A stretch of DNA of 64,000 nt from Thiomicrorhabdus cannonii (lineage in GTDB: Bacteria; Pseudomonadota; Gammaproteobacteria; Thiomicrospirales; Thiomicrospiraceae). A program made the translations under genes and the position numbers. Location of the stretch: the NCBI RefSeq assembly GCF_013391695.1, contig NZ_JACBGH010000003.1:124001-188000 (forward strand), written 5' to 3'. The notes beneath the pieces are model-generated. The model was not told the DNA's origin, did no database searches, and saw nothing but the letters and a program-made list of their open reading frames with translations. Below are positions 1 to 64,000 of the stretch, one piece after another. Numbering within the stretch: position 1 is the stretch's first letter; each line of letters begins with the position of its first letter.

Positions 1-1
1 A

Positions 2-268
2 CGCTGGGGGCCGTACATTACCGATCTGGTGACCAAGAAAAACGCCAAAATCGCCAAGGACGAAGATGCGCTGGCGCTGAGTCTGGAGGAGTGTGAGAAG
101 CGTCTTGAGGAAGCGCCGGAGCCGAAAAAACGCGGCCGTGCGGCCGCGAAAAAACCGGCGGTGAAGGACGCGGAACCTAAAAAGGCGGCGGCCAAAAAAA
201 CCACAGCCAAGAAGGCGCCGGCCAAAAAGGCCGCCGCTAAAACCACGCGCAAGAAGGCGGCTGAGTAA
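2..268 (+). CDS. topA: DNA topoisomerase I, C-terminal end (partial)
   Basis: The frame is open from base 2, so this is the 3' end of a longer gene that starts outside the window. The first residues read GRWGPYITD followed by NAKIAKDEDALALSLEE, which matches the small C-terminal repeat of bacterial type IA topoisomerases (GRxGPY...NAxLPKxEDP...LTLEEA). That repeat helps bind single-stranded DNA during relaxation of negative supercoils. After about residue 40 the protein becomes a lysine/alanine-rich tail with several AAKK units, as in many proteobacterial TopA proteins. Read alone, the tail could be mistaken for a histone-like protein. A strong hairpin follows about 40 bases after the stop. 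The catalytic part is not in the window. Confidence 0.85.
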   Translation, partial: RWGPYITDLVTKKNAKIAKDEDALALSLEECEKRLEEAPEPKKRGRAAAKKPAVKDAEPKKAAAKKTTAKKAPAKKAAAKTTRKKAAE

Positions 269-309
269 GTTGTAAAGCCGGTCGCAAAGAACGTCAAAAA
301 CAGCGCTTA

Positions 310-363
310 AAAAACTGAACAGGCCGGGTAGGAGAGTGCTTCTACCCGGCCTGTTCAGTTTTT
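310..363. terminator. Bidirectional terminator built from two inverted AACAGGCCGGGT repeats
   Basis: A 22 bp perfect stem (310-331 with 342-363) and a 10-base loop carry A-rich and T-rich outer ends, so the hairpin can terminate transcription from either side. Each arm contains one exact copy of the 12-mer AACAGGCCGGGT (318-329, and inverted at 344-355) that recurs across the chromosomal part of the window. A near-identical structure lies at 58004-58054. Confidence 0.85.
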
Positions 364-453
364 AGGGTATGTAAATTTTGTGATTGTTATAAATAGACTT
401 TACACCCAGTAAATATTCTTGAGGACGGGTAGGGGTGCCCTTTCTTTTCGCCT

Positions 454-479
454 CTTTTCTTTGGGCAAGCAAAGAAAAG
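454..479. terminator. Hairpin with a CTTTTCTTTG stem
   Basis: Bases 454-463 (CTTTTCTTTG) pair with 470-479 (CAAAGAAAAG) around the 6-base loop GGCAAG. It lies between the convergent ends of topA and the cyclase at 610-2148, so it is probably a second terminator. The surrounding pyrimidine-rich text from about 440 looks like a dispersed intergenic repeat, which cannot be tested with one copy in view. Confidence 0.4.
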
Positions 480-609
480 GGGCATCTCAAGGTATTCACA
501 ATTTCTATTTTGGATGCTTTTGACTGCTTGAGAAAAATATAAATTGTGGACAAAACCATCACAAAATTTATATACCCAATTTTTAAAACCTTAAAATCGG
601 CCAGGCGTT

Positions 610-2148
610 TTAGCCGGCCAGTGCATCGAATTCGGCATAACGACCCTTGCCGGCGCGTTTTGCGAGGTACATGGCATCATCCGCGGCTTTCATCAGCGTC
701 TGGCGTTCAGCGCCGTCCTGCGGATAGCGCGCAATGCCGATGCTGGTGCCGATCTGCACGGTATGGCCTTCAATCTCGAAAGGCTGCCGCAACATTTGGA
801 TGATGGCTTGCGCGAGCTCGGTGTCGGTGAGATTTATGGCCTGCGGGGTGAAGTAGAGCACGAATTCGTCGCCGCCCAGGCGTGCGAGCATGACGTGTTC
901 ATTTAACAGCGCCAGCAGACGCCGCGCCACTTGCTGCAGGAGAATGTCGCCGATGTCGTGACCGAGGGTGTCGTTGACCTGTTTGAAGCCGTCAAGGTCG
1001 AGGAAAAAGAAGCACAGCGGGTTGCCTTGGGTCAGGGCGTGATCGAGACATTGATAGAGTTTGTTGCGGTTGGCCAGTCCGGTGATGGTGTCTTTGTTGG
1101 CCAGGTCATCCAACGCCTGCTGGGTGCGTTTGAGGTCGGTGATGTCGAGTTGCATCAGGCTGTAGTTTTCGCGCTGGCTGGTTTCGTGAAAGATTTTTTG
1201 CAGATGCACGATGCTTGCCAGTTTGAGGTTGCCGTCGGGATCGTGCAGTGTGAGTTCGCCGTGCCAGGCGCTGTAGTTTTTTAGGCTTTCGAATATCTTA
1301 GGATTGGGTTCGTCCTGCATCCGGTTGAGCAGTTCTTCAAGTGTCAGGGTTTTTAGTTGATTGGTGTCCAGCCCCAGGGAAACCGCCAGGGCGTGGTTGC
1401 AGCGCACGACTTGCTGGTCGGCATTTGCCACCGCAATGCCCTCCGAAGAGAGGTCGATAATCGCCGCATCCAGTTCCAGCTCGTCTTCTATCCACTTCTG
1501 TTTGCTGACATCCAGACGGATGGCGCTAAGACGCTCGATGTCGCCCTGCGGCGAGTAGAAAATCTGTCCTTTGTCGTGCACCCAGATATAGTGGCCGTCT
1601 TCATGTTTGACGCGATGGGTGCACTCAAAATAAGGGCGGTTGCCGCTGAGGATTTTCAGCATCTGGCGCTGCACCTCTTCCTGGTCTTTGGGGTGGATGC
1701 GTTTTTGCAGATCGTGGAGATTGTTGAGCGGCGTCTGCTCGGACAGCCCCACCATTTTTTTCCACTGGGGCGAGAAACGAGCCTGGTTGTTCTGGATATC
1801 CCATTCCCAATAGGCGATGAGGTCGCCCTGCAGCAGCGTGTTGATCTGCTGCTCTTCGCCGCGGAACTGTTTTTTGAGCGCTTTGATTTCCTGTTTGTGT
1901 TGGATGATCTGCGCTTCAAGCTGGGCCCGCAAGCGCTGGCTGCGATAAGTCAGCAACCAGCCGGTCAGAGCCAGTAGCAGCAGCATGACCAGTGTCTGGT
2001 GCCAGGTAGACAGGGGCAAGAGGGTGAAGAACGCGCTGAGCCAGTCCTGCGGATGGGTCAGGTGGTAACCGTAAAGAAAGAGTACGCCCCAGAATAGCGT
2101 GAGAAAAAAAGGCAGGGTTGGCAGCGAAAAAATTCGGGACATCAGCAC
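610..2148 (-). CDS. Membrane-bound PAS-PAS-GGDEF diguanylate cyclase
   Basis: This 512-residue protein probably makes the second messenger c-di-GMP from two GTP at the inner membrane. Two hydrophobic segments (about residues 7-28 and 51-67) are followed by a short coiled coil. A PAS domain comes next (about 104-215, with AYWEWDI and YIWVHDKGQ typical of PAS/PAC), then a second, weaker PAS (about 225-330) and a GGDEF domain (about 340-505). The active-site motif is intact as RLGGDEF near residue 427. The inhibitory I-site (RxxD upstream of GGDEF) is absent, so product feedback may be weak. The gene is monocistronic and convergent with topA. The signal sensed by the PAS domains cannot be read from sequence. 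Confidence 0.88.
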   Translation of the reverse strand: MLMSRIFSLPTLPFFLTLFWGVLFLYGYHLTHPQDWLSAFFTLLPLSTWHQTLVMLLLLALTGWLLTYRSQRLRAQLEAQIIQHKQEIKALKKQFRGEEQQINTLLQGDLIAYWEWDIQNNQARFSPQWKKMVGLSEQTPLNNLHDLQKRIHPKDQEEVQRQMLKILSGNRPYFECTHRVKHEDGHYIWVHDKGQIFYSPQGDIERLSAIRLDVSKQKWIEDELELDAAIIDLSSEGIAVANADQQVVRCNHALAVSLGLDTNQLKTLTLEELLNRMQDEPNPKIFESLKNYSAWHGELTLHDPDGNLKLASIVHLQKIFHETSQRENYSLMQLDITDLKRTQQALDDLANKDTITGLANRNKLYQCLDHALTQGNPLCFFFLDLDGFKQVNDTLGHDIGDILLQQVARRLLALLNEHVMLARLGGDEFVLYFTPQAINLTDTELAQAIIQMLRQPFEIEGHTVQIGTSIGIARYPQDGAERQTLMKAADDAMYLAKRAGKGRYAEFDALAG

Positions 2149-2435
2149 TAAGCTCTATAAGGAGAAGCTTATTATAACGGGCGGATTAACACGTTGTTAT
2201 TGATAATAAAAACGGGGTTATAAGTAAAATTTAATGCTGCTAAACAGTCCTGCTTATGGCTATTGTATGCTCCCTGTTTTCAAACTGAGGCTGGCAACTG
2301 AGGGAGGCGGTCGGTTTGCGGCGGAATCCTTTCCAAACTTCAGGCGGATTTTAGTAAAATACCCTTTTTTGAATTTTGACCGTTGGAACCGCTCCATTCG
2401 CGTCAAGCTTTCCGTCGTTTTTTAAGAGAGAAGCC

Positions 2436-4208
2436 ATGAAGCAGCAAGTAGTGCAGATTCTTACCCACGTTATTGACCAGCTAAAGAGCCAGGGCGTATT
2501 GCCTGGCGATGTGGAAGCCCGCATTAACGTTGAGAACACGCGCGACAAGGCGCATGGCGATCTGGCGACCAACCTGGCGATGATGCTGACCAAAGCGGCG
2601 GGCGTGCCGCCGCGCGCGTTGGCGGAAAAGATGGTGGCGGTGATCGAGTCGATGGAAGACCGCGGTGCGGTGGCCAAGGTGGAAATCGCCGGCCCGGGCT
2701 TTATCAACTTCTTTATGCAGGATAACGCCAAATTCGCGGTGGTGGAGCAGGTCTTTGCGCAGGGCGCGGATTTCGGGCGCTGCAATGTCGGGCAGGGACG
2801 CTCCGTGTTGGTGGAGTTTGTCTCGGCCAACCCGACCGGGCCGTTGCATGTCGGCCACGGCCGCGGTGCAGCTTACGGCGCGAGCGTTTCCAGCCTGCTG
2901 GAAGTGGCCGGATTTGAGGTGGCGCGCGAATATTACGTGAACGACGCCGGCCGTCAGATGGATATTCTGGCGACCTCGGTGTGGCTGCGTTATCTGTCTT
3001 TGTGCGGCGAGGAGTTTGCGTTCCCGAGCAACGGTTACAAAGGCGCGTACATTTTCGATATCGCCGCCGAGTTGAAGCGCGAACAGGGCGAGAGCCTGCG
3101 CAAACCGGCTTTTGAGGTGTTTACCGGCGTCTGTGCCGACGAAGGCCAGACCGATGGCGACAAAGAGAAGCATATCGACGATTTGATCGCCAAAGCCAAG
3201 AATCTCTTGGGTTCAAACCATTACGAAACGGTATTCAATCTGGCGCTGAACACCATCCTGGAAGACATCAAGGAAGACCTGCACGGCTTCAATGTCACCT
3301 TTGAAAACTGGTTCTCGGAGCGCTCCCTGCTGGAAAGCGGCGTGATCGATGCGGCGCTCGAGAAACTGCAGAAAGCCGGCAAAATCTACGAGCAGGGCGG
3401 CGCCCTGTGGTTCAAGTCAACCGAATACGGCGACGAGAAAGACCGCGTGGTGGTGCGCGACAATGGCCTGAAAACCTATTTCGCCTCGGACATCGCCTAC
3501 CATTTCAACAAGCTGGAACGCGGCTTTGATATTTTGATCGACATCTGGGGTTCCGACCACCACGGCTATATTCCGCGTGTGAAGGCGGCGATGCAGGCGA
3601 TGGAAACCAATCCTGAGGCGTTGCAGGTCCTGCTGGTGCAGTTTGCGGTGCTGTACCGCGGCGGCGAGAAGCTGGCGATGTCCACCCGCAGCGGCGAGTT
3701 CGTGACCCTGCGCGAGCTGCGCGAAGAGGTGGGGGCGGATGCCGCGCGTTTCTTCTATGTGCAGCGCAAGTCGGAGCAGCATATGGATTTTGATCTGGAT
3801 CTGGCGAAGTCGCAGTCCAACGACAACCCGGTGTATTACATCCAGTACGCGCACGCCCGTATCGCACGCGTCTTGGAGCTGGCCGCCGAGAAAGGCTGGC
3901 AGGTTGATCTGGCGGCTGGCAAGGCCGGCTTGAATGCACTGGATCTGGAGCAGGAGACCGACCTGGCGGTGCAGCTGGCGAAGTACCCTGAAACCATCGC
4001 CCGTGCCGCATTGGCTTACGAGCCGCATCAGATCGCCTATTATCTGAAAGATTTGGCGCACGGTCTGCACAGCTACTACAACGCCTGCCAGTTCCTGGTG
4101 GAAGACGAAGGCGTGCGTAATGCCCGTCTGACGCTGATTATGGCGGTGCAGCAGGTGTTGAAGAACGGTCTGGCGATTTTGGGAGTTTCTGCGCCCGAGA
4201 AGATGTAA
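2436..4208 (+). CDS. argS: Arginyl-tRNA synthetase
   Basis: ArgS charges tRNA-Arg with arginine in the cytoplasm using ATP. The 590-residue protein carries the class I HIGH signature as PTGPLHVGHG near residue 140. The KMSKS-region equivalent appears as KLAMSTRSG near residue 415, the usual degenerate form in ArgS. The N-terminal Add domain and the C-terminal anticodon-binding helices (YYIQYAHARI) are present. I chose ATG at 2436 because it follows AAGAGAGAAG and gives the usual N-terminus; the frame stays open to 2376 without a better start. The stop overlaps the start of the next gene (TAATG), so the SPOR-domain gene is translationally coupled, an arrangement common in gammaproteobacteria. 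Confidence 0.97.
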   Translation: MKQQVVQILTHVIDQLKSQGVLPGDVEARINVENTRDKAHGDLATNLAMMLTKAAGVPPRALAEKMVAVIESMEDRGAVAKVEIAGPGFINFFMQDNAKFAVVEQVFAQGADFGRCNVGQGRSVLVEFVSANPTGPLHVGHGRGAAYGASVSSLLEVAGFEVAREYYVNDAGRQMDILATSVWLRYLSLCGEEFAFPSNGYKGAYIFDIAAELKREQGESLRKPAFEVFTGVCADEGQTDGDKEKHIDDLIAKAKNLLGSNHYETVFNLALNTILEDIKEDLHGFNVTFENWFSERSLLESGVIDAALEKLQKAGKIYEQGGALWFKSTEYGDEKDRVVVRDNGLKTYFASDIAYHFNKLERGFDILIDIWGSDHHGYIPRVKAAMQAMETNPEALQVLLVQFAVLYRGGEKLAMSTRSGEFVTLRELREEVGADAARFFYVQRKSEQHMDFDLDLAKSQSNDNPVYYIQYAHARIARVLELAAEKGWQVDLAAGKAGLNALDLEQETDLAVQLAKYPETIARAALAYEPHQIAYYLKDLAHGLHSYYNACQFLVEDEGVRNARLTLIMAVQQVLKNGLAILGVSAPEKM

Positions 4209-4858
4209 TGTCGCGCGATTACCGCTACGGCCATCGTCCTAAAAACGGCTTTCAACGCAAGTCGCAACTGCCCGCTGCTCCCGAGCCGCGCGGTGGTTTG
4301 GGGCTGAAAGTGTGGCTGCTTTCCGGTGTCGTGTTTGCCGCGATGCTGGGCGGCTTTCTGATCGTTCAGCATTTTATGGTGAATCAGACCTATGCCGACC
4401 AGACGGCAAAAACCGAAATCTATGCGGATAGCAACACGGCGCCTGCCGCGCAGGCGGCCAAGTCGCTGACCGTTGAGGCGTTGTCTGCGCCGGCAAAAAC
4501 CGATGCTGCTGCTCCCTCTGCAGAGGAAAATGCACCGGCAAAACCCCGTTACAGTTTTTATCAGGGACTCAAGGAGACCGAAGTGGTGGTGAATGCCGTG
4601 CCGCTTTCAGTTGCTTTGGAAGATGCCTACTATATCCATGCCGGCACCTTCGGCTCGGAAGCGGTGGCCAGGAAAGAGCAGCAGCGCTTGGCGAACTTGG
4701 GTGAAGCGGTTGAACTGTCGGTGCTGCAGAGCGGCGAACGCACATATTACCGCTTGCGCGTCGGGCCGTTTCATGACCGCTTGGAGATGAACAAGCGCCG
4801 CAATGCATTGCGGCGCCTGGGGGTGGATACCTTGCTGGTCAAAGCGCCGAAAAACTGA
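4208..4858 (+). CDS. SPOR-domain inner-membrane protein (FtsN-like)
   Basis: This 216-residue protein has a basic cytoplasmic N-terminus and one membrane segment (about residues 32-54). An alanine/proline-rich periplasmic linker follows, then a C-terminal SPOR domain (about 138-215) with YYIHAGTFGS...YRLRVGPF, the two conserved strands. SPOR domains bind glycan strands stripped of stem peptides at division septa, so a role in cell division or septal wall metabolism is likely. Its start overlaps the argS stop. The same argS-SPOR pair occurs in many gammaproteobacteria, where it is often annotated as FtsN-like. Identity as true FtsN is not shown. Confidence 0.85.
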   Translation: MSRDYRYGHRPKNGFQRKSQLPAAPEPRGGLGLKVWLLSGVVFAAMLGGFLIVQHFMVNQTYADQTAKTEIYADSNTAPAAQAAKSLTVEALSAPAKTDAAAPSAEENAPAKPRYSFYQGLKETEVVVNAVPLSVALEDAYYIHAGTFGSEAVARKEQQRLANLGEAVELSVLQSGERTYYRLRVGPFHDRLEMNKRRNALRRLGVDTLLVKAPKN

Positions 4859-4870
4859 GCCGAAAAACTC

Positions 4871-4882
4871 AACAGGCCGGGT
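4871..4882 (+). repeat. AACAGGCCGGGT repeat, single copy
   Basis: Exact 12-mer in the longer context AAAAACTCAACAGGCCGGGT. It lies between convergent genes and has no inverted partner close by. With the opposite-facing copy at 6069-6080 it flanks the GGDEF gene. Confidence 0.8.
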
Positions 4883-4892
4883 CGCAGTCTGT

Positions 4893-5942
4893 TTATTGCT
4901 GCGTTTCGGTCAAGTCCAGCTCGTCAAGCACGCGGTTACGGCCCTGGCGTTTGGCTTCGTAGAGCGCCTTGTCGGCGCGGTTGATAAACTCTTCGGCGGT
5001 GTCGCTTTCACCGTGATAGTGGGCGATGCCGAAAGAGGCGGTGATCTTGGTCAGCGGCTCGTTGGAGTTCTTGCGTTTCAGGGTGGCCGCTTCGATCGCG
5101 CTGCGGATATTTTCAGCACGGACTTTGGCGCCTTCCAGCGAGGTGTCCGACAGCAAGATGGCGAACTCTTCACCGCCGTAGCGGCATACCGTTTCGTTTT
5201 TCCCCTGCTCTTTCTTGATGATATTGGCGTAATAGCGCAGGACACTGTCTCCGATCAGATGGCCGTAAGTGTCGTTGAATTTCTTGAAGTGATCTATATC
5301 GCTTAGAATCAGACACAGGCTTTCGGGTTTGGCGGCGGCGTCGAGCATGAGTTCTTGCAGAGCATTGTTAAAGGCTTTGCGGTTGCCGATCTCGGTGAGC
5401 TCGTCGGTGAGCGCGGCGGTTTGCGCGGCAATCAGTTCGCCGCGCAGTTTTTTGACCTCTTCGGAGTTGTTCAGCATCTCTTGCTGGAAGGCGCGGTTGC
5501 TCTCGTTAATGGAGTGCGCGGTGGAGATCATGGTGTCGGTGATGCGGCGCAGTTCGTCCGAGCCGAGGTTAGGCTCGTTGAGCGAGCGGGCGCAGTCGTC
5601 GAGCTGTTGGGTCTGCGCCTCGAGTTTATCGCTCCAGGTGTTCATCTTCTGAATCATCAGATTGACGAGGCGGCGAAACGCGCGGTCGAACTCCGAGCTG
5701 GCTTCCTGCTCTTCCGAAAGGTATTCATCATAAAGACGACGTCCGTCGCGGTCGTTGTAACCGTATTCGTCGTTGATGATCTGATCCATCTCCTGGCGGA
5801 ACTGCGGATTTTCGCCTTTAAGGTACTGGTACCAGACATAGTAGTTCAGTGGCGTGGGGTTGATATTGAATTTTTCGAACTCTTCCACCAACCGGCTAAA
5901 AATACGTTTGGCTTTCTCCGGTGCGTCATTGAAGTGAAGCAT
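4893..5942 (-). CDS. Soluble GGDEF-domain diguanylate cyclase
   Basis: This 349-residue cytoplasmic protein has no membrane segment. The N-terminal half (about 1-165) is helical and contains coiled-coil stretches; NPTPLNYYVWYQYLKG resembles a region seen in other proteobacterial GGDEF proteins with a helical sensory N-terminus. The C-terminal GGDEF domain (about 180-340) keeps the catalytic motif as CRYGGEEF and the metal- and GTP-binding segment LSDIDHFKKFNDTYGH. The inhibitory RxxD site is replaced by GxxE. It therefore probably synthesises c-di-GMP without I-site feedback. It is monocistronic and flanked by inverted single copies of the AACAGGCCGGGT repeat. Confidence 0.9.
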   Translation of the reverse strand: MLHFNDAPEKAKRIFSRLVEEFEKFNINPTPLNYYVWYQYLKGENPQFRQEMDQIINDEYGYNDRDGRRLYDEYLSEEQEASSEFDRAFRRLVNLMIQKMNTWSDKLEAQTQQLDDCARSLNEPNLGSDELRRITDTMISTAHSINESNRAFQQEMLNNSEEVKKLRGELIAAQTAALTDELTEIGNRKAFNNALQELMLDAAAKPESLCLILSDIDHFKKFNDTYGHLIGDSVLRYYANIIKKEQGKNETVCRYGGEEFAILLSDTSLEGAKVRAENIRSAIEAATLKRKNSNEPLTKITASFGIAHYHGESDTAEEFINRADKALYEAKRQGRNRVLDELDLTETQQ

Positions 5943-6068
5943 TGGTTATGACCCTTTTAATATGTGACGGTCCGTTGCTGTTGAACGGCTGCGCTGAAAA
6001 TGGATGCCTCAAATTTTAACATGAATTTTGCCGGCTCCAATGGCGGATACATGGGTTTTATTGCTTAG

Positions 6069-6080
6069 ACCCGGCCTGTT
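6069..6080 (-). repeat. AACAGGCCGGGT repeat, single copy
   Basis: Exact inverted copy (reads ACCCGGCCTGTT on the plus strand), in the 5' region between the divergent cyclase and ubiK genes. No hairpin partner is nearby, so terminator function alone does not explain it. Confidence 0.8.
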
Positions 6081-6191
6081 GAGTTTGTTGGCTGGAGTGT
6101 CTGCGTGAAAAAGGGTATAGTCCCTTTTATGGGTTAAACGGCGTTGGACGGGCGTTTTATTGGCGCTTTATTGATCGAAAGGAAACACGCA

Positions 6192-6473
6192 ATGTTGAAT
6201 ATCAAGCAAATCGAAGAGCTGGCGGTGAAGTTGTCGCAGGCGATTCCCGAAGGCATGGGCAAAGCGCCGGAACAGGCAAAGGCCCAGATTAAGGCGGTGC
6301 TGACCAGTGGCCTGGAAAAGCTGGATGTGGTTTCACGACAGGAGTATGACCTGCAGGTGGCGGTGTTGGCGAAAACCCGCGCCAAGTTGGAGCAGCTGGA
6401 AAAGCAGGTGGCTGAACTGGAAAAACGTATGGCCGACCAAAATCCGCCAGCCGCAGGCGGCGACGGAGAGTAA
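6192..6473 (+). CDS. ubiK: UbiK/BMFP-domain ubiquinone biosynthesis accessory factor
   Basis: This 93-residue protein matches the BMFP (YqiC/UbiK) family: an N-terminal amphipathic helix (IKQIEELAVKLSQAIPEG) followed by a C-terminal coiled coil (about residues 50-82). In E. coli UbiK supports aerobic ubiquinone synthesis together with UbiJ and binds membranes as a trimer. ATG at 6192 is preferred over the upstream in-frame start at 6144 because it follows GAAAGGAAACACGCA and gives the usual family length. It sits six bases before comM; the ubiK-comM neighbourhood is common in gammaproteobacteria. Confidence 0.85.
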   Translation: MLNIKQIEELAVKLSQAIPEGMGKAPEQAKAQIKAVLTSGLEKLDVVSRQEYDLQVAVLAKTRAKLEQLEKQVAELEKRMADQNPPAAGGDGE

Positions 6474-6479
6474 ATCGTC

Positions 6480-7571
6480 GTGTTCGCAGCCGTTTTCACG
6501 CGCGCCGCTATCGGCATACAGGCGCCGCAAGTCATGGTGGAGGTGCATGCCAGCAACGGCTTGCCGGCCTTGTCGATTGTGGGATTGCCGGAGGCGTCGG
6601 TGCGCGAAAGCAAGGAGCGGGTGCGCAGCGCTTTGATTAATAGCGGTTTTCAGCTTCCGCCTAAACGCATTACCGTGAATTTGGCGCCGGCGGATCTGCC
6701 GAAATCCGGCGGACGTTATGATCTGGCGATCGCGATCGGTATTTTACTGGCGACGGGGCAGCTGGAGGCGGATGTCGGTCGCCTGGAGTTTCTGGGCGAG
6801 CTTGGTTTGAACGGCGAAATTCGAGCGGTGCCGGGGGTGTTGCCGGCCGTATTGCAGGTTGAGGATAAAAGCCTTGTGGTGCCTTACGCCAATCTGCAGG
6901 AAGCGGGATTGGTATTGCATGATCCGCGGCGTTCGTTAGCAGGTCAGCAGTTGCTGGGTGCAAAAAGTCTGCTGGAGGTGGTGGCGTTTTTACTGGCAAA
7001 AGGCTCCTTGCATCTTGCCGAACCACTGCTCCACGATGAGGTGGGGTATGCGCACGATTTAGCGGATGTCGTTGGCCAGAATCAGGCCAAAAGGGTGTTG
7101 GAGGTCAGCGCCAGCGGAGGACATTCGATATTGATGGTCGGCCCGCCGGGAGCGGGCAAAAGCATGCTGGCGCAGCGTTTGGTGTCGTTATTGCCCAGCT
7201 TGAACTGGGAGCAGGCGAGCGAACTGGCGGCCGTTCAATCTGTCGCGGGGCAGACGTTCAATCCTGAAAGTTGCTTGCAGCGCCCGTTTGTGGCGCCTCA
7301 CCACACTGCATCTTCGGCCGCGATGGTTGGAGGAGGCAGTGTTCCGCGTCCGGGCGCAATCAGTTTGGCGCATCACGGGGTTTTATTCCTGGACGAGTTG
7401 CCAGAGTTTGCCCGTCCTGTGCTGGAGGCGTTGCGCGAGCCACTGGAAAACCGACAGGTCGCGGTATCGCGTGTGAATGGACAGGTTATTTTCCCCGCGA
7501 AGTTTTTGCTGGTTGCCGCGATGAATCCTAGCCCATCGGGCTATTTTCCCGATGATCCGTTGGGGCGTTGC
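6480..7571 (+). pseudogene. comM: comM, 5' fragment interrupted by the transposon
   Basis: ComM is a hexameric AAA+ helicase that promotes branch migration during natural transformation. This fragment holds 364 codons from GTG 6480. It includes the Lon-protease-like N-terminal domain and most of the Mg-chelatase-like AAA+ domain, with Walker A GPPGAGKS near residue 221 and Walker B VLFLDELPEF near residue 300. The frame breaks at the TGC codon ending at 7571, where the transposon begins; translation would run on to a stop at 7718. The C-terminal 144 codons are at 25738-26172. The host is probably ComM-deficient unless the element excises precisely. Confidence 0.95.
7567..7571. repeat. Target-site duplication, left copy (GTTGC)
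   Basis: GTTGC immediately precedes the transposon's terminal TGTCA and recurs at 25733-25737 just after its right end. Five bases is the duplication length made by Tn7-family and Tn5053-family transposases. Removing the element and one copy restores the comM reading frame. Confidence 0.93.
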
Positions 7572-7638
7572 TGTCAACTACAAAATTATTTAAGAATTAC
7601 ACTTCAAAATAAGAATCTACAACATTATCTAAGAATTT
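7572..7638. other. Transposon left end with putative TnsB sites
   Basis: Two similar blocks lie at 7578-7598 (CTACAAAATTATTTAAGAATT) trimmed here to its first 20 bases in wording, and at 7617-7636, spaced 39 bases apart. A weaker block CTTCAAAATAAGAAT at 7602-7616 lies between them. The same motif recurs in inverted orientation at the right end. Repeated 20-22 bp sites at both ends are characteristic of Tn7-like elements. Site boundaries are my reading and not footprinted. Confidence 0.7.
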
Positions 7639-7695
7639 CTTCTGCCCTTCTCATCTCAATAATTTATCTTCTGGTTGCGTTCCATTGGAGAGTGA

Positions 7696-9507
7696 ATGGA
7701 AGGCACGTTTACTCTTGAGAACCTAAAGGAGAAGATGAAACCTGATAGGTTTTATCGACTCGATCTTGTTTCAGGCATATATCTGGATACTAAATATGAG
7801 CCGGATATGATCTTCAAAGCCTTATCGGCTAGTTTTAGCGAATATTCGGATTGGTATCAGCAAGACCTTAATAGAATAAAAGCAATAGCGATCAATGACA
7901 GGTTTAAATCCCATTCCAAAGGGAATAATCAGCCAATCATATCTACACAGTCCGGAAGCTCATTTAGTATTCCCATCGACATAACTAACCAATTTTTCAT
8001 GAAGCCAGGCATTGTTTGGCGCAATGGAGAAATTGTTTGGATGCCTAAAGACAGTATTTCCCTTTCGCTCAATACGAAAGAACAAGCCATTACTTCCTTC
8101 CGGGAGTTATCTAAGAAAATTTCTAACCTTCCCTTCATTAAAGACAGTTTTTCCTCAAATTTGATTGAACTTCATGACTGTGAAGTGATGGTTAATGGCT
8201 CGAATATCAAGACAACGGTTTTTTTGCCAGTGATGGAAGTCGTGCGTTATTACTTTTCAGGTTCAAGGCATTTTACAACGATGTTTTATAACGGGGGGAT
8301 GGAAGCCCATAGGATTGAAGACGAGTTCATTTATAAGTCAAACTTTGATCCCCTTGCAAAAAATGTTTACCTCTGGCTAAGGAGGAAATGTAAGGATTCT
8401 GATGCAATTCTGCTTGCTAGGGCTATTGCTGATAGGCAAGCGATGAAAGCAATGAAAAATGTTTATGCCTCTATTGTTGACCTTCTTAATTGGAGAAATA
8501 GGCAAAACAAGCGGCATAATCTTATTTGTTGTCCGAAGACAGAGTTGCCATTTATTGGTATTGCGGAGATAGAAGTCCAGGGTCAGTGGTTACCGCCAGA
8601 TAATGATGGTCGCTTTGGATTCCTGATTCGTTCGATTGATAAGTGTCACAACCCCTTCCCGTTTGAATCTTTAGAAGTTGAAAGTGTGGATTCGTTTCGT
8701 TCAAGCGGTAAGCCTTCCGGGAAGCCACCCAAGCCTAAGCCGCCACGAAGAAAAGATAAACAAAAACCTAATCTGACCCATGATGAAAGGCCTAATGAGA
8801 ATTTGCCTGAGAATGAATTGAAGTTTTATTTGGAGCGTTTTGCTGGGCTCAATGATGTAAAGGTCAAGAAGATTACTCAGAAATCTAAAAAAGACATGCA
8901 GATCTACATTGAACAAGAAAATGAGAAAGAAGAGGCCGCTAATAAGGGTTCAACATTACCTGGAAAGTATGGCAAAGGGAACAAAACCGAGCCTTGGGAT
9001 GTGGGCATACATGATGAAGAAAATGGCGATGTTAGTGATCGATTAAGCGCAACGGCTGCGGTTATTCACAAAATCGTTTCTGGTAAGTCTGAATATTCTG
9101 TTAGAGCTTTGCCTTCTGATCTAGTGGACGATTCTCAACCTTTTGGTTTTTATTCGTTTCAAAGACCGGTCGGGAAAAATATGAATTACGATTGGTGCTA
9201 TGTTGGGCGTCGGAGGAGGAAGGCTTTATTTCTAGAGTTATCCACGAGTGCTAGACGTCTTTATGTGCTTGAAATAGAAGATCGCAATGGTGTTGGCTTT
9301 TCGCTTTATATACTGAGTGGCGGTGAATTTAAGCCGGACGATGCAGGTCAAATGCTGCAGAAAATAGCCAGTGTGTCTGCTAACAATATCTCTAAAGATG
9401 TATTTAAGCGGTGTTTTTCCCATATAGGCACGATGAAGCATGTGACTAATTCAGATGAATCGTTAGAAGTAAGGTTGTCTGGGATGATCGACAAAGCATT
9501 GCTTTAG
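7696..9507 (+). CDS. Large protein at the left end, possibly TnsE-like
   Basis: I do not recognise this 603-residue protein with certainty. In Tn7, TnsE directs insertion into replicating conjugal plasmids by contacting the sliding clamp. Against my memory of TnsE the layout is similar. A segment FLPVMEVVRYYFSGSRH (about residues 176-192) resembles TnsE's IPQLELARSLFLINSYF. A proline/lysine-rich linker follows (about 337-370). The C-terminal part has RLYVLEIEDRNGVGFSLYIL followed by SGG, resembling TnsE's LLEVDASDGVKMLSTKVLSG. The gene lies 124 bases inside the left end and reads inward, unlike Tn7, where tnsE follows tnsD. It could instead be an unrelated cargo protein. Confidence 0.4.
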   Translation: MEGTFTLENLKEKMKPDRFYRLDLVSGIYLDTKYEPDMIFKALSASFSEYSDWYQQDLNRIKAIAINDRFKSHSKGNNQPIISTQSGSSFSIPIDITNQFFMKPGIVWRNGEIVWMPKDSISLSLNTKEQAITSFRELSKKISNLPFIKDSFSSNLIELHDCEVMVNGSNIKTTVFLPVMEVVRYYFSGSRHFTTMFYNGGMEAHRIEDEFIYKSNFDPLAKNVYLWLRRKCKDSDAILLARAIADRQAMKAMKNVYASIVDLLNWRNRQNKRHNLICCPKTELPFIGIAEIEVQGQWLPPDNDGRFGFLIRSIDKCHNPFPFESLEVESVDSFRSSGKPSGKPPKPKPPRRKDKQKPNLTHDERPNENLPENELKFYLERFAGLNDVKVKKITQKSKKDMQIYIEQENEKEEAANKGSTLPGKYGKGNKTEPWDVGIHDEENGDVSDRLSATAAVIHKIVSGKSEYSVRALPSDLVDDSQPFGFYSFQRPVGKNMNYDWCYVGRRRRKALFLELSTSARRLYVLEIEDRNGVGFSLYILSGGEFKPDDAGQMLQKIASVSANNISKDVFKRCFSHIGTMKHVTNSDESLEVRLSGMIDKALL

Positions 9508-9641
9508 GTTAGTGCTTTGTGATGTGTAAAAGTGCATTTGGGCTGAGCGAGGTATCCGCCGTACAAACCCAGTGGCAAAGACAATGAAACCAAAGCTACC
9601 CTTTTGATTTTAATTTTCAGCTTAACGATGATTTTAGTCAT
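9504..9641 (-). CDS. Small 45-residue membrane-type peptide
   Basis: An ATG at 9641 is preceded by TAAGGAGGTGCAAC, a near-perfect Shine-Dalgarno at good spacing. It opens a 45-codon frame whose stop overlaps the stop region of the convergent TnsE-like gene. The peptide has a basic start (MTKIIVKLKIKIKRV), a hydrophobic stretch (about residues 15-31) and a short polar tail with one cysteine. This resembles a small membrane peptide or a cleaved secretion signal. No family is recognised. The strong ribosome binding site is the main support. Confidence 0.45.
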   Translation of the reverse strand: MTKIIVKLKIKIKRVALVSLSLPLGLYGGYLAQPKCTFTHHKALT

Positions 9642-9694
9642 GTTGCACCTCCTTACAAAATTGAGTTCGGTTAATTGTTACTACTTTATCTTTA

Positions 9695-9717
9695 CCAGGG
9701 GGAGTTGAACCCCCTGG
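9695..9717. terminator. 8 bp GC-rich hairpin resembling a tRNA T-arm
   Basis: CCAGGGGG (9695-9702) pairs with CCCCCTGG (9710-9717) around AGTTGAA. On the minus strand the loop reads TTCAACT, exactly the form of a tRNA or tmRNA T-loop. It lacks a following T-run, an acceptor stem and CCA, so it is not a complete tRNA. It may be a structural hairpin or a relic of an integration site. Confidence 0.4.
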
Positions 9718-10107
9718 ACGTTCACTAATTACTACTATTACTGTTTGTTTACTTTCACAGTAGCAATGACTCACGTCCCGCTCACTCCAAATGTACCTCA
9801 GCACGAATCACCGCTCTGCCGTTGCTTCGTTTCTTGATGGGTATGTAGTTGTTTTCATTTCAAACTGGCAATTAAAGTTGAAAATCCTGTAATGAATAAT
9901 ACGTTAAGAAAATTTTCTTCACAAGATAAGTACGTAGCTAATTGCGATTTGAGAGGGCGCGCATTTTACCGAGAACAGTTGTTGTGAGGGGGTGAAACGT
10001 TGTGTGAAATTTCATGAGTTGAAAATTCTTGAATCTAAGTTCCCAAACGCCAGTAAAAAGTGTTGGATGTTTTTAACCATTTCGCGGCCGATTAAAAATA
10101 GCCTTAT

Positions 10108-10168
10108 AAATCTTTTTGTTCTTTTCGATAAGTAATAGGGGGTGTGTTAGTATCTGTACGTAATCTTT
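10108..10168 (+). promoter_or_regulatory. Shared upstream element, copy 1 (helicase gene)
   Basis: About 60 bases here match 13969-14028, upstream of the 99-residue membrane protein, with roughly 80% identity and one indel. Both begin AAATCTTTTTG, continue TCTTTTCGA, and share TGTTAGTATCT followed by TAC and TAAT. Each copy lies within about 15-25 bases of its gene's start codon. Conservation between two otherwise unrelated cargo genes points to a common promoter/operator. I cannot fix the -35 and -10 boxes with confidence. Confidence 0.65.
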
Positions 10169-10192
10169 AGTGCATAGAGGAGTATTCAATTA

Positions 10193-12889
10193 ATGATTAC
10201 AGTCAGCAAGCAGATACTGAGCGCTAACGAGGTGATCTGTCAGAATATCGAATTGCTCGCTAACCAGCGAGGATTGTTATCACAGAACGTCCTTTCACAA
10301 CTCCGTAACCTAATCGAAAGTGTTGCAGTTCTTCTCCATACTCGTTCTCCAAGTACTGAATTCAACTATGCTGCTATAGAACCAGGACTTTCCTTTGTTA
10401 GGAGCGCGGCTAAGCTTAACTTTCTTGGTAAGTTTCATAAGCTGATTCAGATAAGTGCTTCTCACTATACTCTAGATGGAGATGCATCCGAACGTTTGAT
10501 GCTCAAGTATTACGAGTACCTCCTACGCATACGTAGCTTGCTTAAAGACGATTTTGACATCGAAGTTTTGGCAAACCTTGAGGTCTTCCCTGTTGATCTG
10601 GATCCATCCCTACAGGAGTATCATGAAAAAATCGCCGTTAGGATTGAGTCAATTAGTTCAGCTTTATTGAGTAGCAGCTCAAAAGATCGATATTACATCC
10701 ACAAAACACGTCCGTTCTTCGTTTTTGGGCGGATCTATTACGAAGTGACCTTCTACCGTGCCGTCAACAAAGCCAGCAAGTTCGACCGAATTATCGCTTT
10801 TACCGATATTGACATAACTGACAAATACGCTGCTATGTTGACGCTACAGCGTGACTCTATCGAGGTACTTGGTCAGGCGATGCCGATCACGATCATTCGC
10901 CAGTGGGAAGTTTCGATTCGACCATGTGAATTCGACAATTTCGGGCGTCTATTGAATATCAAAATGTCAGTTAGAAGCAATTCAGCGGAGTATCGCTATC
11001 TGATGCATTGGCTGACTTTTGGCTCAGGCAGTCTTCTTGACTTGATAGATATGCCTAATGACAAGTACATGCAAGTAAGGGAGGCTGGCATAGGTGGTGC
11101 AGCTAATTTGCATATCTTCCCCATGTTAGATGAAACACGCCGCATTGTGAGAACAGGTGCTGCGGGGTGCAACATCCTCCGTTATTTGATGCTGCGAATG
11201 AACAACCAAATTCTTAAGCCTCAGTATAACTGGAACGGTTGTGCTCGTCTCTCCGGCACGAAGTTACAGTACGGCTGTATTCCTTTCGATACCATGCCCT
11301 TCTGCACCTCTCTCTGTGAGCATAACCCTCGTTATTGGGACTTAATAGAGAGTATCGATGTTACGGGACGGAACCACGAATTACTCGCCCGACGAGTAAA
11401 GAATAATGTCGAGCATCACGGAATTTTATATACACCTGTGGCGGATGTGGGAGTGTTCGGAGACGTCAGTAGTCTGATTTCTATTTACAACAACAAGCTC
11501 TACTATAAACATACGGAGCGTCGGCTTGTGCTCGACAAAGGGCACGTCTTCATGTGTCAGTATGAGAACGAAACTGTCACAATCGTCGAAAAGCTCCAAG
11601 AGTATGCATCGAACGGCATCGATGGATATACCCAATCCGTTGAGCGCTGGCTTCATGAAACGCCTCGTAACATCGATGACCCAGCAAAAAAAGATGCGCT
11701 CAAGCAGTTGTTTGGCCATTCTCGAGTCGCTCTAGTCTACGGGGCAGCAGGTACTGGCAAATCCACAATGGTGGATCACATTGCCAACTATTTTAATGAC
11801 AAGGTGAAGCTCTTCCTTGCCCACACTAATCCGGCAAAAGACAATCTTGAGCGCAAGGTAAACTCGCAAAAGTCAGAGTTCAGGACGATCAGTAGCCATA
11901 TTGGTAGAAGAAACTCAAATCAGGAGTATGACCTTCTAGTGATTGATGAGTGTAGTACTGTCAGCAATTCCGACTTAATCAAAGTGCTGGAGAAGACCTC
12001 TTTTAAGCTACTTGTACTTGTCGGTGATGTCTACCAAATCGAATCGATTCAGTTCGGTAACTGGTTCGGAATTATTCCTTCCTTTATACCACGTACAGCT
12101 GTGTTTGAACTGAAGACGCCATTTAGAGCCAAGAATAAATCACTATTGGATTTTTGGAACAAAGTTCGGGATATCGATGACGACATTGCCGAAGTCATAG
12201 TCCGCAACGGATATACTACCGTGCTCGACAAAACATTGTTCGAAACCCAAGAACAGGATGAGATCATCCTGTGTTTAAACTATGACGGTCTTTACGGCAT
12301 CAACAACATTAACCGTTTTTTGCAGAGCAGTAACCCCGGTGCTTCCACCATTTGGCGTGAGTCCACCTACAAAGTTGGAGATCCTGTTCTTTTTCACGAT
12401 AGCGAGCGATTCCGTCCGGTGATATATAACAATCTGAAAGGCAGGATTGTAGGTATAGAGTCCGATCTTGGCTGGATCCGATTCGATGTCGAACTTGACC
12501 GACCACTAAACGCGTTCGATGTAGTTGGTAGTGAGTTGGAGTGGATTGAGGGTTCAATTGTTCGCTTCACGGTATACGACTATGATGCAAGTGACGAAGA
12601 CGATGACGCTTTAAATACATCGGTACCATTTCAGGTTGCGTATGCAGTATCGATTCACAAAGCACAAGGGCTAGAATTTGACACTGTAAAGATCGTAATC
12701 ACCGATTCCAATGAAGATGATATTACGCATAGCATCTTTTATACAGCGGTAACTCGGGCACGTGAGCGTCTACGCATCTTCTGGTCGCCAGAGACGCAGC
12801 AGAGAGTTCTACAGCGCCTTCGTCTTAGTATTAATTCAAAAGACGCCGCGCTTCTCACTAATCGTCGAAGTCTCAAGCAAGTTAGATGA
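10193..12889 (+). CDS. Superfamily 1 helicase with a large unknown N-terminal region
   Basis: The 898-residue protein is an ATP-driven nucleic-acid motor of the RecD/UvrD type. Walker A is GAAGTGKST near residue 517, Walker B is LLVIDECS near 584, and a GDxxQ-type motif III appears as VGDVYQIESI. The C-terminal UvrD-like part has VSIHKAQGLEFDTV near 822 and FYTAVTRARERL near 850. The first ~480 residues match nothing I know; they are likely a substrate-recognition or effector region. It is transcribed alone, behind an upstream element shared with 13969-14028. Base composition differs from the AT-rich operon downstream, suggesting separate acquisition. A defence or DNA-processing role is plausible from its cargo position, but not shown. 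Confidence 0.8.
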   Translation: MITVSKQILSANEVICQNIELLANQRGLLSQNVLSQLRNLIESVAVLLHTRSPSTEFNYAAIEPGLSFVRSAAKLNFLGKFHKLIQISASHYTLDGDASERLMLKYYEYLLRIRSLLKDDFDIEVLANLEVFPVDLDPSLQEYHEKIAVRIESISSALLSSSSKDRYYIHKTRPFFVFGRIYYEVTFYRAVNKASKFDRIIAFTDIDITDKYAAMLTLQRDSIEVLGQAMPITIIRQWEVSIRPCEFDNFGRLLNIKMSVRSNSAEYRYLMHWLTFGSGSLLDLIDMPNDKYMQVREAGIGGAANLHIFPMLDETRRIVRTGAAGCNILRYLMLRMNNQILKPQYNWNGCARLSGTKLQYGCIPFDTMPFCTSLCEHNPRYWDLIESIDVTGRNHELLARRVKNNVEHHGILYTPVADVGVFGDVSSLISIYNNKLYYKHTERRLVLDKGHVFMCQYENETVTIVEKLQEYASNGIDGYTQSVERWLHETPRNIDDPAKKDALKQLFGHSRVALVYGAAGTGKSTMVDHIANYFNDKVKLFLAHTNPAKDNLERKVNSQKSEFRTISSHIGRRNSNQEYDLLVIDECSTVSNSDLIKVLEKTSFKLLVLVGDVYQIESIQFGNWFGIIPSFIPRTAVFELKTPFRAKNKSLLDFWNKVRDIDDDIAEVIVRNGYTTVLDKTLFETQEQDEIILCLNYDGLYGINNINRFLQSSNPGASTIWRESTYKVGDPVLFHDSERFRPVIYNNLKGRIVGIESDLGWIRFDVELDRPLNAFDVVGSELEWIEGSIVRFTVYDYDASDEDDDALNTSVPFQVAYAVSIHKAQGLEFDTVKIVITDSNEDDITHSIFYTAVTRARERLRIFWSPETQQRVLQRLRLSINSKDAALLTNRRSLKQVR

Positions 12890-12910
12890 GTGGGATGGGG
12901 TTGATCTATT

Positions 12911-13306
12911 CTAAGTTAATACAATGTTGCCGTTTTGCTGAATTTCATCATGGATTTTGTCCGGATCAAAGAAGATTTCTCCTGGCCAAGCAAGCCACCC
13001 CTCTGCGATTTGAACCGAATTGAAAATTTCTTTATCGTTCCCCTTAAGTTTAAAAAGAATACCATCTAAAAAAGATTCTTCAAATTCAACAAAGCCAGAA
13101 ACACCATCATTAAAAAGTACGAAAAGAGCTCGGCTTCCTCTGACTTCCACGTTAGTAATCTGATTTACAGATGTATTGTTGGCGTGTTCTTGTCGTAGCC
13201 CTTGGATTTTTTTGAGGAGTGCAGACCTTTTTTTGGCCTCAGGAGTATCGGTGACTTTATTGAAGCCTTTTGAGATCAAATTTTGTAATTCATTGGGTGG
13301 GAGCAT
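12911..13306 (-). CDS. DUF2442-like domain protein
   Basis: The 131-residue protein has a helical, charged N-terminal half and a C-terminal domain (about residues 55-125) with LFVLFNDGVSGFVEFEE and GWLAWPGEIFFDPDKIHDEI. This matches the DUF2442 pattern (strand, FNDG, L, then W-P-x-G-x-DLDPxxLY). DUF2442 proteins often pair with DUF4160 in small modules of toxin-antitoxin character; no DUF4160 partner is visible here. The gene ends convergently 21 bases from the helicase gene. Its start overlaps a 33-codon upstream frame, suggesting coupling. Function is unknown. Confidence 0.6.
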   Translation of the reverse strand: MLPPNELQNLISKGFNKVTDTPEAKKRSALLKKIQGLRQEHANNTSVNQITNVEVRGSRALFVLFNDGVSGFVEFEESFLDGILFKLKGNDKEIFNSVQIAEGWLAWPGEIFFDPDKIHDEIQQNGNIVLT

Positions 13307-13391
13307 TCTTGTTCAATCCGTTTAAGGGTGTCCACGGTTCCCAAAATCCTACGGCAATTAGGATCATGATTAAACTGCTTAAGTTTTCCAT
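13290..13391 (-). CDS. Possible 33-residue hydrophobic peptide overlapping the DUF2442 gene
   Basis: ATG at 13391 opens a 33-codon frame (MENLSSLIMILIAVGFWEPW...) with one hydrophobic stretch. Its end overlaps the start of the DUF2442-like gene by 17 bases, a spacing typical of translational coupling. The ribosome binding site is weak. It could be a leader peptide or chance. Confidence 0.25.
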   Translation of the reverse strand: MENLSSLIMILIAVGFWEPWTPLNGLNKNAPTQ

Positions 13392-13434
13392 GTATCGTCA
13401 ATCCCGTAAAGTTTCAAATAAGCAAACAGATCTT

Positions 13435-13542
13435 TTACATGTCCGTTTTTTTTCGGCTTTCGTAATTGTCAATGGCTTTGCCCAAGACATATACCGAAAG
13501 CAGCATGAGACCAACTGTTGTGCTGATAGCCCAAAATAACAT
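13435..13542 (-). CDS. Small 35-residue single-pass membrane peptide
   Basis: ATG at 13542 follows CAGTGGAGTCTAAC, a usable ribosome binding site. The product starts MLFWAISTTVGLMLLSVYVL, a clear membrane helix, and ends in a charged tail (NYESRKKTDM). It is the first frame of a possible leftward operon with the 33-codon frame and the DUF2442-like gene. Small membrane peptides in cargo islands can be toxins or envelope sensors, but nothing specific identifies this one. Confidence 0.4.
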   Translation of the reverse strand: MLFWAISTTVGLMLLSVYVLGKAIDNYESRKKTDM

Positions 13543-13613
13543 GTTAGACTCCACTGCGATTAATCCCAAATGAACTTTAACTTTACCACATGCAAGCCAA
13601 ACCGGAGTTAATG

Positions 13614-13859
13614 TTATCTATTTTTGTCTGATTGAGACAAAACAGAACCGGCTAGAGATTTAGTTTCTTCACTATACTTTGGGCTGGTCAGTACCTTGGA
13701 GGCTTTCTGCTCCATTTCCTTTCCGGTGGCCTTTCCTGTCTTATATTGAGCTAGAGCGGAGCCAGCGAGTTCTTTTTGAATTTTAGATGATTTAGGGTCG
13801 GATAAGACCTTTGCGGCATCTGAGGCTTTGGATTTTGATGTTTGTTTCGAATTTGCCAT
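13614..13859 (-). CDS. Small lysine-rich protein with a duplicated motif
   Basis: This 81-residue soluble protein is built from two similar units: ASDAAKVLSDPKSSKIQKEL followed by AGSALAQ, and ASKVLTSPKYSEETKSL followed by AGSVLSQ. I recall similar duplicated small proteins on plasmids and accessory islands, without an assigned function. The start is well supported by AAGGAGAATCTC before the ATG. A 19-base palindrome lies 35-53 bases upstream (13894-13912) and may be an operator. The charged, low-complexity sequence suggests a nucleic-acid-associated or stress-type protein, which is inference. Confidence 0.65.
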   Translation of the reverse strand: MANSKQTSKSKASDAAKVLSDPKSSKIQKELAGSALAQYKTGKATGKEMEQKASKVLTSPKYSEETKSLAGSVLSQSDKNR

Positions 13860-13893
13860 GAGATTCTCCTTGTGGGATTGTGGCTTTGATAAA

Positions 13894-13912
13894 TAATCGA
13901 TTTTATCGATTA
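13894..13912. promoter_or_regulatory. Operator-like palindrome TAATCGATTTTATCGATTA
   Basis: Two perfect 8-base arms (TAATCGAT and ATCGATTA) flank TTT. It lies between the divergent genes at 13614-13859 and 14044-14343, close to the former's start, as expected for a dimeric repressor site. The regulator is unknown. Confidence 0.45.
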
Positions 13913-13968
13913 GCTTTATTTATAGCGCTTCATAAGAAACTATTCAACCGTTAAAAAAAGGAGCTTTC

Positions 13969-14028
13969 AAATCTTTTTGGTCTTTTCGAGAAATAACGGA
14001 TTTATGTTAGTATCTATACTTAATTTTT
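13969..14028 (+). promoter_or_regulatory. Shared upstream element, copy 2 (99-residue protein)
   Basis: This matches 10108-10168 (see that entry), from AAATCTTTTTGG through TGTTAGTATCTATAC. It ends about 15 bases before the GTG start of the downstream gene. The two copies probably place the genes under one control. Confidence 0.65.
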
Positions 14029-14043
14029 CAAGAGGTATATAGT

Positions 14044-14343
14044 GTGGCTCGATACCGTAGAAGACGAAGTGATGCGGCTCAGATAATGAGTGATTCAATT
14101 GCGATAGCCAAAAGGTTGCATTGGAAGAATGCATTCATATTTGGAGCGGTTGCTTTCGCTATTTTGTATTTTGTGGTCCCTTGGATGCTTCCTGAACCGC
14201 AAGCTAGTAGTGCAGCCTTACAGCCAATGATGGATAGAGCTATGCATAGAGGACAATGGGTTTTTGAAAAGCTCGGAATAGGAATTTTGATCGTGTGCTG
14301 GTTCTTTGGAGCTGTGGGGTATGTTAAAGAGCGATGGCAGTGA
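14044..14343 (+). CDS. Two-helix membrane protein of 99 residues
   Basis: The GTG start follows AGAGGTATATA. A very basic N-terminus (RYRRRR) precedes two membrane helices (about residues 30-50 and 77-93), with both ends probably cytoplasmic. The layout resembles the N-terminal membrane anchor of Mrr-type restriction proteins, which begin MARRR..., have two helices and then continue into a nuclease domain. Here the protein stops right after the second helix (KERWQ), and no nuclease domain follows in any frame. It may be a stand-alone membrane protein or a truncated remnant. It shares an upstream control element with the helicase gene. Confidence 0.5.
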   Translation: MARYRRRRSDAAQIMSDSIAIAKRLHWKNAFIFGAVAFAILYFVVPWMLPEPQASSAALQPMMDRAMHRGQWVFEKLGIGILIVCWFFGAVGYVKERWQ

Positions 14344-14504
14344 TAGGCGTAGCAAAATTGACTTTGCCATTATATTAGTAAGGGGGGGATGCTGAGATTT
14401 TCCGGTGTGTTTGGAAAAAAGGCATTAAGAAAATATAAGTGATGTGTGAGATGTTCAACCAAAATATCCGTTACTGTATCAGTATATATTTTATGGGATA
14501 AATT

Positions 14505-15440
14505 ATGGCCTTCAAAGTTCCTCCAGGACAAGAATATTTTTTTGAAAATGTTAGATCAAAAGTAGATGCTTTAATTGATTATAAGGTCTGGCCTGAGCTA
14601 AAGAAAACACAGTTAAGGGCATGGTTGAATAACTTTTCAACTGATTGTGAAGAGTATTTCGCAGCCCATTTGCTTGATGCGCTTCTCTATAGAAGCAATA
14701 GAATGATTGAGTCCAGCTTTTTTGAAATTGCACATCAAATTATTCCCCGAGAGATTGAAAAGACAAGTAATAGCAACCTTATAAATTGCTATCGAAATAT
14801 TCTCGGAAAGAAAAAATGCGGGAATAAAATTAAGTTTTGCACAGTTCCAAAATTAAATGCCGGTGCTAGTGGGGAGAGTATTTTAAGGAGTTTTTTTAGG
14901 GCAACGGGAATTGATGATAAGTTAGGTGTTCGATCAGATAAAATCTCTAGTGTTTTAGAAAAGGCGGAGGTTCTGATTTTTATAGATGATATTTCAGGGA
15001 CAGGAAAGCAATTTAAGGATTATTTAAATAATCCCTTGGAAAAAAATGGAAAGCCTCTTATAGAGTTGTTGCAGAATAAAATTGTGATTTTTTCACCGCT
15101 TATTGCTCATCAAGAGGCCTTAAAAAATATTGGCGGTGAGTTTTTACACCAAGATGTGTTTGTGAAGCCAGTTGAAACTATTTCTGAAAAGGATTCGTTT
15201 TTTTATAGCGCGGATGGTTTTTTCAGGGGTGATGGTTATAACAGTGTTTGTGATGCAAAAACGTTTTATGAGGATTTTCTAGTAAAGAAAGGATTTCAGA
15301 TTAAAAATGAGAATAAGTACGGTCGACTAGGTCAGGCTCTTACATGTGTTTTTAACAACTTCTCATGTCCAAATAATACATTGCCAATTTATTATCATGA
15401 CAACGGCTCTGCCGATTGGAAACCATTATTCAAAAGGTAA
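14505..15440 (+). CDS. Phosphoribosyltransferase-like protein (PRTase-CE type), first gene of a three-gene operon
   Basis: This 311-residue soluble protein contains the type I phosphoribosyltransferase signature as VLIFIDDISGTGKQF (about residues 156-170, Asp pair near 161-162). That is the PRPP-binding loop with the usual two acidic residues and TG. Helical text precedes it, and a Rossmann-like remainder (KIVIFSPLIAHQEAL) follows. It is too long and divergent for a salvage enzyme. It resembles PRTase-CE proteins, which comparative genomics has placed in predicted conflict systems beside ORC/CDC6-type ATPases, exactly the neighbour found here. The natural substrate is unknown. Its stop lies four bases before the ATPase start, so the two are coupled. 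The gene is very AT-rich. Confidence 0.7.
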   Translation: MAFKVPPGQEYFFENVRSKVDALIDYKVWPELKKTQLRAWLNNFSTDCEEYFAAHLLDALLYRSNRMIESSFFEIAHQIIPREIEKTSNSNLINCYRNILGKKKCGNKIKFCTVPKLNAGASGESILRSFFRATGIDDKLGVRSDKISSVLEKAEVLIFIDDISGTGKQFKDYLNNPLEKNGKPLIELLQNKIVIFSPLIAHQEALKNIGGEFLHQDVFVKPVETISEKDSFFYSADGFFRGDGYNSVCDAKTFYEDFLVKKGFQIKNENKYGRLGQALTCVFNNFSCPNNTLPIYYHDNGSADWKPLFKR

Positions 15441-15444
15441 AAAA

Positions 15445-17466
15445 ATGGAAATGCTCAAGAATGCATTTACTAAAAACAGGGCGGAATACTATCCAGATGA
15501 TGTTTATGGTCGATTTGTTATCCCGCCCTTTTTGAGCAAGTTTCCTATTATGGAAAATCAAGAGTCATGGAGAATTATAGGTCCACGCGGAACAGGAAAA
15601 ACAATGTTTTTAAAGTACCTATGTCACGATACAGCCTTTTCGCAAAAGAGGCAGGATATCAGTATAGAGTCCATTAGAAATATTGGTATTTATTGGAGAC
15701 CAGATATCCAATTGTGTGAGTTGATAACTGAGGATTGGCTTGGTAAAAATTGGAAATCAGCGTTCTTACATTATTTAACTTTGATCATTTTAGAGGAAGT
15801 GCATAGTTCCTTGTCTAATCTTTCAAACTCAAAACTGGGGTTTGGAATGCGGGATATCTTGAGTCAACCAATACCAAGTCATATTTCCAAGGTGGCTTTG
15901 GACTGTATTGAACGCATTGATGATTTGAAAGCTTTTTGTGAACAAAAAAAGTTTGAGTTTTCGATTTGGTTAAACAATCCCTTTGCTGCAAATCCACCTG
16001 TTTTTCTTAATCCAAAACCGCTTATACCAATGTTTGTTGGTTATATTGCTTCTCTTGAATCTGCTCTAGAGAGCATTGCCTATATGGTTTTTGTAGATGA
16101 ATATGAGAATCTAAAGTCAGAGCAACAAATGTTGATTAATGACTTTGTTAAGCATAGTGAAACTAGACTCAAATTCAGCTTTGCGATGAAAAAATATTCA
16201 GAGGTGAATTACAAAACAAGCGGCTCGGAAAACATTGTAGAAACCCATGATTATCATACCCTTGATTTAGATAATGAAATGACAGAGTCCTTTTTTAAAT
16301 TGATAGCAGCGGAGTTTGTGGCCTATAGATTGTCCGAGGTGGGTGCGATTTCCAATGACTTTGGCTTTAACAATAATTCGTTGCTAACCGAAGAGCAGCA
16401 GCTTCCTTTACGACTAGAAAATGAGCGTGTGGATAAGCTCATTGGTGTCGCAATGTCAGTTTTTCCTTCCCAAACAACTAAGGATATTTGCATAGAGATT
16501 CTGAGTGAGGGGCCTCTTAAGAGAAGATTGGTAAAAATTGTTGAATCTGGATTGAAATTACATGGAAAAGACAGTAATTATTCTGCAGATGATTTTTTGG
16601 ACATTTCCTTTCCTGATGCATCTGTTGTCCTTGCTGCAATTTTGAATAGAAAAGGTCAAAATGTTGAGAGCATCAAAAAATATTTCGATGATTGGAAAGT
16701 AACGCAGGGTAAAGATAATCCTATTAGAGGTTGGATAGATAATAATTTACATGGGTGCATCTTTCTAATTTATAAAGGGTTGCCAAAACGGATATCTCCA
16801 TTGTATGCAGGGTTTGATCGCTTTTGCACTTTGGCTCGAAAAAATATGCGCCACTTTCAAGATCTTTGTCATGAGTCCTTGATGGAGTATTTAACTTCAG
16901 ACGAAGTTAAAGATGGCTCAAGGGACTTGGTAATATCAGCCGAATGTCAGGCTAAAGCGGCTAAAAGAGTTAGTGAAAAGAATATTTTTGACATTGTGCC
17001 AACATTTGGTGTCAACGGAGAAAAGTTAAAAGCGTTGGTGCTTAGATTGGGGCAGATATTTGAGATTGCAGGGGCTCGTTACTCTCAAAGTGAACCCGAG
17101 ATTAACCATTTTTCAATTGAATCATCTTCTAGTTTAGGTTTGAATCGAGAAGTTAATGATCTGATAGAAAGCGCAAAGGTTTGGTCGGTTTTATTTAGAG
17201 AAAGAAAAACAAAGGTGAAGTCAGCATGTAATTTAGTGGATTATGATTACGTTCTTAATCCTATCTTTGCGCCTCATTTTGGAATTAGTTATCGAAAAAT
17301 TAGAAAAATCGATTTGGCGACACATGATGTTGATACGTTGTTTTCTGGAACTGAAGATGATTTTAGCAAGCTGATAAGGAGGTATAGAGATAAATGGAAG
17401 AATGAAGTTGACTTAGTCGCGCCTGAAGCAGAAAGACTGGCTGGTACTCAAGAGCGGTTGTTTTAA
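15445..17466 (+). CDS. ORC/CDC6-family AAA+ ATPase, second gene of the operon
   Basis: The 673-residue protein starts with a short lead (NRAEYYPDDVYGRFVIPPF) and has Walker A GPRGTGKT at about residues 46-53. Walker B is MVFVDEYENL near 214, followed by a sensor-like stretch (KFSFAMKKYSEV). The C-terminal ~300 residues look helical and contain no further enzymatic motif I can name. This matches the ORC-CDC6-type STAND/AAA ATPases found in bacterial conflict systems. These are thought to act as NTP-dependent sensors or switches. I chose ATG 15445 because AAAAGG precedes it and it follows directly on the upstream stop; the frame is open earlier, inside the neighbour. Its stop overlaps the next start (TAATG). 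Confidence 0.75.
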   Translation: MEMLKNAFTKNRAEYYPDDVYGRFVIPPFLSKFPIMENQESWRIIGPRGTGKTMFLKYLCHDTAFSQKRQDISIESIRNIGIYWRPDIQLCELITEDWLGKNWKSAFLHYLTLIILEEVHSSLSNLSNSKLGFGMRDILSQPIPSHISKVALDCIERIDDLKAFCEQKKFEFSIWLNNPFAANPPVFLNPKPLIPMFVGYIASLESALESIAYMVFVDEYENLKSEQQMLINDFVKHSETRLKFSFAMKKYSEVNYKTSGSENIVETHDYHTLDLDNEMTESFFKLIAAEFVAYRLSEVGAISNDFGFNNNSLLTEEQQLPLRLENERVDKLIGVAMSVFPSQTTKDICIEILSEGPLKRRLVKIVESGLKLHGKDSNYSADDFLDISFPDASVVLAAILNRKGQNVESIKKYFDDWKVTQGKDNPIRGWIDNNLHGCIFLIYKGLPKRISPLYAGFDRFCTLARKNMRHFQDLCHESLMEYLTSDEVKDGSRDLVISAECQAKAAKRVSEKNIFDIVPTFGVNGEKLKALVLRLGQIFEIAGARYSQSEPEINHFSIESSSSLGLNREVNDLIESAKVWSVLFRERKTKVKSACNLVDYDYVLNPIFAPHFGISYRKIRKIDLATHDVDTLFSGTEDDFSKLIRRYRDKWKNEVDLVAPEAERLAGTQERLF

Positions 17467-18422
17467 TGGAGTTCCGTGTCAATAAAAAATTCAATCATTT
17501 ATCTGAGCTTCTTCTAAGTGATTATGACGTTATCGTTGTGGGTAATCGCATCATAGATGAAAGATCTAAGTTAATACACGATTCCATTAAGGTGTGTTCA
17601 TCGCAAGTTGTTGAGGTTTTTTATAATTTTCAGACTTTTTCTATGTCTGTGAATGGGGTGTTTGTAAAGCTTCATGAGTTGGATACTTTCCTACAGCAGT
17701 TCAAACACAGAAATATTTTAATTGAGGTAACGACGCTAGATTTTTCTGAAATTTTACTGATCGTAAAAGGTTTATATAAAATTGTTCGTAGGCTGAGCTT
17801 TTCTTACGTTGAACCTGAGGGGTATCGTAGAGTTACTTCTGCGTTATTGTCTGAACATAAATTTGAATTAAGTAATAGCTTTTCGAAGATTTCTCCTATC
17901 CCTCCGTTTTCTCCATTGATGGACGGAAAGTCAATTTCTGGACATTTGATTTCCTTTGTTGGGTATGAACACAGTAGACTTGGAAGGATTTTAAGTGAAG
18001 ATGAAAACTCAACAATTAAGAAATTTTCGATGGTTTTTGCAGTTCCAGCATTCAATCCAGGGTGGGAGTCTCATTCAATTTTTCAGCATGCTAATTATCT
18101 GGAAGACAGAATGTATGATGAATCGTATTTCATTGCCGCGACTTCTCCATTTTCAATATTCAACTTTTTAAAGGAAGAAATTGAACCGTCACTTACTCCA
18201 AATCAGATTTTGCAAATAGCACCTTACAGTACTAAGCCAGTTTCAGTTGGGGTCGTTTTATATTCAGTCAATAGGTTGTTTGATGCTGCCAACAAGAACG
18301 GTGGGGCGCCGATGGACAAGGCCAAAAACTCTGTGTCAATCAAGTACGACTTTCCTAATAAATCTCAAAACAGCACCTATGGCGTTGGAGCGGTGCATTT
18401 ATATGAAGTAGATTTGGGCTGA
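17466..18422 (+). CDS. Unknown Rossmann-like protein, third gene of the operon
   Basis: I cannot name this 318-residue protein. It opens with an alpha/beta pattern (YDVIVVGNRIIDERS, then HRNILIEVTTLDFSEILLIV). It then shows YVEPEGYRR (about 114-122), SFVGYEHSRLGRIL, FAVPAFNPGWESHS (about 190-203) and QILQIAPYSTKPVSVGVVLY (about 246-265). I have the impression of a family of uncharacterised proteins sharing YxEPxxY, PGWE and aPxxTKPxxxG motifs; this rests on memory alone. The order suggests a Rossmann-type ligand-binding domain. Its start overlaps the ATPase stop, so all three genes form one translational unit. It ends directly against the convergent methyltransferase gene, with no gap. Confidence 0.6.
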   Translation: MEFRVNKKFNHLSELLLSDYDVIVVGNRIIDERSKLIHDSIKVCSSQVVEVFYNFQTFSMSVNGVFVKLHELDTFLQQFKHRNILIEVTTLDFSEILLIVKGLYKIVRRLSFSYVEPEGYRRVTSALLSEHKFELSNSFSKISPIPPFSPLMDGKSISGHLISFVGYEHSRLGRILSEDENSTIKKFSMVFAVPAFNPGWESHSIFQHANYLEDRMYDESYFIAATSPFSIFNFLKEEIEPSLTPNQILQIAPYSTKPVSVGVVLYSVNRLFDAANKNGGAPMDKAKNSVSIKYDFPNKSQNSTYGVGAVHLYEVDLG

Positions 18423-19625
18423 TTAGGGTCTTGGCTTGCCTATAATTGGCATCCTAAAAATATCATTTAAGGTTAGCAATTTTGTGCAAGAACCCTTAGC
18501 ATGAACTTCTCTCCATAGCATTCCTAAATCACTTGAGAGTGATTCAAAAATCACTTTAGAGTGTTTTCCAGGAGCCTCTATTCTTAAAACCGAGTCAGTT
18601 AAAACGGCATTTCCCCTTTTGACAAGGGCTTGTTGAGACCAGCACTTTCTTCCTACGCGAGGAATTAAAATGTCGTATTTTTGTGCAATGTGAACAGGGT
18701 TGTATTTTGTCTTTAGCTGAATGCTTCCATTTAAAGCTATCTTTTCGTTTTTCATTTCTTTAAATGATGAAGTGTGAAAATACACATCGCCTTCCTGTTC
18801 CAATTCTAATTTGGTTTTGATGCCCCTTGTTATGGTATGGGTTATTTCGCCAATTGTTAGGTATTTCTTTTGCAGTTGTTTAAACGCACCAATGTGCTGA
18901 AGATAGTTATAGTCCATTCTTAATAGACATTCTTTTTTGTCCATGATAATGGTGTCTGTAATATCGCCGTTTATGCCAATGCGCCCGATGGTGACATGTT
19001 TATCTACAGTATCCGATTTAATGCCTGTAATAATGTAAGTGGTTACTTCTGCGCCATCAAAATAGTTTGAAGAAATTTCATACACCGACATTTCCTTCAT
19101 TTTATTTAGAAGAGCTTTTCTCATAAACCCTAATTTTTCACTTGAAATTACTGACTTTGGAAGGATTAGTGAAATTATTCCACCATTTTTGGTGGACTCC
19201 AAATATTTGGCCACAAAGGCGGTTTCCGCACGAATAGTGGAGCCCCTAATTATAGGATTAGAGTCATAGTTCCGGTGTATTAGGTCAATCAGCTCGTCTG
19301 TAGCGATGGTTTTGATGTATGGGGGATTGCCTACGGCCATGTCATAATGATTTTTATGAAAATCATGTTTCAGGCTGTCGATACAAACAGATTTCCAACT
19401 GGGATGGTCGCGTTTTATTTGATTGATATTTTCTTTATCTATATCGAAGGCATGTACTTCGCTAAGAGGCCATGCCTTTTGTATGGGCTCAAGTAATGAG
19501 CCATTTCCACAAGCGATATCTACGATTTTATTTGGAGCAGAAGCTGCTAGTCTGGATGTGAGTCGAGCTATTAAGTCACTGATGTTCTCAGGCGTGTAAA
19601 ACTGTCCTAAATTTGATTTTTTCAT
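18423..19625 (-). CDS. DNA adenine-N6 methyltransferase (TaqI/Eco57I-like), no linked nuclease
   Basis: The 400-residue enzyme has motif X as GQFYTPE, motif I as VDIACGNGSL and the catalytic NPPY (motif IV, in AVGNPPYIKT). About 200 C-terminal residues probably recognise the target sequence. It should transfer a methyl group from S-adenosylmethionine to adenine in a specific DNA site. No restriction endonuclease is adjacent. I place the start at ATG 19625. An upstream TTG at 19688 is also in frame, but it lies inside a good promoter (TTGAAT at 19688-19683, 17 bases, TAAAAT at 19665-19660), so transcripts should begin downstream of it. It is divergent from the HTH gene and may protect self DNA for the neighbouring operon. 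Confidence 0.82.
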   Translation of the reverse strand: MKKSNLGQFYTPENISDLIARLTSRLAASAPNKIVDIACGNGSLLEPIQKAWPLSEVHAFDIDKENINQIKRDHPSWKSVCIDSLKHDFHKNHYDMAVGNPPYIKTIATDELIDLIHRNYDSNPIIRGSTIRAETAFVAKYLESTKNGGIISLILPKSVISSEKLGFMRKALLNKMKEMSVYEISSNYFDGAEVTTYIITGIKSDTVDKHVTIGRIGINGDITDTIIMDKKECLLRMDYNYLQHIGAFKQLQKKYLTIGEITHTITRGIKTKLELEQEGDVYFHTSSFKEMKNEKIALNGSIQLKTKYNPVHIAQKYDILIPRVGRKCWSQQALVKRGNAVLTDSVLRIEAPGKHSKVIFESLSSDLGMLWREVHAKGSCTKLLTLNDIFRMPIIGKPRP

Positions 19626-19655
19626 AATTAAGGGTGGGGCTCCGTGACTATTAAG

Positions 19656-19688
19656 TATGATTTTATCAAAAATGTGTGTATAATTCAA
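19656..19688. promoter_or_regulatory. Interlocked divergent promoters of the methyltransferase and HTH genes
   Basis: On the minus strand TTGAAT (19683-19688) and TAAAAT (19660-19665) stand 17 bases apart. On the plus strand TATGAT (19656-19661) and a perfect TATAAT (19679-19684) stand 17 bases apart. The -10 of one overlaps the -35 of the other, so the two promoters should be mutually exclusive, or both controlled by one bound repressor. This resembles controller-protein layouts in restriction-modification loci. Confidence 0.7.
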
Positions 19689-19724
19689 ACTATTATTACG
19701 ATTTAATCATAGTGTTTTTTATTT

Positions 19725-20111
19725 ATGAGAGTGGAAATAGAACAAGAAACTTTAGAAGGAATTTGTGTACGATTTTTAGATTTGGCTCGCAATCATCTTG
19801 GATTGAGTTTGAGTCAATTGTCAGCAAAATTGGAGTATACCAATCCATCCACTTTGACAAAGGTTAATAAACACAAAGGTTTTATTGGGCCAGACAAATT
19901 AAAAAAATTTGGTGAATTGAAAAATGGTAAAGGACAGCGGCCAAATATCGATTACATCATAACTGGGAAGGAGCCTATGTTTATCAATGATCTTGATGGT
20001 AGTGAGAATACTGATCTATTGCATTGTGAGGCAGAAAAAGTTTCAAAAGAGCTAATTGAAAAGCTGGGCGTTGAGAAAGTTAAAAAATTATTGGAGGTAA
20101 TTGTTGTATGA
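19725..20111 (+). CDS. Small HTH-like regulator divergent from the methyltransferase
   Basis: The 128-residue protein has an N-terminal helical domain, LGLSLSQLSAKLEYTNPSTL (about residues 26-45). Its spacing fits a Cro/CI-type helix-turn-helix, with a variable recognition helix. A helical C-terminus (about 95-128, ELIEKLGVEKVKKLLEVI) could dimerise. It probably represses one or both interlocked promoters at 19656-19688 and so times methyltransferase expression, as C-proteins do; this is inference from position. No clear ribosome binding site precedes the ATG. It ends convergently against tniQ. Confidence 0.6.
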   Translation: MRVEIEQETLEGICVRFLDLARNHLGLSLSQLSAKLEYTNPSTLTKVNKHKGFIGPDKLKKFGELKNGKGQRPNIDYIITGKEPMFINDLDGSENTDLLHCEAEKVSKELIEKLGVEKVKKLLEVIVV

Positions 20112-20129
20112 CATGCGATTTTTTCTGGA

Positions 20130-21230
20130 TTAAGTAATTAAATCGTTGTTGTTTGTATTTTCGTCGAGATTTTCCTCCTCTGTAATCTGTGTAGAACTGG
20201 AGAAATAGTGGTTAAGATATCTTGATATTTGATTGGGCTTAATTGTTTGTCCGAGTTTTCTTTCAAGGTATATGATTATGTTGTTCTTCTCTTCTCCATG
20301 TACTGAGTATTTGGGGTGTTGGAGATGGAAAAACAAGGCATCTATAACCCAAAATGGAAATTCAAGGTAAGGCGTTTTAATCAAATGTGATGTAAGCCTG
20401 TTCATCTTGCAAGCATCCACAAAAGTATCTGGCCAGTCCCGTAGCAAGTAATAAATCATAATCAGAGCGGTGCGCCGCAAGCCAATCTCCAGCCTTTCCG
20501 GTTCAACGTTATGCCCAATTAGTTCACGGTGGTAGACCTGGTGTAACTCAAGTTTATTTCTTAAGTGCAGGAACAGTTTTTCTCCTTTGGGGCTGCATAC
20601 CAAAAATGAAATTAATCTCCGGATGCCCTCAAAGTACAGGTTTGAATAATTGAAGTCGAGATTCCCGGCATTTCCGTACCCTAGAGATGACTGCGTAAAA
20701 TTGATTCGATTGATTTCATATTCATCTGGTAAGGCAGGAGCATATTCTGTTCGTCTCAGATCAAATCCACATTTTGAGCAATGTGCAATGTCTTCAGGAT
20801 GGTAAAGTGCCCGTTTGGTTGGCTTTTGTGGTCTTTTGATATTGATTGGATTGCGGCATGATGGGCAACGGTCACGAAGTTGGTTCTGGTGAAAAGGGCA
20901 ACAAGTCATGAATCCAAGCCGCCAGTGTCGCCGAAAATAAGGCCTGTCGCCGTCTTCTATTAAGCAAAATGGACAGTATTGCAGTCCATAGTTCTTGTGG
21001 CTAGTACGAACGCCCAATGGCATGACCCATTTAACTTGAGGTGTTTGTTCTGTCTGGTTGTAGATGTAATCGCAGTTGTAATAAAAGCATGATCGTTTTA
21101 TCAGATCCTCATCGACCATGCACTTCATGCTAAGTTTATTGAGCGTTTCGGCATTGAGGTAAACATCCCAGTCACTTTTCCAGGCATCGGAGTTCTGTGT
21201 GCATATCGTCGCAAATGCTGAGGGCTTCAT
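20130..21230 (-). CDS. tniQ: TniQ/TnsD-family target selector (start lies further upstream)
   Basis: TniQ-family proteins recognise the insertion site and recruit TnsC. The family's zinc-binding region is clear: YCPFCL, then RRHWRLGFMTCCPFH, CPSC and CSKCGF. Counting from the first ATG (21230) gives 366 residues, but the family's N-terminus lies upstream in the same frame: PPFHDELVTSWFARNALTFG (codons 21231-21290). The frame is open to within the tnsC gene, yet contains no ATG, GTG or TTG there. The real start is probably ATT 21323 (preceded by AAAGAGG) or ATA 21317, or translation arrives by -1 frameshift from tnsC. This protein presumably directs insertion into comM. Confidence 0.88.
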   Translation of the reverse strand: MKPSAFATICTQNSDAWKSDWDVYLNAETLNKLSMKCMVDEDLIKRSCFYYNCDYIYNQTEQTPQVKWVMPLGVRTSHKNYGLQYCPFCLIEDGDRPYFRRHWRLGFMTCCPFHQNQLRDRCPSCRNPINIKRPQKPTKRALYHPEDIAHCSKCGFDLRRTEYAPALPDEYEINRINFTQSSLGYGNAGNLDFNYSNLYFEGIRRLISFLVCSPKGEKLFLHLRNKLELHQVYHRELIGHNVEPERLEIGLRRTALIMIYYLLRDWPDTFVDACKMNRLTSHLIKTPYLEFPFWVIDALFFHLQHPKYSVHGEEKNNIIIYLERKLGQTIKPNQISRYLNHYFSSSTQITEEENLDENTNNNDLIT

Positions 21231-21313
21231 CCCGAAAGTCAGGGCGTTTCGGGCAAACCAAGATGTGACCAGTTCATCATGGAATGGAGGAAAGCAATAA
21301 TATCGGTCAGTAT

Positions 21314-22225
21314 TTATCTCAATTTCTTTAATGCCTCTTTGCGTTGAGAAGGTGGAGATAGGTTTACGTTTGCAAAAACCGATTCATCAATGCACGGCAA
21401 ATCGTGTTTGATCGCATAACGCGCTAATGTCCGAATCACTCCAACGACCTCTCCCAGAAGTCCGTCGCTTAAAAAATGGATGCGTTCGACAAAAGGCATT
21501 TTGTACAGATAGGATGGCTCAGGTAACGGCAGCATGCTTTCTACTGTCAAAACCAGTTGTGCAAATGCTCTCCTGCTTTCCCTGTTATCAAACTGCCATT
21601 GTTCTAATACCTCGACAGGAAATCGGTTTGATAGTTGATCATTGATTTGAAGGGCATGGAAAGCGTCTTCTACGCCTGCCGCTACAATGGGTATTTGGAG
21701 ATTATTGCCCATGTCTTTAATGGTATCGAGGAACACTGTTTGGCTGACATAAGATCCCGCAATCGCATGCTGTATTTCGTCGATTATGAGCATTTTTGTG
21801 TTGCGGGCAATCATCGTTCGAATCGCCTTTTCATAAAGCGTGCTCGTGCTGTCATTTTTTGCATGAGGTATCATTAGTTCGCGTAGCACTCTCATGAAGA
21901 AAGCTTTATCATCCGGTTTTGGTGGTGCAGAGATCATGACGATAGGAAAATTGATTTCAGACGTTTCCTCGTCTACCTCAACAGGGAATTTCTTAGACCA
22001 CTGGCTGAGGAGTTTAGATTTGCCGGAGTTACTCCGACCGGCTATCAGTAAATTGGGCATTCTCTCTGTTTTGGGATAAAGCATAAGATCATCGAGTCGA
22101 TCCATGATTTCTTTGGCGCGAGGGTACTCAATCCATTTGTCAGTGTTCACATACTTGATTCGCTCTTCTTTAGAGGCCGATAACAAGTCAAAAGCCTTAT
22201 CTGTTAGATGGTCGTATTTGTTCAT
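21314..22225 (-). CDS. tnsC: TnsC/TniB-type AAA+ transposition regulator
   Basis: The 303-residue ATPase links target recognition by TniQ to the TnsA/TnsB transposase. Walker A is GRSNSGKS near residues 64-71 and Walker B is MLIIDEIQH near 146-154; a sensor stretch (PIVAAGVEDAF) follows. It is shorter than Tn7 TnsC (about 550 residues) and closer in size to TniB of the Tn5053/Tn6022 type. The start overlaps the tnsB stop. Its end overlaps the likely tniQ start, so the operon is tightly coupled. The symbol reflects function; tniB would be equally apt. Confidence 0.9.
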   Translation of the reverse strand: MNKYDHLTDKAFDLLSASKEERIKYVNTDKWIEYPRAKEIMDRLDDLMLYPKTERMPNLLIAGRSNSGKSKLLSQWSKKFPVEVDEETSEINFPIVMISAPPKPDDKAFFMRVLRELMIPHAKNDSTSTLYEKAIRTMIARNTKMLIIDEIQHAIAGSYVSQTVFLDTIKDMGNNLQIPIVAAGVEDAFHALQINDQLSNRFPVEVLEQWQFDNRESRRAFAQLVLTVESMLPLPEPSYLYKMPFVERIHFLSDGLLGEVVGVIRTLARYAIKHDLPCIDESVFANVNLSPPSQRKEALKKLR

Positions 22226-24156
22226 TATTCGCTAGCCTTAAAGGGTTGCAGATCATCAAATTCATCATCATTTGGGGTGTCGATACTTGGATTGAATACA
22301 GAGTTTGGTTGCGGTGTTTTAAGTAAACGATTGGCCTGGCTTGGGATTGAATCTTGTTTTCGAACCACTTCCTTTTGCCGTTGAAGTCTTGCGTGCTTCG
22401 TATCTTTTTGAGCTTTCTCGACGATGTATTTCATGCGCATGCGGGCTTCAAAGATTGCATCCTCATCTACAGGTTCGTGCGGGTTAAATTCAGCCGCCTT
22501 TTTCTTCAATGCCTTGAGTTCCCAAAGCGAAATAGCAGGATGGCTGGTGTTGTTATAAGGTATCGCAATGTAGGAGTTCATGTCGGGATCATAAAAGAAC
22601 ACCTTACTCATATCGCGGGGGTCATAATGCACATAAAACTTTCGAGTCGCTTTTGTGGTGTTATCTTGCTGCTTAATCCACTTTCGTAATACGTCATGCT
22701 TATAGGTTATGCCCTTCATCTTAATGCCGTATTTCTGGACGGTTTTTTCTTCATACGGCAAAAACTCGATTTTCAAGCGCATGGGATCATCGATTTTGGG
22801 TGGTAGGCCACGACCAGGCAACTTGTCGTTCCCCAGTATTCCCATTTCATATTTGGCGATAGGTGGCATACCGATTTCAGAATGTACTTCTTGATGATAA
22901 ACATTGACAATAAACTCGGTAAACCAGGTTTCCAGTTCTTTCAATGTCATCGCAGCATGCTGTTCAGACTTATATTCCCCCCGATCCTCATGCTTTGATT
23001 TGGTTGTTCCAGGTAATGAGTGTATGCCACCGCTATTGAAAGATTTAAAGGCGCGTTCGATATATGGGCCATATCTCGGCGTTCCCGCTGGTCGTTTCAT
23101 AACCGTGATATTTCGTGATTCACAAGCTCTCAAGAACGCCTTACTGAAAAACTCAGCGCCTTGGTCTGTGTGGACGACATCAGGAATTCCAAATACCGGG
23201 TAGTCCCCGGGTACTTCATGTTCCAACATCCAGGATTTTTTATCCAATATTGCATGCGTCAAACAACAACCAGCCAGTAGAGCGCTAGGTTTCTCCAATG
23301 TAATAAAGAATCCAACCACCACGCGACTAAAAGAGTCGATAGCCAATGTTACGGTCGGCCTACCAATTTCCATTCTGTTTTCGTCATCAACTACAATTAC
23401 ATCCAAAGGGGTATGATCAAGTTGGACAATTTGAAGTGGTTTAAGCGTTTTCGGAAACTTTCCTTTGATTGGACGAAACTGTTCTCTGCCTTTTTTTCCA
23501 AGTCGTTGGGTTGCGATTGCCGATGTTGGTATCTTCTTTATCCGGTTTCTAAGCGTATTGATGTGTGGGCATTCGATAACTTCATCAATGCCGTTTTCTC
23601 TGTTTTGTTTGTTCAACGCCATGATCTTATATTTCATGTCGCGGTAAACGTCGGTGACTTTGGGTTGTTTGATATTCAGGTACTCTTTAATCGCCTCCTG
23701 AACAAATCGTTCTGTTTGGTCTTCGAGTCTAGGCGTATCCTTGCGTTGTTTGCGAAGGAATGTTGTCAGATTTAAAGAGTCATCTTGGAACCTTTTCAGT
23801 AAACGGTATGCTGAGGACTCAGAGAGGTTAAGCTTATCAGCCACTTCCTGTAACTTCTGACGACGGAGGGAGGCATTCCCTTTAATTTGTAGTACCTCTG
23901 AGAATAATGCCGCTTTGTTTTGAAGTTTTAGCCAGTCATCATCTTTGATTTCCATGAGGGAATCAGAGGCAATTATTTCTACGGGATCGGTAGAGTCCGC
24001 AGGAGAGGAAGTTAATTCGGAAATGTTAAATTTCTTAGTCGCACCGGTTGCTGCGCTGCGGGCAAGAACGTGCTCTAAATCAATGATATTTACAATGTGG
24101 TAGCGAGCATTGCCGTTGAAAACTTCCGATCCTATATTCAGGTTTACTTCACTCAT
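22225..24156 (-). CDS. tnsB: TnsB/TniA-type DDE transposase
   Basis: The 643-residue transposase binds the repeated sites at both ends and makes the 3' cuts and strand joins. An N-terminal domain and helix-turn-helix segments (LQEVADKLNLSESSAYRLLK near residues 100-120) precede the retroviral-integrase-type catalytic core. The acidic triad is visible in IVQLDHTPLD (first Asp), VVHTDQGAEF (second Asp) and PYIERAFKSF (Glu). A C-terminal Mu-type beta barrel follows, then a charged tail that may bind TnsC. The catalytic residues are intact, so the element could be active. It starts 13 bases after the endonuclease gene. Confidence 0.93.
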   Translation of the reverse strand: MSEVNLNIGSEVFNGNARYHIVNIIDLEHVLARSAATGATKKFNISELTSSPADSTDPVEIIASDSLMEIKDDDWLKLQNKAALFSEVLQIKGNASLRRQKLQEVADKLNLSESSAYRLLKRFQDDSLNLTTFLRKQRKDTPRLEDQTERFVQEAIKEYLNIKQPKVTDVYRDMKYKIMALNKQNRENGIDEVIECPHINTLRNRIKKIPTSAIATQRLGKKGREQFRPIKGKFPKTLKPLQIVQLDHTPLDVIVVDDENRMEIGRPTVTLAIDSFSRVVVGFFITLEKPSALLAGCCLTHAILDKKSWMLEHEVPGDYPVFGIPDVVHTDQGAEFFSKAFLRACESRNITVMKRPAGTPRYGPYIERAFKSFNSGGIHSLPGTTKSKHEDRGEYKSEQHAAMTLKELETWFTEFIVNVYHQEVHSEIGMPPIAKYEMGILGNDKLPGRGLPPKIDDPMRLKIEFLPYEEKTVQKYGIKMKGITYKHDVLRKWIKQQDNTTKATRKFYVHYDPRDMSKVFFYDPDMNSYIAIPYNNTSHPAISLWELKALKKKAAEFNPHEPVDEDAIFEARMRMKYIVEKAQKDTKHARLQRQKEVVRKQDSIPSQANRLLKTPQPNSVFNPSIDTPNDDEFDDLQPFKASE

Positions 24157-24169
24157 CGAGACCTTCCGT

Positions 24170-24928
24170 TCATTTGTTTTCTACGTATGGATTGCCGTGG
24201 CCTTGGATTTTGATAATGCGTTTATTCAAAGACCTCTCTTCGTCTGAAACTGGGTCTTCCTGATCCCATTGTTTAAATAGCTCCAGTTGGCGTTTAGCGT
24301 AATTAACGCCATAGGTGTCACGCATATAAAACGCAATGCGAGCAATGTCACCTCTAATTGAAGTATCCGGAATTACTATACGACTGGTGATAACCATCGT
24401 CTTACCATTGCCGCGATAAGTCTTTTTGTTGTCTCCGGAAAGACTCTCTGCAAATGGTTTGTTCGATCGTTGGCCATTGATTGCACCTACTGCTACACGC
24501 AGGTTCACTAGGTCATTATGGGCCTGGCTATAGTTGGTATCGTTTTCCTGACAATATTCTCTTGGAGAGGCCTTATTTTGTTTTGCATCCAGATAGCATT
24601 TTCTATCGGTACCGTTTTGCTTGTAGAACCAGGAGGCTGGAATAACGTGTTCGGCTTCGACTCGTAAAGCACGTTTATGTTCTTTTGTCGGGAAGCTGTT
24701 CTCCAGACCGCAGCTTGCAAGATCAACCTTCTTCTTATTCCAAGAGCATCCTGTATAAAAGGTTGCACCCTGATTATCAAACACCCCTTTATAGAGATTG
24801 TTTTTAGCCTGAGTAAAGGACGTTGCAATCTGGCCTGCGGTCGTGAGGGTTGAGGAAATCATTAGGGCGGTGAACAATGCCGAGGGTAAGTAGCGATTCA
24901 TGATTGGTTCCATTAAGTCTCTATCCAT
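24170..24928 (-). CDS. Secreted endonuclease I (EndA/Dns/Vvn family) inside the tns operon
   Basis: EndA/Dns enzymes are secreted, non-specific nucleases. The catalytic region is EAEHVIPASWF (metal-binding histidine) followed by HNDLVNLRVAVGAINGQRSN, the family signature. Four cysteines (YTGCSW, ASCGLE, DRKCYL, REYCQE) could form the disulfides usual in exported members. A hydrophobic signal (MNRYLPSALFTALMISS...) begins at the third in-frame ATG (24901). The middle ATG overlaps the tnsA stop as TAATG (24913), so coupled translation probably starts there. The location between tnsA and tnsB is unusual. Dns-type nucleases degrade incoming DNA and block natural transformation in Vibrio and Campylobacter, which gives this placement a plausible purpose. 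Confidence 0.88.
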   Translation of the reverse strand: MDRDLMEPIMNRYLPSALFTALMISSTLTTAGQIATSFTQAKNNLYKGVFDNQGATFYTGCSWNKKKVDLASCGLENSFPTKEHKRALRVEAEHVIPASWFYKQNGTDRKCYLDAKQNKASPREYCQENDTNYSQAHNDLVNLRVAVGAINGQRSNKPFAESLSGDNKKTYRGNGKTMVITSRIVIPDTSIRGDIARIAFYMRDTYGVNYAKRQLELFKQWDQEDPVSDEERSLNKRIIKIQGHGNPYVENK

Positions 24929-25554
24929 AGCAGACTTTGCATATTGAGGGGTTGGCTTAAGTCGATTTTGATTTGGTTGTTTGAAACCAAGGACCAGATG
25001 GTATTTAAGAATTCAGCTTGGACGAGTCTGCTATTAGATAGCTTGTTTAGTAGAGTCTTGACCGGGATATTGTTTTGTTGGGATAGCTCGTTAAATATCA
25101 GGTCGGGGTGTTCGGCTTCAAAATCCCTATGGCGGTACGGTAGGAGGAACTTTGCATTCTCCAGATAGGTTGTGTCGATTTCCTTCTCTGTCCAGATTTT
25201 AAAATAGGTGTTTGGTTCGGATTTCAACTCATGGATGGCCGCTTTGAATTTAGGCTTTAGCTCATCCCAGTTCTCTCTTAGATAGGAGCGGTACTTCACC
25301 TCGACATAGAGTTTTAAGCCATTTTTGTATTGGACAAAAATGTCGGGGGTATAATGACGGTGTTTACCATTGAAGAAGTAGTTGAATCTTCGGGGTTGAG
25401 CGTGGAATGTCTCAATATCGTGTGAGTATTCACACAATACTAAGGCTCCGTATTCGATACCAGATTCAAAATTGGTGTAGCCTTCGGTTTTCTTACTTGC
25501 AAGTTTGCCTGTAATGTTCCGGTAGCTTCGGGGAATTATTCTCGCTGGTTTCAT
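24913..25554 (-). CDS. tnsA: TnsA-type endonuclease subunit
   Basis: TnsA cuts the 5' ends of the transposon so that the element is excised fully and moves by cut-and-paste. The 213-residue protein has the TnsA nuclease core: GIEYGALVLCEYSHDIETFHAQP (acidic residue), HYTPDIFV (Asp) and LYVEVKYRS (the E-x-K motif). The C-terminal part (about 110-213) would bind DNA and contact TnsC. It is first in the operon, about 180 bases from the right end, the Tn7 position. Upstream are TTTGCCA repeats (about 25580 and 25602) that may belong to its promoter. Confidence 0.9.
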   Translation of the reverse strand: MKPARIIPRSYRNITGKLASKKTEGYTNFESGIEYGALVLCEYSHDIETFHAQPRRFNYFFNGKHRHYTPDIFVQYKNGLKLYVEVKYRSYLRENWDELKPKFKAAIHELKSEPNTYFKIWTEKEIDTTYLENAKFLLPYRHRDFEAEHPDLIFNELSQQNNIPVKTLLNKLSNSRLVQAEFLNTIWSLVSNNQIKIDLSQPLNMQSLLWIET

Positions 25555-25613
25555 AAGGTACCCTCAACGAAAATTGATTTTGGCAAATAAATTACTCACT
25601 ATGGCAAACTTTA

Positions 25614-25732
25614 CTACGTTTAATTGTAGAAATTTAGCTATTTAACATGTATTTGAAGTCGATATTCTTAAATTATGTTGTATAAAATCGCCGAAATGCC
25701 ATCAAAATTATTATTTAATTTTGTAGATGACA
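25614..25732. other. Transposon right end with putative TnsB sites
   Basis: Read inward on the minus strand, the end starts TGTCATCTACAAAATTAAAT. Blocks resembling the left-end motif lie at 25705-25726 and 25661-25682 (TACAACATAATTTAAGAAT), with weaker ones at 25646-25658 (CTTCAAATACATG) and 25614-25630. The right array thus mirrors the left one, including the weaker CTTCAAA block. The 25675-26172 open frame begins inside this end and is not a separate gene. Confidence 0.7.
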
Positions 25733-25737
25733 GTTGC
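25733..25737. repeat. Target-site duplication, right copy (GTTGC)
   Basis: Second copy of the 5 bp duplication, directly after the terminal ACA of the element. Confidence 0.93.
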
Positions 25738-26172
25738 AGGGATACACCCGATCAGATCAGCCGTTACCTGCGCAAAATTTCAGGCCCTTTGCTGGACCGT
25801 ATTGATTTGCATCTGGAAATCCCCCCTGTGGATATTCAGGCTTTGCAGCGTGAGCCGTCGCATAGAGGCGAGAGTAGTGTGCAGGTACGCGGGCGCGTCG
25901 CGCGGATGCATGCTCTACAGTTTGCGCGCCAAGGTTGTTTGAATGGCGAATTGTCGCCATCGCAGTTGCAGCAGTTGGTAGTGCTCGATGCCACAGGTAA
26001 GGTTTTGTTAAGCAGGGCATCTGAAAAAATGGGAATTTCCGCACGCAGTTATCATCGTATTTTACGCGTTGCCAGAACCTTGGCGGATATGGCGGGTGAG
26101 GATGCGGTTAAGGTGGAACATTTGGCGGAGGCAATCGGCTACCGCGGGTTTGATCGTCAGGGATTGGTTTAG
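25738..26172 (+). pseudogene. comM: comM, 3' fragment
   Basis: This continues comM after the transposon. Joined to the 5' part through one GTTGC it reads GRC|RDTPDQISRYL, then GPLLDRIDLHLEIP, SRASEKMGISARSYHRILRV and TLADM, all standard ComM C-terminal text. It adds 144 residues, giving 508 in total, the usual family size. No independent start or promoter from the host is evident; an ATG at 25675 inside the transposon end could produce a 165-residue C-terminal piece, which would lack the ATPase core. The stop overlaps the next gene's GTG (TAGTG). Confidence 0.95.
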
Positions 26173-26858
26173 TGGATTCAATTTATGTAAGCGCTTTGCT
26201 GGTCGGTATTTTAGGCGGCGTGCATTGTTTGGGGATGTGTGGCGGTGTTGTCGGGGCTTTAACATTTGGGTTGGATCCCCGGGTTCAACGTAACCGTATG
26301 TCTATGCTGATCTATCAGGCGGCTTATAATGCCGGGCGTATTTCCAGCTATGTGATGATTGGCGCGGTATTTGGTTGGCTCGGCAGTACGCTTGCTTCCC
26401 TGGCGGTTTTTCTACCGGCTCAGCAAGTATTGCAGGGCATTGCCGGCACGTTTATGATCGCGCTGGGTCTTTATCTTGCCGGTTGGTGGCACGGGATTGT
26501 AGCGATTGAAAAGCTTGGACAGGGCGTTTGGGGACGTGTTCAGCCCTATGCCAACCGTCTGACTCCCGTTAAAAACCTGCCTCAGGCGTGGTTGTACGGC
26601 GCAGTTTGGGGATGGTTGCCCTGTGGATTGGTGTATAGCATGCTGATTATGGCGTTGAGCGCCGGCGGATTGATAGAGGGCGCGGGTGTCATGTTGGCGT
26701 TTGGTTTGGGGACATTGCCAAATCTGATGTTAATGGGCGTGTTCGCCTTTTATTTCACGCGTCTGGCTAGGACGGTTTGGATAAGAAAAGCGGCAGGGTT
26801 GAGCGTGATTGTGATGGGGGTGTGGCAGATCTATCTGGCGTTGAGTGTTAAGGTATGA
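26172..26858 (+). CDS. DsbD_2/TauE-like multi-pass membrane protein
   Basis: The 228-residue protein begins with ALLVGILGGVHCLGMCGG, a cysteine-containing first helix typical of the DsbD_2 / sulfite exporter TauE/SafE-annotated family. About six membrane helices follow, including GWLPCGLVYSMLIMAL with a matching PCG motif near residue 155. Members act in metal or thiol/electron transport across the inner membrane, and relatives next to cbb3-oxidase genes serve copper handling. No such genes are adjacent here, so the substrate is open. GTG 26172 overlaps the comM stop, so expression may depend on the comM transcript, which the transposon now interrupts. Confidence 0.75.
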   Translation: MDSIYVSALLVGILGGVHCLGMCGGVVGALTFGLDPRVQRNRMSMLIYQAAYNAGRISSYVMIGAVFGWLGSTLASLAVFLPAQQVLQGIAGTFMIALGLYLAGWWHGIVAIEKLGQGVWGRVQPYANRLTPVKNLPQAWLYGAVWGWLPCGLVYSMLIMALSAGGLIEGAGVMLAFGLGTLPNLMLMGVFAFYFTRLARTVWIRKAAGLSVIVMGVWQIYLALSVKV

Positions 26859-26865
26859 TTTGAAT

Positions 26866-26892
26866 AAAAAAAGGGGCTTGAGCCCCTTTTTT
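26866..26892. terminator. Bidirectional rho-independent terminator
   Basis: A-run, AGGGGCT, a two-base loop, AGCCCC and T-run between the convergent TauE-like and TolC-like genes. The symmetry lets it serve both strands. Confidence 0.9.
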
Positions 26893-26913
26893 ATTATCTG
26901 CGCATTACGGTTA

Positions 26914-28275
26914 TTAGTAGTTCGAGTAATCACCTTCAACCTTGACCATATCAAGGTTGATGTTCATGTTTTCCAAGAGTGTACCCATGCCGTTAAGAAT
27001 GCGGTAAGTAGCCATGTTATAGTCGGACTGACTGTTGACCAGCGTGCGTTGAGCGCTGATGTATTCGTCTTCGGTGTTCAACAGATCCAACAGCGTTCGG
27101 CGCCCAAGACTGAACTGCTTGCGGTAGCCCAGCAAGGTATCGTAAGTCAGTTTAATGTGGGACTGAATGTAGTTCATCTGTTCGCCGACGTATTGACGAG
27201 CCCCCCAGGCATAACGCACGTTCTCGATAGCCTGACGACGGCTGTTGTTGCGGATTTCAACCGCCTCGTGCATGGCGCTCGCTGTGCGCGCGCGTTCCGC
27301 CTTGTCTTTGCCGCCGTTGTAGAGGTTGTAACGCAATCTCAGCATGGCCTGGAAGTCTTCATTGCGTCCTTCAATGCCCGCCAGGTTATGATCATAGGTC
27401 TTTTCCACCTCTAAATTAATGGTGGGGTAATAGCCTTTGGCAGAGGCATCATACTGGGCTTGCGCTTCGGCAATGTTGGCATTGGCCGAACGGATGGTCG
27501 GGTGATTCAACAATGCCAGATTAACCGCCTCTTCCGCATCTTTTGGCAGTTCTGCTTTAAAGTCGGGAGCCACCAGTTCACTGTCGGGAAAGCGTCCCAA
27601 AACACGTTGAAAACGTGCCAGTACGTCAGAGTAGTTGTTGCGCGATGCCATTAGATTGGACTGTGCCAAAGCCAAACGCGCCTGTGCCTGATCCACTTCC
27701 ACCTGATTGCCGATACCGGCATCACGACGCTGGACAATCTGGTCCATGATTTTTTGATGGGTGTTGACGTTTTCTTCCGCCAAACGCAGCAGCTCTTTTT
27801 CTTTCATCAGGTTCAGATAGGCTTCTGTCATATCCAAAGCAATCTGGTTGGCTTTGGAATAAACATTGTAGGCAGCCGCATCTAACCGCGCTTTCTGGCG
27901 TTTGATTTCGTTTTCGGTACCAAAACCTTCAAACAGGTTTTGCGTCAGACGAATCGCGGATTCGGTGCGTGTCAGTGCGTTATCGCCGGTCGTGTCGGTG
28001 GTGACTGTTCCCTGATTATCGGTATAGACCTCTTCATGACCGATACCGGCGCTTAAGTCAATACGCGGATACCAGCTACCCTTGGCTCCATCCAATTCCG
28101 CTTCGATAGCGCGGTAAGCTTTGATTTGCTGGCGGAGTTCAGGGTTATGCATAATGGCATCTTCAACGGTCTGTTGCAGTTCAATAGCATAAGCGGGGGT
28201 TGCGAGGGTGGAAAGCGGAATCAGTAGAGAGCCTAAGCAGGCGGCATAACTCCGTTTGATGTTAAAGGTTTTCAT
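26914..28275 (-). CDS. TolC-family outer membrane channel of a type I secretion system (LapE-like)
   Basis: The 453-residue protein starts with a cleavable signal peptide (about 1-30, ending PAYA) and shows two TolC-type repeats rich in alpha-helix. Examples are EDAIMHNPELRQQIKAYRAI and NLALLNHPTIRSANANIAEA, the duplicated outer membrane efflux protein domain. Trimeric TolC channels complete type I secretion across the periplasm and outer membrane. It is the last gene of the leftward Lap-type block and is probably the channel for the ABC protein and adaptor upstream. It ends at the terminator shared with the TauE-like gene. Confidence 0.9.
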   Translation of the reverse strand: MKTFNIKRSYAACLGSLLIPLSTLATPAYAIELQQTVEDAIMHNPELRQQIKAYRAIEAELDGAKGSWYPRIDLSAGIGHEEVYTDNQGTVTTDTTGDNALTRTESAIRLTQNLFEGFGTENEIKRQKARLDAAAYNVYSKANQIALDMTEAYLNLMKEKELLRLAEENVNTHQKIMDQIVQRRDAGIGNQVEVDQAQARLALAQSNLMASRNNYSDVLARFQRVLGRFPDSELVAPDFKAELPKDAEEAVNLALLNHPTIRSANANIAEAQAQYDASAKGYYPTINLEVEKTYDHNLAGIEGRNEDFQAMLRLRYNLYNGGKDKAERARTASAMHEAVEIRNNSRRQAIENVRYAWGARQYVGEQMNYIQSHIKLTYDTLLGYRKQFSLGRRTLLDLLNTEDEYISAQRTLVNSQSDYNMATYRILNGMGTLLENMNINLDMVKVEGDYSNY

Positions 28276-28329
28276 GTCCTGCTCCTTTTCAGATGGGATC
28301 TGAAATGTGTGGTTTATATGCCTTTGTGT

Positions 28330-28935
28330 TTAATCATGCCACTTTTGAATTTTGAGTGCCAGGCTTAAACGGTCTTTTACATCCAGTTTTTGAAAAATAT
28401 GCTGCAAGTGCGCCTTGACCGTGCGTTCGGCAATCTCCAACGCCTCTGCAATCTCTTTGTTACTCTTGCCTTCCATGACCAATGCGGTGACTTCGATTTC
28501 GCGGTCAGTCAACGCCAGTTTCCAGCTGTCACTACTGATGGACGGCGGCGTGAGCGAGTGAATGAAAGCCTGCATAATATTCTGTCCGAGCCAAATATGG
28601 CCAAGACCGATGGTCTTGATGGCTTGCTTGATGCGCTCGGAACTGGCAAAGGTGTTGAGATAACCCTTAATGCCGAGTTTAAAGCCGTTTACGCTCTCTT
28701 CCAGCGAAGGTTGATTGCTGAAGAGCAGGATGTCCATTCCTGAATGCGCTAATTTTTCAATCAATTCATCGGTTACATCATGCTTACGATGCAAAAGCAG
28801 CAGCTTGCCAACCAGGGTTTCGGGGTGGGAAGCAAGACTTTCCAAATCGTAAATGATTTTGGGTGTTGTCTCACAGGCATTTAGCCAGAGCTTTAAGGCT
28901 TGTGGATCCTGTGCATAGATAAGTATAGAGGTCAT
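28330..28935 (-). CDS. LuxR-type regulator with an atypical receiver
   Basis: The 201-residue protein has a C-terminal LuxR helix-turn-helix domain (about residues 137-198: LTDREIEVTALVMEGKSNKE, then IAERTVKAHLQHIFQKL). The N-terminal part (1-120) folds like a response-regulator receiver, but the phospho-acceptor position reads KLLLLHRKH, with no aspartate. Standard phosphorylation is thus unlikely; ligand binding or protein contact may switch it. It sits between the HlyD-type and TolC-type genes of the secretion block and may regulate that locus, as similar regulators do in other Lap clusters. Confidence 0.8.
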   Translation of the reverse strand: MTSILIYAQDPQALKLWLNACETTPKIIYDLESLASHPETLVGKLLLLHRKHDVTDELIEKLAHSGMDILLFSNQPSLEESVNGFKLGIKGYLNTFASSERIKQAIKTIGLGHIWLGQNIMQAFIHSLTPPSISSDSWKLALTDREIEVTALVMEGKSNKEIAEALEIAERTVKAHLQHIFQKLDVKDRLSLALKIQKWHD

Positions 28936-29023
28936 GGCTAAATTCTAAAACCTTGATGAAGTCAGGAGTTAATTTAAATCAATAATAGCAAATATAAGTT
29001 TAAATCCGTTTTTTTTCGTACCC

Positions 29024-30382
29024 TTAGGATTCGCGTAAAGCCAGTTCTTTTGCCTTGATAATCGGTTTAAGAATGTAGTCGAGCACGGTGTGCTTGCCGA
29101 CAACGATATCCACACTTGCAGTCATCCCCGGCAATAAATCCAGCGGATGAGCCTCGCTGCCTAAATGATTTTTGTCCGTTTGAATGCGCGCGATATAAAA
29201 ACTGTTGCCTTCATTATCTGTGATGGTGTCGGCAGAAATCTGTTTAACCGTTCCTTCCAGGCCGCCGTAAATGGCGAAGTCGTAAGCAGTAAACTTCACC
29301 TTCGCCTTTAGTCCAGGATAGATAAAGCCGATATCGGCGGGAAGAATTTTCGTCTCCAGAACCAAGGTGTCGTCATCCGGTACGATTTCGATAATGTCGC
29401 TTCCCGGCTGCACAACGCCGCCGACGGTGTTGATCAGCAGTTGCTTGATTGTGCCATGCACAGGGGATTTAATGGCGGTGCGGCGAACACGGTCTTCAAG
29501 CGCGGTATTGGACTGTTCGATTTGGCTAATCTCGGCAAGGACGTCGTTTAATTCCTTGCGGGCATCGTTCATAAACTCTTCCTTGGCTTGTGTACGTTTA
29601 CTGTCCGCTTCGGAAATCATCGACTTGAGTTTTGGAATGGAGTTTTGCACGGTTTTAAGTCGGGTTAAGGCGTCGTTTTCTTCGCGTTGGGTTTTAAGCA
29701 GATCGACTTCTGAGGCAATTCCCTGTTTGACTAATGGTTGCATCATGGTGATTTCGCGCGTGAGCAGCTTGTGCGAACGCGTGAGTTGCACCTCTTGGGA
29801 ATACGCTTCCTGGAGTTCCAGTTTTTGCTGCTCAATCTGTGCGCTCAAGATCGCTACGGTCGTTTCGAGCTGTTTTTGTCTGGATTGATAGAGTTCATAT
29901 TCCCGTTCATAGAGACCACTCATAACCGTGTCATCCGATTTTTCGGGAAGCTTGAACTCGGTATTGTTTGCTTCGGCTTTAAGACGTTCTGAGCGGGCTT
30001 TGAGCTGCATACCGCGGATTTTGCTTTCGCCGAAGGTGCTGGCAAACTGGGTGTTGTCCAGTTTTATGAGAATGTCGCCCTTGCGCACCTTGTCGCCGGG
30101 GTGTACGAAGATCTCTTCGATAATCCCGCCTTCAAGGTTTTGTACCACCTGAATTTGTGAAGAGGGGACGACCTTGCCTTCCCCGCGCACGATTTTGTCG
30201 AGTTCGGCAAAGTTGGCCCATACCAGCAGCCAAATAATGACAAGCAAAATAACCCATACGACCATTTGTGAGGCACGTGTGGGTTTTTCCAGGGTGGCCT
30301 GGCTGAGGCTTGACATGAAGATCAAGTCCTCTTGATGAATATGGTTGGAGCCTTTTATCGGAGTCTGTTTGTTTTCTGACAT
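29024..30382 (-). CDS. Type I secretion adaptor, HlyD family (LapC-like)
   Basis: The 452-residue membrane fusion protein has one N-terminal membrane helix (about 40-60, VVWVILLVIIWLLVWANF). Two lipoyl half-motifs (GGIIEEIFVHPGDKVRKGDI and IKSPVHGTIKQLLINTVGGV) flank a long coiled-coil hairpin (about 115-290), and a beta-barrel/C-terminal domain follows. It would bridge the inner-membrane ABC protein and the TolC-type channel. Its start is six bases from the ABC gene's end, so the two are co-transcribed and probably coupled. Confidence 0.9.
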   Translation of the reverse strand: MSENKQTPIKGSNHIHQEDLIFMSSLSQATLEKPTRASQMVVWVILLVIIWLLVWANFAELDKIVRGEGKVVPSSQIQVVQNLEGGIIEEIFVHPGDKVRKGDILIKLDNTQFASTFGESKIRGMQLKARSERLKAEANNTEFKLPEKSDDTVMSGLYEREYELYQSRQKQLETTVAILSAQIEQQKLELQEAYSQEVQLTRSHKLLTREITMMQPLVKQGIASEVDLLKTQREENDALTRLKTVQNSIPKLKSMISEADSKRTQAKEEFMNDARKELNDVLAEISQIEQSNTALEDRVRRTAIKSPVHGTIKQLLINTVGGVVQPGSDIIEIVPDDDTLVLETKILPADIGFIYPGLKAKVKFTAYDFAIYGGLEGTVKQISADTITDNEGNSFYIARIQTDKNHLGSEAHPLDLLPGMTASVDIVVGKHTVLDYILKPIIKAKELALRES

Positions 30383-30387
30383 AGTGG

Positions 30388-32583
30388 TTAATGGCTTTTA
30401 TTAATACGTCCAGTTTTAAGGGCTTCGAGTACGGCTTGTTTCTCGCCGTCAGCAATCAGCTTGCCGCTATCCATCACCATGAGGCGTTCTGTCAGTTGCA
30501 GTAAGCTCATTTTGTGGGTGACGACAATAGTGGTGTGTTTCAGGGTGCCGCTTTTGAGGCGGTCGATCATCATCTGTTCGGTTTTCGCATCCAATGAGTT
30601 GGTCGGTTCATCAAAGAGATAGATGGCGGCTTCCAATAATAGGGCGCGCGCCACCCCGATGCTTTGACGCTGTCCTCCCGACAGGGATCGGCCACCCTCT
30701 TCGATTTTCATGCTGTAGCCGGAAGGGTGCTGTCTGACAAAGTCGTCCACACCCGCCAAACGCGCCGCTTTCAAAATGCGGTCGTCTTCCACATAGGGGG
30801 CGCGATAGGCGATGTTTTCACGCACATCACCGCTAAAAAGAGTGACCTCTTGCGGAACGTAGTTGATGTTGCGGCGTAATTCGGCCGGATCGAGCTGGGT
30901 GATGTCGATTCCATCAATCAGGATGGTGCCTTCGGTGGGGCGGTAAAAACCCAGGATGAGTTTTTCAATGGTGGTTTTACCCGACCCGATACGGCCGATA
31001 ATACCGACCTTTTCACCGGGATTGATTTTGAAGCTGACGTGACTTAACGCCGGTCTTGTTTCGTTAGGGTAGGTGAAAGAGACGTCGACAAACTCAATAC
31101 TGCCCTCAAAATGCGGATGCTGAATGAAGTGTTTGCTGTCGGGGCGTTCAATCTCCTTGCGCATCAGTTCGTTCAGCGAGTTGAGCGCAGTTTTGGTCTG
31201 CTGATAGGACGAGGTCAGGCTGGCGAATTGTCCCATAGGGCCGATTGCCCGTTGGCTGATCATGACCGTGGCGATAAGCGCCCCCATGGTCATATTGCCT
31301 TCCTTGATCATATAGACGCCGGCAAGCACGACCACAACCGTGCTCATTTGCTGCATGAATCCGGTCATGCGCCCCAAAGAACTTTGCAGCATTTTTGAGC
31401 GGATGCTGGCGCGGGCGATCTCGCCGACCGCCTGCTCCCATTTCCATTGGGAATGGGCTTCAACCCCCAGTGCCTTGATGGTTTCAATCGCGGTCAGCGT
31501 TTCGATCAGTACCGCATTTTTTTGGCTGCTTGCTTCATAAGTCGCTTCTATGCTGCGTTTGATCGGGTCTTTGAGGAGGATGCTGTAGAGCAGAATCAAT
31601 AGAATGATCGTGATGGGAACCAGAACGATGGCACCGGCGATATAAAAGATGACTAACAGGAAAATGATGACAAACGGCAGATCCACCAACGAGGCGATGG
31701 TGCCGGAGGTAAAGAAGTTGCGGATGCTGTCGAATTCGCGAAGATTGTTGGCAAAAGCACCGATGCTGCCGCCGCGGTTGGCCATCGTCAATCCGAGGGT
31801 TTGCTCGAAGAGTTTGGAGGACATCAAAACGTCACTTTTTTTGCCGGCAACCTCTAAAAAATAGGAGCGCAGGAATTTCAGAATGATGTCAAACATATAC
31901 ACCACACTGACACCGATCGCCAACACCCACAAGGATTCCACCGCATTGTTGGGCACGATGCGGTCATACACGTTCATCACAAACAGCGGATTGGCGAGGA
32001 TAAAAATATTGATTACAACCGAGGCAACCAGTACGTCGCGATACACGGCTTTAGAAGACCAGAGCGTGCTCCAGAACCAATGGCCTTGTTTGAAGCCGAT
32101 CAGATTTTCTTTGGTGTTTTCCAGAAAGACTTTTTGGGTGAGGTAAACCACATAGCCGGCGTAATCTTCATTCAGCTTTTCCAGCGATACAATGTTTGCG
32201 CCGCTGTCGCTCTCCGGGAAAATAATTTTGGCCTGTTGTTTTTCAAAGTCGAGCTCCTGTAGCAGACAGGCCTGGTCGTTTTTAAGCAGCAGAATGCAAG
32301 GTAAGACCAGATTGGAGATCTCGCCCAAGGTTTTTGCTTTAAAAGAGGCGCTTAAACCGGCGCGTTGTGCGGCACGCTGGAAAATGTCCGGGGTGATGAT
32401 GCCTGAGGGAATCGGCAGGCCGGCTGTCAAGGAGTGCTTTGAAATGGGATTGCGGTTTAGTTTGCTATAAAGTACCAGACAGTCCAGAAGAGCGCTTTTA
32501 ATGCCGTCATAGAGCGGAGAGGCGGTCTCTTTGATGGCTGGCTCGGTTGCGGTGGACTCTGTCGTTGTTACTGTGTCCGTCAT
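30388..32583 (-). CDS. Type I secretion ABC transporter with degenerate C39 domain (LapB-like)
   Basis: The 731-residue protein combines a peptidase-C39-like N-terminal domain (about 30-150), six membrane helices (about 180-450) and an ABC ATPase (about 485-720). Walker A is GRIGSGKTT near residue 530, the signature is LSGGQRQ near 634, and Walker B is IYLFDEPTNSLD. The C39-like domain lacks the catalytic cysteine, so it should bind the substrate rather than cleave it, as in HlyB- and LapB-type exporters of RTX proteins and giant adhesins. With the adaptor and channel genes nearby it forms a full type I system. Confidence 0.92.
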   Translation of the reverse strand: MTDTVTTTESTATEPAIKETASPLYDGIKSALLDCLVLYSKLNRNPISKHSLTAGLPIPSGIITPDIFQRAAQRAGLSASFKAKTLGEISNLVLPCILLLKNDQACLLQELDFEKQQAKIIFPESDSGANIVSLEKLNEDYAGYVVYLTQKVFLENTKENLIGFKQGHWFWSTLWSSKAVYRDVLVASVVINIFILANPLFVMNVYDRIVPNNAVESLWVLAIGVSVVYMFDIILKFLRSYFLEVAGKKSDVLMSSKLFEQTLGLTMANRGGSIGAFANNLREFDSIRNFFTSGTIASLVDLPFVIIFLLVIFYIAGAIVLVPITIILLILLYSILLKDPIKRSIEATYEASSQKNAVLIETLTAIETIKALGVEAHSQWKWEQAVGEIARASIRSKMLQSSLGRMTGFMQQMSTVVVVLAGVYMIKEGNMTMGALIATVMISQRAIGPMGQFASLTSSYQQTKTALNSLNELMRKEIERPDSKHFIQHPHFEGSIEFVDVSFTYPNETRPALSHVSFKINPGEKVGIIGRIGSGKTTIEKLILGFYRPTEGTILIDGIDITQLDPAELRRNINYVPQEVTLFSGDVRENIAYRAPYVEDDRILKAARLAGVDDFVRQHPSGYSMKIEEGGRSLSGGQRQSIGVARALLLEAAIYLFDEPTNSLDAKTEQMMIDRLKSGTLKHTTIVVTHKMSLLQLTERLMVMDSGKLIADGEKQAVLEALKTGRINKSH

Positions 32584-32704
32584 TTACAGAAAATTCCTGA
32601 TTTAAATAGTGGTTTAAGCTGCTAGCACTTTAACGAATATTTTGGCCGGGTTCAAATTCATTAGGTATTTATTATGCGTTTATAGTCATTTTTTATGATT
32701 CTGT

Positions 32705-34639
32705 TCACAGCGGGGCCGGCGCGCCAAAATGATAGCCCTGGTAAAGCGTGACTCCCAGCGCGTTAAAGGCGTCTATCTGTGCCTGATTTTCAACCGACAT
32801 TGCCACGACTTTAATATCCAGGCTGACGGCCATTTCACACAGACTGCTGACATAGGAGCGGGTCTGTTCATCCTGTTCTATGGCCTTGGTGAAGGCGGTA
32901 TCCAGTTTGACATAATCCGGTTTGAGATCCTGCAGATAACGCATATTGGCAAAATGGCTGCCAAAATGATCTATGCCGATAGCGGCGCCATTAGCCTGTA
33001 GCTGGTGAATGAATTGCCAGGCAGATTTGGAACCGCCGATGATGAGCGGTTCGGCAATCTCGAAGGCCAGTTTGTGTTTGTACTGCGGATTGGTGGTGAG
33101 TTTTTCCAACAGCCAGTGCTGCAAAGATTCGTTCACCGTCATGGTGCGCGTTAAATTGATTGCCAAGCGCTCGGTCTGGCGATGGTGATCAAGATAGTCC
33201 AGAGCCAATCGAACCACCAGTTGGTCGATTTCCGCCAATTTACCGGTTTGTTCAACCGCCGGCATAAAATAGCCGGCGGAGTGCAGGGTGCCGTTTTCGT
33301 CCTTAAGGCGGATAAGGACCTCTTTATCATTCACTTTGCCGTTGTGGTGGTAACTCGACTGTCCAAACAAAATAAACCGGCTTTGCTGGATGGCGTTGTC
33401 AATCAACTCTCTCCACGCATTGGTTTGACTGTTAATTTCTTCTTCCAGGCTGTAATAGTAAGGCTGGCCATCTTCCGTATCCGCTTGTTGAATGGCATAG
33501 TCCAACGCGCTGAGTAGCTTGGCACGAGTCTGCCCGGGGTGATAGTCCATATAGGCAATGCTGGCACGCGTGGGGGTGTCGCTAGCACCCAGCTGGGCCA
33601 GAAACTCGGGAATTTGTCTGCTTAACTGCTGCAGGCTGCCTTTGATTTTTTCGTGAGAGACGCGCGGGCAGATGGCGACGATTTCTGTACCGTTCAAGCG
33701 CGCAAGCAGGGTGTTGGGGTAGGCGAGTTGAATCTGCAGGCTATCGGCGATATTTTTCACAAACTGATCACCGATCAGATAACCATAGCGATCATTCAGC
33801 TCTTTCAGTTCGGCGATGCGTACAAGTGTGATAATGCCCGGACTGGTATCTTCTTTGGGGTCCAGCAGACTGTCGACCATCATCTCGAAGTGTCTGCGGT
33901 TGCTGAGTCCGGTTACGCTATCCTGATAGGCCAGTTTTTGCAATTTCTCGGCTGTCTTGGCATCGCGTTCAAACACTTCCTTCATTTTCTGAACCATCAC
34001 GTTCATGGCATTGACGACGCGCTTGAATTCAGTGGTAGAAGGCAGTTTGGATTGCACCAGGTATTCTTTTTTTACAATGGCTTGAGCCTGTTTTTCCATC
34101 TCCTTGAGCGGCTTGAGCATCCATTTCAGGGCTGATACGACGATTAGAATCGCGGCAAGGGCGGCGATGCCGAACCACACCAACAGATTGATGAAAGCCT
34201 GCCATAATTCAATATAGGCATAACCGGCATGGCTGGTTACGCTAAGAGTGCCGATGGGCATCCAGCCCGACTGCACCACGGCGCCGGCGGTAGGAGTCTG
34301 CAGGTTCAGTGCATGAATAAACCAGCTTGGCACCGCCTCCATCTCTTTGGGATTGATCTTCTGGTAGAGCACCTTGTCGTCCATATCCGTCAGGGTGATA
34401 TTCGAGTAGTAGCCTCGGTCAAACACGGCGTTAATCATGGTTTCCATGGTGGAGATGTCGTCCGGATCGGCATTGCTGCTCAACGAAAGTCCCAGAGACG
34501 TCGCCGTATCCTGTGCATGGGAGCTGAGTTGATCCTGCAAAAAGTTTTTAGTGTTGTTAAGGTTGAGCGCAAAGGTGCCTATCAGCAAGATCAAAAGCAT
34601 GGATGCAATAAAGATCATCATCTGTTTGTTGAGGCTCAT
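32705..34639 (-). CDS. lapD: LapD-like c-di-GMP receptor (degenerate GGDEF-EAL)
   Basis: LapD holds the periplasmic protease LapG when cytoplasmic c-di-GMP is high. The 644-residue protein has two membrane helices (about 7-28 and 153-175) around a periplasmic LapD/MoxY-type domain, with a conserved tryptophan region (EAVPSWFIHAL). A HAMP-like linker, a GGDEF domain and an EAL domain follow. Both enzymatic motifs are degenerate: RLNGTEI in place of GGDEF, and FEIAEP in place of EAL. This agrees with a receptor without catalysis. It stands next to lapG, the expected partner, with the transporter genes following. Confidence in the family is high; binding of c-di-GMP is inferred. Confidence 0.92.
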   Translation of the reverse strand: MSLNKQMMIFIASMLLILLIGTFALNLNNTKNFLQDQLSSHAQDTATSLGLSLSSNADPDDISTMETMINAVFDRGYYSNITLTDMDDKVLYQKINPKEMEAVPSWFIHALNLQTPTAGAVVQSGWMPIGTLSVTSHAGYAYIELWQAFINLLVWFGIAALAAILIVVSALKWMLKPLKEMEKQAQAIVKKEYLVQSKLPSTTEFKRVVNAMNVMVQKMKEVFERDAKTAEKLQKLAYQDSVTGLSNRRHFEMMVDSLLDPKEDTSPGIITLVRIAELKELNDRYGYLIGDQFVKNIADSLQIQLAYPNTLLARLNGTEIVAICPRVSHEKIKGSLQQLSRQIPEFLAQLGASDTPTRASIAYMDYHPGQTRAKLLSALDYAIQQADTEDGQPYYYSLEEEINSQTNAWRELIDNAIQQSRFILFGQSSYHHNGKVNDKEVLIRLKDENGTLHSAGYFMPAVEQTGKLAEIDQLVVRLALDYLDHHRQTERLAINLTRTMTVNESLQHWLLEKLTTNPQYKHKLAFEIAEPLIIGGSKSAWQFIHQLQANGAAIGIDHFGSHFANMRYLQDLKPDYVKLDTAFTKAIEQDEQTRSYVSSLCEMAVSLDIKVVAMSVENQAQIDAFNALGVTLYQGYHFGAPAPL

Positions 34640-34675
34640 GCCGGTTTTCCTTTATGTTTAACGCCCTGCAGAGGG

Positions 34676-35335
34676 CTAGTCGTTACGGATCTTTTGTAAC
34701 AGGTTGTTCCATTTCGTCAGTTTTTGTGTGCCGCCGGAAACCTCTTTTCCTTTGCCACGCTGTTTAGCAAGCCACAGGCCATCACCGTTAAAACTGTATA
34801 CCGGCACCAGGTCGTTGCGTTGCGTCGCAGGTAAGATGCGTTTGTTGATATTGTCGAGTACCAGCGGGATGGATTTAGGCGTTTCAAAATAGGTCAGTAC
34901 CATATGTGCCTGCTTCAGACGAATGGCTTTGACGTACGTCAGATACAGTTTGTGTTCGGCAATGCCGAGTGCCTTTAAGGTGAAATATTTGGCGATGGCA
35001 AAGTCTTCGCAATCGCCGGCATCGGTGCCAAGGAATTCGACGGGGGTGGCCCAGTAGTCTTTTTGCTTCCAGTGGAGAATGTCGTCTACAAATTGCGCCT
35101 GGTTAAAAAAGTCGTTGACCGCTTCCAGTTTTTGCGCTTCGGGTTTGTGGAGATTTTCGTCGACGAGAGTTTGCCACGCGTGAAAGCGTCTTTCGGCCAG
35201 CATGCCGTATTTTTGGGTAGCCTTGGCCAGTTGGGCTTGTGTCATCACCTGCGGCGTGTTTTCAATATCCGCACTCAGCAGCCCGGCAACAAGCCCTAAA
35301 ACAACGGCTGTAAACAATCTAGCCCAAGAGGCCAT
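34676..35335 (-). CDS. lapG: LapG-like periplasmic cysteine protease
   Basis: LapG cleaves the N-terminal retention module of a surface adhesin when c-di-GMP falls, releasing the biofilm. The 219-residue protein has a signal-like N-terminus (ARLFTAVVLGLVAGLLSA). The transglutaminase-like triad sits in GDCEDFA (Cys near 109), QAHMVLTYF (His) and LVLDNIN (Asp). An aspartate-rich calcium site would be expected nearby (TDAGDCED). I chose ATG 35335 because AAGAGG precedes it at good spacing; an upstream ATG at 35359 is also in frame. A 12 bp hairpin covers this ribosome binding site (see 35320-35352). The adhesin target is not in the window. Confidence 0.92.
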   Translation of the reverse strand: MASWARLFTAVVLGLVAGLLSADIENTPQVMTQAQLAKATQKYGMLAERRFHAWQTLVDENLHKPEAQKLEAVNDFFNQAQFVDDILHWKQKDYWATPVEFLGTDAGDCEDFAIAKYFTLKALGIAEHKLYLTYVKAIRLKQAHMVLTYFETPKSIPLVLDNINKRILPATQRNDLVPVYSFNGDGLWLAKQRGKGKEVSGGTQKLTKWNNLLQKIRND

Positions 35336-35352
35336 GATGACCTCTTGGGCTA
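35320..35352 (-). promoter_or_regulatory. Hairpin over the lapG translation start
   Basis: TAGCCCAAGAGG (35320-35331) and CCTCTTGGGCTA (35341-35352) form a perfect 12 bp stem with a 9-base loop. On the lapG message the upstream arm contains the AAGAGG ribosome binding site, the ATG lies in the loop/stem junction, and the first codons form the other arm. The start should be hidden when folded. No T-run follows, so it is not a standard terminator. Confidence 0.65.
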
Positions 35353-35385
35353 GTAACATTTAAGCGTAATGTAGCCACAGTCGAG

Positions 35386-36327
35386 TTAACGTCTGATCTC
35401 CATAAAGGATTCGGGCAGGCGAACCGCAGAATCTTCAGGCAATTGTTCAGTCGGGACAATTTTCAGTTCGATGCGACGGTTGGTCTGTCTGCCTTCTTTG
35501 GTTGCATTGTCGGCAATCGGCGCGCTTTCACCTTTGCCCAGAATGCGGATCTGCTCATCCTTGAAGTTCAATGCTTTCAGCAGGAACTCTTTGGCGCTGT
35601 CGGCGCGTTGCCATGACAGTTTCAAGTTGTGCGCATCGGTGCCGCTGCTGTCGGTGTGCCCGGTAATCAGCAAGGTTTCGGTGCTCTTCAACTCTTTCAG
35701 GCGGCTGGCGTTTTGATCGAGAATAGTTGCTTGATCGTCACGGATGACGGAAGAGTCCACGTCAAATTCGATATTGCTCAATACCAGTATTTCAGGCGGA
35801 CAGCCGTATTTATTGACCTTGACACCGCGCGGGGTGTCCGGGCATTTGTCCTGTTCATTGAAGACGCCGTCACGGTCGGTGTCGCGATCCAGCGGGCAGC
35901 CGCGTTCATCCACTTCCACGCCTTTAGGGGTGTTGGGACATTCGTCGCGTGAATCCGGCACGCCGTCTCCATCCGAATCGGGTTCACACCCGAAGGCGTT
36001 AACGATCGCGCCTTTAGGGGTGCCGGGGCACAAATCATCTTGGTTGTAGACGCCGTCACCGTCGGAATCGAGTCCACAGCCGAAGGCATCCACACTGCTG
36101 CCCAGTTTGCTGTTCTGACAATGGTCTTGACTGTCTACCACACCGTCTTGGTCAAGATCGTTGTAATAATCCTTTAACTTTGCAATGTCGTCTTTGTAGA
36201 GTTGCTGGATGGCATAAGGTTGTTCTTTTTCTGCATTCTCTTCTGTGGCGCTACAGCCTCCAACCCCCAAGGAGCCGGTGAGTAGCATAATGAGTCCGGT
36301 TGTAGCCGGATTGCGGATAATGTTCAT
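35386..36327 (-). CDS. OmpA-family lipoprotein with thrombospondin type 3 repeats
   Basis: The 313-residue protein has a lipoprotein signal ending in LGVGGC (about residues 20-25), so it is anchored in a membrane by lipid. It then has four to five calcium-binding thrombospondin type 3 repeats (DSDGDGVYNQDDLCPGTPKG and relatives, about 58-178). A C-terminal OmpA-like peptidoglycan-binding domain follows (about 185-295: TGHTDSSGTDAHNLKLSWQR and TNRRIEL). It probably ties the outer membrane to the cell wall. It is the first gene of the leftward Lap block and may belong to the same transcript; a structural role in adhesion is inference. Confidence 0.9.
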   Translation of the reverse strand: MNIIRNPATTGLIMLLTGSLGVGGCSATEENAEKEQPYAIQQLYKDDIAKLKDYYNDLDQDGVVDSQDHCQNSKLGSSVDAFGCGLDSDGDGVYNQDDLCPGTPKGAIVNAFGCEPDSDGDGVPDSRDECPNTPKGVEVDERGCPLDRDTDRDGVFNEQDKCPDTPRGVKVNKYGCPPEILVLSNIEFDVDSSVIRDDQATILDQNASRLKELKSTETLLITGHTDSSGTDAHNLKLSWQRADSAKEFLLKALNFKDEQIRILGKGESAPIADNATKEGRQTNRRIELKIVPTEQLPEDSAVRLPESFMEIRR

Positions 36328-36502
36328 GATGCGACCTCCTCAGAGTTAGAGCCTCGAATGGATGGCATTGTCCGGCAACCTCCATGCAGACAGTATTGTC
36401 TGACAATCCGTAAAATGCCTACTGAATAATATCTTAACCCTATTCTAACCAAGTTTGTTTGCCCTTCTAAAATAAAACTCCTTTATGGTTGATAGAAATC
36501 AA

Positions 36503-37711
36503 CTATAAGCATTTTAATATAGCCTCATAAAGCTGCTGATCGCTGAGCGTAACCGGATTGCCGAGCATGCTGCCGCTGCGACAACTTTGGATGACGTTAT
36601 CAAGATTGTCGGCTTGCAGGCCGTATTGCCCCAAACCTTGAGGGGTATAGCGGTTGGCAAAATCTTCCAGTGACGCAATGAGCGCGGCTAAGGCATTGTC
36701 CGGTGTGCTGTTTGGATTCAGTAGCTGGCCGATTTGAATATATTTTTGCAGAGTCTGCTGTGCCTGTGGCGTGCCTTGTTGCTGCAGGGTGGCGATATTG
36801 GCCTGGGTGATCGGCGCCAGCAGTTTGGCGCAGACAATGCCGTGCGGCGCTTCAAAGAAGGCGCCGATTGGGCCGGCCAAACCATGCACCGCGCCCAAAC
36901 CGGCATTGGCGAGCGTGGTGCCCGAAAGCGTGGCGGCCAGCATAAGCCTTCCGTAAGCGTCCTGACGGGTAGTTTCATCGTCGCTGTCGATGGCCGCAAA
37001 CGCACCTTTGAACAAGGTTATGCCTTGCCAGGCCAAGGCATCGGTAATCGGACTGGGTTTGAGGGTAACGTAGGATTCGAGCAACTGGGTAAAGGCGTCC
37101 ATGCCGGTGGCGTACAGAACGTCGCGCGGGCAACTTTGCAGCAGTTCCGGGTCAAGCCAGGCTTCTTTGGCCAACAGTTTATTGTCGCGGAAAGATTTCT
37201 TGAACTCTCCCAAGCGTGACAATACCGCATTTTTGGTGGTTTCCGAACCCGTGCCGGCGGTGGTCGGTACGGCAATAAACGGGCAGGTGGCCACATTAAA
37301 CGGTTTGCCGGCACCGACCCCTTCGAGATAGTCCATCACCGAGGTTTGCGACGGAATCAAGCCGGCAATCGCCTTGGCGGCATCCAGCACGCTGCCGCCG
37401 CCGAGGCCGATGACCACTTCCGTATCCGGGTTGCATTGGCCGACAATGGTGTCAACCAAGTCAGGAGAAGGCTCGCCGGACACAGTGAAATGCTCGACAT
37501 GGCGATTGGTCTGTTTCAAGGCATCACGCAGTTCGGCGCCGAATTGCCCGGGTTGCGCCAGAAAACGGCCGGTAATCAGTACGATGCGACCTTGGTAATG
37601 CTTTTGCAGGTGAGAAATCAGCTGGTGACGGATGCCCCAGCCGAAATGCAGGTGCGGCATGGGGGCGAATTGAAATGGCGTATTCGACATCATCGACAGT
37701 GGTGGCGTCAT
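36503..37711 (-). CDS. Iron-containing alcohol dehydrogenase
   Basis: This 402-residue enzyme belongs to the group III (iron-dependent) alcohol dehydrogenases, which oxidise alcohols or reduce aldehydes with NAD(P). Visible motifs are the nucleotide-binding GLGGGSVLDAAKAIAGL (about 100-116), FIAVPTTAGTGSETT, and the metal-binding histidines in GLGAVHGLAGPIGAFFEAPH. ATG 37711 follows AGGAGTTTGCA. The gene is single, with terminator-like sequences on both sides. The physiological substrate cannot be told from sequence. Confidence 0.88.
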   Translation of the reverse strand: MTPPLSMMSNTPFQFAPMPHLHFGWGIRHQLISHLQKHYQGRIVLITGRFLAQPGQFGAELRDALKQTNRHVEHFTVSGEPSPDLVDTIVGQCNPDTEVVIGLGGGSVLDAAKAIAGLIPSQTSVMDYLEGVGAGKPFNVATCPFIAVPTTAGTGSETTKNAVLSRLGEFKKSFRDNKLLAKEAWLDPELLQSCPRDVLYATGMDAFTQLLESYVTLKPSPITDALAWQGITLFKGAFAAIDSDDETTRQDAYGRLMLAATLSGTTLANAGLGAVHGLAGPIGAFFEAPHGIVCAKLLAPITQANIATLQQQGTPQAQQTLQKYIQIGQLLNPNSTPDNALAALIASLEDFANRYTPQGLGQYGLQADNLDNVIQSCRSGSMLGNPVTLSDQQLYEAILKCL

Positions 37712-37734
37712 TGCAAACTCCTGATTTTTGTATT

Positions 37735-37820
37735 AACCACGAAGGGCACGAAGCACACGAAGGCGTGAAAACAGTATCTCTAGCCCCAATTTCTTCGTGA
37801 CCTCTGTGCTCTTCGTGGTT
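37735..37820. repeat. ACCACGAAG-type intergenic inverted repeat
   Basis: AACCACGAAGGGCACGAAGC at 37735 and CTTCGTGGTT at 37811-37820 form the ends of an imperfect inverted repeat that also contains ACACGAAG and TTCTTCGTGACC. Similar ACCACGAAG clusters occur widely as dispersed intergenic repeats in bacteria. It lies 5' of the alcohol dehydrogenase. Confidence 0.55.
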
Positions 37821-37832
37821 TAAAAGCGTTTT

Positions 37833-37894
37833 ACCCGGCCTGTTGAGTTTTTCAAGCCGATAAAAAATCGCCAAAAATTCTCAACAGGCCGGGT
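37833..37894. terminator. Inverted pair of AACAGGCCGGGT repeats upstream of adh / downstream of rep
   Basis: ACCCGGCCTGTTGAG (37833-37847) can pair with CTCAACAGGCCGGGT (37880-37894) over 15 bp with a 32-base loop. The 12-mers face the opposite way from those at 310-363, yet still form a stem. It lies just after the rep stop and may terminate that transcript. Confidence 0.7.
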
Positions 37895-37906
37895 GTGTTA
37901 TGGGGG

Positions 37907-39940
37907 TTAGTCGCGTTTTAAAAACGATTTTAAATTGGCGAGTTGGGCGTTGCCGTGTTCCTGCTGCTCTTCTTTGCTCAGGACTACGCCGGGTTTGCCT
38001 TCCCATTTGAGGATGTCTTGCGGCAGTTCTTCCAGAAAGCGGCTCGGTTCGCACGCCATATCCTCGCCGTATTTGCGGCGCTTGGTGGCGTAGGTCATGG
38101 TCAGGGTCTGCTGGGCGCGAGTGATGCCTACATAGGCCAAACGGCGCTCCTCTTCCAACCCGGGCGATTCCAGGTTCTGCTTGTGCGGCAGCAGTTCCTC
38201 TTCCATGCCGATGAGGAAAACGTGCGGAAACTCCAGTCCTTTCGAGGCGTGCAAGGTCATCAAGCTGACCATGTCGTGCTCCTTGTCGGACTCGTTGCGC
38301 TCCATCATGTCCATCAAGGTCATGTGGGCGACGATGGAGGAGAGTTTTTTCTCTTCGCCGTCCTCTTCTATGGCTTTTTTGATAATGCGCTCAATCCACA
38401 GAATCAGTTCGCGCACGTTGCCGATGCGGCGCTCGGCGGTTTTGACGCTGCTGGCGGTTTCGTGAATCCAGTTGTCGTATTCGATTTTCTCGACCAGGCC
38501 GCGCACAAAGCTGATGACCTCTTCGCCTTGGGCTCCTTCGGCTTCCTGAATCCAGCCGAGCAGTTGTTCGCCAAAGAATTGCACCCGCTTCAACGCTTTT
38601 TCCGACAAGACCGTCGTCAGGCCGAACTCCTGGGTGGCGTCGAACAGGCTGATGCCGCGGCCGGTGGCGTAGGTGGCGAGTTTTTCCAGCGTGGTCGCAC
38701 CGATCTCGCGGCGCGGCGTGTTGATGATGCGCAGAAAGGCCGCATCGTCGTCCGGGTTGACGATGAGTTTGAGATAGCTCATCACGTCTTTGATTTCGGT
38801 ATGGTCGAAGAACGATTTACCGCCGGAGATGACATAGGGGATGTTCTGTTCGCGCAGGGCGCGTTCCATCAGGCGCGCCTGATGGTTGCCGCGGTAGAGG
38901 ATGGCGTAGTCGCGGTTTTTGCAGCGGTGTTTGAATTTGTGGACGATGATTTCCGACACCACGCGTTCCGCTTCCTGATTCTCGTTGGCGCAGGCGATGA
39001 CGCGAAGCGGATCGCCCAGGCCCATCTCACTCCACAGAGTCTTTTCGAAGACGTGCGGGTTGTTGGCGATCAGCGTGTTGGCCGATTGCAGAATGCGGTT
39101 GCTGGAGCGGTAATTCTGTTCGAGTTTAATGACCTCCAGCGCCGGAAAATCCTCTTTCAGCAGAATCAGGTTTTCCGGCTGGGCGCCGCGCCAGGCGTAG
39201 ATGGACTGATCGTCGTCGCCCACCACGGTAAAACGCGCCTGAATGCCCACCAGTTGCTTGACCAGCGCGTACTGCGCCGCGTTGGTGTCCTGGTATTCGT
39301 CCACCAGCAGATAGCGCACGCGGTTCTGCCATTTCTCCAGCACTTCAGGATGTTCGGCAAACAGTTTGACCGGCAGGCCGATAAGGTCGTCAAAATCCAC
39401 TGCGTTATACGCCTTGATCTGTTTCTGATACGCCTGATAGAGCAGCGCGCGCGCCTGTTGCTGCTGGTCTTCGGCCATCTCCAAGGCGCGTTCCGGGGTG
39501 ATGTGGGCGTTCTTCCAGTTGGAGATGTCCCATTGCACGCCGTCGAGCACGTCCGGGTCGATCGACTGCTTCATCATCAGCTCTTTCAAAATCTGCCCGC
39601 TGTCGGTGGCGTCCATAATCGAGAAGTTGGGTTTGTAGTCGAGCGCCTTGTACTCCTGGCGGATGATGTTCAGCCCGAGGTTGTGGAAGGTCGACACATT
39701 CAGCCCTTTGATGTTCTCATCCCGGAGCAGTTTGCTGACGCGCTCTTTCATCTCCTTGGCCGCCTTGTTGGTAAAGGTCACGGCGTAGATGTTATGCGGT
39801 TTGTAGTCGTGCTTGCGGATCAGGTAGGCGATTTTTTCGGTAATCACGCGCGTTTTACCCGAGCCGGCACCTGCCAGAACGAGGGCGGGCGTTTCGATAT
39901 GGGTGACAGCTTGGTATTGACGGTCGTTAAGGCTATGCAT
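37907..39940 (-). CDS. rep: ATP-dependent DNA helicase Rep
   Basis: Rep is a 3'-5' superfamily 1A helicase that clears proteins ahead of replication forks. The 677-residue protein starts MHSLNDRQYQAVTH, with Walker A LAGAGSGKT near residue 24, TFTNKAAKEMKERV, LLVDEYQDTN, the VGDDDQSIYAWRGA motif III, and VSLMTLHASKGLEFPHVFL near the C-terminus. Length and motif order fit Rep better than UvrD (about 720 residues). I start at ATG 39940; the open frame runs on to 40006 but adds no conserved residue. It is divergent from the methyltransferase-like gene at 40086. Confidence 0.93.
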   Translation of the reverse strand: MHSLNDRQYQAVTHIETPALVLAGAGSGKTRVITEKIAYLIRKHDYKPHNIYAVTFTNKAAKEMKERVSKLLRDENIKGLNVSTFHNLGLNIIRQEYKALDYKPNFSIMDATDSGQILKELMMKQSIDPDVLDGVQWDISNWKNAHITPERALEMAEDQQQQARALLYQAYQKQIKAYNAVDFDDLIGLPVKLFAEHPEVLEKWQNRVRYLLVDEYQDTNAAQYALVKQLVGIQARFTVVGDDDQSIYAWRGAQPENLILLKEDFPALEVIKLEQNYRSSNRILQSANTLIANNPHVFEKTLWSEMGLGDPLRVIACANENQEAERVVSEIIVHKFKHRCKNRDYAILYRGNHQARLMERALREQNIPYVISGGKSFFDHTEIKDVMSYLKLIVNPDDDAAFLRIINTPRREIGATTLEKLATYATGRGISLFDATQEFGLTTVLSEKALKRVQFFGEQLLGWIQEAEGAQGEEVISFVRGLVEKIEYDNWIHETASSVKTAERRIGNVRELILWIERIIKKAIEEDGEEKKLSSIVAHMTLMDMMERNESDKEHDMVSLMTLHASKGLEFPHVFLIGMEEELLPHKQNLESPGLEEERRLAYVGITRAQQTLTMTYATKRRKYGEDMACEPSRFLEELPQDILKWEGKPGVVLSKEEQQEHGNAQLANLKSFLKRD

Positions 39941-40085
39941 GATTCGGTTTAAATCGGTTATGTCAAACAGGCTTTTTTCAAAGATTGTGCGGCAGAAAAG
40001 GTACAATATGATAATTCAAAAGCCGCGCTTTGGGGTGTTTTTAAACACCCTTGCGAAGCCGGAGGTTAAAAAATAGGAAGTCACT

Positions 40086-40667
40086 GTGGCCACCATCGAA
40101 GAATTAAAGCAAGACCTGCATATCGACGCTAACCTGCTCGGCAAAGAGCTGAAGTTCGCCACGACCTGGGGGATTTTCAGTCCGCGTGAGATCGATTCGG
40201 GCACCGATCTGCTGTTGAAATACCTGGAAATCAGAGAGGACGAAATCGCGCTGGACGTGGGCTGCGGTTACGGGCCGATCGGGCTGGTGATCGCCGCCAA
40301 TGCGCCCAAAGGCCAGGTGCATATGGTCGACAAGGATTTTGTGGCGGTGGATTACGCCAATAAAAACGCCAAGCTGAACGGTTTGAGTAATGCGCAGGCG
40401 TATCTGTCCAACGGCTTGAGCAACGTGCCTAAAGACATCCAGTTCACCACGGTGGTATCGAATATTCCGGCCAAAGTGGGCAAAGAGATGTTGAGTATTC
40501 TGCTGCATGACATTCATGCGCAACTGGTACCCGGCGGGCAGTTGGTGGTGGTGACCATCAACGGGTTGCGCGACTACATGAAGCGCAATTTCAAGGAAGT
40601 GTTCGGCAACTACGAGAAGGTCAAGCAGGGCAAGGACTACACCATTTCGCGTTGTGTAAAAGAATAA
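40086..40667 (+). CDS. Class I SAM-dependent methyltransferase (RsmC/MTS-like)
   Basis: The 193-residue protein is a single Rossmann-type methyltransferase. Motif I is ALDVGCGYGPIG, motif II VDKDFVAVDYA, and the catalytic NPP[FY] position reads VSNIPAK, a divergent form. FSPREIDSGTDLLL resembles the pre-motif of RsmC-like small-subunit rRNA guanine methyltransferases, which use LFSxxxxDxGT. It may modify rRNA, but the missing aromatic in motif IV makes the substrate uncertain. GTG 40086 follows AATAGGAAGTCACT. Confidence 0.75.
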   Translation: MATIEELKQDLHIDANLLGKELKFATTWGIFSPREIDSGTDLLLKYLEIREDEIALDVGCGYGPIGLVIAANAPKGQVHMVDKDFVAVDYANKNAKLNGLSNAQAYLSNGLSNVPKDIQFTTVVSNIPAKVGKEMLSILLHDIHAQLVPGGQLVVVTINGLRDYMKRNFKEVFGNYEKVKQGKDYTISRCVKE

Positions 40668-40817
40668 GCGGATTTAATCCATCGGCAAGTTTTGTCGAAT
40701 TGTATTGGTTGTCGGGCTTGTCTAAAATGGCCGGATAACTGTTTGTTAAGTCATAGGATTTTGACAATTATCTGCCCGGCGAATGCATTGCCGATAGATC
40801 GGGTGAAAGGAGGTTAC

Positions 40818-41747
40818 ATGAAACAGTTTTGGATTTTATTTTTAGGGGTTGTGTTGAGCTGGAGCGCCATGATGAGTGTGGCGGAAGCCAAGCGTTTGGG
40901 CGGCGGAAGCAGTATCGGTTATTCCAAAAGCGTGCCTTCCAAATCTTACAACACCACCCAGAAAACGGATGCGGCTAAGTCGCAACCTGCCGCCGCCAGT
41001 GCCGCAGGTGCAAGCGCTTCAGCCGGCGCGTCTAAATGGTTGGGGCCATTGGCGGGCATTGCCGCCGGCGGGCTGATCGCCGCCATGCTGTTTGGCGAGG
41101 GCTTTGAAGGGTTGCAGATCATGGATTTGCTGATTTTTGCGTTGATTGCCTTTATGCTCTATAAAATGTTTGTTGCGCGCCGCCGTAGTGCTTATCAAGC
41201 CGCCGGTGTAGAGCGCACGCAAGGTTATGTGGAACCTAATCCCTTGAAAAAAGCGCCGGTTTTACAGCGCGAGTCGGCTCCGCAGGCGGCCGCTTATGAT
41301 CCGCAGGCCGGTTCAATCATCGGTTCTGCGCTAGGCGAGACGCCTTCTGCCGAAGCCGTCAGGGTGCATGACATTCCGGCGTGGTTTGATGCCGAGCAGT
41401 TTGTGGCGGGCGCTAAGCAGCACTTTGTCACGTTGCAGAAAGCGTGGGACGAGCTGGATGTGGCGGAAATCGAATCTTACTGCACGCCGGAGCTGTTTGC
41501 GGCGATTAAGGCGCAGATGCAGGGGGGTGAGCCGGGCGATAATGTCACCGTGGTGGATTCGCTCTATGCCGAGATTGCCGATATGGCCATTGATGGCGAC
41601 TATTTTGTGGTGAGCCTGCGTTTCAGCGGATTTATTCAGGAAGCCGCAGACCAAGGTGCGCACGCCTTCACCGAAATCTGGCATATTCGCCGCCATGCGG
41701 CAGACCAGGGCAACTGGCTGGTGGCGGGGATTCAGCAGATTCAGTAA
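40818..41747 (+). CDS. Tim44-like domain membrane protein
   Basis: ATG 40818 follows AAAGGAGGTTAC, a strong ribosome binding site; the longer frame from 40692 is not used. The 309-residue protein has a signal or first helix (1-24) and a serine/alanine-rich linker. Two hydrophobic segments (about 74-92 and 103-121) follow, then a C-terminal Tim44-like domain (about 180-305: FVAGAKQHFVTLQKAWDELD and FTEIWHIRR). Bacterial Tim44-like proteins are membrane-associated; their function is poorly known. It precedes a small lipoprotein gene, 42 bases away, probably in one operon. Confidence 0.85.
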   Translation: MKQFWILFLGVVLSWSAMMSVAEAKRLGGGSSIGYSKSVPSKSYNTTQKTDAAKSQPAAASAAGASASAGASKWLGPLAGIAAGGLIAAMLFGEGFEGLQIMDLLIFALIAFMLYKMFVARRRSAYQAAGVERTQGYVEPNPLKKAPVLQRESAPQAAAYDPQAGSIIGSALGETPSAEAVRVHDIPAWFDAEQFVAGAKQHFVTLQKAWDELDVAEIESYCTPELFAAIKAQMQGGEPGDNVTVVDSLYAEIADMAIDGDYFVVSLRFSGFIQEAADQGAHAFTEIWHIRRHAADQGNWLVAGIQQIQ

Positions 41748-41789
41748 CAGAGGATGAACATTTAGCCAACTCAATGCAAGGAGAGGTGG

Positions 41790-42254
41790 ATGGCGTTGAA
41801 ACTGCAAACGAAGTCGGGACGGGCGATCATCACGGCCTGTATGTTGAGTGTTTTGGCGCTCGGCGGCTGCTCCAAAGAGCCGGTAGAGCTGGAGTCGGCC
41901 AAGGTTTTGATCAATATGGATAAGGGGTCGGGCAATTTCGACCGCGTGTTGCAAATCTGTTTTAAAAAGCCGATTACCTCCGAGTATTATCACACCGTGG
42001 TGATTCTGACCAAGGAGTCGGTGAAGGTTTCCGGCGAAGGGGTTTTGCGCCCGTTGGCATCCGACCCGGACAACAAATGCCAGTTGAAGAATATCTACTC
42101 GTATATTCACAAGGATTCGCCCATTGGCGCCCGCCAGCTGATTGAAGACTATGTCAAACCCGGTAATATCAGCCAGGTATTGATCAAGGTGTATGCCGAC
42201 AAGCCGCAAGGCAAAGAACGTCCGATCAGCGAGAAGGTGTTTACCGATCTTTAG
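41790..42254 (+). CDS. Small lipoprotein of unknown function
   Basis: The 154-residue protein has a basic N-terminus, a hydrophobic core and a lipobox (LSVLALGGC, cysteine near residue 27), so it should be a periplasm-facing lipoprotein. The mature part has two more cysteines (LQICFKKP and DNKCQLKN) that could pair. No family is recognised. AAGGAGAGG precedes the ATG. It probably follows the Tim44-like gene on one transcript. Confidence 0.65.
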   Translation: MALKLQTKSGRAIITACMLSVLALGGCSKEPVELESAKVLINMDKGSGNFDRVLQICFKKPITSEYYHTVVILTKESVKVSGEGVLRPLASDPDNKCQLKNIYSYIHKDSPIGARQLIEDYVKPGNISQVLIKVYADKPQGKERPISEKVFTDL

Positions 42255-42280
42255 AACTCGACAGGTGTCGATTTAATTTC

Positions 42281-42292
42281 AACAGGCCTGGT
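42281..42292 (+). repeat. AACAGGCCGGGT repeat, one-base variant
   Basis: Reads AACAGGCCTGGT, one mismatch from the 12-mer, in the short gap between the lipoprotein gene and truD. Confidence 0.5.
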
Positions 42293-42333
42293 ATCGCGTG
42301 GCGGTCTCAGGCTTTTTTATTGGATTTTTTAGC

Positions 42334-43449
42334 ATGCAGCAGAGCGAGCAAACGCCAGCAGTCACATACGATTTTCCGCAACCGTTGATGGAGGCGCTGG
42401 CCTATGCCAATGGCCGGCCAGCCTGTTCCGGCTTATATAAGGTGCACGCCGAGGACTTTGTGGTGGAGGAGCAGATTGCGTTTGAATTAAGCGGCGAAGG
42501 CGAGCACCTGTGGTGCTGGGTGGAGAAGCGCGGCGAAAATACCGACTGGGTGGCACAGCAGCTGGCGAAGTGGGCGGGGGTTTCGCCCGCCAATATCGGC
42601 GTGGCGGGGCAGAAGGACCGCCATGCGGTGACGCGCCAGTGGTTCAGCATCTGGTTGCCGGGACAGGCCGATCCGGAACCGTCCGATCTTGCCCAGGAAA
42701 ACGTCCGCATCCTGCGCATGGTGCGCCATAGCCGCAAACTGCAAACCGGCGGTTTGAGCGGCAACCGCTTTGAGATCGTGGTGCGCGATTTGGAGGGCGA
42801 GTGCGAATCGTTGCATCAGCGTCTTGAAATGGTCGCCAAAGAGGGGGTGCCCAATTATTTCGGCGATCAGCGCTTTGGCTTCAAAGGAGCCAATTTAAAT
42901 AAGGCGACGGCCTTTTTGCAGGGGCGCTTGCCACGTGTCAAACGCAACCAGAAGAGCCTTTATATTTCCGCTGCGCGTTCCTGGCTGTTTAATCTGGTGT
43001 TGAGCGAACGCATCCGCCGCGCTAGCTGGAACGGCTTTCTGCCGGGGGATGTCCTGCAGTTGGAAGGTTCCAGCCGCTGGTTTGAGGATGACGGCTCGAG
43101 CGGTCTGGCGGAGCGCGTTGCCTCGGGCGATCTGCATCCGACCGGCCCTTTGTACGGGCGTGGTACCTGGCCTGTTGAAAATGCGGTGCGCGAATTGGAG
43201 CAAGCCGTTGTGGCGGCCTTTCCGGTCTGGCTGGAGGGCTTGGAGAAGCAGGGTTTGAAGCACGACCGCCGCGCTTTGCGGGTGTTGCCGCAGCAGTTTG
43301 AGTGGCAGTGGCTGGCGTCGCCCCACGGCAAAACCGCCCTGCAGTTGCGTTTTGCCTTGCCGGCCGGCAGTTATGCGTCAATGGTGCTGCGCGAACTGCT
43401 GGACGTCAAGGATGCACAGGTATTGGCCAAGCAGAACCCGCAGAGTTGA
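42334..43449 (+). CDS. truD: tRNA pseudouridine(13) synthase TruD
   Basis: TruD converts uridine 13 of tRNA-Glu to pseudouridine. The 371-residue protein has the catalytic aspartate motif GVAGQKDRHAVT, the preceding YKVHAEDFVVEE and ENTDWVAQQLA, and the TruD-specific insertion (GEGEHLWCWVEK, NYFGDQRFG). ATG 42334 is preferred to GTG 42298, which would add 12 unconserved residues. A terminator follows at 43523. No partner genes are linked. Confidence 0.93.
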   Translation: MQQSEQTPAVTYDFPQPLMEALAYANGRPACSGLYKVHAEDFVVEEQIAFELSGEGEHLWCWVEKRGENTDWVAQQLAKWAGVSPANIGVAGQKDRHAVTRQWFSIWLPGQADPEPSDLAQENVRILRMVRHSRKLQTGGLSGNRFEIVVRDLEGECESLHQRLEMVAKEGVPNYFGDQRFGFKGANLNKATAFLQGRLPRVKRNQKSLYISAARSWLFNLVLSERIRRASWNGFLPGDVLQLEGSSRWFEDDGSSGLAERVASGDLHPTGPLYGRGTWPVENAVRELEQAVVAAFPVWLEGLEKQGLKHDRRALRVLPQQFEWQWLASPHGKTALQLRFALPAGSYASMVLRELLDVKDAQVLAKQNPQS

Positions 43450-43522
43450 TGCATAATTGATGCAGCACAGACATTGCCAGGTTGGGAGACGGGTTCTGTT
43501 GGAGTCCGGCTATATTTACAAT

Positions 43523-43552
43523 GCAAAAACGCCTCGTGCAGGCGTTTTTTAA
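43523..43552 (+). terminator. Rho-independent terminator after truD
   Basis: AAAAACGCCT, loop CGTGC, AGGCGTTTTTT. It precedes the histidine kinase start, supporting GTG 43569 as the kinase's first codon, since the in-frame ATG at 43521 would put the hairpin inside the gene. Confidence 0.85.
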
Positions 43553-43568
43553 CGAGTTGAAAAACTGC

Positions 43569-46388
43569 GTGAAAAAATCCCTTTATGCATACATCCGGCG
43601 CGCACTCCTCTGGTTACGTCCCGGGGTGGTGGCCTCCATTCTGCTGACAGGATTGATTTTTTATGCCAGTACCGAATATCTGAAGCAGAGTTTCCACAAC
43701 CGCGTGGCGGAAACGGCCCATGTCACCGCCAAAGGGGTTACCAGCCTGATTGCGGAGCGCCTGCATAACTATCATCTGGTGATGCGCTCGGTTGCCAATC
43801 ACCATCAGGACCGTATCTTTGAACTGGCCGCCGGGGGCGGTTATCCCTACGACTTTACGCAGATTTCGGCGGATATCTATACGTTGTTCAGTGAGGTGAC
43901 GCAGTTCGCCATTGTCAATGACAAGGGCGTGGTGATGCTCAAAAGCCCGGGCAGCGAGATTACCGACCAGTGTCAGCTGCAAATCGATCAGGTCATCAAG
44001 GGGATGCTCCGCGGCACCGAGGCCGAGTTGCATCGCGACAAAAACGGTTACCATTTCGATGTGATCGTGAAGATGATGCGCGGTCAGGAAGTGGCGGCTT
44101 TGTTTGTGAGTTTCTCGCTGGAGCATTTGCAGAAACTGTTGGCCCAGTTTGAAACGCCCGAACTTAAACTACGCTTGCTTGATCAGCATCCGTTATACCC
44201 GATGCGCATCACCGGCGGCGGTATTATCATCGCGGATTCGAGCCGTGAGGCTCTGGTGCCGCCGTTAGCGCAGGAGCGGGTTAATCATACCCAGTGGTTC
44301 TTGCAGGCGGTGCCTGCGGCGACGCTGTTTGCCGATTATGCCCAGCGCATCCACACCATTGCCGGACTGCTGTTTATTGCCTTTACCACGCTGTTTCTGA
44401 TCTTTACCCACTATTTACGCGCCGCGCATCAGGCGCAGGTGCAGGCTGAGAAAAAGGCATCCTACAGCGCGCTTTTCAATGCCGGTCCGACGGTCTTGGT
44501 GGAAAAAGACTTTCTTGGCGGCATGGCGATTGAGTATGTGTCGCCCAATGTGTTGCAGCTCATCGGGTTTACCGACAAGCAGCTCATCGGTGAGCGCAGT
44601 TTTTATGATCTGATTCATCCCGAAGACCTGAAGTTCTTCAAACAGACTCTGGAACAGGCGATTTCGCGGCGTCAGCCCTCATTTGAAATCGAATACCGTC
44701 TTATGACCGCCGACTGGGACTATCTGTGGGTTTACAGTCTGGTTCATTTGAACCGCAACCGCGAAGGACGGCTGGCTAAAATACAGGCGTATATCACCTC
44801 GATTCAGGCGCAAAAACTCGCCGAGCAACAGGCCATCACCTTGATCGAAAATGCCCCGGATGCGATGGTGGTGACCGACGTGCACGGCCAAATTGTCAGT
44901 GTCAACAAGATGGCCGAGGCGCTGTTTGCCACCCCTAAGGATGCCCTGCTGCATCAGTCGCTGGAACGCTGGATACCCTCTTACGGCCTGACCCTGGACA
45001 ATGGTCAGAGCCGCGATAAAACCCTGCAGCGCGAGTGTTCTGGTATGCGTCTGGACGGCCAGCGCCTGACGCTGGCGGTGAGCCTTAACCGTTTGCAGAC
45101 CCCTAGCGGCCCGTTGATTGCCAGCGTACTGCGCGATATTTCGGTGCAGAAGGCCGCGCAGGAGCAGATGCTGTTGGCGAAGGAACGTGCCGAGTCATTG
45201 GCGGTGGCGCGCAGCCAGTTTATTGCGATGGTCAGTCATGAAATACGCACACCGATGAACGGTGTCTTGGGCATGGCGGAACTCTTGGCGGCGACGCCGC
45301 TGGATGAGCGCCAGCAGAGTTATTTGCAGGCGATCAGGGAGAGTGGCCGTTCGCTGGTGTCGATTCTGAATGATGTGCTGGATTTTTCCAAACTGGACAA
45401 GGGCGGTATCCGCCTGCGGCCGGAACCTTTTGCCTTGCCGGAGCTGGTGCGCAATGTCATTCAGTTGATGCGTCCGGAAGCCAAGCTGGGAAATGTGGCG
45501 TTACAGCTCGAGGCTGACGCCCGCTGCCCCGACTGGGTGGAAGGCGACGGTTTGCGCTTGCGTCAGATTTTGCTGAATCTGGTCGGCAATGCGATCAAAT
45601 TCAGTCCGCAGGGAGCGGTGACGCTGCAAGTTGCCTGCCACTCGCTTGATAACGCGATGCTGGGGGTGCAGTTCAAAGTGGTTGATAACGGCATCGGCAT
45701 TGCGTTGTCGGATCAACAGCGCCTGTTCGAGCCTTTTATCCAGGCCGACAGCTCGCATTCGCGCCATTTTGGCGGAACCGGTTTGGGGTTGGCGATCTGC
45801 AAGCAGCTGGTTGATTTAATGGGGGGGACGATCGAGCTGCAATCCGAATTGGGGCAGGGCAGTACTTTTATTGTCGATTTAACGTTTAAAAAGGTCGAGG
45901 CGCCCGAAGCATCGCCCGTGGCAGCTCAAGAAACGACGATGCCCGCGTCGGCCGTAAAAGCGGAGAGGAATGCCGGTTCGTTAACGGCGCCGCGGACGTC
46001 TTTAAACAGGGTTCTGCTGGTTGAGGATGACCCGGTAAACCAGCAGATCGCCCAGGCGTTTCTTGAAAATCTGGGGATGCAGGTGGATACCCTCAACAAC
46101 GGCTTGGAAGCTTTGGAGTACTGGCGCTTGCACCACACCGAGCTGGCATTGATTCTGATGGATTGTCAGATGCCGATTATGGACGGCTATGAGGCGTGCC
46201 GTCTGATTCGACAGGAGGAGCGTCTGCTGAACAAGTCGCATCCGGTGCCGATTGTCGCCTTTACCGCCAATGCTTACGAGTTGGACCGCGAGCGCTGCAT
46301 GCAGGCCGGCATGAGCGATCTGCTGGTCAAACCCCTCTATGCCGAGGAGTTCAATGCCACCATGCTGAAATGGTTGGAGAAGGTTTAA
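43569..46388 (+). CDS. Hybrid sensor histidine kinase
   Basis: The 939-residue protein has an N-terminal membrane helix (about 12-33), a ~225-residue periplasmic sensor domain and a second helix (about 263-285). Two PAS domains (about 300-420 and 425-540), a HisKA dimerisation domain with the phosphorylated histidine in MVSHEIRTPMNG (near 557), a HATPase domain (about 665-780) and a C-terminal receiver follow. The receiver's aspartate is in LILMDCQMP (near 864). It phosphorylates itself and passes the phosphate to its own receiver. A downstream phosphotransfer protein would be expected elsewhere. The signal is unknown. The start is uncertain between 43482, 43521 and 43569. Confidence 0.88.
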   Translation: MKKSLYAYIRRALLWLRPGVVASILLTGLIFYASTEYLKQSFHNRVAETAHVTAKGVTSLIAERLHNYHLVMRSVANHHQDRIFELAAGGGYPYDFTQISADIYTLFSEVTQFAIVNDKGVVMLKSPGSEITDQCQLQIDQVIKGMLRGTEAELHRDKNGYHFDVIVKMMRGQEVAALFVSFSLEHLQKLLAQFETPELKLRLLDQHPLYPMRITGGGIIIADSSREALVPPLAQERVNHTQWFLQAVPAATLFADYAQRIHTIAGLLFIAFTTLFLIFTHYLRAAHQAQVQAEKKASYSALFNAGPTVLVEKDFLGGMAIEYVSPNVLQLIGFTDKQLIGERSFYDLIHPEDLKFFKQTLEQAISRRQPSFEIEYRLMTADWDYLWVYSLVHLNRNREGRLAKIQAYITSIQAQKLAEQQAITLIENAPDAMVVTDVHGQIVSVNKMAEALFATPKDALLHQSLERWIPSYGLTLDNGQSRDKTLQRECSGMRLDGQRLTLAVSLNRLQTPSGPLIASVLRDISVQKAAQEQMLLAKERAESLAVARSQFIAMVSHEIRTPMNGVLGMAELLAATPLDERQQSYLQAIRESGRSLVSILNDVLDFSKLDKGGIRLRPEPFALPELVRNVIQLMRPEAKLGNVALQLEADARCPDWVEGDGLRLRQILLNLVGNAIKFSPQGAVTLQVACHSLDNAMLGVQFKVVDNGIGIALSDQQRLFEPFIQADSSHSRHFGGTGLGLAICKQLVDLMGGTIELQSELGQGSTFIVDLTFKKVEAPEASPVAAQETTMPASAVKAERNAGSLTAPRTSLNRVLLVEDDPVNQQIAQAFLENLGMQVDTLNNGLEALEYWRLHHTELALILMDCQMPIMDGYEACRLIRQEERLLNKSHPVPIVAFTANAYELDRERCMQAGMSDLLVKPLYAEEFNATMLKWLEKV

Positions 46389-46399
46389 CCCGGCCTGTT
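46388..46399 (-). repeat. AACAGGCCGGGT repeat between convergent genes
   Basis: An exact inverted copy fills the 10-base gap between the kinase and hisI stops and touches both stop codons. There is no hairpin partner. Confidence 0.8.
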
Positions 46400-46848
46400 T
46401 ACTTTTTATAGAGTTCGCTTGGATCGATCAGCGGATCGCTGCTGATTTCCAGTTTGCCGTCATGCACCGCATTGTAGAAGCAGCTGCGGCGGCCGGTATG
46501 GCAGGCGGGGCCGGTCTGGTCGACTTGCAGCAAAATGGCATCGCCGTCGCAGTCGAACGCCAGCTCTTTCAGAATCTGCACCTGCCCCGACTCTTCGCCC
46601 TTGCGCCAGTAGTTCTGGCGCGAGCGCGACCAGTAGCAGACGCGGCCGGTCTTGAGGGTTTCCTCCAACGCCTGTAGGTTCATCCACGCCATCATCAGCA
46701 CTTCCTTGCTGTCGAACTGCTGGGCGATGGCCGGCACCAAGCCGTTGTGGTCGAACTTGATCTGGGTTTTGATCATCTCCCAATCAAAGCAGTCGCCTTT
46801 ATGCGCTTTTTCCAATTGCTTGAAGGTGGTTTCGGATGTCTGGCACAT
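46399..46848 (-). CDS. hisI: Phosphoribosyl-AMP cyclohydrolase
   Basis: HisI opens the purine ring of phosphoribosyl-AMP, the third step of histidine synthesis. The 149-residue protein has the family signatures VLMMAWMNLQALEETLKTGR, YWSRSRQNYWRKGEESG, and the zinc/magnesium ligands in AFDCDGDAILL and GPACHTGRRSCFY. It lacks a fused HisE domain. About 20 residues at the N-terminus (MCQTSETTFKQLEK) are less conserved; a start at M25 (MIKTQIKFD) is possible. It is separated from other his genes and lies seven bases after an exonuclease gene. Confidence 0.92.
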   Translation of the reverse strand: MCQTSETTFKQLEKAHKGDCFDWEMIKTQIKFDHNGLVPAIAQQFDSKEVLMMAWMNLQALEETLKTGRVCYWSRSRQNYWRKGEESGQVQILKELAFDCDGDAILLQVDQTGPACHTGRRSCFYNAVHDGKLEISSDPLIDPSELYKK

Positions 46849-46855
46849 CGGGTTC

Positions 46856-47929
46856 TTATCCTTGTTTTAAACCGGCTAAAGCGGCAAACGGGTTGTTGAC
46901 GATCTGTTCTTTTTTGGCCTTGGGCTTTTTCTCTTCAACCTGCGACTGGCGGCCTTTTTCGAGCATCGCTTTAAACAGTTCGACGGTGGCCTGCGCATCC
47001 GCCAGCGCATCGTGGGCATCGCCGGGGAACGGCTTTTGCAGGATGCGTTCGTAGGCGTCCGTCAGTTTGGGCGTTTTCCAGAACCAGTACATTTTTTCGT
47101 TCTGCCAGCGCATCGCGCCGATCAGGTCGCGGCTCAGCTCGGCGACATCCAGCCAGCTGTTGTAGTCCAGCTCAAACGGCAGCAGTTTCTTTTCGGCGCT
47201 TTTTTGCAGGTAGGCAAAGTCGCTTTCGGTGCTGTAGGCCAGAACCACATCGGCATCGGCAAGCAGGTTGTGGATGTCGTCCCACACCGCGCTCAAGGAA
47301 GGCGCGTCCTGCACCATCTCGGTGGTGATGTTGTGTTTCTCGTTTTCGGGAATGTCGTAACCGGGGTTGATGAGGCTGTTGAACAGTTCGTTGCCGTCTA
47401 AGTCGCACGCCGAAAACTGGATAATGTCGGCTTCCGGATTGGTGCAGATGTCGGTGGCTTCAATGTCCAGACAGACCACTTTTTTGCCCTTGAAGGTTTT
47501 GGCGTGGTTTTTGAGTTTGAACAGCGCGTCGTTGCGTCCTTCCTGAATCAGCCCGATGACCTCCGAGGAGGTGAACTCGTTGAGCAGCTCTTCCAGTTTG
47601 GCGGAGAGGCGCTTGACCGATTTTTGCAGTGCGGCGCGAATGGTTTCGTCTTCGGTGCTGCGGGCGATAAAGGTTTCGACATCGAGGGTTTCTTCGCCCA
47701 GGCGCAGATTCTGCAGCGTGGCGGCGGCGATCTTCTTGGTGTTGAAGTCGTAGTCTTCCAGCGGCGGAATGGTGATGTCGGCATTCAATAGCGCTTTTTC
47801 CCCTTTGGCGGGGGAGGCCATGATCTGCACCCCTTTGATCTGCAAACCGTCGGACGCGGCCACGGCGACCAGATACTCTTTAAGGGGTTGATTTCGCTTG
47901 TCAATCAGAATCAGTTGGGCGTTACTCAT
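46856..47929 (-). CDS. DEDDh 3'-5' exonuclease-domain protein
   Basis: The 357-residue protein has a DnaQ-like exonuclease domain in its C-terminal half (about 150-325). The four acidic residues appear in CLDIEATD, LAYSTESDFAYL and DAHDALADAQ, with the histidine of the DEDDh class. The N-terminal ~145 residues show no known domain; they contain helical repeats (EELLNEFTSSEVIGLIQEGR). It could trim DNA or RNA 3' ends. It lies just before hisI, seven bases apart, and may share its transcript. Confidence 0.8.
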   Translation of the reverse strand: MSNAQLILIDKRNQPLKEYLVAVAASDGLQIKGVQIMASPAKGEKALLNADITIPPLEDYDFNTKKIAAATLQNLRLGEETLDVETFIARSTEDETIRAALQKSVKRLSAKLEELLNEFTSSEVIGLIQEGRNDALFKLKNHAKTFKGKKVVCLDIEATDICTNPEADIIQFSACDLDGNELFNSLINPGYDIPENEKHNITTEMVQDAPSLSAVWDDIHNLLADADVVLAYSTESDFAYLQKSAEKKLLPFELDYNSWLDVAELSRDLIGAMRWQNEKMYWFWKTPKLTDAYERILQKPFPGDAHDALADAQATVELFKAMLEKGRQSQVEEKKPKAKKEQIVNNPFAALAGLKQG

Positions 47930-48026
47930 GGCACTCTTTAAAATGGGCTGAAAAAAGCGCTATTTTAACAGCTTATGCATCGGGATGGGTTCAAATTGGG
48001 TTGCGGTTTTGAGCGCAAAAAAACTC

Positions 48027-48038
48027 AACAGGCCGGGG
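48027..48038 (+). repeat. AACAGGCCGGGT repeat, one-base variant
   Basis: Reads AACAGGCCGGGG in the context AAAAAACTC, four bases beyond the stop of the phosphoesterase gene. Confidence 0.6.
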
Positions 48039-48042
48039 TGGC

Positions 48043-48918
48043 TTAAACCGTAGCCGGTTGGGAGGCTTGCAAGGTGGCGTGGTCGAGCTTAACCCAATGG
48101 ATCAGTTGAATCTTCCCGTCGAAGTCTTCCGCCAACGCGGTGCAGGATTCCACCCAGTCGCCGCAGTTGTAGTAGCTGATGGGCTGTTCGCCGCCGATCT
48201 CGCGGATTTCGGCGTGGTGGATATGGCCGCAGACCACGCCGTCCATGCCTTTGTGTTTGGCCTCTTTGGCCACCGCTTCCTCAAAATCGGAGATGAAATT
48301 GACGGCGCGTTTGACGCGGTTTTTGAGGTAGGCGGACAGCGACCAGTAGCCGAATCCCAAGCGGTGGCGGAGCTGGTTGTACCAGCGGTTGACGTGCAGC
48401 ATGGTTTCGTAGAGGAAATCGCCAAACAGCGCCATCCAGCGGTGGCACTGCACCACGCCGTCGAACTGGTCGCCGTGAATGCACCACAGTTTGCGGCCGT
48501 CGGCGGTGGTATGCACGTATTCGTCCAGCAGGTGGATATTGCCGAATTGCACGCCGGAATAGCGCCGCAGCATGTCGTCGTGGTTGCCGGTGATATAGAT
48601 GACTTTGGTGCCGCGTTTGGCGCGGGTGAGGATGCGGCGGATTACATTGGTGTGGGCCTGCGGCCAGTAGGTGCGTTTGCGCATGCGCCAGCCGTCGATA
48701 ATGTCGCCGACCAGAATCAGCGTCTCGCAATCGTGCTGTTTGAGGAAGTGGCTCACGAAATCCGCCTTGCAACCTTTGGAGCCGAGATGCAGGTCGGAAA
48801 TCCACAGGGTGCGGTAGCGTTTGCCTTCAAACGGGGGGTCGGATGGGGCGGGTGACGCGCAGTGCAAGCCCTCTGCCAGCTCCATCCAGTCGGGCAGTTG
48901 CAGATTGTTGGGTTTCAT
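48043..48918 (-). CDS. PlcP/LpxH2-like metallophosphoesterase
   Basis: The 291-residue enzyme has the calcineurin-type metal motifs in order: SDLHLGS (near 41), LVGDIIDGW, ITGNHDD, CIHGDQFD and GHIHHAE. Such proteins are usually annotated UDP-2,3-diacylglucosamine diphosphatase. The subgroup next to btaA genes includes PlcP, a phospholipase C that splits phospholipids under phosphate limitation to supply diacylglycerol. The btaA-like gene two genes away supports that reading. I start at ATG 48918 because AAGGAG precedes it; the frame is open further to 49032. No Pho box was identified. Confidence 0.78.
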   Translation of the reverse strand: MKPNNLQLPDWMELAEGLHCASPAPSDPPFEGKRYRTLWISDLHLGSKGCKADFVSHFLKQHDCETLILVGDIIDGWRMRKRTYWPQAHTNVIRRILTRAKRGTKVIYITGNHDDMLRRYSGVQFGNIHLLDEYVHTTADGRKLWCIHGDQFDGVVQCHRWMALFGDFLYETMLHVNRWYNQLRHRLGFGYWSLSAYLKNRVKRAVNFISDFEEAVAKEAKHKGMDGVVCGHIHHAEIREIGGEQPISYYNCGDWVESCTALAEDFDGKIQLIHWVKLDHATLQASQPATV

Positions 48919-48959
48919 GGCGACTCCTTGGTGATTTGCCCCGTGTGATGCATGGGAAG

Positions 48960-50084
48960 TTAAATTTCGTGTTTTTGCAGAAAGGCCGGGCCAAAACGGT
49001 TGAGCAAGCGGGCGAAGCCGCTTTGCAGCCAACGCTGTTGCCAGGGCAGGTGGTTGACATAGAGTGCGGTGTATTCGATGACCGGTACGCCGCCGCGTTG
49101 GCGCTTGAAATGCCCCGCACCGGAACTCAAATTGAGCGTTTGGCCGCGTTCATGGGTGACTTTGAGCAGCTGCGCCATCAATAGCCGGTAGAGGCCGAGC
49201 GATTGCGGCAGGCTGGTGTCGTAACCGACAATCGGCGCGGTGATCAGCTCGTTCTGGGTGAACAGGCCGATGCTGGCGACGATACGCCCGCTGATGTCGC
49301 GGAAGCTGAAGAACTCGACCAGCCGATGGCTGTGCAGAAACTCGAAATAGGCTGCCGTGAACTGCGGGTTATAGGCGGAATGCTTGTCGATAAACAGCTG
49401 TTTGAATACGCTTTCAATCGCCTTGAAATCTTCGCCCCGGTGCTCTTGCGGCGTCACCAGCTGCAAGCTGGTGTTTTTGAGCAGGCGTTGGTCGTTTTTG
49501 ACATTGTTTTTGCGCCACCAGTCGCCGTGGGCTTCGCCTTGTTTGGGAAACAGATAGACCTGACGGGCGGGCAGCATCAGCCAACCCTTTTGCTGCAGGC
49601 GCGCCATCAGGTCGGCGTTGCTGTAGGGGTTGAGCGAACGGATGCTGATGCTGTGCTGCGGATTGGCGTGCGACAGTTTGTTGGTGAAATAGTCAATGGT
49701 ATCGTTCTGCCAATCGGGCACGATGTTGGTGGAAAACAGCCAGTTGTTCAAGGAAACGGTCTGGTTGATCTGTGCCCAGCGCAGGGCGATATCCGCCATG
49801 CCGATTACCGCACGCAAGGCGCGACGCAGCAAGGCGTTTTTAATCAATCCCAGTTCGTCGCGTGCATAACGCACATAAGCGGTGTAGGGCGAACAGACAT
49901 AGCTGTTGTCGTATTCGCGTTCGTTGCGGGTGATGGGTACGCTTTTATTTTCGAGCACAATGCAGTCCAGTTCGGTCTGCACATTGGCGATGGCGCGTTG
50001 TTCGCTCGAACGCTGCATCGCCTCCAGTCCCATAACGAAGCGGTGGGTGGTGGACCAGAGATTTTCCGGCAGCAGGCGGTCCAC
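48960..50084 (-). CDS. GNAT/FemAB-like acyltransferase in the lipid cluster
   Basis: The 374-residue protein has no signal or membrane helix. The C-terminal half (about 215-345) reads like a GNAT/FemAB-type acyltransferase fold: FFSFRDISGRIVASIGLFTQ is a typical beta4-beta5 region, and SLPQSLGLYRLLMAQLLKVT looks like the acyl-CoA helix. The N-terminal half is not recognised. It lies three bases after the btaA-like gene and 41 bases before the phosphoesterase, so all three are probably one operon. BtaB, the usual partner that trimethylates the betaine head group, is missing here; this protein occupies its place. Confidence 0.55.
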   Translation of the reverse strand: MDRLLPENLWSTTHRFVMGLEAMQRSSEQRAIANVQTELDCIVLENKSVPITRNEREYDNSYVCSPYTAYVRYARDELGLIKNALLRRALRAVIGMADIALRWAQINQTVSLNNWLFSTNIVPDWQNDTIDYFTNKLSHANPQHSISIRSLNPYSNADLMARLQQKGWLMLPARQVYLFPKQGEAHGDWWRKNNVKNDQRLLKNTSLQLVTPQEHRGEDFKAIESVFKQLFIDKHSAYNPQFTAAYFEFLHSHRLVEFFSFRDISGRIVASIGLFTQNELITAPIVGYDTSLPQSLGLYRLLMAQLLKVTHERGQTLNLSSGAGHFKRQRGGVPVIEYTALYVNHLPWQQRWLQSGFARLLNRFGPAFLQKHEI

Positions 50085-50087
50085 GGT

Positions 50088-51362
50088 TTATTCCGTTGCG
50101 CTCGAGCGGCGCTGGTAGACAAAGACGCCGCCATAGATGGCCGAACGGTCGCGGCGCGTCCAGTCACGGTTGGCATCGGGATCCGTCTGCCAAGGTTGCA
50201 ATAGTTCCTTGGGCAGTTTTAATTCCAACGGCGAGGTGGTGCCGGCCGTACGGAACACCACGCGAGCATTCGGCATGGCGGTGCGGTTGACCTGAATCCA
50301 TAGGTCGGTGAGCTGTTGCTCGTCCATCCAGTCCTGCGCATCCAAGAACAGATAGGCATTGAGACTGTTGGCCGGCATCTGCTTGAGGCGCTCGGTCATG
50401 GATTCGTGGTGAACCGTCACTTTCTGCGAATGCTGTTGCAGCGTGTCGAAATGCTCGGCTTGCAGATAACGCGGCAGGGCCCGGCGGTGGTCAAGGTCGT
50501 ATTCGCGCTGATAGGCCTGCCAGGCAAAGTAGTTGTCTTGGAGCGGGGTGTCGCAGGCCAGGCGGCGCGCACGTTCTTTGAGCAGTTCATGCATGCCTTG
50601 CGCGGTTTGCTGGGATTCGCTGTGCATCTCGGCGTACTGCGCCGGCGGAATCCCCAGGCTGTAGAGCACCACCGCACGGTTGCAAAGGAATTTCAGCAGG
50701 CGGGTGTCGAACACCGGCGCGACGTGCTGTGCAAACAGGCGCTGCTGTTCTTCCGGCGTGCGCGCCTGCATGACCTGGGAGATGTCGTAGCCCAGACGCT
50801 TACTGACCCAGTGAATCAAGCCGATGAAATTGCCCAGCAGGCCGAAACGGTAAAAGCCTGCGCTGAACATGGCAATGCGCGGCTTGCGGCTCAGGCCTTC
50901 GCGGCCTTCCCAGTATTCGCGGGTTTTGGCATCCAGATGGGGCTGAATGTAGGCGTGGTAGCGATCCAGGTTCTTGGGCAGATTGGCTTTGCCGAAGAAG
51001 TCAAAAAACGCCGCTTCGTCCGGCAGGTGCTGGATGGCCGCCAGTTTGAGTTTGAGCAGGGCGATATGCGCCTCGTTGAGGTCCACCACGGTAATGGAGG
51101 CCGGTTGTTCGGTCAGGTAGTTGAGCACATTGCAGCCGCCGGATGAGATTGTGAAGATATGCGAATCGGCATTGAGTTGCAGCGCGGCGATGTCGACTTC
51201 CGGGTCTTCCCAAATCTGCGGATAGACCAGTCGGTCAAACCAGGCGGTAAACAGGCGGTCCATGAGCCCCTTGCGGCTGAACCAGCGGGTATTGTTGACG
51301 GCGCTTTCCAGCAGTTGTTTGGTATTGCTTGCAGTGTCGATTGAGGTCTGGCTGATGCTCAT
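50088..51362 (-). CDS. btaA: BtaA-like 3-amino-3-carboxypropyltransferase (DUF3419)
   Basis: BtaA moves the 3-amino-3-carboxypropyl group of S-adenosylmethionine to diacylglycerol, the first step of betaine lipid (DGTS) synthesis. The 424-residue protein shows the DUF3419 features: YPQIWEDPEVDIAAL, the SAM-binding ISSGGCNVLNYL, VVDLNEAHIALLKLKL, and in the C-terminus FLDAQDWMDEQQLTDLW. It is first in a leftward operon with a GNAT-like protein and a PlcP-like phosphoesterase, matching phosphate-sparing lipid exchange. The missing btaB leaves the end product open. Confidence 0.82.
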   Translation of the reverse strand: MSISQTSIDTASNTKQLLESAVNNTRWFSRKGLMDRLFTAWFDRLVYPQIWEDPEVDIAALQLNADSHIFTISSGGCNVLNYLTEQPASITVVDLNEAHIALLKLKLAAIQHLPDEAAFFDFFGKANLPKNLDRYHAYIQPHLDAKTREYWEGREGLSRKPRIAMFSAGFYRFGLLGNFIGLIHWVSKRLGYDISQVMQARTPEEQQRLFAQHVAPVFDTRLLKFLCNRAVVLYSLGIPPAQYAEMHSESQQTAQGMHELLKERARRLACDTPLQDNYFAWQAYQREYDLDHRRALPRYLQAEHFDTLQQHSQKVTVHHESMTERLKQMPANSLNAYLFLDAQDWMDEQQLTDLWIQVNRTAMPNARVVFRTAGTTSPLELKLPKELLQPWQTDPDANRDWTRRDRSAIYGGVFVYQRRSSATE

Positions 51363-51511
51363 GGGGCTACCTTTGAATGCCGTTAAAGTCTGTTTGGGCT
51401 ATGTTAAAAAGGCAGTTTTAAGGCTTTATGAAGCTTGTGTAACAGGTTTGTGAAGTAAGGCAGGGGAAAGGCGGGTTTTATAACGGTTTTGTGACAGCGC
51501 TATGGGATAGA

Positions 51512-51543
51512 ACCCGGCCTGTTGGAAACTGAACAGGCCGGGT
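51512..51543. terminator. Inverted pair of AACAGGCCGGGT repeats
   Basis: ACCCGGCCTGTT (51512-51523), loop GGAAACTG, AACAGGCCGGGT (51532-51543): a 12 bp stem just beyond the glycerate kinase stop. Both copies are exact. Confidence 0.8.
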
Positions 51544-51555
51544 TGGCGTGGTTTT

Positions 51556-52680
51556 TCAGCGCAACAGCAGCTTGCAGACCGAATAGAGGGTGTCGTACAG
51601 CAAGGCCGGCGCCTGCTGCATCGCGTCGATTTCGTGCATCGGTGCGTTGATGATGCTGAACAGGCCGGCAAATTCCGGCAGTTCGGCCGGCGAGCAGCCG
51701 AGCGCGCCGCAAATCCCCAGCGTGGGAATGCTGTGCTGTTGGCCGAGTTGCGCGAGGCGCATCGGCAATTTGCCGAAACGGGTCTGTTCGTCGATGCGGC
51801 CTTCGCCGGTGATAATCCAGTCGGGACGCTCTTCCGCCAGCAGGCGGTTAAGCTGCAGACCCGACTCCAAAACCTCGAAGCCGGGCGTCACCTTGGCGCC
51901 GAGCAGGCCGATAAAGCCGCCCGCCATGCCGCCCGCCGCCCCTGCGCCCGGCAGATCGCGGATGTCTTGGGAGGTGGCCTGTTCAATTTTATCGGCCAGA
52001 TTGCTCAGGCCGTTTTCGAGTAACGCATAGTTGTGTTCGTTGACGCCTTTTTGCGGCCCGAAAACCGTGGTGGCGCCATTTTCACCGAGCAGCGGATTGG
52101 TGACATCACAGGCCAGTTGCCACTCGATGTCCTGCAAGTGTGGCGGAATCTTGCCGATGCGGGCGAGGTCCCGCAGGCTCTGCCCGCCGAGATTGATCGG
52201 TTGGTCTTTGGCATCCAGTAGTGGAATCCCCAACGCTTGTAGTGCGCCGGCGCCGCCGTCGTTGGTGGCGGAACCGCCGAGACCGATAATAATTTTCCGC
52301 GGCTGGAGTTTCAGTGCCTCGAGAATCAGTTGGCCGGTGCCATAGGTGTGGGTCTGCAAGGGATTGCGCTCTTCATGGCGAATTTTGGGCAGGCCGCTGG
52401 CCTGCGCCATTTCGATAATCGCGGTGCGGCTGTCGGGCTGCCAGCCAAAGATCGCCTTGGTTTTGCGGCCGAGCGGATTGGCAACCCAGGCGCTGTGTTT
52501 TTCCGCCAAGCCGGCGCTGACAAAGCTGTCGACAAAGCCTTCGCCGCCGTCGGACATGGGGCGCGCAAACACCTGGGTGTCGGGGGCTAATTCCTGGATG
52601 ACCTGGGTGGCGATCTGGCAGAACTGGATGGCGCTTAAGGAGCCTTTAAAGCTGTCGGGAGCGAGCAGAATCTTTTTCAT
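51556..52680 (-). CDS. Glycerate kinase (GarK/GlxK family)
   Basis: The 374-residue enzyme phosphorylates D-glycerate, linking glyoxylate or photorespiration-type metabolism to glycolysis. Family motifs are LAPDSFKGSLSA (1-20 region), PMSDGGEGFVD, GLGGSATNDGGAGALQALG and WIITGEGRIDEQT. Members make 2-phosphoglycerate. It is followed 16 bases upstream by a thioredoxin-like gene; the functional link is unclear. Confidence 0.92.
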   Translation of the reverse strand: MKKILLAPDSFKGSLSAIQFCQIATQVIQELAPDTQVFARPMSDGGEGFVDSFVSAGLAEKHSAWVANPLGRKTKAIFGWQPDSRTAIIEMAQASGLPKIRHEERNPLQTHTYGTGQLILEALKLQPRKIIIGLGGSATNDGGAGALQALGIPLLDAKDQPINLGGQSLRDLARIGKIPPHLQDIEWQLACDVTNPLLGENGATTVFGPQKGVNEHNYALLENGLSNLADKIEQATSQDIRDLPGAGAAGGMAGGFIGLLGAKVTPGFEVLESGLQLNRLLAEERPDWIITGEGRIDEQTRFGKLPMRLAQLGQQHSIPTLGICGALGCSPAELPEFAGLFSIINAPMHEIDAMQQAPALLYDTLYSVCKLLLR

Positions 52681-52696
52681 CGTCTTGGCTTGGGTC

Positions 52697-53257
52697 TCAG
52701 GCGGTTTTCCATTTGATCGAACAACCCATGCTCGGAATCTGCTCCAGCGGGCCCTGGCCGGTTTGCGCCACTTGCTTCATGGCTTCGAGCAGATCGCGGC
52801 GCACGCCTTCCGGTGCGGTCTCTTTGCGGGATTCGTCGAGACGGCCGCGGTATTGCAGTTTGAGTTCGGCGTTGTAGCCGAAAAAGTCGGGTGTGCACAC
52901 CGCGCCGTAGGCTTTGGCAACTTCCTGAGTCTCGTCGATCACATACGGGAACGGAAACTGCCATTGCTCGGCGACTTTTTTCATGTTGTCGAAGGAGTCT
53001 TCTGCGTATTCGTTAGGGTCGTTGGACATAATGGCGATGCTGTTGATGCCGAATTCGTCGCGCAAAATGCGGGTGTCTTCGACCAGACGCTTATGAATGG
53101 CTTTGACATAGGGGCAGTGGTTGCAGATGAACATCACTAGCAGACCGTTCGGCCCTTTGGCCTTTTCCAGTGTCCATTGCTGGCCGTCGATGCCGGGCAG
53201 ATTGAAGTCGATGGCGGGCTGGTTAAATTCGCAAACAGGGGTGGTTAAGCTGACCAT
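52697..53257 (-). CDS. Thioredoxin-fold (AhpC/TSA-type) protein
   Basis: The 186-residue cytoplasmic protein has a redoxin domain with the redox pair in MFICNHCPYVKAI (about residues 40-52), the CxxC form typical of thioredoxin-family proteins of the PMF1-like group. VIDETQEVAKAYGAVCTPDFF contains the cis-proline region. It probably acts as a thiol reductase or peroxidase. It shares a transcript with the glycerate kinase gene. ATG 53257 follows AAGGAGACAGC. Confidence 0.85.
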   Translation of the reverse strand: MVSLTTPVCEFNQPAIDFNLPGIDGQQWTLEKAKGPNGLLVMFICNHCPYVKAIHKRLVEDTRILRDEFGINSIAIMSNDPNEYAEDSFDNMKKVAEQWQFPFPYVIDETQEVAKAYGAVCTPDFFGYNAELKLQYRGRLDESRKETAPEGVRRDLLEAMKQVAQTGQGPLEQIPSMGCSIKWKTA

Positions 53258-53425
53258 GCTGTCTCCTTAAAACGGTGTTGGGTTTATAACATTGCTGAAT
53301 GCGTTGCAGTATGCGTGAACCCCGCTGGGGTTGCAAGTCCGTCAATAGGATAGCAGAGGGCGTGGTTAGGGATGAAGCACGGGCAAGGCAGCGCCGCGGC
53401 TGCGGCACTGCGGTTGGTTGGTGGT

Positions 53426-54241
53426 TTAGTTCGCCTGCGGTTCCACGCTCACCAGTTCCTTGTAGGCGTGCCAGCTGGCATAACCCAGCAGCGGCATGAC
53501 CACAATCATCAATAAGCCGGCAGTGAGCACTCCCAGTGAGAACAGGGCGCCGATGGTCAATGCCCACAGGGCCATGGTGCCTTTGTTTTCCATGGTTACC
53601 TGGAAACTGACAATCATGGCATTGAGCGCATCCACTTTGTCGTCCTGCAACAGCAGCGGAATGGTCACCACACTGATGGCAAACACAAATGCTCCGAGCA
53701 CGGCCCCGATCAGGCTGAAGACAATCAGAAATTGAATGCCGGCTTCCGACAGCAGAAACCCCATAATGCCCATTTGCGGGTCGACAATCAGCAGGGATTG
53801 CGATTTGACCACGGCCGCAATCAGCGGTGTGATGCGCGACCAGATGGCGATGATGATGCCCAATGCCAGGGCGTAGAGGGCAAAGTTGGTGGTATTGCTT
53901 CGCCAGGCGAGCAGCGAGCGGTTAAGGTCGGGATATTCGTGTTTTTCGACGTTTTGTGCAATGGCGTAGAGGCCGGTGGCAAGAAACGGAGCGATCATCA
54001 CAAACGAGGTTGCGACAGTGAACATCAGAAACGGCGAATCGCGGAAAGCCGCGAGGGTTAACAATACAAAGAGCGTGGTGGCCGCACCATAAAACAGTGA
54101 GGCGACCGGCGCGTTGGCCATGTCGATCCAGCCTTGTTTAAGCCAGTGTGCGATACGGCTGGCGGATACTTCGGTTGAAATAATATGTTCACCATTGCTG
54201 GTGAAGTGATCATGCTTGGCGTGCGTGATAACGGTTCCCAT
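53426..54241 (-). CDS. DUF2189 multi-pass membrane protein
   Basis: The 271-residue protein matches DUF2189: an N-terminal soluble part (ISTEVSASRIAHWLKQGWID) and about six membrane helices (from residue 45 on), with the family's FLATGLYAIAQNVEKHEYPD between the first pairs. Function is unknown. AGGAGGTTTATC precedes ATG 54241. It stands alone. Confidence 0.85.
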   Translation of the reverse strand: MGTVITHAKHDHFTSNGEHIISTEVSASRIAHWLKQGWIDMANAPVASLFYGAATTLFVLLTLAAFRDSPFLMFTVATSFVMIAPFLATGLYAIAQNVEKHEYPDLNRSLLAWRSNTTNFALYALALGIIIAIWSRITPLIAAVVKSQSLLIVDPQMGIMGFLLSEAGIQFLIVFSLIGAVLGAFVFAISVVTIPLLLQDDKVDALNAMIVSFQVTMENKGTMALWALTIGALFSLGVLTAGLLMIVVMPLLGYASWHAYKELVSVEPQAN

Positions 54242-54426
54242 GATAAACCTCCTATCAACTTCAGATAAAAGCAGTGCAATGAATGGCTGCTTGCATAGTC
54301 AGTTTAATACTTGAGTAAAATGCTGGGAAATAAAACGTCTTGATGCAGACTAAATAAAACTGATAAAAACCGTTTTAAAAACAGTAGGTTGGAGCGGTAG
54401 GCAGGTTGGAGAGGTTGCGGGGGCAT

Positions 54427-54458
54427 AAAAAAACCGGCGCATATGGGCCGGTTTTTTT
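54427..54458. terminator. Rho-independent terminator of the SOD gene
   Basis: AAAAAAACCGGC, 8-base loop, GCCGGTTTTTTT. On the minus strand it follows the superoxide dismutase stop by 18 bases; the symmetry could also work on the plus strand. Confidence 0.9.
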
Positions 54459-54475
54459 GGCAAAGCGTCGGCGAC

Positions 54476-55087
54476 TTAGGCTTTTGCAGCGGCGTAAAGT
54501 TCTGCCACTTTGTTCCAGTTAACCACGTCCCACCAGGCTTGCATGTAAGCTGGGCGCAGGTTCTGGTAGCGCAGGTAGTAAGCGTGTTCCCACACATCCA
54601 AACCTAGGATTGGCGTGCCTTTGACGTCAGCCACGTCCATCAACGGGTTGTCCTGGTTTGGGGTTGAAGAGATTTCCAGTTTGCCGTCGGCAGACACTGT
54701 CAACCACGCCCAGCCAGAACCGAAGCGGGTGGCGCCGGCCGTATTGAACTTCTCTTTCATCGCATCGAAACCGCCGAAAGTGGCGTTGATGTCGTCAGCC
54801 AAAGCGCCGCTTGGCGTTCCCATGCTGTCGCCGGTCATGACTTCCCAGAAGAATGCGTGGTTCCAGTGACCGCCGCCGTTGTTACGCACGGCCGGAGAGA
54901 TGGAGCCGGCGTTTTTCACCAACTCTTCCAGCGACTTGCCTTCGTGTTCGGTGCCGGCAATCGCGTTGTTCAGGTTGTTGATGTAGGTTTGGTGGTGTTT
55001 GGTGTGGTGGATTTCCATGGTGCGTGCGTCGATAGACACTTCCAGCGCATCGTAATCGTAAGGTAAATCAGGTAGCGTAAAGGCCAT
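54476..55087 (-). CDS. Iron/manganese superoxide dismutase
   Basis: The 203-residue enzyme dismutes superoxide to oxygen and hydrogen peroxide. Metal ligands are seen in [14 protein letters not shown] (His near 26), [12 protein letters not shown] (His), and [19 protein letters not shown] (Asp and His). [14 protein letters not shown] and GSGWAWLTV...[10 protein letters not shown] look more like Mn-type or cambialistic enzymes than classic Fe-SodB, so metal use is not settled. It has its own terminator and is divergent from nothing close; a YcgL gene lies 132 bases upstream. Confidence 0.95.
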
Positions 55088-55219
55088 AGTCTTTCCTTTT
55101 AAATTTTGAAATAAAGAGCGAGCGTTAAACCTAGTATTGTAGTCAACCTGCTTGGTTTGTAAATGGTTGAGTCGTTTTATCGGGAATTGCCGGTCTGCCG
55201 GATAGGGGGCGCAGTGACC

Positions 55220-55516
55220 TTAGCAGATATTGTCCAGATGTTCCGGCGGCGGCGCCATGTCGCCGAATTTTTCGATTTCGTTGGGCGGCATCTGCATAAA
55301 GTAGCCTTTGGCGTGCAGCGACTCCAGCACCTTTTTGCTGTCCTCGCGCGCCAGTTCGCGTTCGGCGCTGAGTTCAAAATCGATGACATGGGCGGGTTCG
55401 CCGAACATCACCAGCAGCTCTTTGGGGAGTTTGTTCAGGCCGTCGGCCTGCGGTACGTAAAGATAAAGCTCTTGCTTTTTGGGGCTTTTGAAAACCGATA
55501 CATTCAAAGTGGTCAT
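55220..55516 (-). CDS. YcgL-domain protein
   Basis: The 98-residue protein matches the YcgL family (VFKSPKKQELYLYVPQADGL and KGYFMQMPP at about residues 68-78). The family has a small alpha/beta fold and no settled function; neighbours in other genomes often include RNase D. Here it is monocistronic. Confidence 0.85.
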   Translation of the reverse strand: MTTLNVSVFKSPKKQELYLYVPQADGLNKLPKELLVMFGEPAHVIDFELSAERELAREDSKKVLESLHAKGYFMQMPPNEIEKFGDMAPPPEHLDNIC

Positions 55517-55668
55517 AGGGGTTCTTCAGTTAAATAGTTGTACGTATTCTGGAAAGGTATATGGTGTTTATTGTAACAAAAACCGGGCGCAACGCTAACA
55601 AATGGGGCGGCAAGACTTGACCTCAAATTGGGCAATCATTTATCCTTAGTGGGTTTTGAATTACAAAA

Positions 55669-56640
55669 ATGGATGTTGGCATGATCTTAGGAAACAAAGT
55701 GACGGTCTTTGGCGGAACCGGTTATATCGGGCGTGAAGTGGTCAATGCTTTGTCAAAAGCGGGTTACCAGATTACGGTTTGCGTGCGCCGTCCGGAGCGT
55801 TATCGCGAGTTTGCGTTGTACGCCAATACCAAATTGGCGACATTGAGCAGCTATGACAATGCGCAACAGCTGGAAGCCGCCCTGAAAGGGGCGAGCATTG
55901 TCGTCAACCTCAACGCTGACCGCATGAACGGCACCGAAATGGTGGCGATGGACGACTTGCAGCATGTGAATCAGAAGATCAAAATGGCCGCCGAGCATGC
56001 CGGCGTGAAGCGCGTGTTGAGCCTGTCGCAGCTGGGCGCGTCGTCCAATCAGGATGCCAACCACTATCTGCACCAGCTCGGCGAAGCCGATGCGCTGATG
56101 TTTACGGTGACCAATGCCAAAAACACCATTTTCAGAACCAGTCTGTTGATCGGTCAGAACGACGATACCACGCAGCGTTTTGCCAATCAGTTGAACTATG
56201 CCGGTATGGTGATGGTGGCCAATGCCGACACGGTGGTGCAGCCTTTGTGGGTGCGCGACTTTGCCAATGCGTTGGTCGCTTCGATCAAGAATGAGGCCAC
56301 CTTCGGCAAGAAAATCGAAGTGGCGGGTGAAGAGCGTCTGACCATGAAAGAGCTGGCGGAACTGGTTAGCGATCTGATGCAGAAAGACGCGGTGGTTTTT
56401 CCGGTTTGCAATCTGAATGCCCGTCTGATGAGCACCTTGGGTCTGCCTTCTGTGTCTAAAAACCAGGTGGTTATGTTGCAGAACGACATGATCAGCGACA
56501 ACGATTTTGAAACCCAGTTCGGTTTTGCGCCGGCGTCGCTGGAGTGGTCGATCTCCACCTATGTGGTGCCGCACCATATCCGCGAGCGTTATCATTTCTT
56601 CCGCAAGGAAGCCGGGCGCAGCCCGGAAGAGTTGGTTTGA
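55669..56640 (+). CDS. NDUFA9-like NAD(P)-binding protein (atypical SDR)
   Basis: The 323-residue protein has the Rossmann dinucleotide motif VFGGTGYIGREVV (about residues 9-22) and other signs of the complex I NDUFA9-like atypical short-chain dehydrogenases: LSQLGASS, YLHQLGEADAL and FRTSLLIG. It keeps the cofactor-binding region but lacks a YxxxK active site in standard form (HYLHQLGEA). It may act as a chaperone or redox sensor tied to membrane quinone metabolism. The start is either 55669 or ATG 55681 (MILGNK). Confidence 0.82.
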   Translation: MDVGMILGNKVTVFGGTGYIGREVVNALSKAGYQITVCVRRPERYREFALYANTKLATLSSYDNAQQLEAALKGASIVVNLNADRMNGTEMVAMDDLQHVNQKIKMAAEHAGVKRVLSLSQLGASSNQDANHYLHQLGEADALMFTVTNAKNTIFRTSLLIGQNDDTTQRFANQLNYAGMVMVANADTVVQPLWVRDFANALVASIKNEATFGKKIEVAGEERLTMKELAELVSDLMQKDAVVFPVCNLNARLMSTLGLPSVSKNQVVMLQNDMISDNDFETQFGFAPASLEWSISTYVVPHHIRERYHFFRKEAGRSPEELV

Positions 56641-56655
56641 GTTTGATGGGTTCGT

Positions 56656-56684
56656 AAAAAGCCGTCTGTTATGACGGCTTTTTT
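56656..56684 (+). terminator. Rho-independent terminator
   Basis: AAAAAGCCGTC, loop TGTTAT, GACGGCTTTTTT, 16 bases after the NDUFA9-like stop and before cca. Confidence 0.9.
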
Positions 56685-56712
56685 GTTTATGCAGGACAAG
56701 TTAGGAATACAC

Positions 56713-57978
56713 ATGCAAGGACAGGTCTATTTGGTGGGCGGCGCGGTGCGCGACGCCTTGCTGGGCGTTAAGGTCTATGACCGCGACTGGGTGGTGGTCG
56801 GCGCCACGCCAGAGGCGATGCTGGTGGCAGGCTTCGAGCAGGTCGGCAAGGATTTTCCGGTGTTTCTGCACCCCAAAACCAAGGAAGAATATGCGCTGGC
56901 GCGCACCGAGCGCAAATCCGGCACGGGCTATCACGGTTTTGAGGTCAGCGCTTCGCAGGAAGTGACCTTGGAAGAGGACTTGATTCGCCGCGACCTGACC
57001 ATCAATGCGATGGCGCGTGACGATGCCGGTAAGATCATCGATCCTTACGGCGGGCAGGTTGATCTGCAAAACCGCGTGCTGCGCCATGTATCGCCGGCCT
57101 TTAGCGAAGACCCATTGCGGGTGTTGCGCGTGGCGCGTTTTGCCGCCAAGCTGGCGCCGTTTGGCTTCCGCTTGCATGCGGATACGGCCGAACTGATGCG
57201 GCAGATGGCGGCCAGCGGCGAGCTGGATGCCTTAACGCCGGAGCGGGTCTGGCAGGAAGTGGTCAAGGCGTTGTCCACAACTCAACCGAGCGTGTTTTTT
57301 GCGGTGCTGGCCGAGGTGGGCGCTTTGCGGGTGTTGTTCCCCTGGCTGGCGGATTTGCAGGGTGTGGAGCAGCCCGCCAAGCATCATCCCGAAGGCGATG
57401 CGTGGGTGCATACCTTGTTGGTGTTGGATGCGGCGGCCGAGTTGAGCGACGATATCGGCGTGCGTTTTGCCGCCCTGGTGCATGATTTGGGCAAAGGGGT
57501 TACGCCGCGCGAACTCTGGCCCAAACATCACGGTCACGAAGCGGCGGGCTTGCCGCTGGTGGAGGCGTTTTGCGCGTCTTACCGTGTGCCCAAGAAAATC
57601 GAGGCGCTGGCGCTGAAAGTGACCCAGTGGCATGGGGTGATTCACACCGGGCTGGATAGTGATGGCAAGCCTTATCTCAAACCCAAGACCTATCTGAAAG
57701 TGATTCAATCCTGCGGTTATTTCAAACAGCCGGAGGTGTTGGAGCAGGTGTTGTTGGCCTGCAAGGCGGATGCACGCGGTCGAACCGGGTTTGAACAGGC
57801 CGCCTATCCGCAAGCAGCGTTCTGGCTGGCGCTGGCGCAAGCGGCCGGTCAGGTGGATAATCAGGAAATTCTGGCGCAGGGCTTTAAGGGCGCGGAAATC
57901 GCCACGGCAATCGAACGCAAGCGTATTGAGCTGATTGAGGCTTTTATTGAGGCTTATGCAGTCGATAACGGTGTTTGA
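56713..57978 (+). CDS. cca: CCA-adding tRNA nucleotidyltransferase with HD domain
   Basis: The enzyme builds or repairs the CCA end of tRNAs. The 421-residue protein begins [15 protein letters not shown] (nucleotide-binding) with catalytic aspartates in YDRDWVVVG. The [10 protein letters not shown] motif, tRNA-binding [12 protein letters not shown], and an HD-type phosphohydrolase domain (VHDLGKG near 255; HHGHEAAG) mark the long gammaproteobacterial form, which also has phosphatase and 2',3'-phosphodiesterase activity. ATG 56713 follows the terminator at 56656 and gives the usual N-terminus; the earlier frame start at 56671 lies within that hairpin. Confidence 0.94.
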
Positions 57979-58003
57979 TAGAGCTGCGATTTTTAAGCCA
58001 TGC

Positions 58004-58054
58004 AAAACTGAACAGGCCGGGTAAAGAGGTTCTCTACCCGGCCTGTTCAGTTTT
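58004..58054. terminator. Bidirectional terminator from two inverted AACAGGCCGGGT repeats
   Basis: A 20 bp stem (58004-58023 with 58035-58054) and an 11-base loop lie between the convergent cca and haem-protein genes. Exact 12-mers are at 58011-58022 and 58036-58047. It is almost the same as 310-363, although loops and neighbours differ. Confidence 0.88.
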
Positions 58055-58088
58055 TGAAACGCGGTTTTTGGGGTGTTAAAAACCGAAC

Positions 58089-58652
58089 TTATTGCGCCTG
58101 TTTAAAGCTGAAAGCGCCGCGGATTTGCCCCAGCGTGTAACCGGTGGCGGTATCGTGCGGGTAGCGCGCTTTGATTTTTTCCATCAAAGCCGGCTGCACG
58201 TTGGTGCCGTGGCAGGCCAGGCAGACTTCGGCGGTCGGAATCGCTTTCATATAGCGGTAGGTGTCCTGGCCGTCGATTTTGACGACTTCGAATTTTTCCA
58301 GGGTTTTGGGGTCTGTGCCGGCGGCAGCCTGTTCTTCAAACCAGTTCAGCGTGGCCTGTTCCCAAGCGTCGGGTTGGGCGCGTTCCGCGCGCGGTTTGAG
58401 GCTCACGCGGTTGACGTCCCAGCCGCTGGCGGCAGACAGGTCTTTGGCGATTTGCGGGGCTTTTTCAAAGCAGACGTCAATCGCCATCATCGGGCCGCCG
58501 GCTTTCATGGCTTTGCCCAGTTCAGGCTGCAGCTGGCCGCCGAACTGTTTGGCGATGGCGCGCGCTTCGTTCTCTTTGTTGTTCACTTCACTATTGGCCA
58601 TTAGGCTGAAAGGCAGAGCACTCAAGGTCAGTCCGATCAATAATTTTTGCAT
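58089..58652 (-). CDS. Tll0287-like (DUF3365) c-type haem protein
   Basis: The 187-residue protein has a signal peptide (1-19, ending LMANS), an N-terminal helical domain and a single haem-binding motif CLACH (near residue 144). [20 protein letters not shown] matches the Tll0287/DUF3365 family, PAS-like haem proteins of the periplasm that are thought to sense redox state or gases. It is not obviously part of an electron-transfer operon here. It could sense for a partner elsewhere. Confidence 0.85.
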
Positions 58653-58866
58653 TTTTACATCTCCGTTTTATATGGGCATAAGTTTGGTTTATGAAAATTT
58701 ATCAGAGAGTTGATGGGTAAACAACGCCAAAATCTGTGTGGGAATAAAGGCTTGGCGACGCGCAGTCAAGGTTTTTTAAGGGTTTTACAGCGCGTCAGGC
58801 TGGTGATGCAGCGCAAATTTCATTTAGAATGGCGGAATTGTTTTTTAACGGATACTGGAAAATCGC

Positions 58867-60105
58867 ATGTGGATGCCGAAAGTAAAACGTGTTGCCGTAC
58901 CCCTGTTGATTGTTGTCGTCGCCATAGCGGCGTTTGTGTACATGAAGTCAACCAAGCCCAAGCAGCCGCCGGTTGAGGTCAAGGAAAAGGTTTGGCTGGT
59001 GGAGTCGATGCCGGCCAGATTCGAAGCGCAGGCCGCAGCGCAGCGTCTGTATGGCGAGGTGGAATCGGCGTCCTTGGTGGCCGCGTCCGCGCCGATCGCC
59101 GCCTTGGTCAGTCAGGTGTGGGTCAAAGAGGGCCAGTCGTTCAAGGCGGGCGACAAGCTCCTGAGTCTGGATGCCGAGGATCTGCAGATTCCGTTGCAGC
59201 AGGCCAAGGCCGAGGTGGCCGATATGCAGGCGCAGCTGCGTCTGGAGCGTTTGGCCTATCAGGCGAACAAGGAAAAGCTCGACCATGAGCGCAAGGTGCT
59301 GGAGTTTAAGCGCGCCGATGTGCAGCGTGTACAGGAGTTGCTGAAAAAGAAACTGACCTCGCAGACCGCGCTGGAACAGGCCAAAGAGGCGTTGACCCGT
59401 CAGGAGTACACGGTGGTGGGCGCGGAACTGGCGGTGCAGGAGCACGAACTCAAGGCGCAGCAGAATCAGGCGCGGTTGGACAAGGCGCAGGCCGCCTTGC
59501 AGCAGGCGCGTTTGAATGTGGCGCGCGGCGAGGTGGTGGCGCCCTATGACGGTCGTGTCGCGAGCGTCAAGGTGAGTGTCGGCGATCGCGTCAATGCCGG
59601 TGCGGTGCTGCTGGAGTATTACGGTTTGCAGAGTCTGGAGTTGCGCGCCAAATTGCCGGTGGCGAGTTTTCAGGAAGTGAATCAGCGCCTGCAGGCCGGC
59701 GAGTCGATTGAGGCCGTCTATCGTCAAGCGGATGGCGGGCCGGTGGTTCTTAAGGCCGAGCGTTTGGCCGGTCTGGCGTCGACCAGCGGCGTCGATCTGT
59801 TTTTTGGTATTCCCGAATCTTTGCGTTATTTAAGACCGGGCGATCTGTTGCAGGTGGATCTGCAGGGCAAGGTATATGAACGGGCGTTGGCGCTGCCCTA
59901 CAGCGCCATTTACGGCAATGACCGCATTTATGTGATTGCAGACGGCCGTTTGCAGGCCAAGCAGGTGGTGTTGCTGGGCGAAAAAATGGTGGACGGTGCT
60001 TTGTGGGCCTTGGTGAAGGCTGATATTGCCGAAGGCATCAAAATCAATCTGACGCATCTGCCGAATGCGGTGAGCGGCCTGAAAGTGACTGAGGTGGCGC
60101 CGTGA
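58867..60105 (+). CDS. RND efflux periplasmic adaptor (HlyD/AcrA type)
   Basis: The 412-residue membrane fusion protein has an uncleaved N-terminal helix (about 7-25) and lipoyl halves (APIAALVSQVWVKEGQSFKA and VAPYDGRVASVKVSVGDRVN) around a coiled-coil hairpin (about 110-210). A beta-barrel and a membrane-proximal domain follow. It links the RND permease, whose GTG overlaps its last codons (60102), to an outer membrane channel not seen nearby. The exported substrate is unknown. Confidence 0.9.
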   Translation: MWMPKVKRVAVPLLIVVVAIAAFVYMKSTKPKQPPVEVKEKVWLVESMPARFEAQAAAQRLYGEVESASLVAASAPIAALVSQVWVKEGQSFKAGDKLLSLDAEDLQIPLQQAKAEVADMQAQLRLERLAYQANKEKLDHERKVLEFKRADVQRVQELLKKKLTSQTALEQAKEALTRQEYTVVGAELAVQEHELKAQQNQARLDKAQAALQQARLNVARGEVVAPYDGRVASVKVSVGDRVNAGAVLLEYYGLQSLELRAKLPVASFQEVNQRLQAGESIEAVYRQADGGPVVLKAERLAGLASTSGVDLFFGIPESLRYLRPGDLLQVDLQGKVYERALALPYSAIYGNDRIYVIADGRLQAKQVVLLGEKMVDGALWALVKADIAEGIKINLTHLPNAVSGLKVTEVAP

Positions 60106-63100
60106 GCATCGATGAACGCGCTGCCGCCGGCGAAAATGAACAGGCCGGGTTGAATGTCTCCAGAACGCTGGATGAGGATTATCGCCCGCACGAAAACAAG
60201 TTCAAATCGCATGGCATGATCGGCTTGTTTGCGCGCCACAAGGTCGCGCCTAACCTGCTGATGATCATTATGATTCTGATGGGCATTGTCGCCTTGCTGA
60301 AACTCAATGTGCAGTTTTTCCCGAATTTTGATCTGGATTACGCCTCGGTGCGCGTGGTCTGGCCGGGGGCGAACGCCGAGGATGTGGAAAGCAGCGTGAC
60401 CGATCCGATCGAGCGGGTGTTGCGCAATCTGGACGGGCTGGATGAAATGACCTCCACCTCGGCCTTGGGTTTGGCGTCGATTTCGCTGAAGTTCAAGGAA
60501 GGCACCGACATGATCGAGGCAATCGATCAGATCAACCAGCGCATCAATGAGCTGAGGAACTTGCCGCAGGATGCTGAGCGCCCAGTTGTCGAGCGGGTGA
60601 TCCGTTATGAGCCGATAGCGCGCCTGTTGCTGTTGAGCGACCAGGCCAGTCTGGACGAATTGCGCAAGCTGTCGCGCGATTTCGAGCGCCAGTTGCTGGA
60701 TCGCGGGATCGACAAGATCAACTTCAAAGGACTGCCTGCCGAAGAGATGGCGATCGAGGTGCCGCAGCGCACGTTGGAACATTACGGTTTGTCGCTGGAG
60801 CAGATCGGCAATCAGGTGGTGGGCATGAGCCGCGACTATCCGGCCGGTTCGGTGGGGGATCGCGACAGCGTGCGTGATCTGCGCGCTTTGGAGCAGAAAC
60901 GCAGCGAAGCCGAATTTGCGCAGATGCCGCTGGTGGCCAACCCTTCGGAACATATTGCGTTGGGTGAGGTCGGTAAGATCGAACGTCGTCCGCTCAAGGA
61001 TTCGCCCACTCTGCAAGTGGACGGCAAAACGGCGGTGGAGTTGCAGCTGATGCGTGCCGAAAGCGGCGATACGTTGAAATCGGCGCAGATTCTGGATGCC
61101 TGGCTGCAGCAGACACGCCCGCAGCTGCCGCAGGGGGTGGAGCTGCGGGTTTATGACGAAACCTGGTCGCTGGTCTATCAACGTATTATGCTGCTGGTGA
61201 ATAACGGTATCAGCGGCTTGATTCTGGTGGTGTTGATTCTCTATCTGTTTATGAACGGCCGAGTCGCCTTCTGGGTGGCGGTGGGGATCCCAGTCTCCTT
61301 CATGGCGACTTTGATGATCATGTATCTGGCCGGCGGCAGCATCAATATGGTGAGTCTGTTCGGCCTGATTATGGCGCTGGGGATTATCGTCGATGACGCC
61401 ATCGTGGTCGGCGAGGATGCGTTGGCGCACCATGAGCGGGGTGAAGGTCATCTACAGGCCGCCGAGGGCGGGGCGCACCGCATGTTGGCGCCGGTCACGG
61501 CGTCGTCCCTGACGACCGTGGCGGCGTTTTTGCCGTTGATGATGATCGGCGGCGAGATGGGCAATATTCTGTTTGCCATTCCGCTGGTGATTATCGCCGT
61601 GATTTTTGCGTCGTTATTGGAAAGTTTCACGATTCTGCCAGGCCATTTGCGCCACGCCTTCCATGGTTTGCAACCGGCACAGCCCGGTTCGGTCCGCTAC
61701 CGCCTGGATCACACCATCGATCATCTGCGCCACCATCAATTCCGCATGATGATCCGCTGGGTGTTGGCGAATCGTGCCATCACCCTGGCGGGTGCTTTGG
61801 GATTGATGATCTTTGCCATCGGCCTGTTGGCCGGCGGACGCCTGGGGTTTGTGTTCTTCCCGTCGCCCGAATCGACCAAAATCAATGCCGATGCGCGCTT
61901 TGTATCGGGCACCTCCAGCGAGGTCACAGCCGCTTACGCGGAGCGTCTCTATAAAGCCCTGCGCGAAACCGAAGCGCAGTTGGAACCCGGGATCGTCAAA
62001 ACCGCGGTGGTGCATTTCAACGAAACCAGTAATCAGAGCGGCCCGAATTACTGTGGCGTGAATATTGAGCTGACGGAGCCTGATCAGCGCAACACCCGCA
62101 ATGCCGAGTTTATCCGCGTGTGGCAGGAAAAAGCGGGCAGTGTGCCGGGCCTGGATGTGCTGACGATGGAAGCGCCGCGCATGGGGCCGCCGGGTAGTGA
62201 TATCGATATCCGTCTGAAAGGCGCGGAACCGATGCAGTTGAAGCAGGCGGCGCTCGATTTGCAGCAGGTGTTGACGCAGATCACCGGTGTCAGCGGGGTG
62301 CGCGATGACCTGCCGTTCGGCCGCGATCAGCTGGTGTACGAACTGACGCCGCAAGGCAAGGCGCTGGGGTTGACCTATGTTTCCTTGGGGCGGCAGTTGG
62401 CGGATGCCTTCTCCGGCCGTCTGGTGCAGATTTTTACCGACGAAGAGGATGAGATCGAGGTGCGCGTGCAGTATTCGCGCGACGAACAGGGCACCTTGGC
62501 GACCTTGAATCGTATGCAGGTGGTGACGCCGAGCGGCGAGCGTGTGGCGCTCAGTTCGGTTGCCACCTGGCGCACGCAGCGCGGCTTTGACGTGATGCGC
62601 CATGTCGACGGTCAGTTGGCGGTGACCGTGGTGGGCGAGGTCGATAAAAGCGCCAATAACGCCAACTTGATTCTGGCGCAGCTGCAGCAAAGCACCCTGC
62701 CGCAGCTCGTGCAACAATACGGTCTGAATTACAGTATCGAAGGGCAGCGCGCCCGTCAGGCCGAGGCGATGGGCGATATGAAAATCGGTTTGTTGATCGG
62801 TTTGTCGATCATCTATATCGTGCTCGCCTGGGTGTTCGGTTCTTACGGCTGGCCGCTGGTGGTGATGACGGCGATCCCGTTCGGTCTGATCGGCGCCATT
62901 ATGGGGCACTGGTGGATGGGGCTGGATATGACCATTCTGTCGCTGTTCGGTTTCTTCGGGCTGTCGGGCATTGTGGTCAACGATTCGATTATTCTGGTGA
63001 GTTTTTACAAACGCCTGCGCGAAGATGGCTTGGGGGTCAATGAGGCGTTGGAAGAGGCGGCGGTGCAGCGTGTGCGTGCCGTGTTGCTGACCTCCTTGAC

Positions 63101-63305
63101 GACCATAGGCGGATTGACGCCGCTGTTGTTTGAAACCTCGTTGCAGGCGCAGTTTTTGATTCCGATGGCCACCGCGATCGCATTCGGTCTGATGTTTTCG
63201 ACCTTCCTGATTTTGCTGGTGATCCCGGCGTTATTGTCGGTTTACGAGCATGAACATCAGCGCTGGGGGCGCATTAGGGCGCGTTGGAAAGGCCAACCGG
63301 CCTGA
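60102..63305 (+). CDS. RND efflux permease (AcrB family)
   Basis: The 1067-residue proton-driven exporter has 12 membrane helices in the AcrB layout: first helix APNLLMIIMILMGIVALLKL (about 46-65), a large periplasmic porter domain, helices 2-6 from about 365, then the duplicated half from about 560. The proton-relay motif is MALGIIVDDAIVVGEDAL near residue 425. An unusual hydrophilic N-terminal extension of about 40 residues (VSIDERAAAGENEQAGLNVS) contains one embedded AACAGGCCGGGT repeat. The group is nearer to AcrB-like pumps of environmental gammaproteobacteria than to heavy-metal CusA. Confidence 0.92.
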   Translation: MSIDERAAAGENEQAGLNVSRTLDEDYRPHENKFKSHGMIGLFARHKVAPNLLMIIMILMGIVALLKLNVQFFPNFDLDYASVRVVWPGANAEDVESSVTDPIERVLRNLDGLDEMTSTSALGLASISLKFKEGTDMIEAIDQINQRINELRNLPQDAERPVVERVIRYEPIARLLLLSDQASLDELRKLSRDFERQLLDRGIDKINFKGLPAEEMAIEVPQRTLEHYGLSLEQIGNQVVGMSRDYPAGSVGDRDSVRDLRALEQKRSEAEFAQMPLVANPSEHIALGEVGKIERRPLKDSPTLQVDGKTAVELQLMRAESGDTLKSAQILDAWLQQTRPQLPQGVELRVYDETWSLVYQRIMLLVNNGISGLILVVLILYLFMNGRVAFWVAVGIPVSFMATLMIMYLAGGSINMVSLFGLIMALGIIVDDAIVVGEDALAHHERGEGHLQAAEGGAHRMLAPVTASSLTTVAAFLPLMMIGGEMGNILFAIPLVIIAVIFASLLESFTILPGHLRHAFHGLQPAQPGSVRYRLDHTIDHLRHHQFRMMIRWVLANRAITLAGALGLMIFAIGLLAGGRLGFVFFPSPESTKINADARFVSGTSSEVTAAYAERLYKALRETEAQLEPGIVKTAVVHFNETSNQSGPNYCGVNIELTEPDQRNTRNAEFIRVWQEKAGSVPGLDVLTMEAPRMGPPGSDIDIRLKGAEPMQLKQAALDLQQVLTQITGVSGVRDDLPFGRDQLVYELTPQGKALGLTYVSLGRQLADAFSGRLVQIFTDEEDEIEVRVQYSRDEQGTLATLNRMQVVTPSGERVALSSVATWRTQRGFDVMRHVDGQLAVTVVGEVDKSANNANLILAQLQQSTLPQLVQQYGLNYSIEGQRARQAEAMGDMKIGLLIGLSIIYIVLAWVFGSYGWPLVVMTAIPFGLIGAIMGHWWMGLDMTILSLFGFFGLSGIVVNDSIILVSFYKRLREDGLGVNEALEEAAVQRVRAVLLTSLTTIGGLTPLLFETSLQAQFLIPMATAIAFGLMFSTFLILLVIPALLSVYEHEHQRWGRIRARWKGQPA
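60139..60150 (+). repeat. AACAGGCCGGGT repeat inside a coding sequence
   Basis: Exact copy within the 5' end of the RND permease gene, encoding part of ENEQAGL. It is the only exact copy in a gene body in this window. Confidence 0.8.
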
Positions 63306-63329
63306 GGTTTTTGCGGCCTTGCAAAACTC

Positions 63330-63341
63330 AACAGGCCGGGT
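63330..63341 (+). repeat. AACAGGCCGGGT repeat, single copy
   Basis: Exact copy in the context CAAAACTCAACAGGCCGGGT, 25 bases after the RND permease stop. Confidence 0.8.
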
Positions 63342-63550
63342 AGCGGCGGCAGTGGATGTCGGAATTGCCGCCTTAAGTGTCGAAAAACCTGTTATTACAA
63401 CGGCTTTGCCCGGCCTGGGGGCCGGATTGCAAATCTAATAATTAGATAAGAAAACTTGATGATTTTGTTGTTTTAAGAGAGAATAATCGTCCAAATTTAT
63501 CTTGTGGGATAGTGTCAGGATTTTTTGAAGTGCCGTTCAAGGGCATTTTT

Positions 63551-63714
63551 AGAGAGCTTTGCACGAGTGGGGCGCGAAACAAAAAAATGAGGAAAAAATC
63601 GCCTGATTGAGGCGGAACACGCAGCTAATAGCTGGCTATTGGCAAGTTTTCCAACAAAAATCAGGCGATTTTTAACCATTTTTATTCGTGCAGCCATCTC
63701 GTGGAAAGCTCTCT
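63551..63714. repeat. 164-base imperfect palindrome (MITE-like or structured RNA)
   Basis: The ends AGAGAGCTTTGCACGAG (63551-63567) and CTCGTGGAAAGCTCTCT (63698-63714) pair at 16 of 17 positions. A perfect inner stem AAAAATCGCCTGATT (63594-63608) pairs with 63659-63673, and the intervening CAGCTAATAGCTG is itself self-complementary. Size and shape fit a small palindromic mobile element or a structured leader, 45 bases upstream of tkt. Confidence 0.55.
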
Positions 63715-63758
63715 TTATTCCACAGTCACCGAATTTATTTACCAATTGAGGAAGTTGT

Positions 63759-64000
63759 ATGGCAACTCGTAGAGAACTTGCAAACGCAATCCGTGCTCTG
63801 AGTATGGATGCGGTTCAAAAGGCTAATTCAGGTCACCCAGGCGCGCCTATGGGGATGGCTGATATTGCCGAGGTACTGTGGAACAGCCACATGAAATATA
63901 ACCCGGCTAACGCCAAGTGGGCAGACCGCGACCGTTTCGTACTGTCTAACGGCCACGGCTCTATGCTGATCTATTCTTTGTTGCACCTGACTGGTTTCGA
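63759..64000 (+). CDS. tkt: Transketolase, N-terminal part (cut by the window end)
   Basis: Transketolase moves two-carbon units between sugar phosphates in the pentose phosphate and Calvin cycles, using thiamine diphosphate. The 80 visible residues begin [20 protein letters not shown] and include the conserved [19 protein letters not shown] and [13 protein letters not shown], both near the cofactor-binding site. GAGGAAGTTGT precedes ATG 63759. The rest lies outside the window. Confidence 0.96.

Follow-up and report, generated by a model that had tools for sequence, protein, structure and literature searches.

In Thiomicrorhabdus, btaA is followed by a gene encoding a tandem-GNAT protein, which occupies the place where btaB is usually found. 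Because btaA and the GNAT gene are consistently paired across many genomes, to the exclusion of btaB, the natural reading of the sequences is that these organisms make a lipid other than DGTS. In the window (the whole 64-kb stretch of DNA analyzed here), btaA, the tandem-GNAT gene and a PlcP-like gene are three minus-strand open reading frames at 48043-51362, in leftward order (Table 1), and the leftward operon of the preliminary description is thus borne out. We consider it plausible, although far from secure, that this is a phosphate-starvation lipid-remodeling operon in which the GNAT protein amidates the amine of diacylglyceryl-homoserine (DGHS), most likely from an aminoacyl-tRNA.

Table 1. 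Genes and sequence elements of the btaA-GNAT-plcP locus (window coordinates).
Feature	Coordinates	Strand	Evidence
btaA, SAM:diacylglycerol 3-amino-3-carboxypropyltransferase homologue, 424 aa	50088..51362	-	PF11899/DUF3419, E 1.2e-105
Tandem-GNAT gene, FemX/MprF-like transferase at the usual place of btaB, 374 aa	48960..50084	-	PF13480, 24.8 bits
Codons of Phe326-Lys327 of the GNAT protein	49104..49109	-	F and K in 58/58 aligned relatives
PlcP-like metallophosphoesterase, 291 aa	48043..48918	-	PF00149; ATG start with AAGGAG upstream
Pho-box-like site CTGTCAC-AAAA-CCGTTAT upstream of btaA	51480..51497	-	12/14 consensus positions
Inverted repeat in the glycerate kinase-btaA intergenic region	51511..51544	-	Read from the sequence, unscored

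The btaA and GNAT genes are separated by 3 nt, and the GNAT protein scores above the PF13480 cut-off of 22 bits. A longer, TTG-initiated version of the phosphoesterase reading frame overlaps the end of the GNAT gene, and AAGGAG precedes the ATG at 48918. The inverted repeat upstream of btaA is likely a terminator, in which case the operon would start at btaA. Pho-box-like sites matching at least 11 of 14 consensus positions lie upstream of btaA in 28 of the 30 relatives scanned; the control rates were 136/5369 (2.5%) and 9/174 (5.2%). A positive control on 19 btaAB loci (L137-L146, L148-L155 and L055) performed poorly: only 5 could be placed by their start motif, and two of these five reach 11/14. 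The GNAT locus L147 scores 10 of 14. From these sites we infer that PhoB may control the btaA-GNAT operon.

The BtaA encoded in the window is 41-44% identical to rhizobial BtaAs, and in both rhizobial regions inspected a class I methyltransferase gene lies directly downstream of btaA. It was not classified as a distant DUF3419 protein, given that the distant PF11899 subfamily is only about 20-25% identical. Thirty-eight positions are conserved alike in 37 GNAT-linked and 19 BtaB-linked BtaAs, and the window BtaA retains all 38. Searching the PDB by sequence with BtaA gave 0 matches. In the BtaA tree, the GNAT-linked proteins form one clade (SH-aLRT 99) that is nested inside the BtaB-linked BtaAs. 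Given this nesting, together with the Pho-box-like sites of the relatives, a single replacement of BtaB probably took place, inside a lipid operon for phosphate starvation that gamma- and betaproteobacteria now carry.

That BtaB is missing and a GNAT/FemAB-like gene stands in its place had been claimed from the window alone, with a search for btaB elsewhere in the genome proposed as a check. We ran this search with a profile built from 14 rows, to which 2 of the 13 btaAB test genomes contributed none, and it agrees with the claim. The profile gives 198-304 bits in all 13 btaAB genomes; in the window genome it detects no BtaB, the best of seven weak methyltransferase matches being partial (positions 58-181 of 238; 45.1 bits). 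Relatives without btaA reach similar scores (53.1 bits in G035 and 48.9 bits in G036). Nor did any of another 22 genomes with the GNAT yield a BtaB at E <= 1e-20.

The co-occurrence of the GNAT-like gene with btaA, another check proposed beforehand, proved to be close. Within the family to which the window belongs, GNAT and BtaA are both present in the same 22 of 58 genomes, and every one of the 22 BtaA genomes has the GNAT. Across a class sample of 369 genomes with 21 strong BtaA loci, the adjoining gene is btaB in 18 cases and the GNAT in 3, and never both; the GNAT profile matches only those same three genomes of the sample. A chance neighborhood was rejected on the basis of the 22/22 pairing and the origin of the loci from both beta- and gammaproteobacteria. 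Among the relatives' loci that were kept, the GNAT gene adjoins btaA in 35/80, and it is directly 3' of btaA in all 33 loci inspected for wider synteny. In these 33 loci only plcP is as widely conserved nearby, and it is adjacent in 17. All three genes are present in Thiomicrorhabdus chilensis and T. arctica, and the btaA-GNAT pair in Undibacterium pigrum and Vogesella indigofera. The same GNAT family is also used by a KASIII/ATP-grasp gene cluster that lacks BtaA, and thus the family as a whole is not lipid-specific.

The phosphoesterase, which contains PF00149, appears to be PlcP-like, being distinct from LpxH and linked to genes for phosphorus-free lipids. We rejected its assignment as LpxH because the genome encodes its own LpxH elsewhere (260 bits). 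In the class sample, the phosphoesterase family also occurs 3' of btaB in 5 of the 18 btaAB loci (1.5 kb flanks).

The predicted structure of the GNAT protein is a double-GNAT fold (pLDDT 93.3), the best full-length structural matches of which are the aminoacyl-tRNA-dependent transferases FemX (4ii9; Z 16.4 over 276 residues, spanning residues 4-360), Sbb17 (Z 16.2) and the synthase domains of MprF (Z 13-15). In the same comparison, tandem GNATs that use acetyl-CoA or acyl-CoA fall slightly below FemX (VipF 14.8, MshD 13.1, NMT 12.4). Acetyl- and acyl-CoA-dependent GNATs have a pyrophosphate loop, [R/Q]xxGx[G/A], that connects strand 4 to helix 3; this canonical loop, even when relaxed to [RQK]xxGx[GAS], occurs in 0/58 relatives of the GNAT protein. 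The pair Phe326-Lys327, on the other hand, is invariant in the 58 aligned relatives. From where six FemX-Wv alignments end (offsets of 22-23), and assuming that the last 30 residues are free of gaps, Lys327 would correspond to FemX positions 304-305. According to the available excerpts of one report, Lys305 is the catalytic residue of FemX, and DhpH-C has Phe328-Lys329 (PMC12945691). The predicted fold, the constant Phe-Lys and the lack of a CoA loop make an aminoacyl-tRNA-dependent transferase more likely than a fatty-acyl transferase.

At the sequence level, PF13480 is the sole Pfam model matched widely (40 of 58 GNAT members). Neither the FemAB (PF02388) nor the DUF2156 model is listed for any of the 58 at E <= 0.1, although the fold may be shared without a sequence match, and the OlsB-type model PF13444 is likewise listed for 0/58. 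A PDB sequence search with the GNAT profiles gave no meaningful match. Searching 200 genomes of the phylum for FemAB (PF02388) found 2, and a PDB search with a FemAB protein from the phylum reached FemX (6snr) weakly (E 0.022). We also considered membrane-seeking helices peculiar to the BtaA-linked GNATs and rejected them, as neither charge nor hydrophobic moment sets them usefully apart from the ATP-grasp-linked GNATs.

Taken from family knowledge, the activities of the three proteins would fit together as follows. Low phosphate would lead PhoB to switch on the operon, and PlcP would cleave phospholipids to diacylglycerol. With SAM as the donor, BtaA would then attach a 3-amino-3-carboxypropyl group to diacylglycerol, yielding DGHS. 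Where BtaB would trimethylate the amine of DGHS, the tandem-GNAT protein is proposed to form an amide on it. The donor would most likely be an aminoacyl-tRNA, as for FemX and MprF, and the product a phosphorus-free aminoacyl-homoserine glycerolipid.

An unlikely alternative is that the GNAT protein takes a fatty acyl or acetyl group from acyl-CoA or acyl-ACP and places it on the amine of DGHS, so that N-acyl-DGHS is made by a logic like that of the OlsB aminolipids. The replacement and co-occurrence evidence would fit this equally well, the acyl-CoA-using VipF, MshD and NMT score near FemX, and known aminolipids are made by GNAT-type N-acyltransferases, as stated in the excerpts available of PMC11631085. 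Set against it are the lack of the CoA loop and of a PF13444 match, and the aminoacyl-tRNA users being the best structural matches. This alternative is the preliminary suggestion of an N-acylated head group, which is possible in its fatty-acyl sense, but the model fold, the Phe-Lys pair and the missing loop favor an aminoacyl-tRNA donor.

The two remaining alternatives separate the GNAT protein from DGHS. Ordinary DGTS might persist if an unrecognized N-methyltransferase encoded elsewhere trimethylated DGHS while the GNAT protein had another role; SAM methyltransferases are numerous, a non-homologous one would escape the BtaB profile, and the window genome does hold seven weak matches. We regard this as improbable, given that the best of these is partial and no stronger than those in btaA-negative relatives, and it does not account for btaA in this clade having the GNAT gene as its neighbor, and btaB in no case. 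Marginally less probable still is that free-amine DGHS is the end lipid and that the GNAT protein modifies some other stress-response molecule, such as a lysolipid or a peptide. The presence of the family beside ATP-grasp/KASIII genes implies that some of its acceptors are not lipids, and at one locus of 80 (L064) the 5.9 kb upstream of the GNAT gene contain no btaA. However, the position directly 3' of btaA in all 33 loci inspected, in a conservation matched by plcP alone, and the joint absence of btaA and GNAT from genome G020, in which plcP is present, speak against it.

With aminoacylation of DGHS as the preferred reading, the system can be compared with those already known. The BtaA/BtaB pathway to DGTS is described for Rhodobacter sphaeroides and Sinorhizobium meliloti in the accessible parts of PMC3972451. 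It shares with the window operon the conserved BtaA residues, putative Pho-box-like control and a PlcP-like partner, and differs in that the window operon and genome have the tandem-GNAT gene instead of BtaB. Marine bacteria carry plcP-btaA-btaB 'type 1' clusters that resemble our locus in having plcP beside btaA and putative Pho boxes; btaB is present in them, and btaA without btaB is not described in the excerpts available (PMC4796936). FemABX, the MprF synthase domains and Sbb17/DhpH-C share the predicted double-GNAT fold over nearly the full length and, as we infer, the Phe-Lys pair at the expected place, whereas the window protein has no sequence-level FemAB or DUF2156 match and its acceptor would be the amine of a phosphorus-free glycerolipid. 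MprF also differs in acting on phosphatidylglycerol and in carrying a membrane flippase. OlsB-type N-acyltransferases (PF13444) are comparable in their GNAT fold, phosphorus-free amino-acid lipid and link to phosphate starvation, but the window protein is a tandem GNAT matching PF13480, and its partner is BtaA rather than OlsA. In the literature searched, which leaves subscription papers and preprints mostly uncovered, we saw no btaA-GNAT operon described and no paper joining BtaA, GNAT, lipid, phosphate and homoserine; a term search of PMC10608990 returned no lipid description of a Thiomicrorhabdus.

The gene btaA is commonly taken as a marker of DGTS. Because a well-defined BtaA clade has another enzyme in place of btaB, lipid predictions made from btaA alone can be wrong, both for genomes and for metagenomes. 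Should an aminoacyl or acyl homoserine lipid prove to be the product, it would be a new way of responding to limited phosphate and would join the fields of betaine lipids and tRNA-dependent lipid modification; if it is aminoacyl-DGHS, tRNA-dependent lipid aminoacylation would extend from phosphatidylglycerol to the betaine-lipid pathway. Our most specific proposal, a tentative and rather doubtful one, is that a tRNA-dependent transferase took the place of BtaB on a single occasion and now makes aminoacyl-diacylglyceryl-homoserine, a phosphorus-free glycerolipid of an undescribed class, in phosphate-starved sulfur oxidizers and freshwater betaproteobacteria. Thiomicrorhabdus and its relatives may thus contain an undescribed phosphorus-free membrane lipid.

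The btaA-like, GNAT-like and PlcP-like genes, which the preliminary description assigned to one leftward set, were recovered as three minus-strand genes, with 3 nt between btaA and the GNAT gene. By eye, the stretch that separates btaA from the glycerate kinase gene holds a likely terminator. The encoded BtaA shares 41-44% identity with rhizobial BtaAs, and a class I methyltransferase gene directly follows btaA in both rhizobial regions inspected (n=2). The closest relative of the GNAT protein comes from a Thiotrichales MAG (91%), followed by those of Thiomicrorhabdus species (61-65%).

Genes of the btaA-GNAT-phosphoesterase set (window positions)
Gene	Position	Strand	Profile match
btaA	51362-50088	-	PF11899, E 1.2e-105
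GNAT gene	50084-48960	-	PF13480, 24.8 bits (cut-off 22)
Calcineurin-like phosphoesterase gene	48918-48043	-	PF00149

The earlier claims that BtaB is missing and that a GNAT gene takes its place are both supported. A profile built from 14 BtaBs scored 198-304 bits in 13/13 genomes with btaAB (11 supplied profile rows; the remaining two score 228 and 198), versus only 45.1 bits at best in the Thiomicrorhabdus cannonii genome (G000). Across 27 genomes of its family the top matches were partial, at about 53 bits or less, including those in two genomes lacking btaA (G035, 53.1 bits; G036, 48.9 bits). No BtaB was detected at E <= 1e-20 in 22 further btaA-GNAT genomes, a search for which the separate run on the 13 btaAB genomes is the positive control. 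A methyltransferase non-homologous to BtaB could be encoded elsewhere and escape such a profile.

The btaA-GNAT pair is fixed and excludes btaB. The proposed co-occurrence was found in related genomes: the GNAT protein is present in 22 of 58 and PF11899 in 23. All 22 GNAT carriers have PF11899, and the one additional genome, G037, encodes a distant version (20% identity). The phosphoesterase gene comes next in the same direction in 13 of these 22 genomes and adjoins in the opposed direction in 7; none was seen within 1.5 kb in 2. PF11899 matches occur in 31 of 369 genomes of the class. Of these, 21 are strong, scoring at least 320 bits: btaB adjoins 18, GNAT adjoins 3, and both adjoin none. 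The three GNAT-linked loci (G000, G026 and G093, where the contig end truncates the locus) lie in the only class genomes matched by the GNAT profile (3/369). Seven weaker PF11899 proteins (about 200-247 bits) have neither gene within 1.5 kb; this classification leaves out the weakest matches (L162, L163 and places lacking a locus).

GTDB contigs yielded 158 stretches with a GNAT relative, of which 80 were kept for locus comparison: 35 have GNAT after a btaA, 44 have it in another gene cluster, and one (L064) in neither. In a wider synteny comparison of 33 btaA-GNAT loci, from hosts including Thiomicrorhabdus, Hydrogenovibrio, Undibacterium and Vogesella, both genes occur in 33/33 and the phosphoesterase in 17/33; the next commonest genuine neighbours are Thiomicrorhabdus-type genes (11). 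The L064 GNAT (5908-7113; 55% identical to that of the window) is on a MAG contig labelled Synechococcaceae and follows an efflux-adaptor-like gene, with no btaA in the 5.9 kb upstream. A distant gammaproteobacterial PF11899 (DUF3419) subfamily (L046, L156-L161; about 20-25% identical to BtaA) has neither btaB nor GNAT within 1.5 kb, and its L160 member forms part of an open frame of 1185 codons that may encode a fusion. On Sinorhizobium meliloti Ak57 pSymB (L056:5001-6199), an unannotated btaA matches in two frames, reflecting a frameshift or sequencing error.

The 44 other loci (e.g., L051:3535-10101, L052:3642-10122, L053:4850-12166) represent a widespread biosynthetic cluster for which we found no name, with hosts including Pseudomonas, Mesorhizobium, Shinella, Shewanella and Paenibacillus. 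It encodes KASIII-like, 3-beta-HSD-like reductase, MBL-fold, AMP-ligase-like "F390 synthetase-related" and ATP-grasp proteins, often a Rieske protein, and sister GNATs about 33-41% identical. In Shewanella clusters L076, L082 and L119, the Rieske gene is followed downstream by one or two additional paralogues of GNAT. The smallest unit seen, on a Deinococcus plasmid (L054:7769-10017), has only an ATP-grasp-like gene (annotated hypothetical) beside GNAT and may be that pathway in its minimal form. ATP-grasp proteins are typically ligases that form amides, so the molecule on which GNAT acts may contain an amino-acid moiety in both contexts.

The AlphaFold2 model of GNAT (58 rows; pLDDT 93.3, pTM 0.90) has the aminoacyl-tRNA-dependent Sbb17/Sba18 as its top Foldseek matches; next come a functionally uncharacterized protein and MprF/A-PGS/L-PGS domains. 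VIA-align ranks FemX-Wv first (Z 16.4, rmsd 4.1, 276 residues) and Sbb17 next (16.2), with MprF synthase domains at 13-15. Since the CoA users VipF (14.8), MshD (13.1) and NMT (12.4) score near this range, the modelled fold by itself does not separate tRNA from CoA as donor. Counting against a FemX/MprF-like enzyme, PF13480 is the only Pfam model matched by many members (40/58); neither FemAB nor DUF2156 is among the models listed for the 58, and searches at sequence level gave no link to FemAB. CoA-dependent GNATs carry [R/Q]xxGx[G/A] in a loop that, in 58/58 members, lacks this motif even when its definition is relaxed; an invariant Tyr299 closes the loop. Phe326-Lys327 is also invariant (58/58). 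Six FemX-Wv alignments give a chain-end offset of 22 or 23 residues (e.g., model 357 = chain 335); provided that the final 30 residues align gap-free, Lys327 falls at FemX 304-305. Lys305 is described in PMC12945691 as the FemX-Wv catalytic residue, and Phe328-Lys329 as important in DhpH-C. The invariant pair and the missing CoA motif lean towards a tRNA donor.

A tree was built from 63 PF11899 proteins, with 7 distant ones as the root. All 37 GNAT-linked BtaAs fall into a single clade (SH-aLRT 99), nested in a larger group (98) together with 5 BtaB-linked BtaAs; the 14 remaining BtaB-linked BtaAs lie outside that group. The inner placing comes from a quick search in which the outgroup branches are long. 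Because the GNAT-linked clade nests among BtaB-linked BtaAs, linkage to BtaB is probably the older state, replaced a single time. Both groups have 38 conserved BtaA positions in common, with one systematic difference (G75 versus A). In the GNAT tree, a branch (support 91) has ATP-grasp-linked rows on one side and BtaA-linked rows on the other, with L064 at most the exception. In two btaA-negative Thiomicrorhabdus genomes (L169/L182 and L175), the trio is missing and the neighbouring exonuclease and glycerate kinase genes adjoin, 318 and 148 bp apart; a third (G020) keeps plcP alone at this site. Therefore, btaA and GNAT are gained or lost together. In the G020 region (L181:777-5972), plcP lies beside genes that, by eye, resemble those for sugar-glycerate synthesis or breakdown.

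The Pho-box consensus is CTGTCAT-N4-CTGTCAT, with T or C as the last base. We scanned 300 bp upstream of btaA in 30 of 34 sequences (4 were not placeable) and found at least 11/14 matches in 28 (12 in the window), a count over related sequences, two from one MAG, rather than 28 independent events. Controls gave 136/5369 random segments and 9/174 regions upstream of other long ORFs. Such sites occur in betaproteobacterial and gammaproteobacterial btaA-GNAT loci alike. In S. meliloti, btaAB and PlcP are under PhoB control, according to PMC3972451.

Given the activities of BtaA and BtaB described in PMC3972451, the BtaA product DGHS bears a free alpha-amine and a carboxylate, and BtaB would methylate the amine. 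A FemX/MprF-like enzyme in its place would instead convert the amine to an amide by attaching an acyl group or, as favoured here, an amino acid supplied by tRNA. The btaA-GNAT arrangement is a new variation on the betaine-lipid pathway, and the literature searched gave no description of it.
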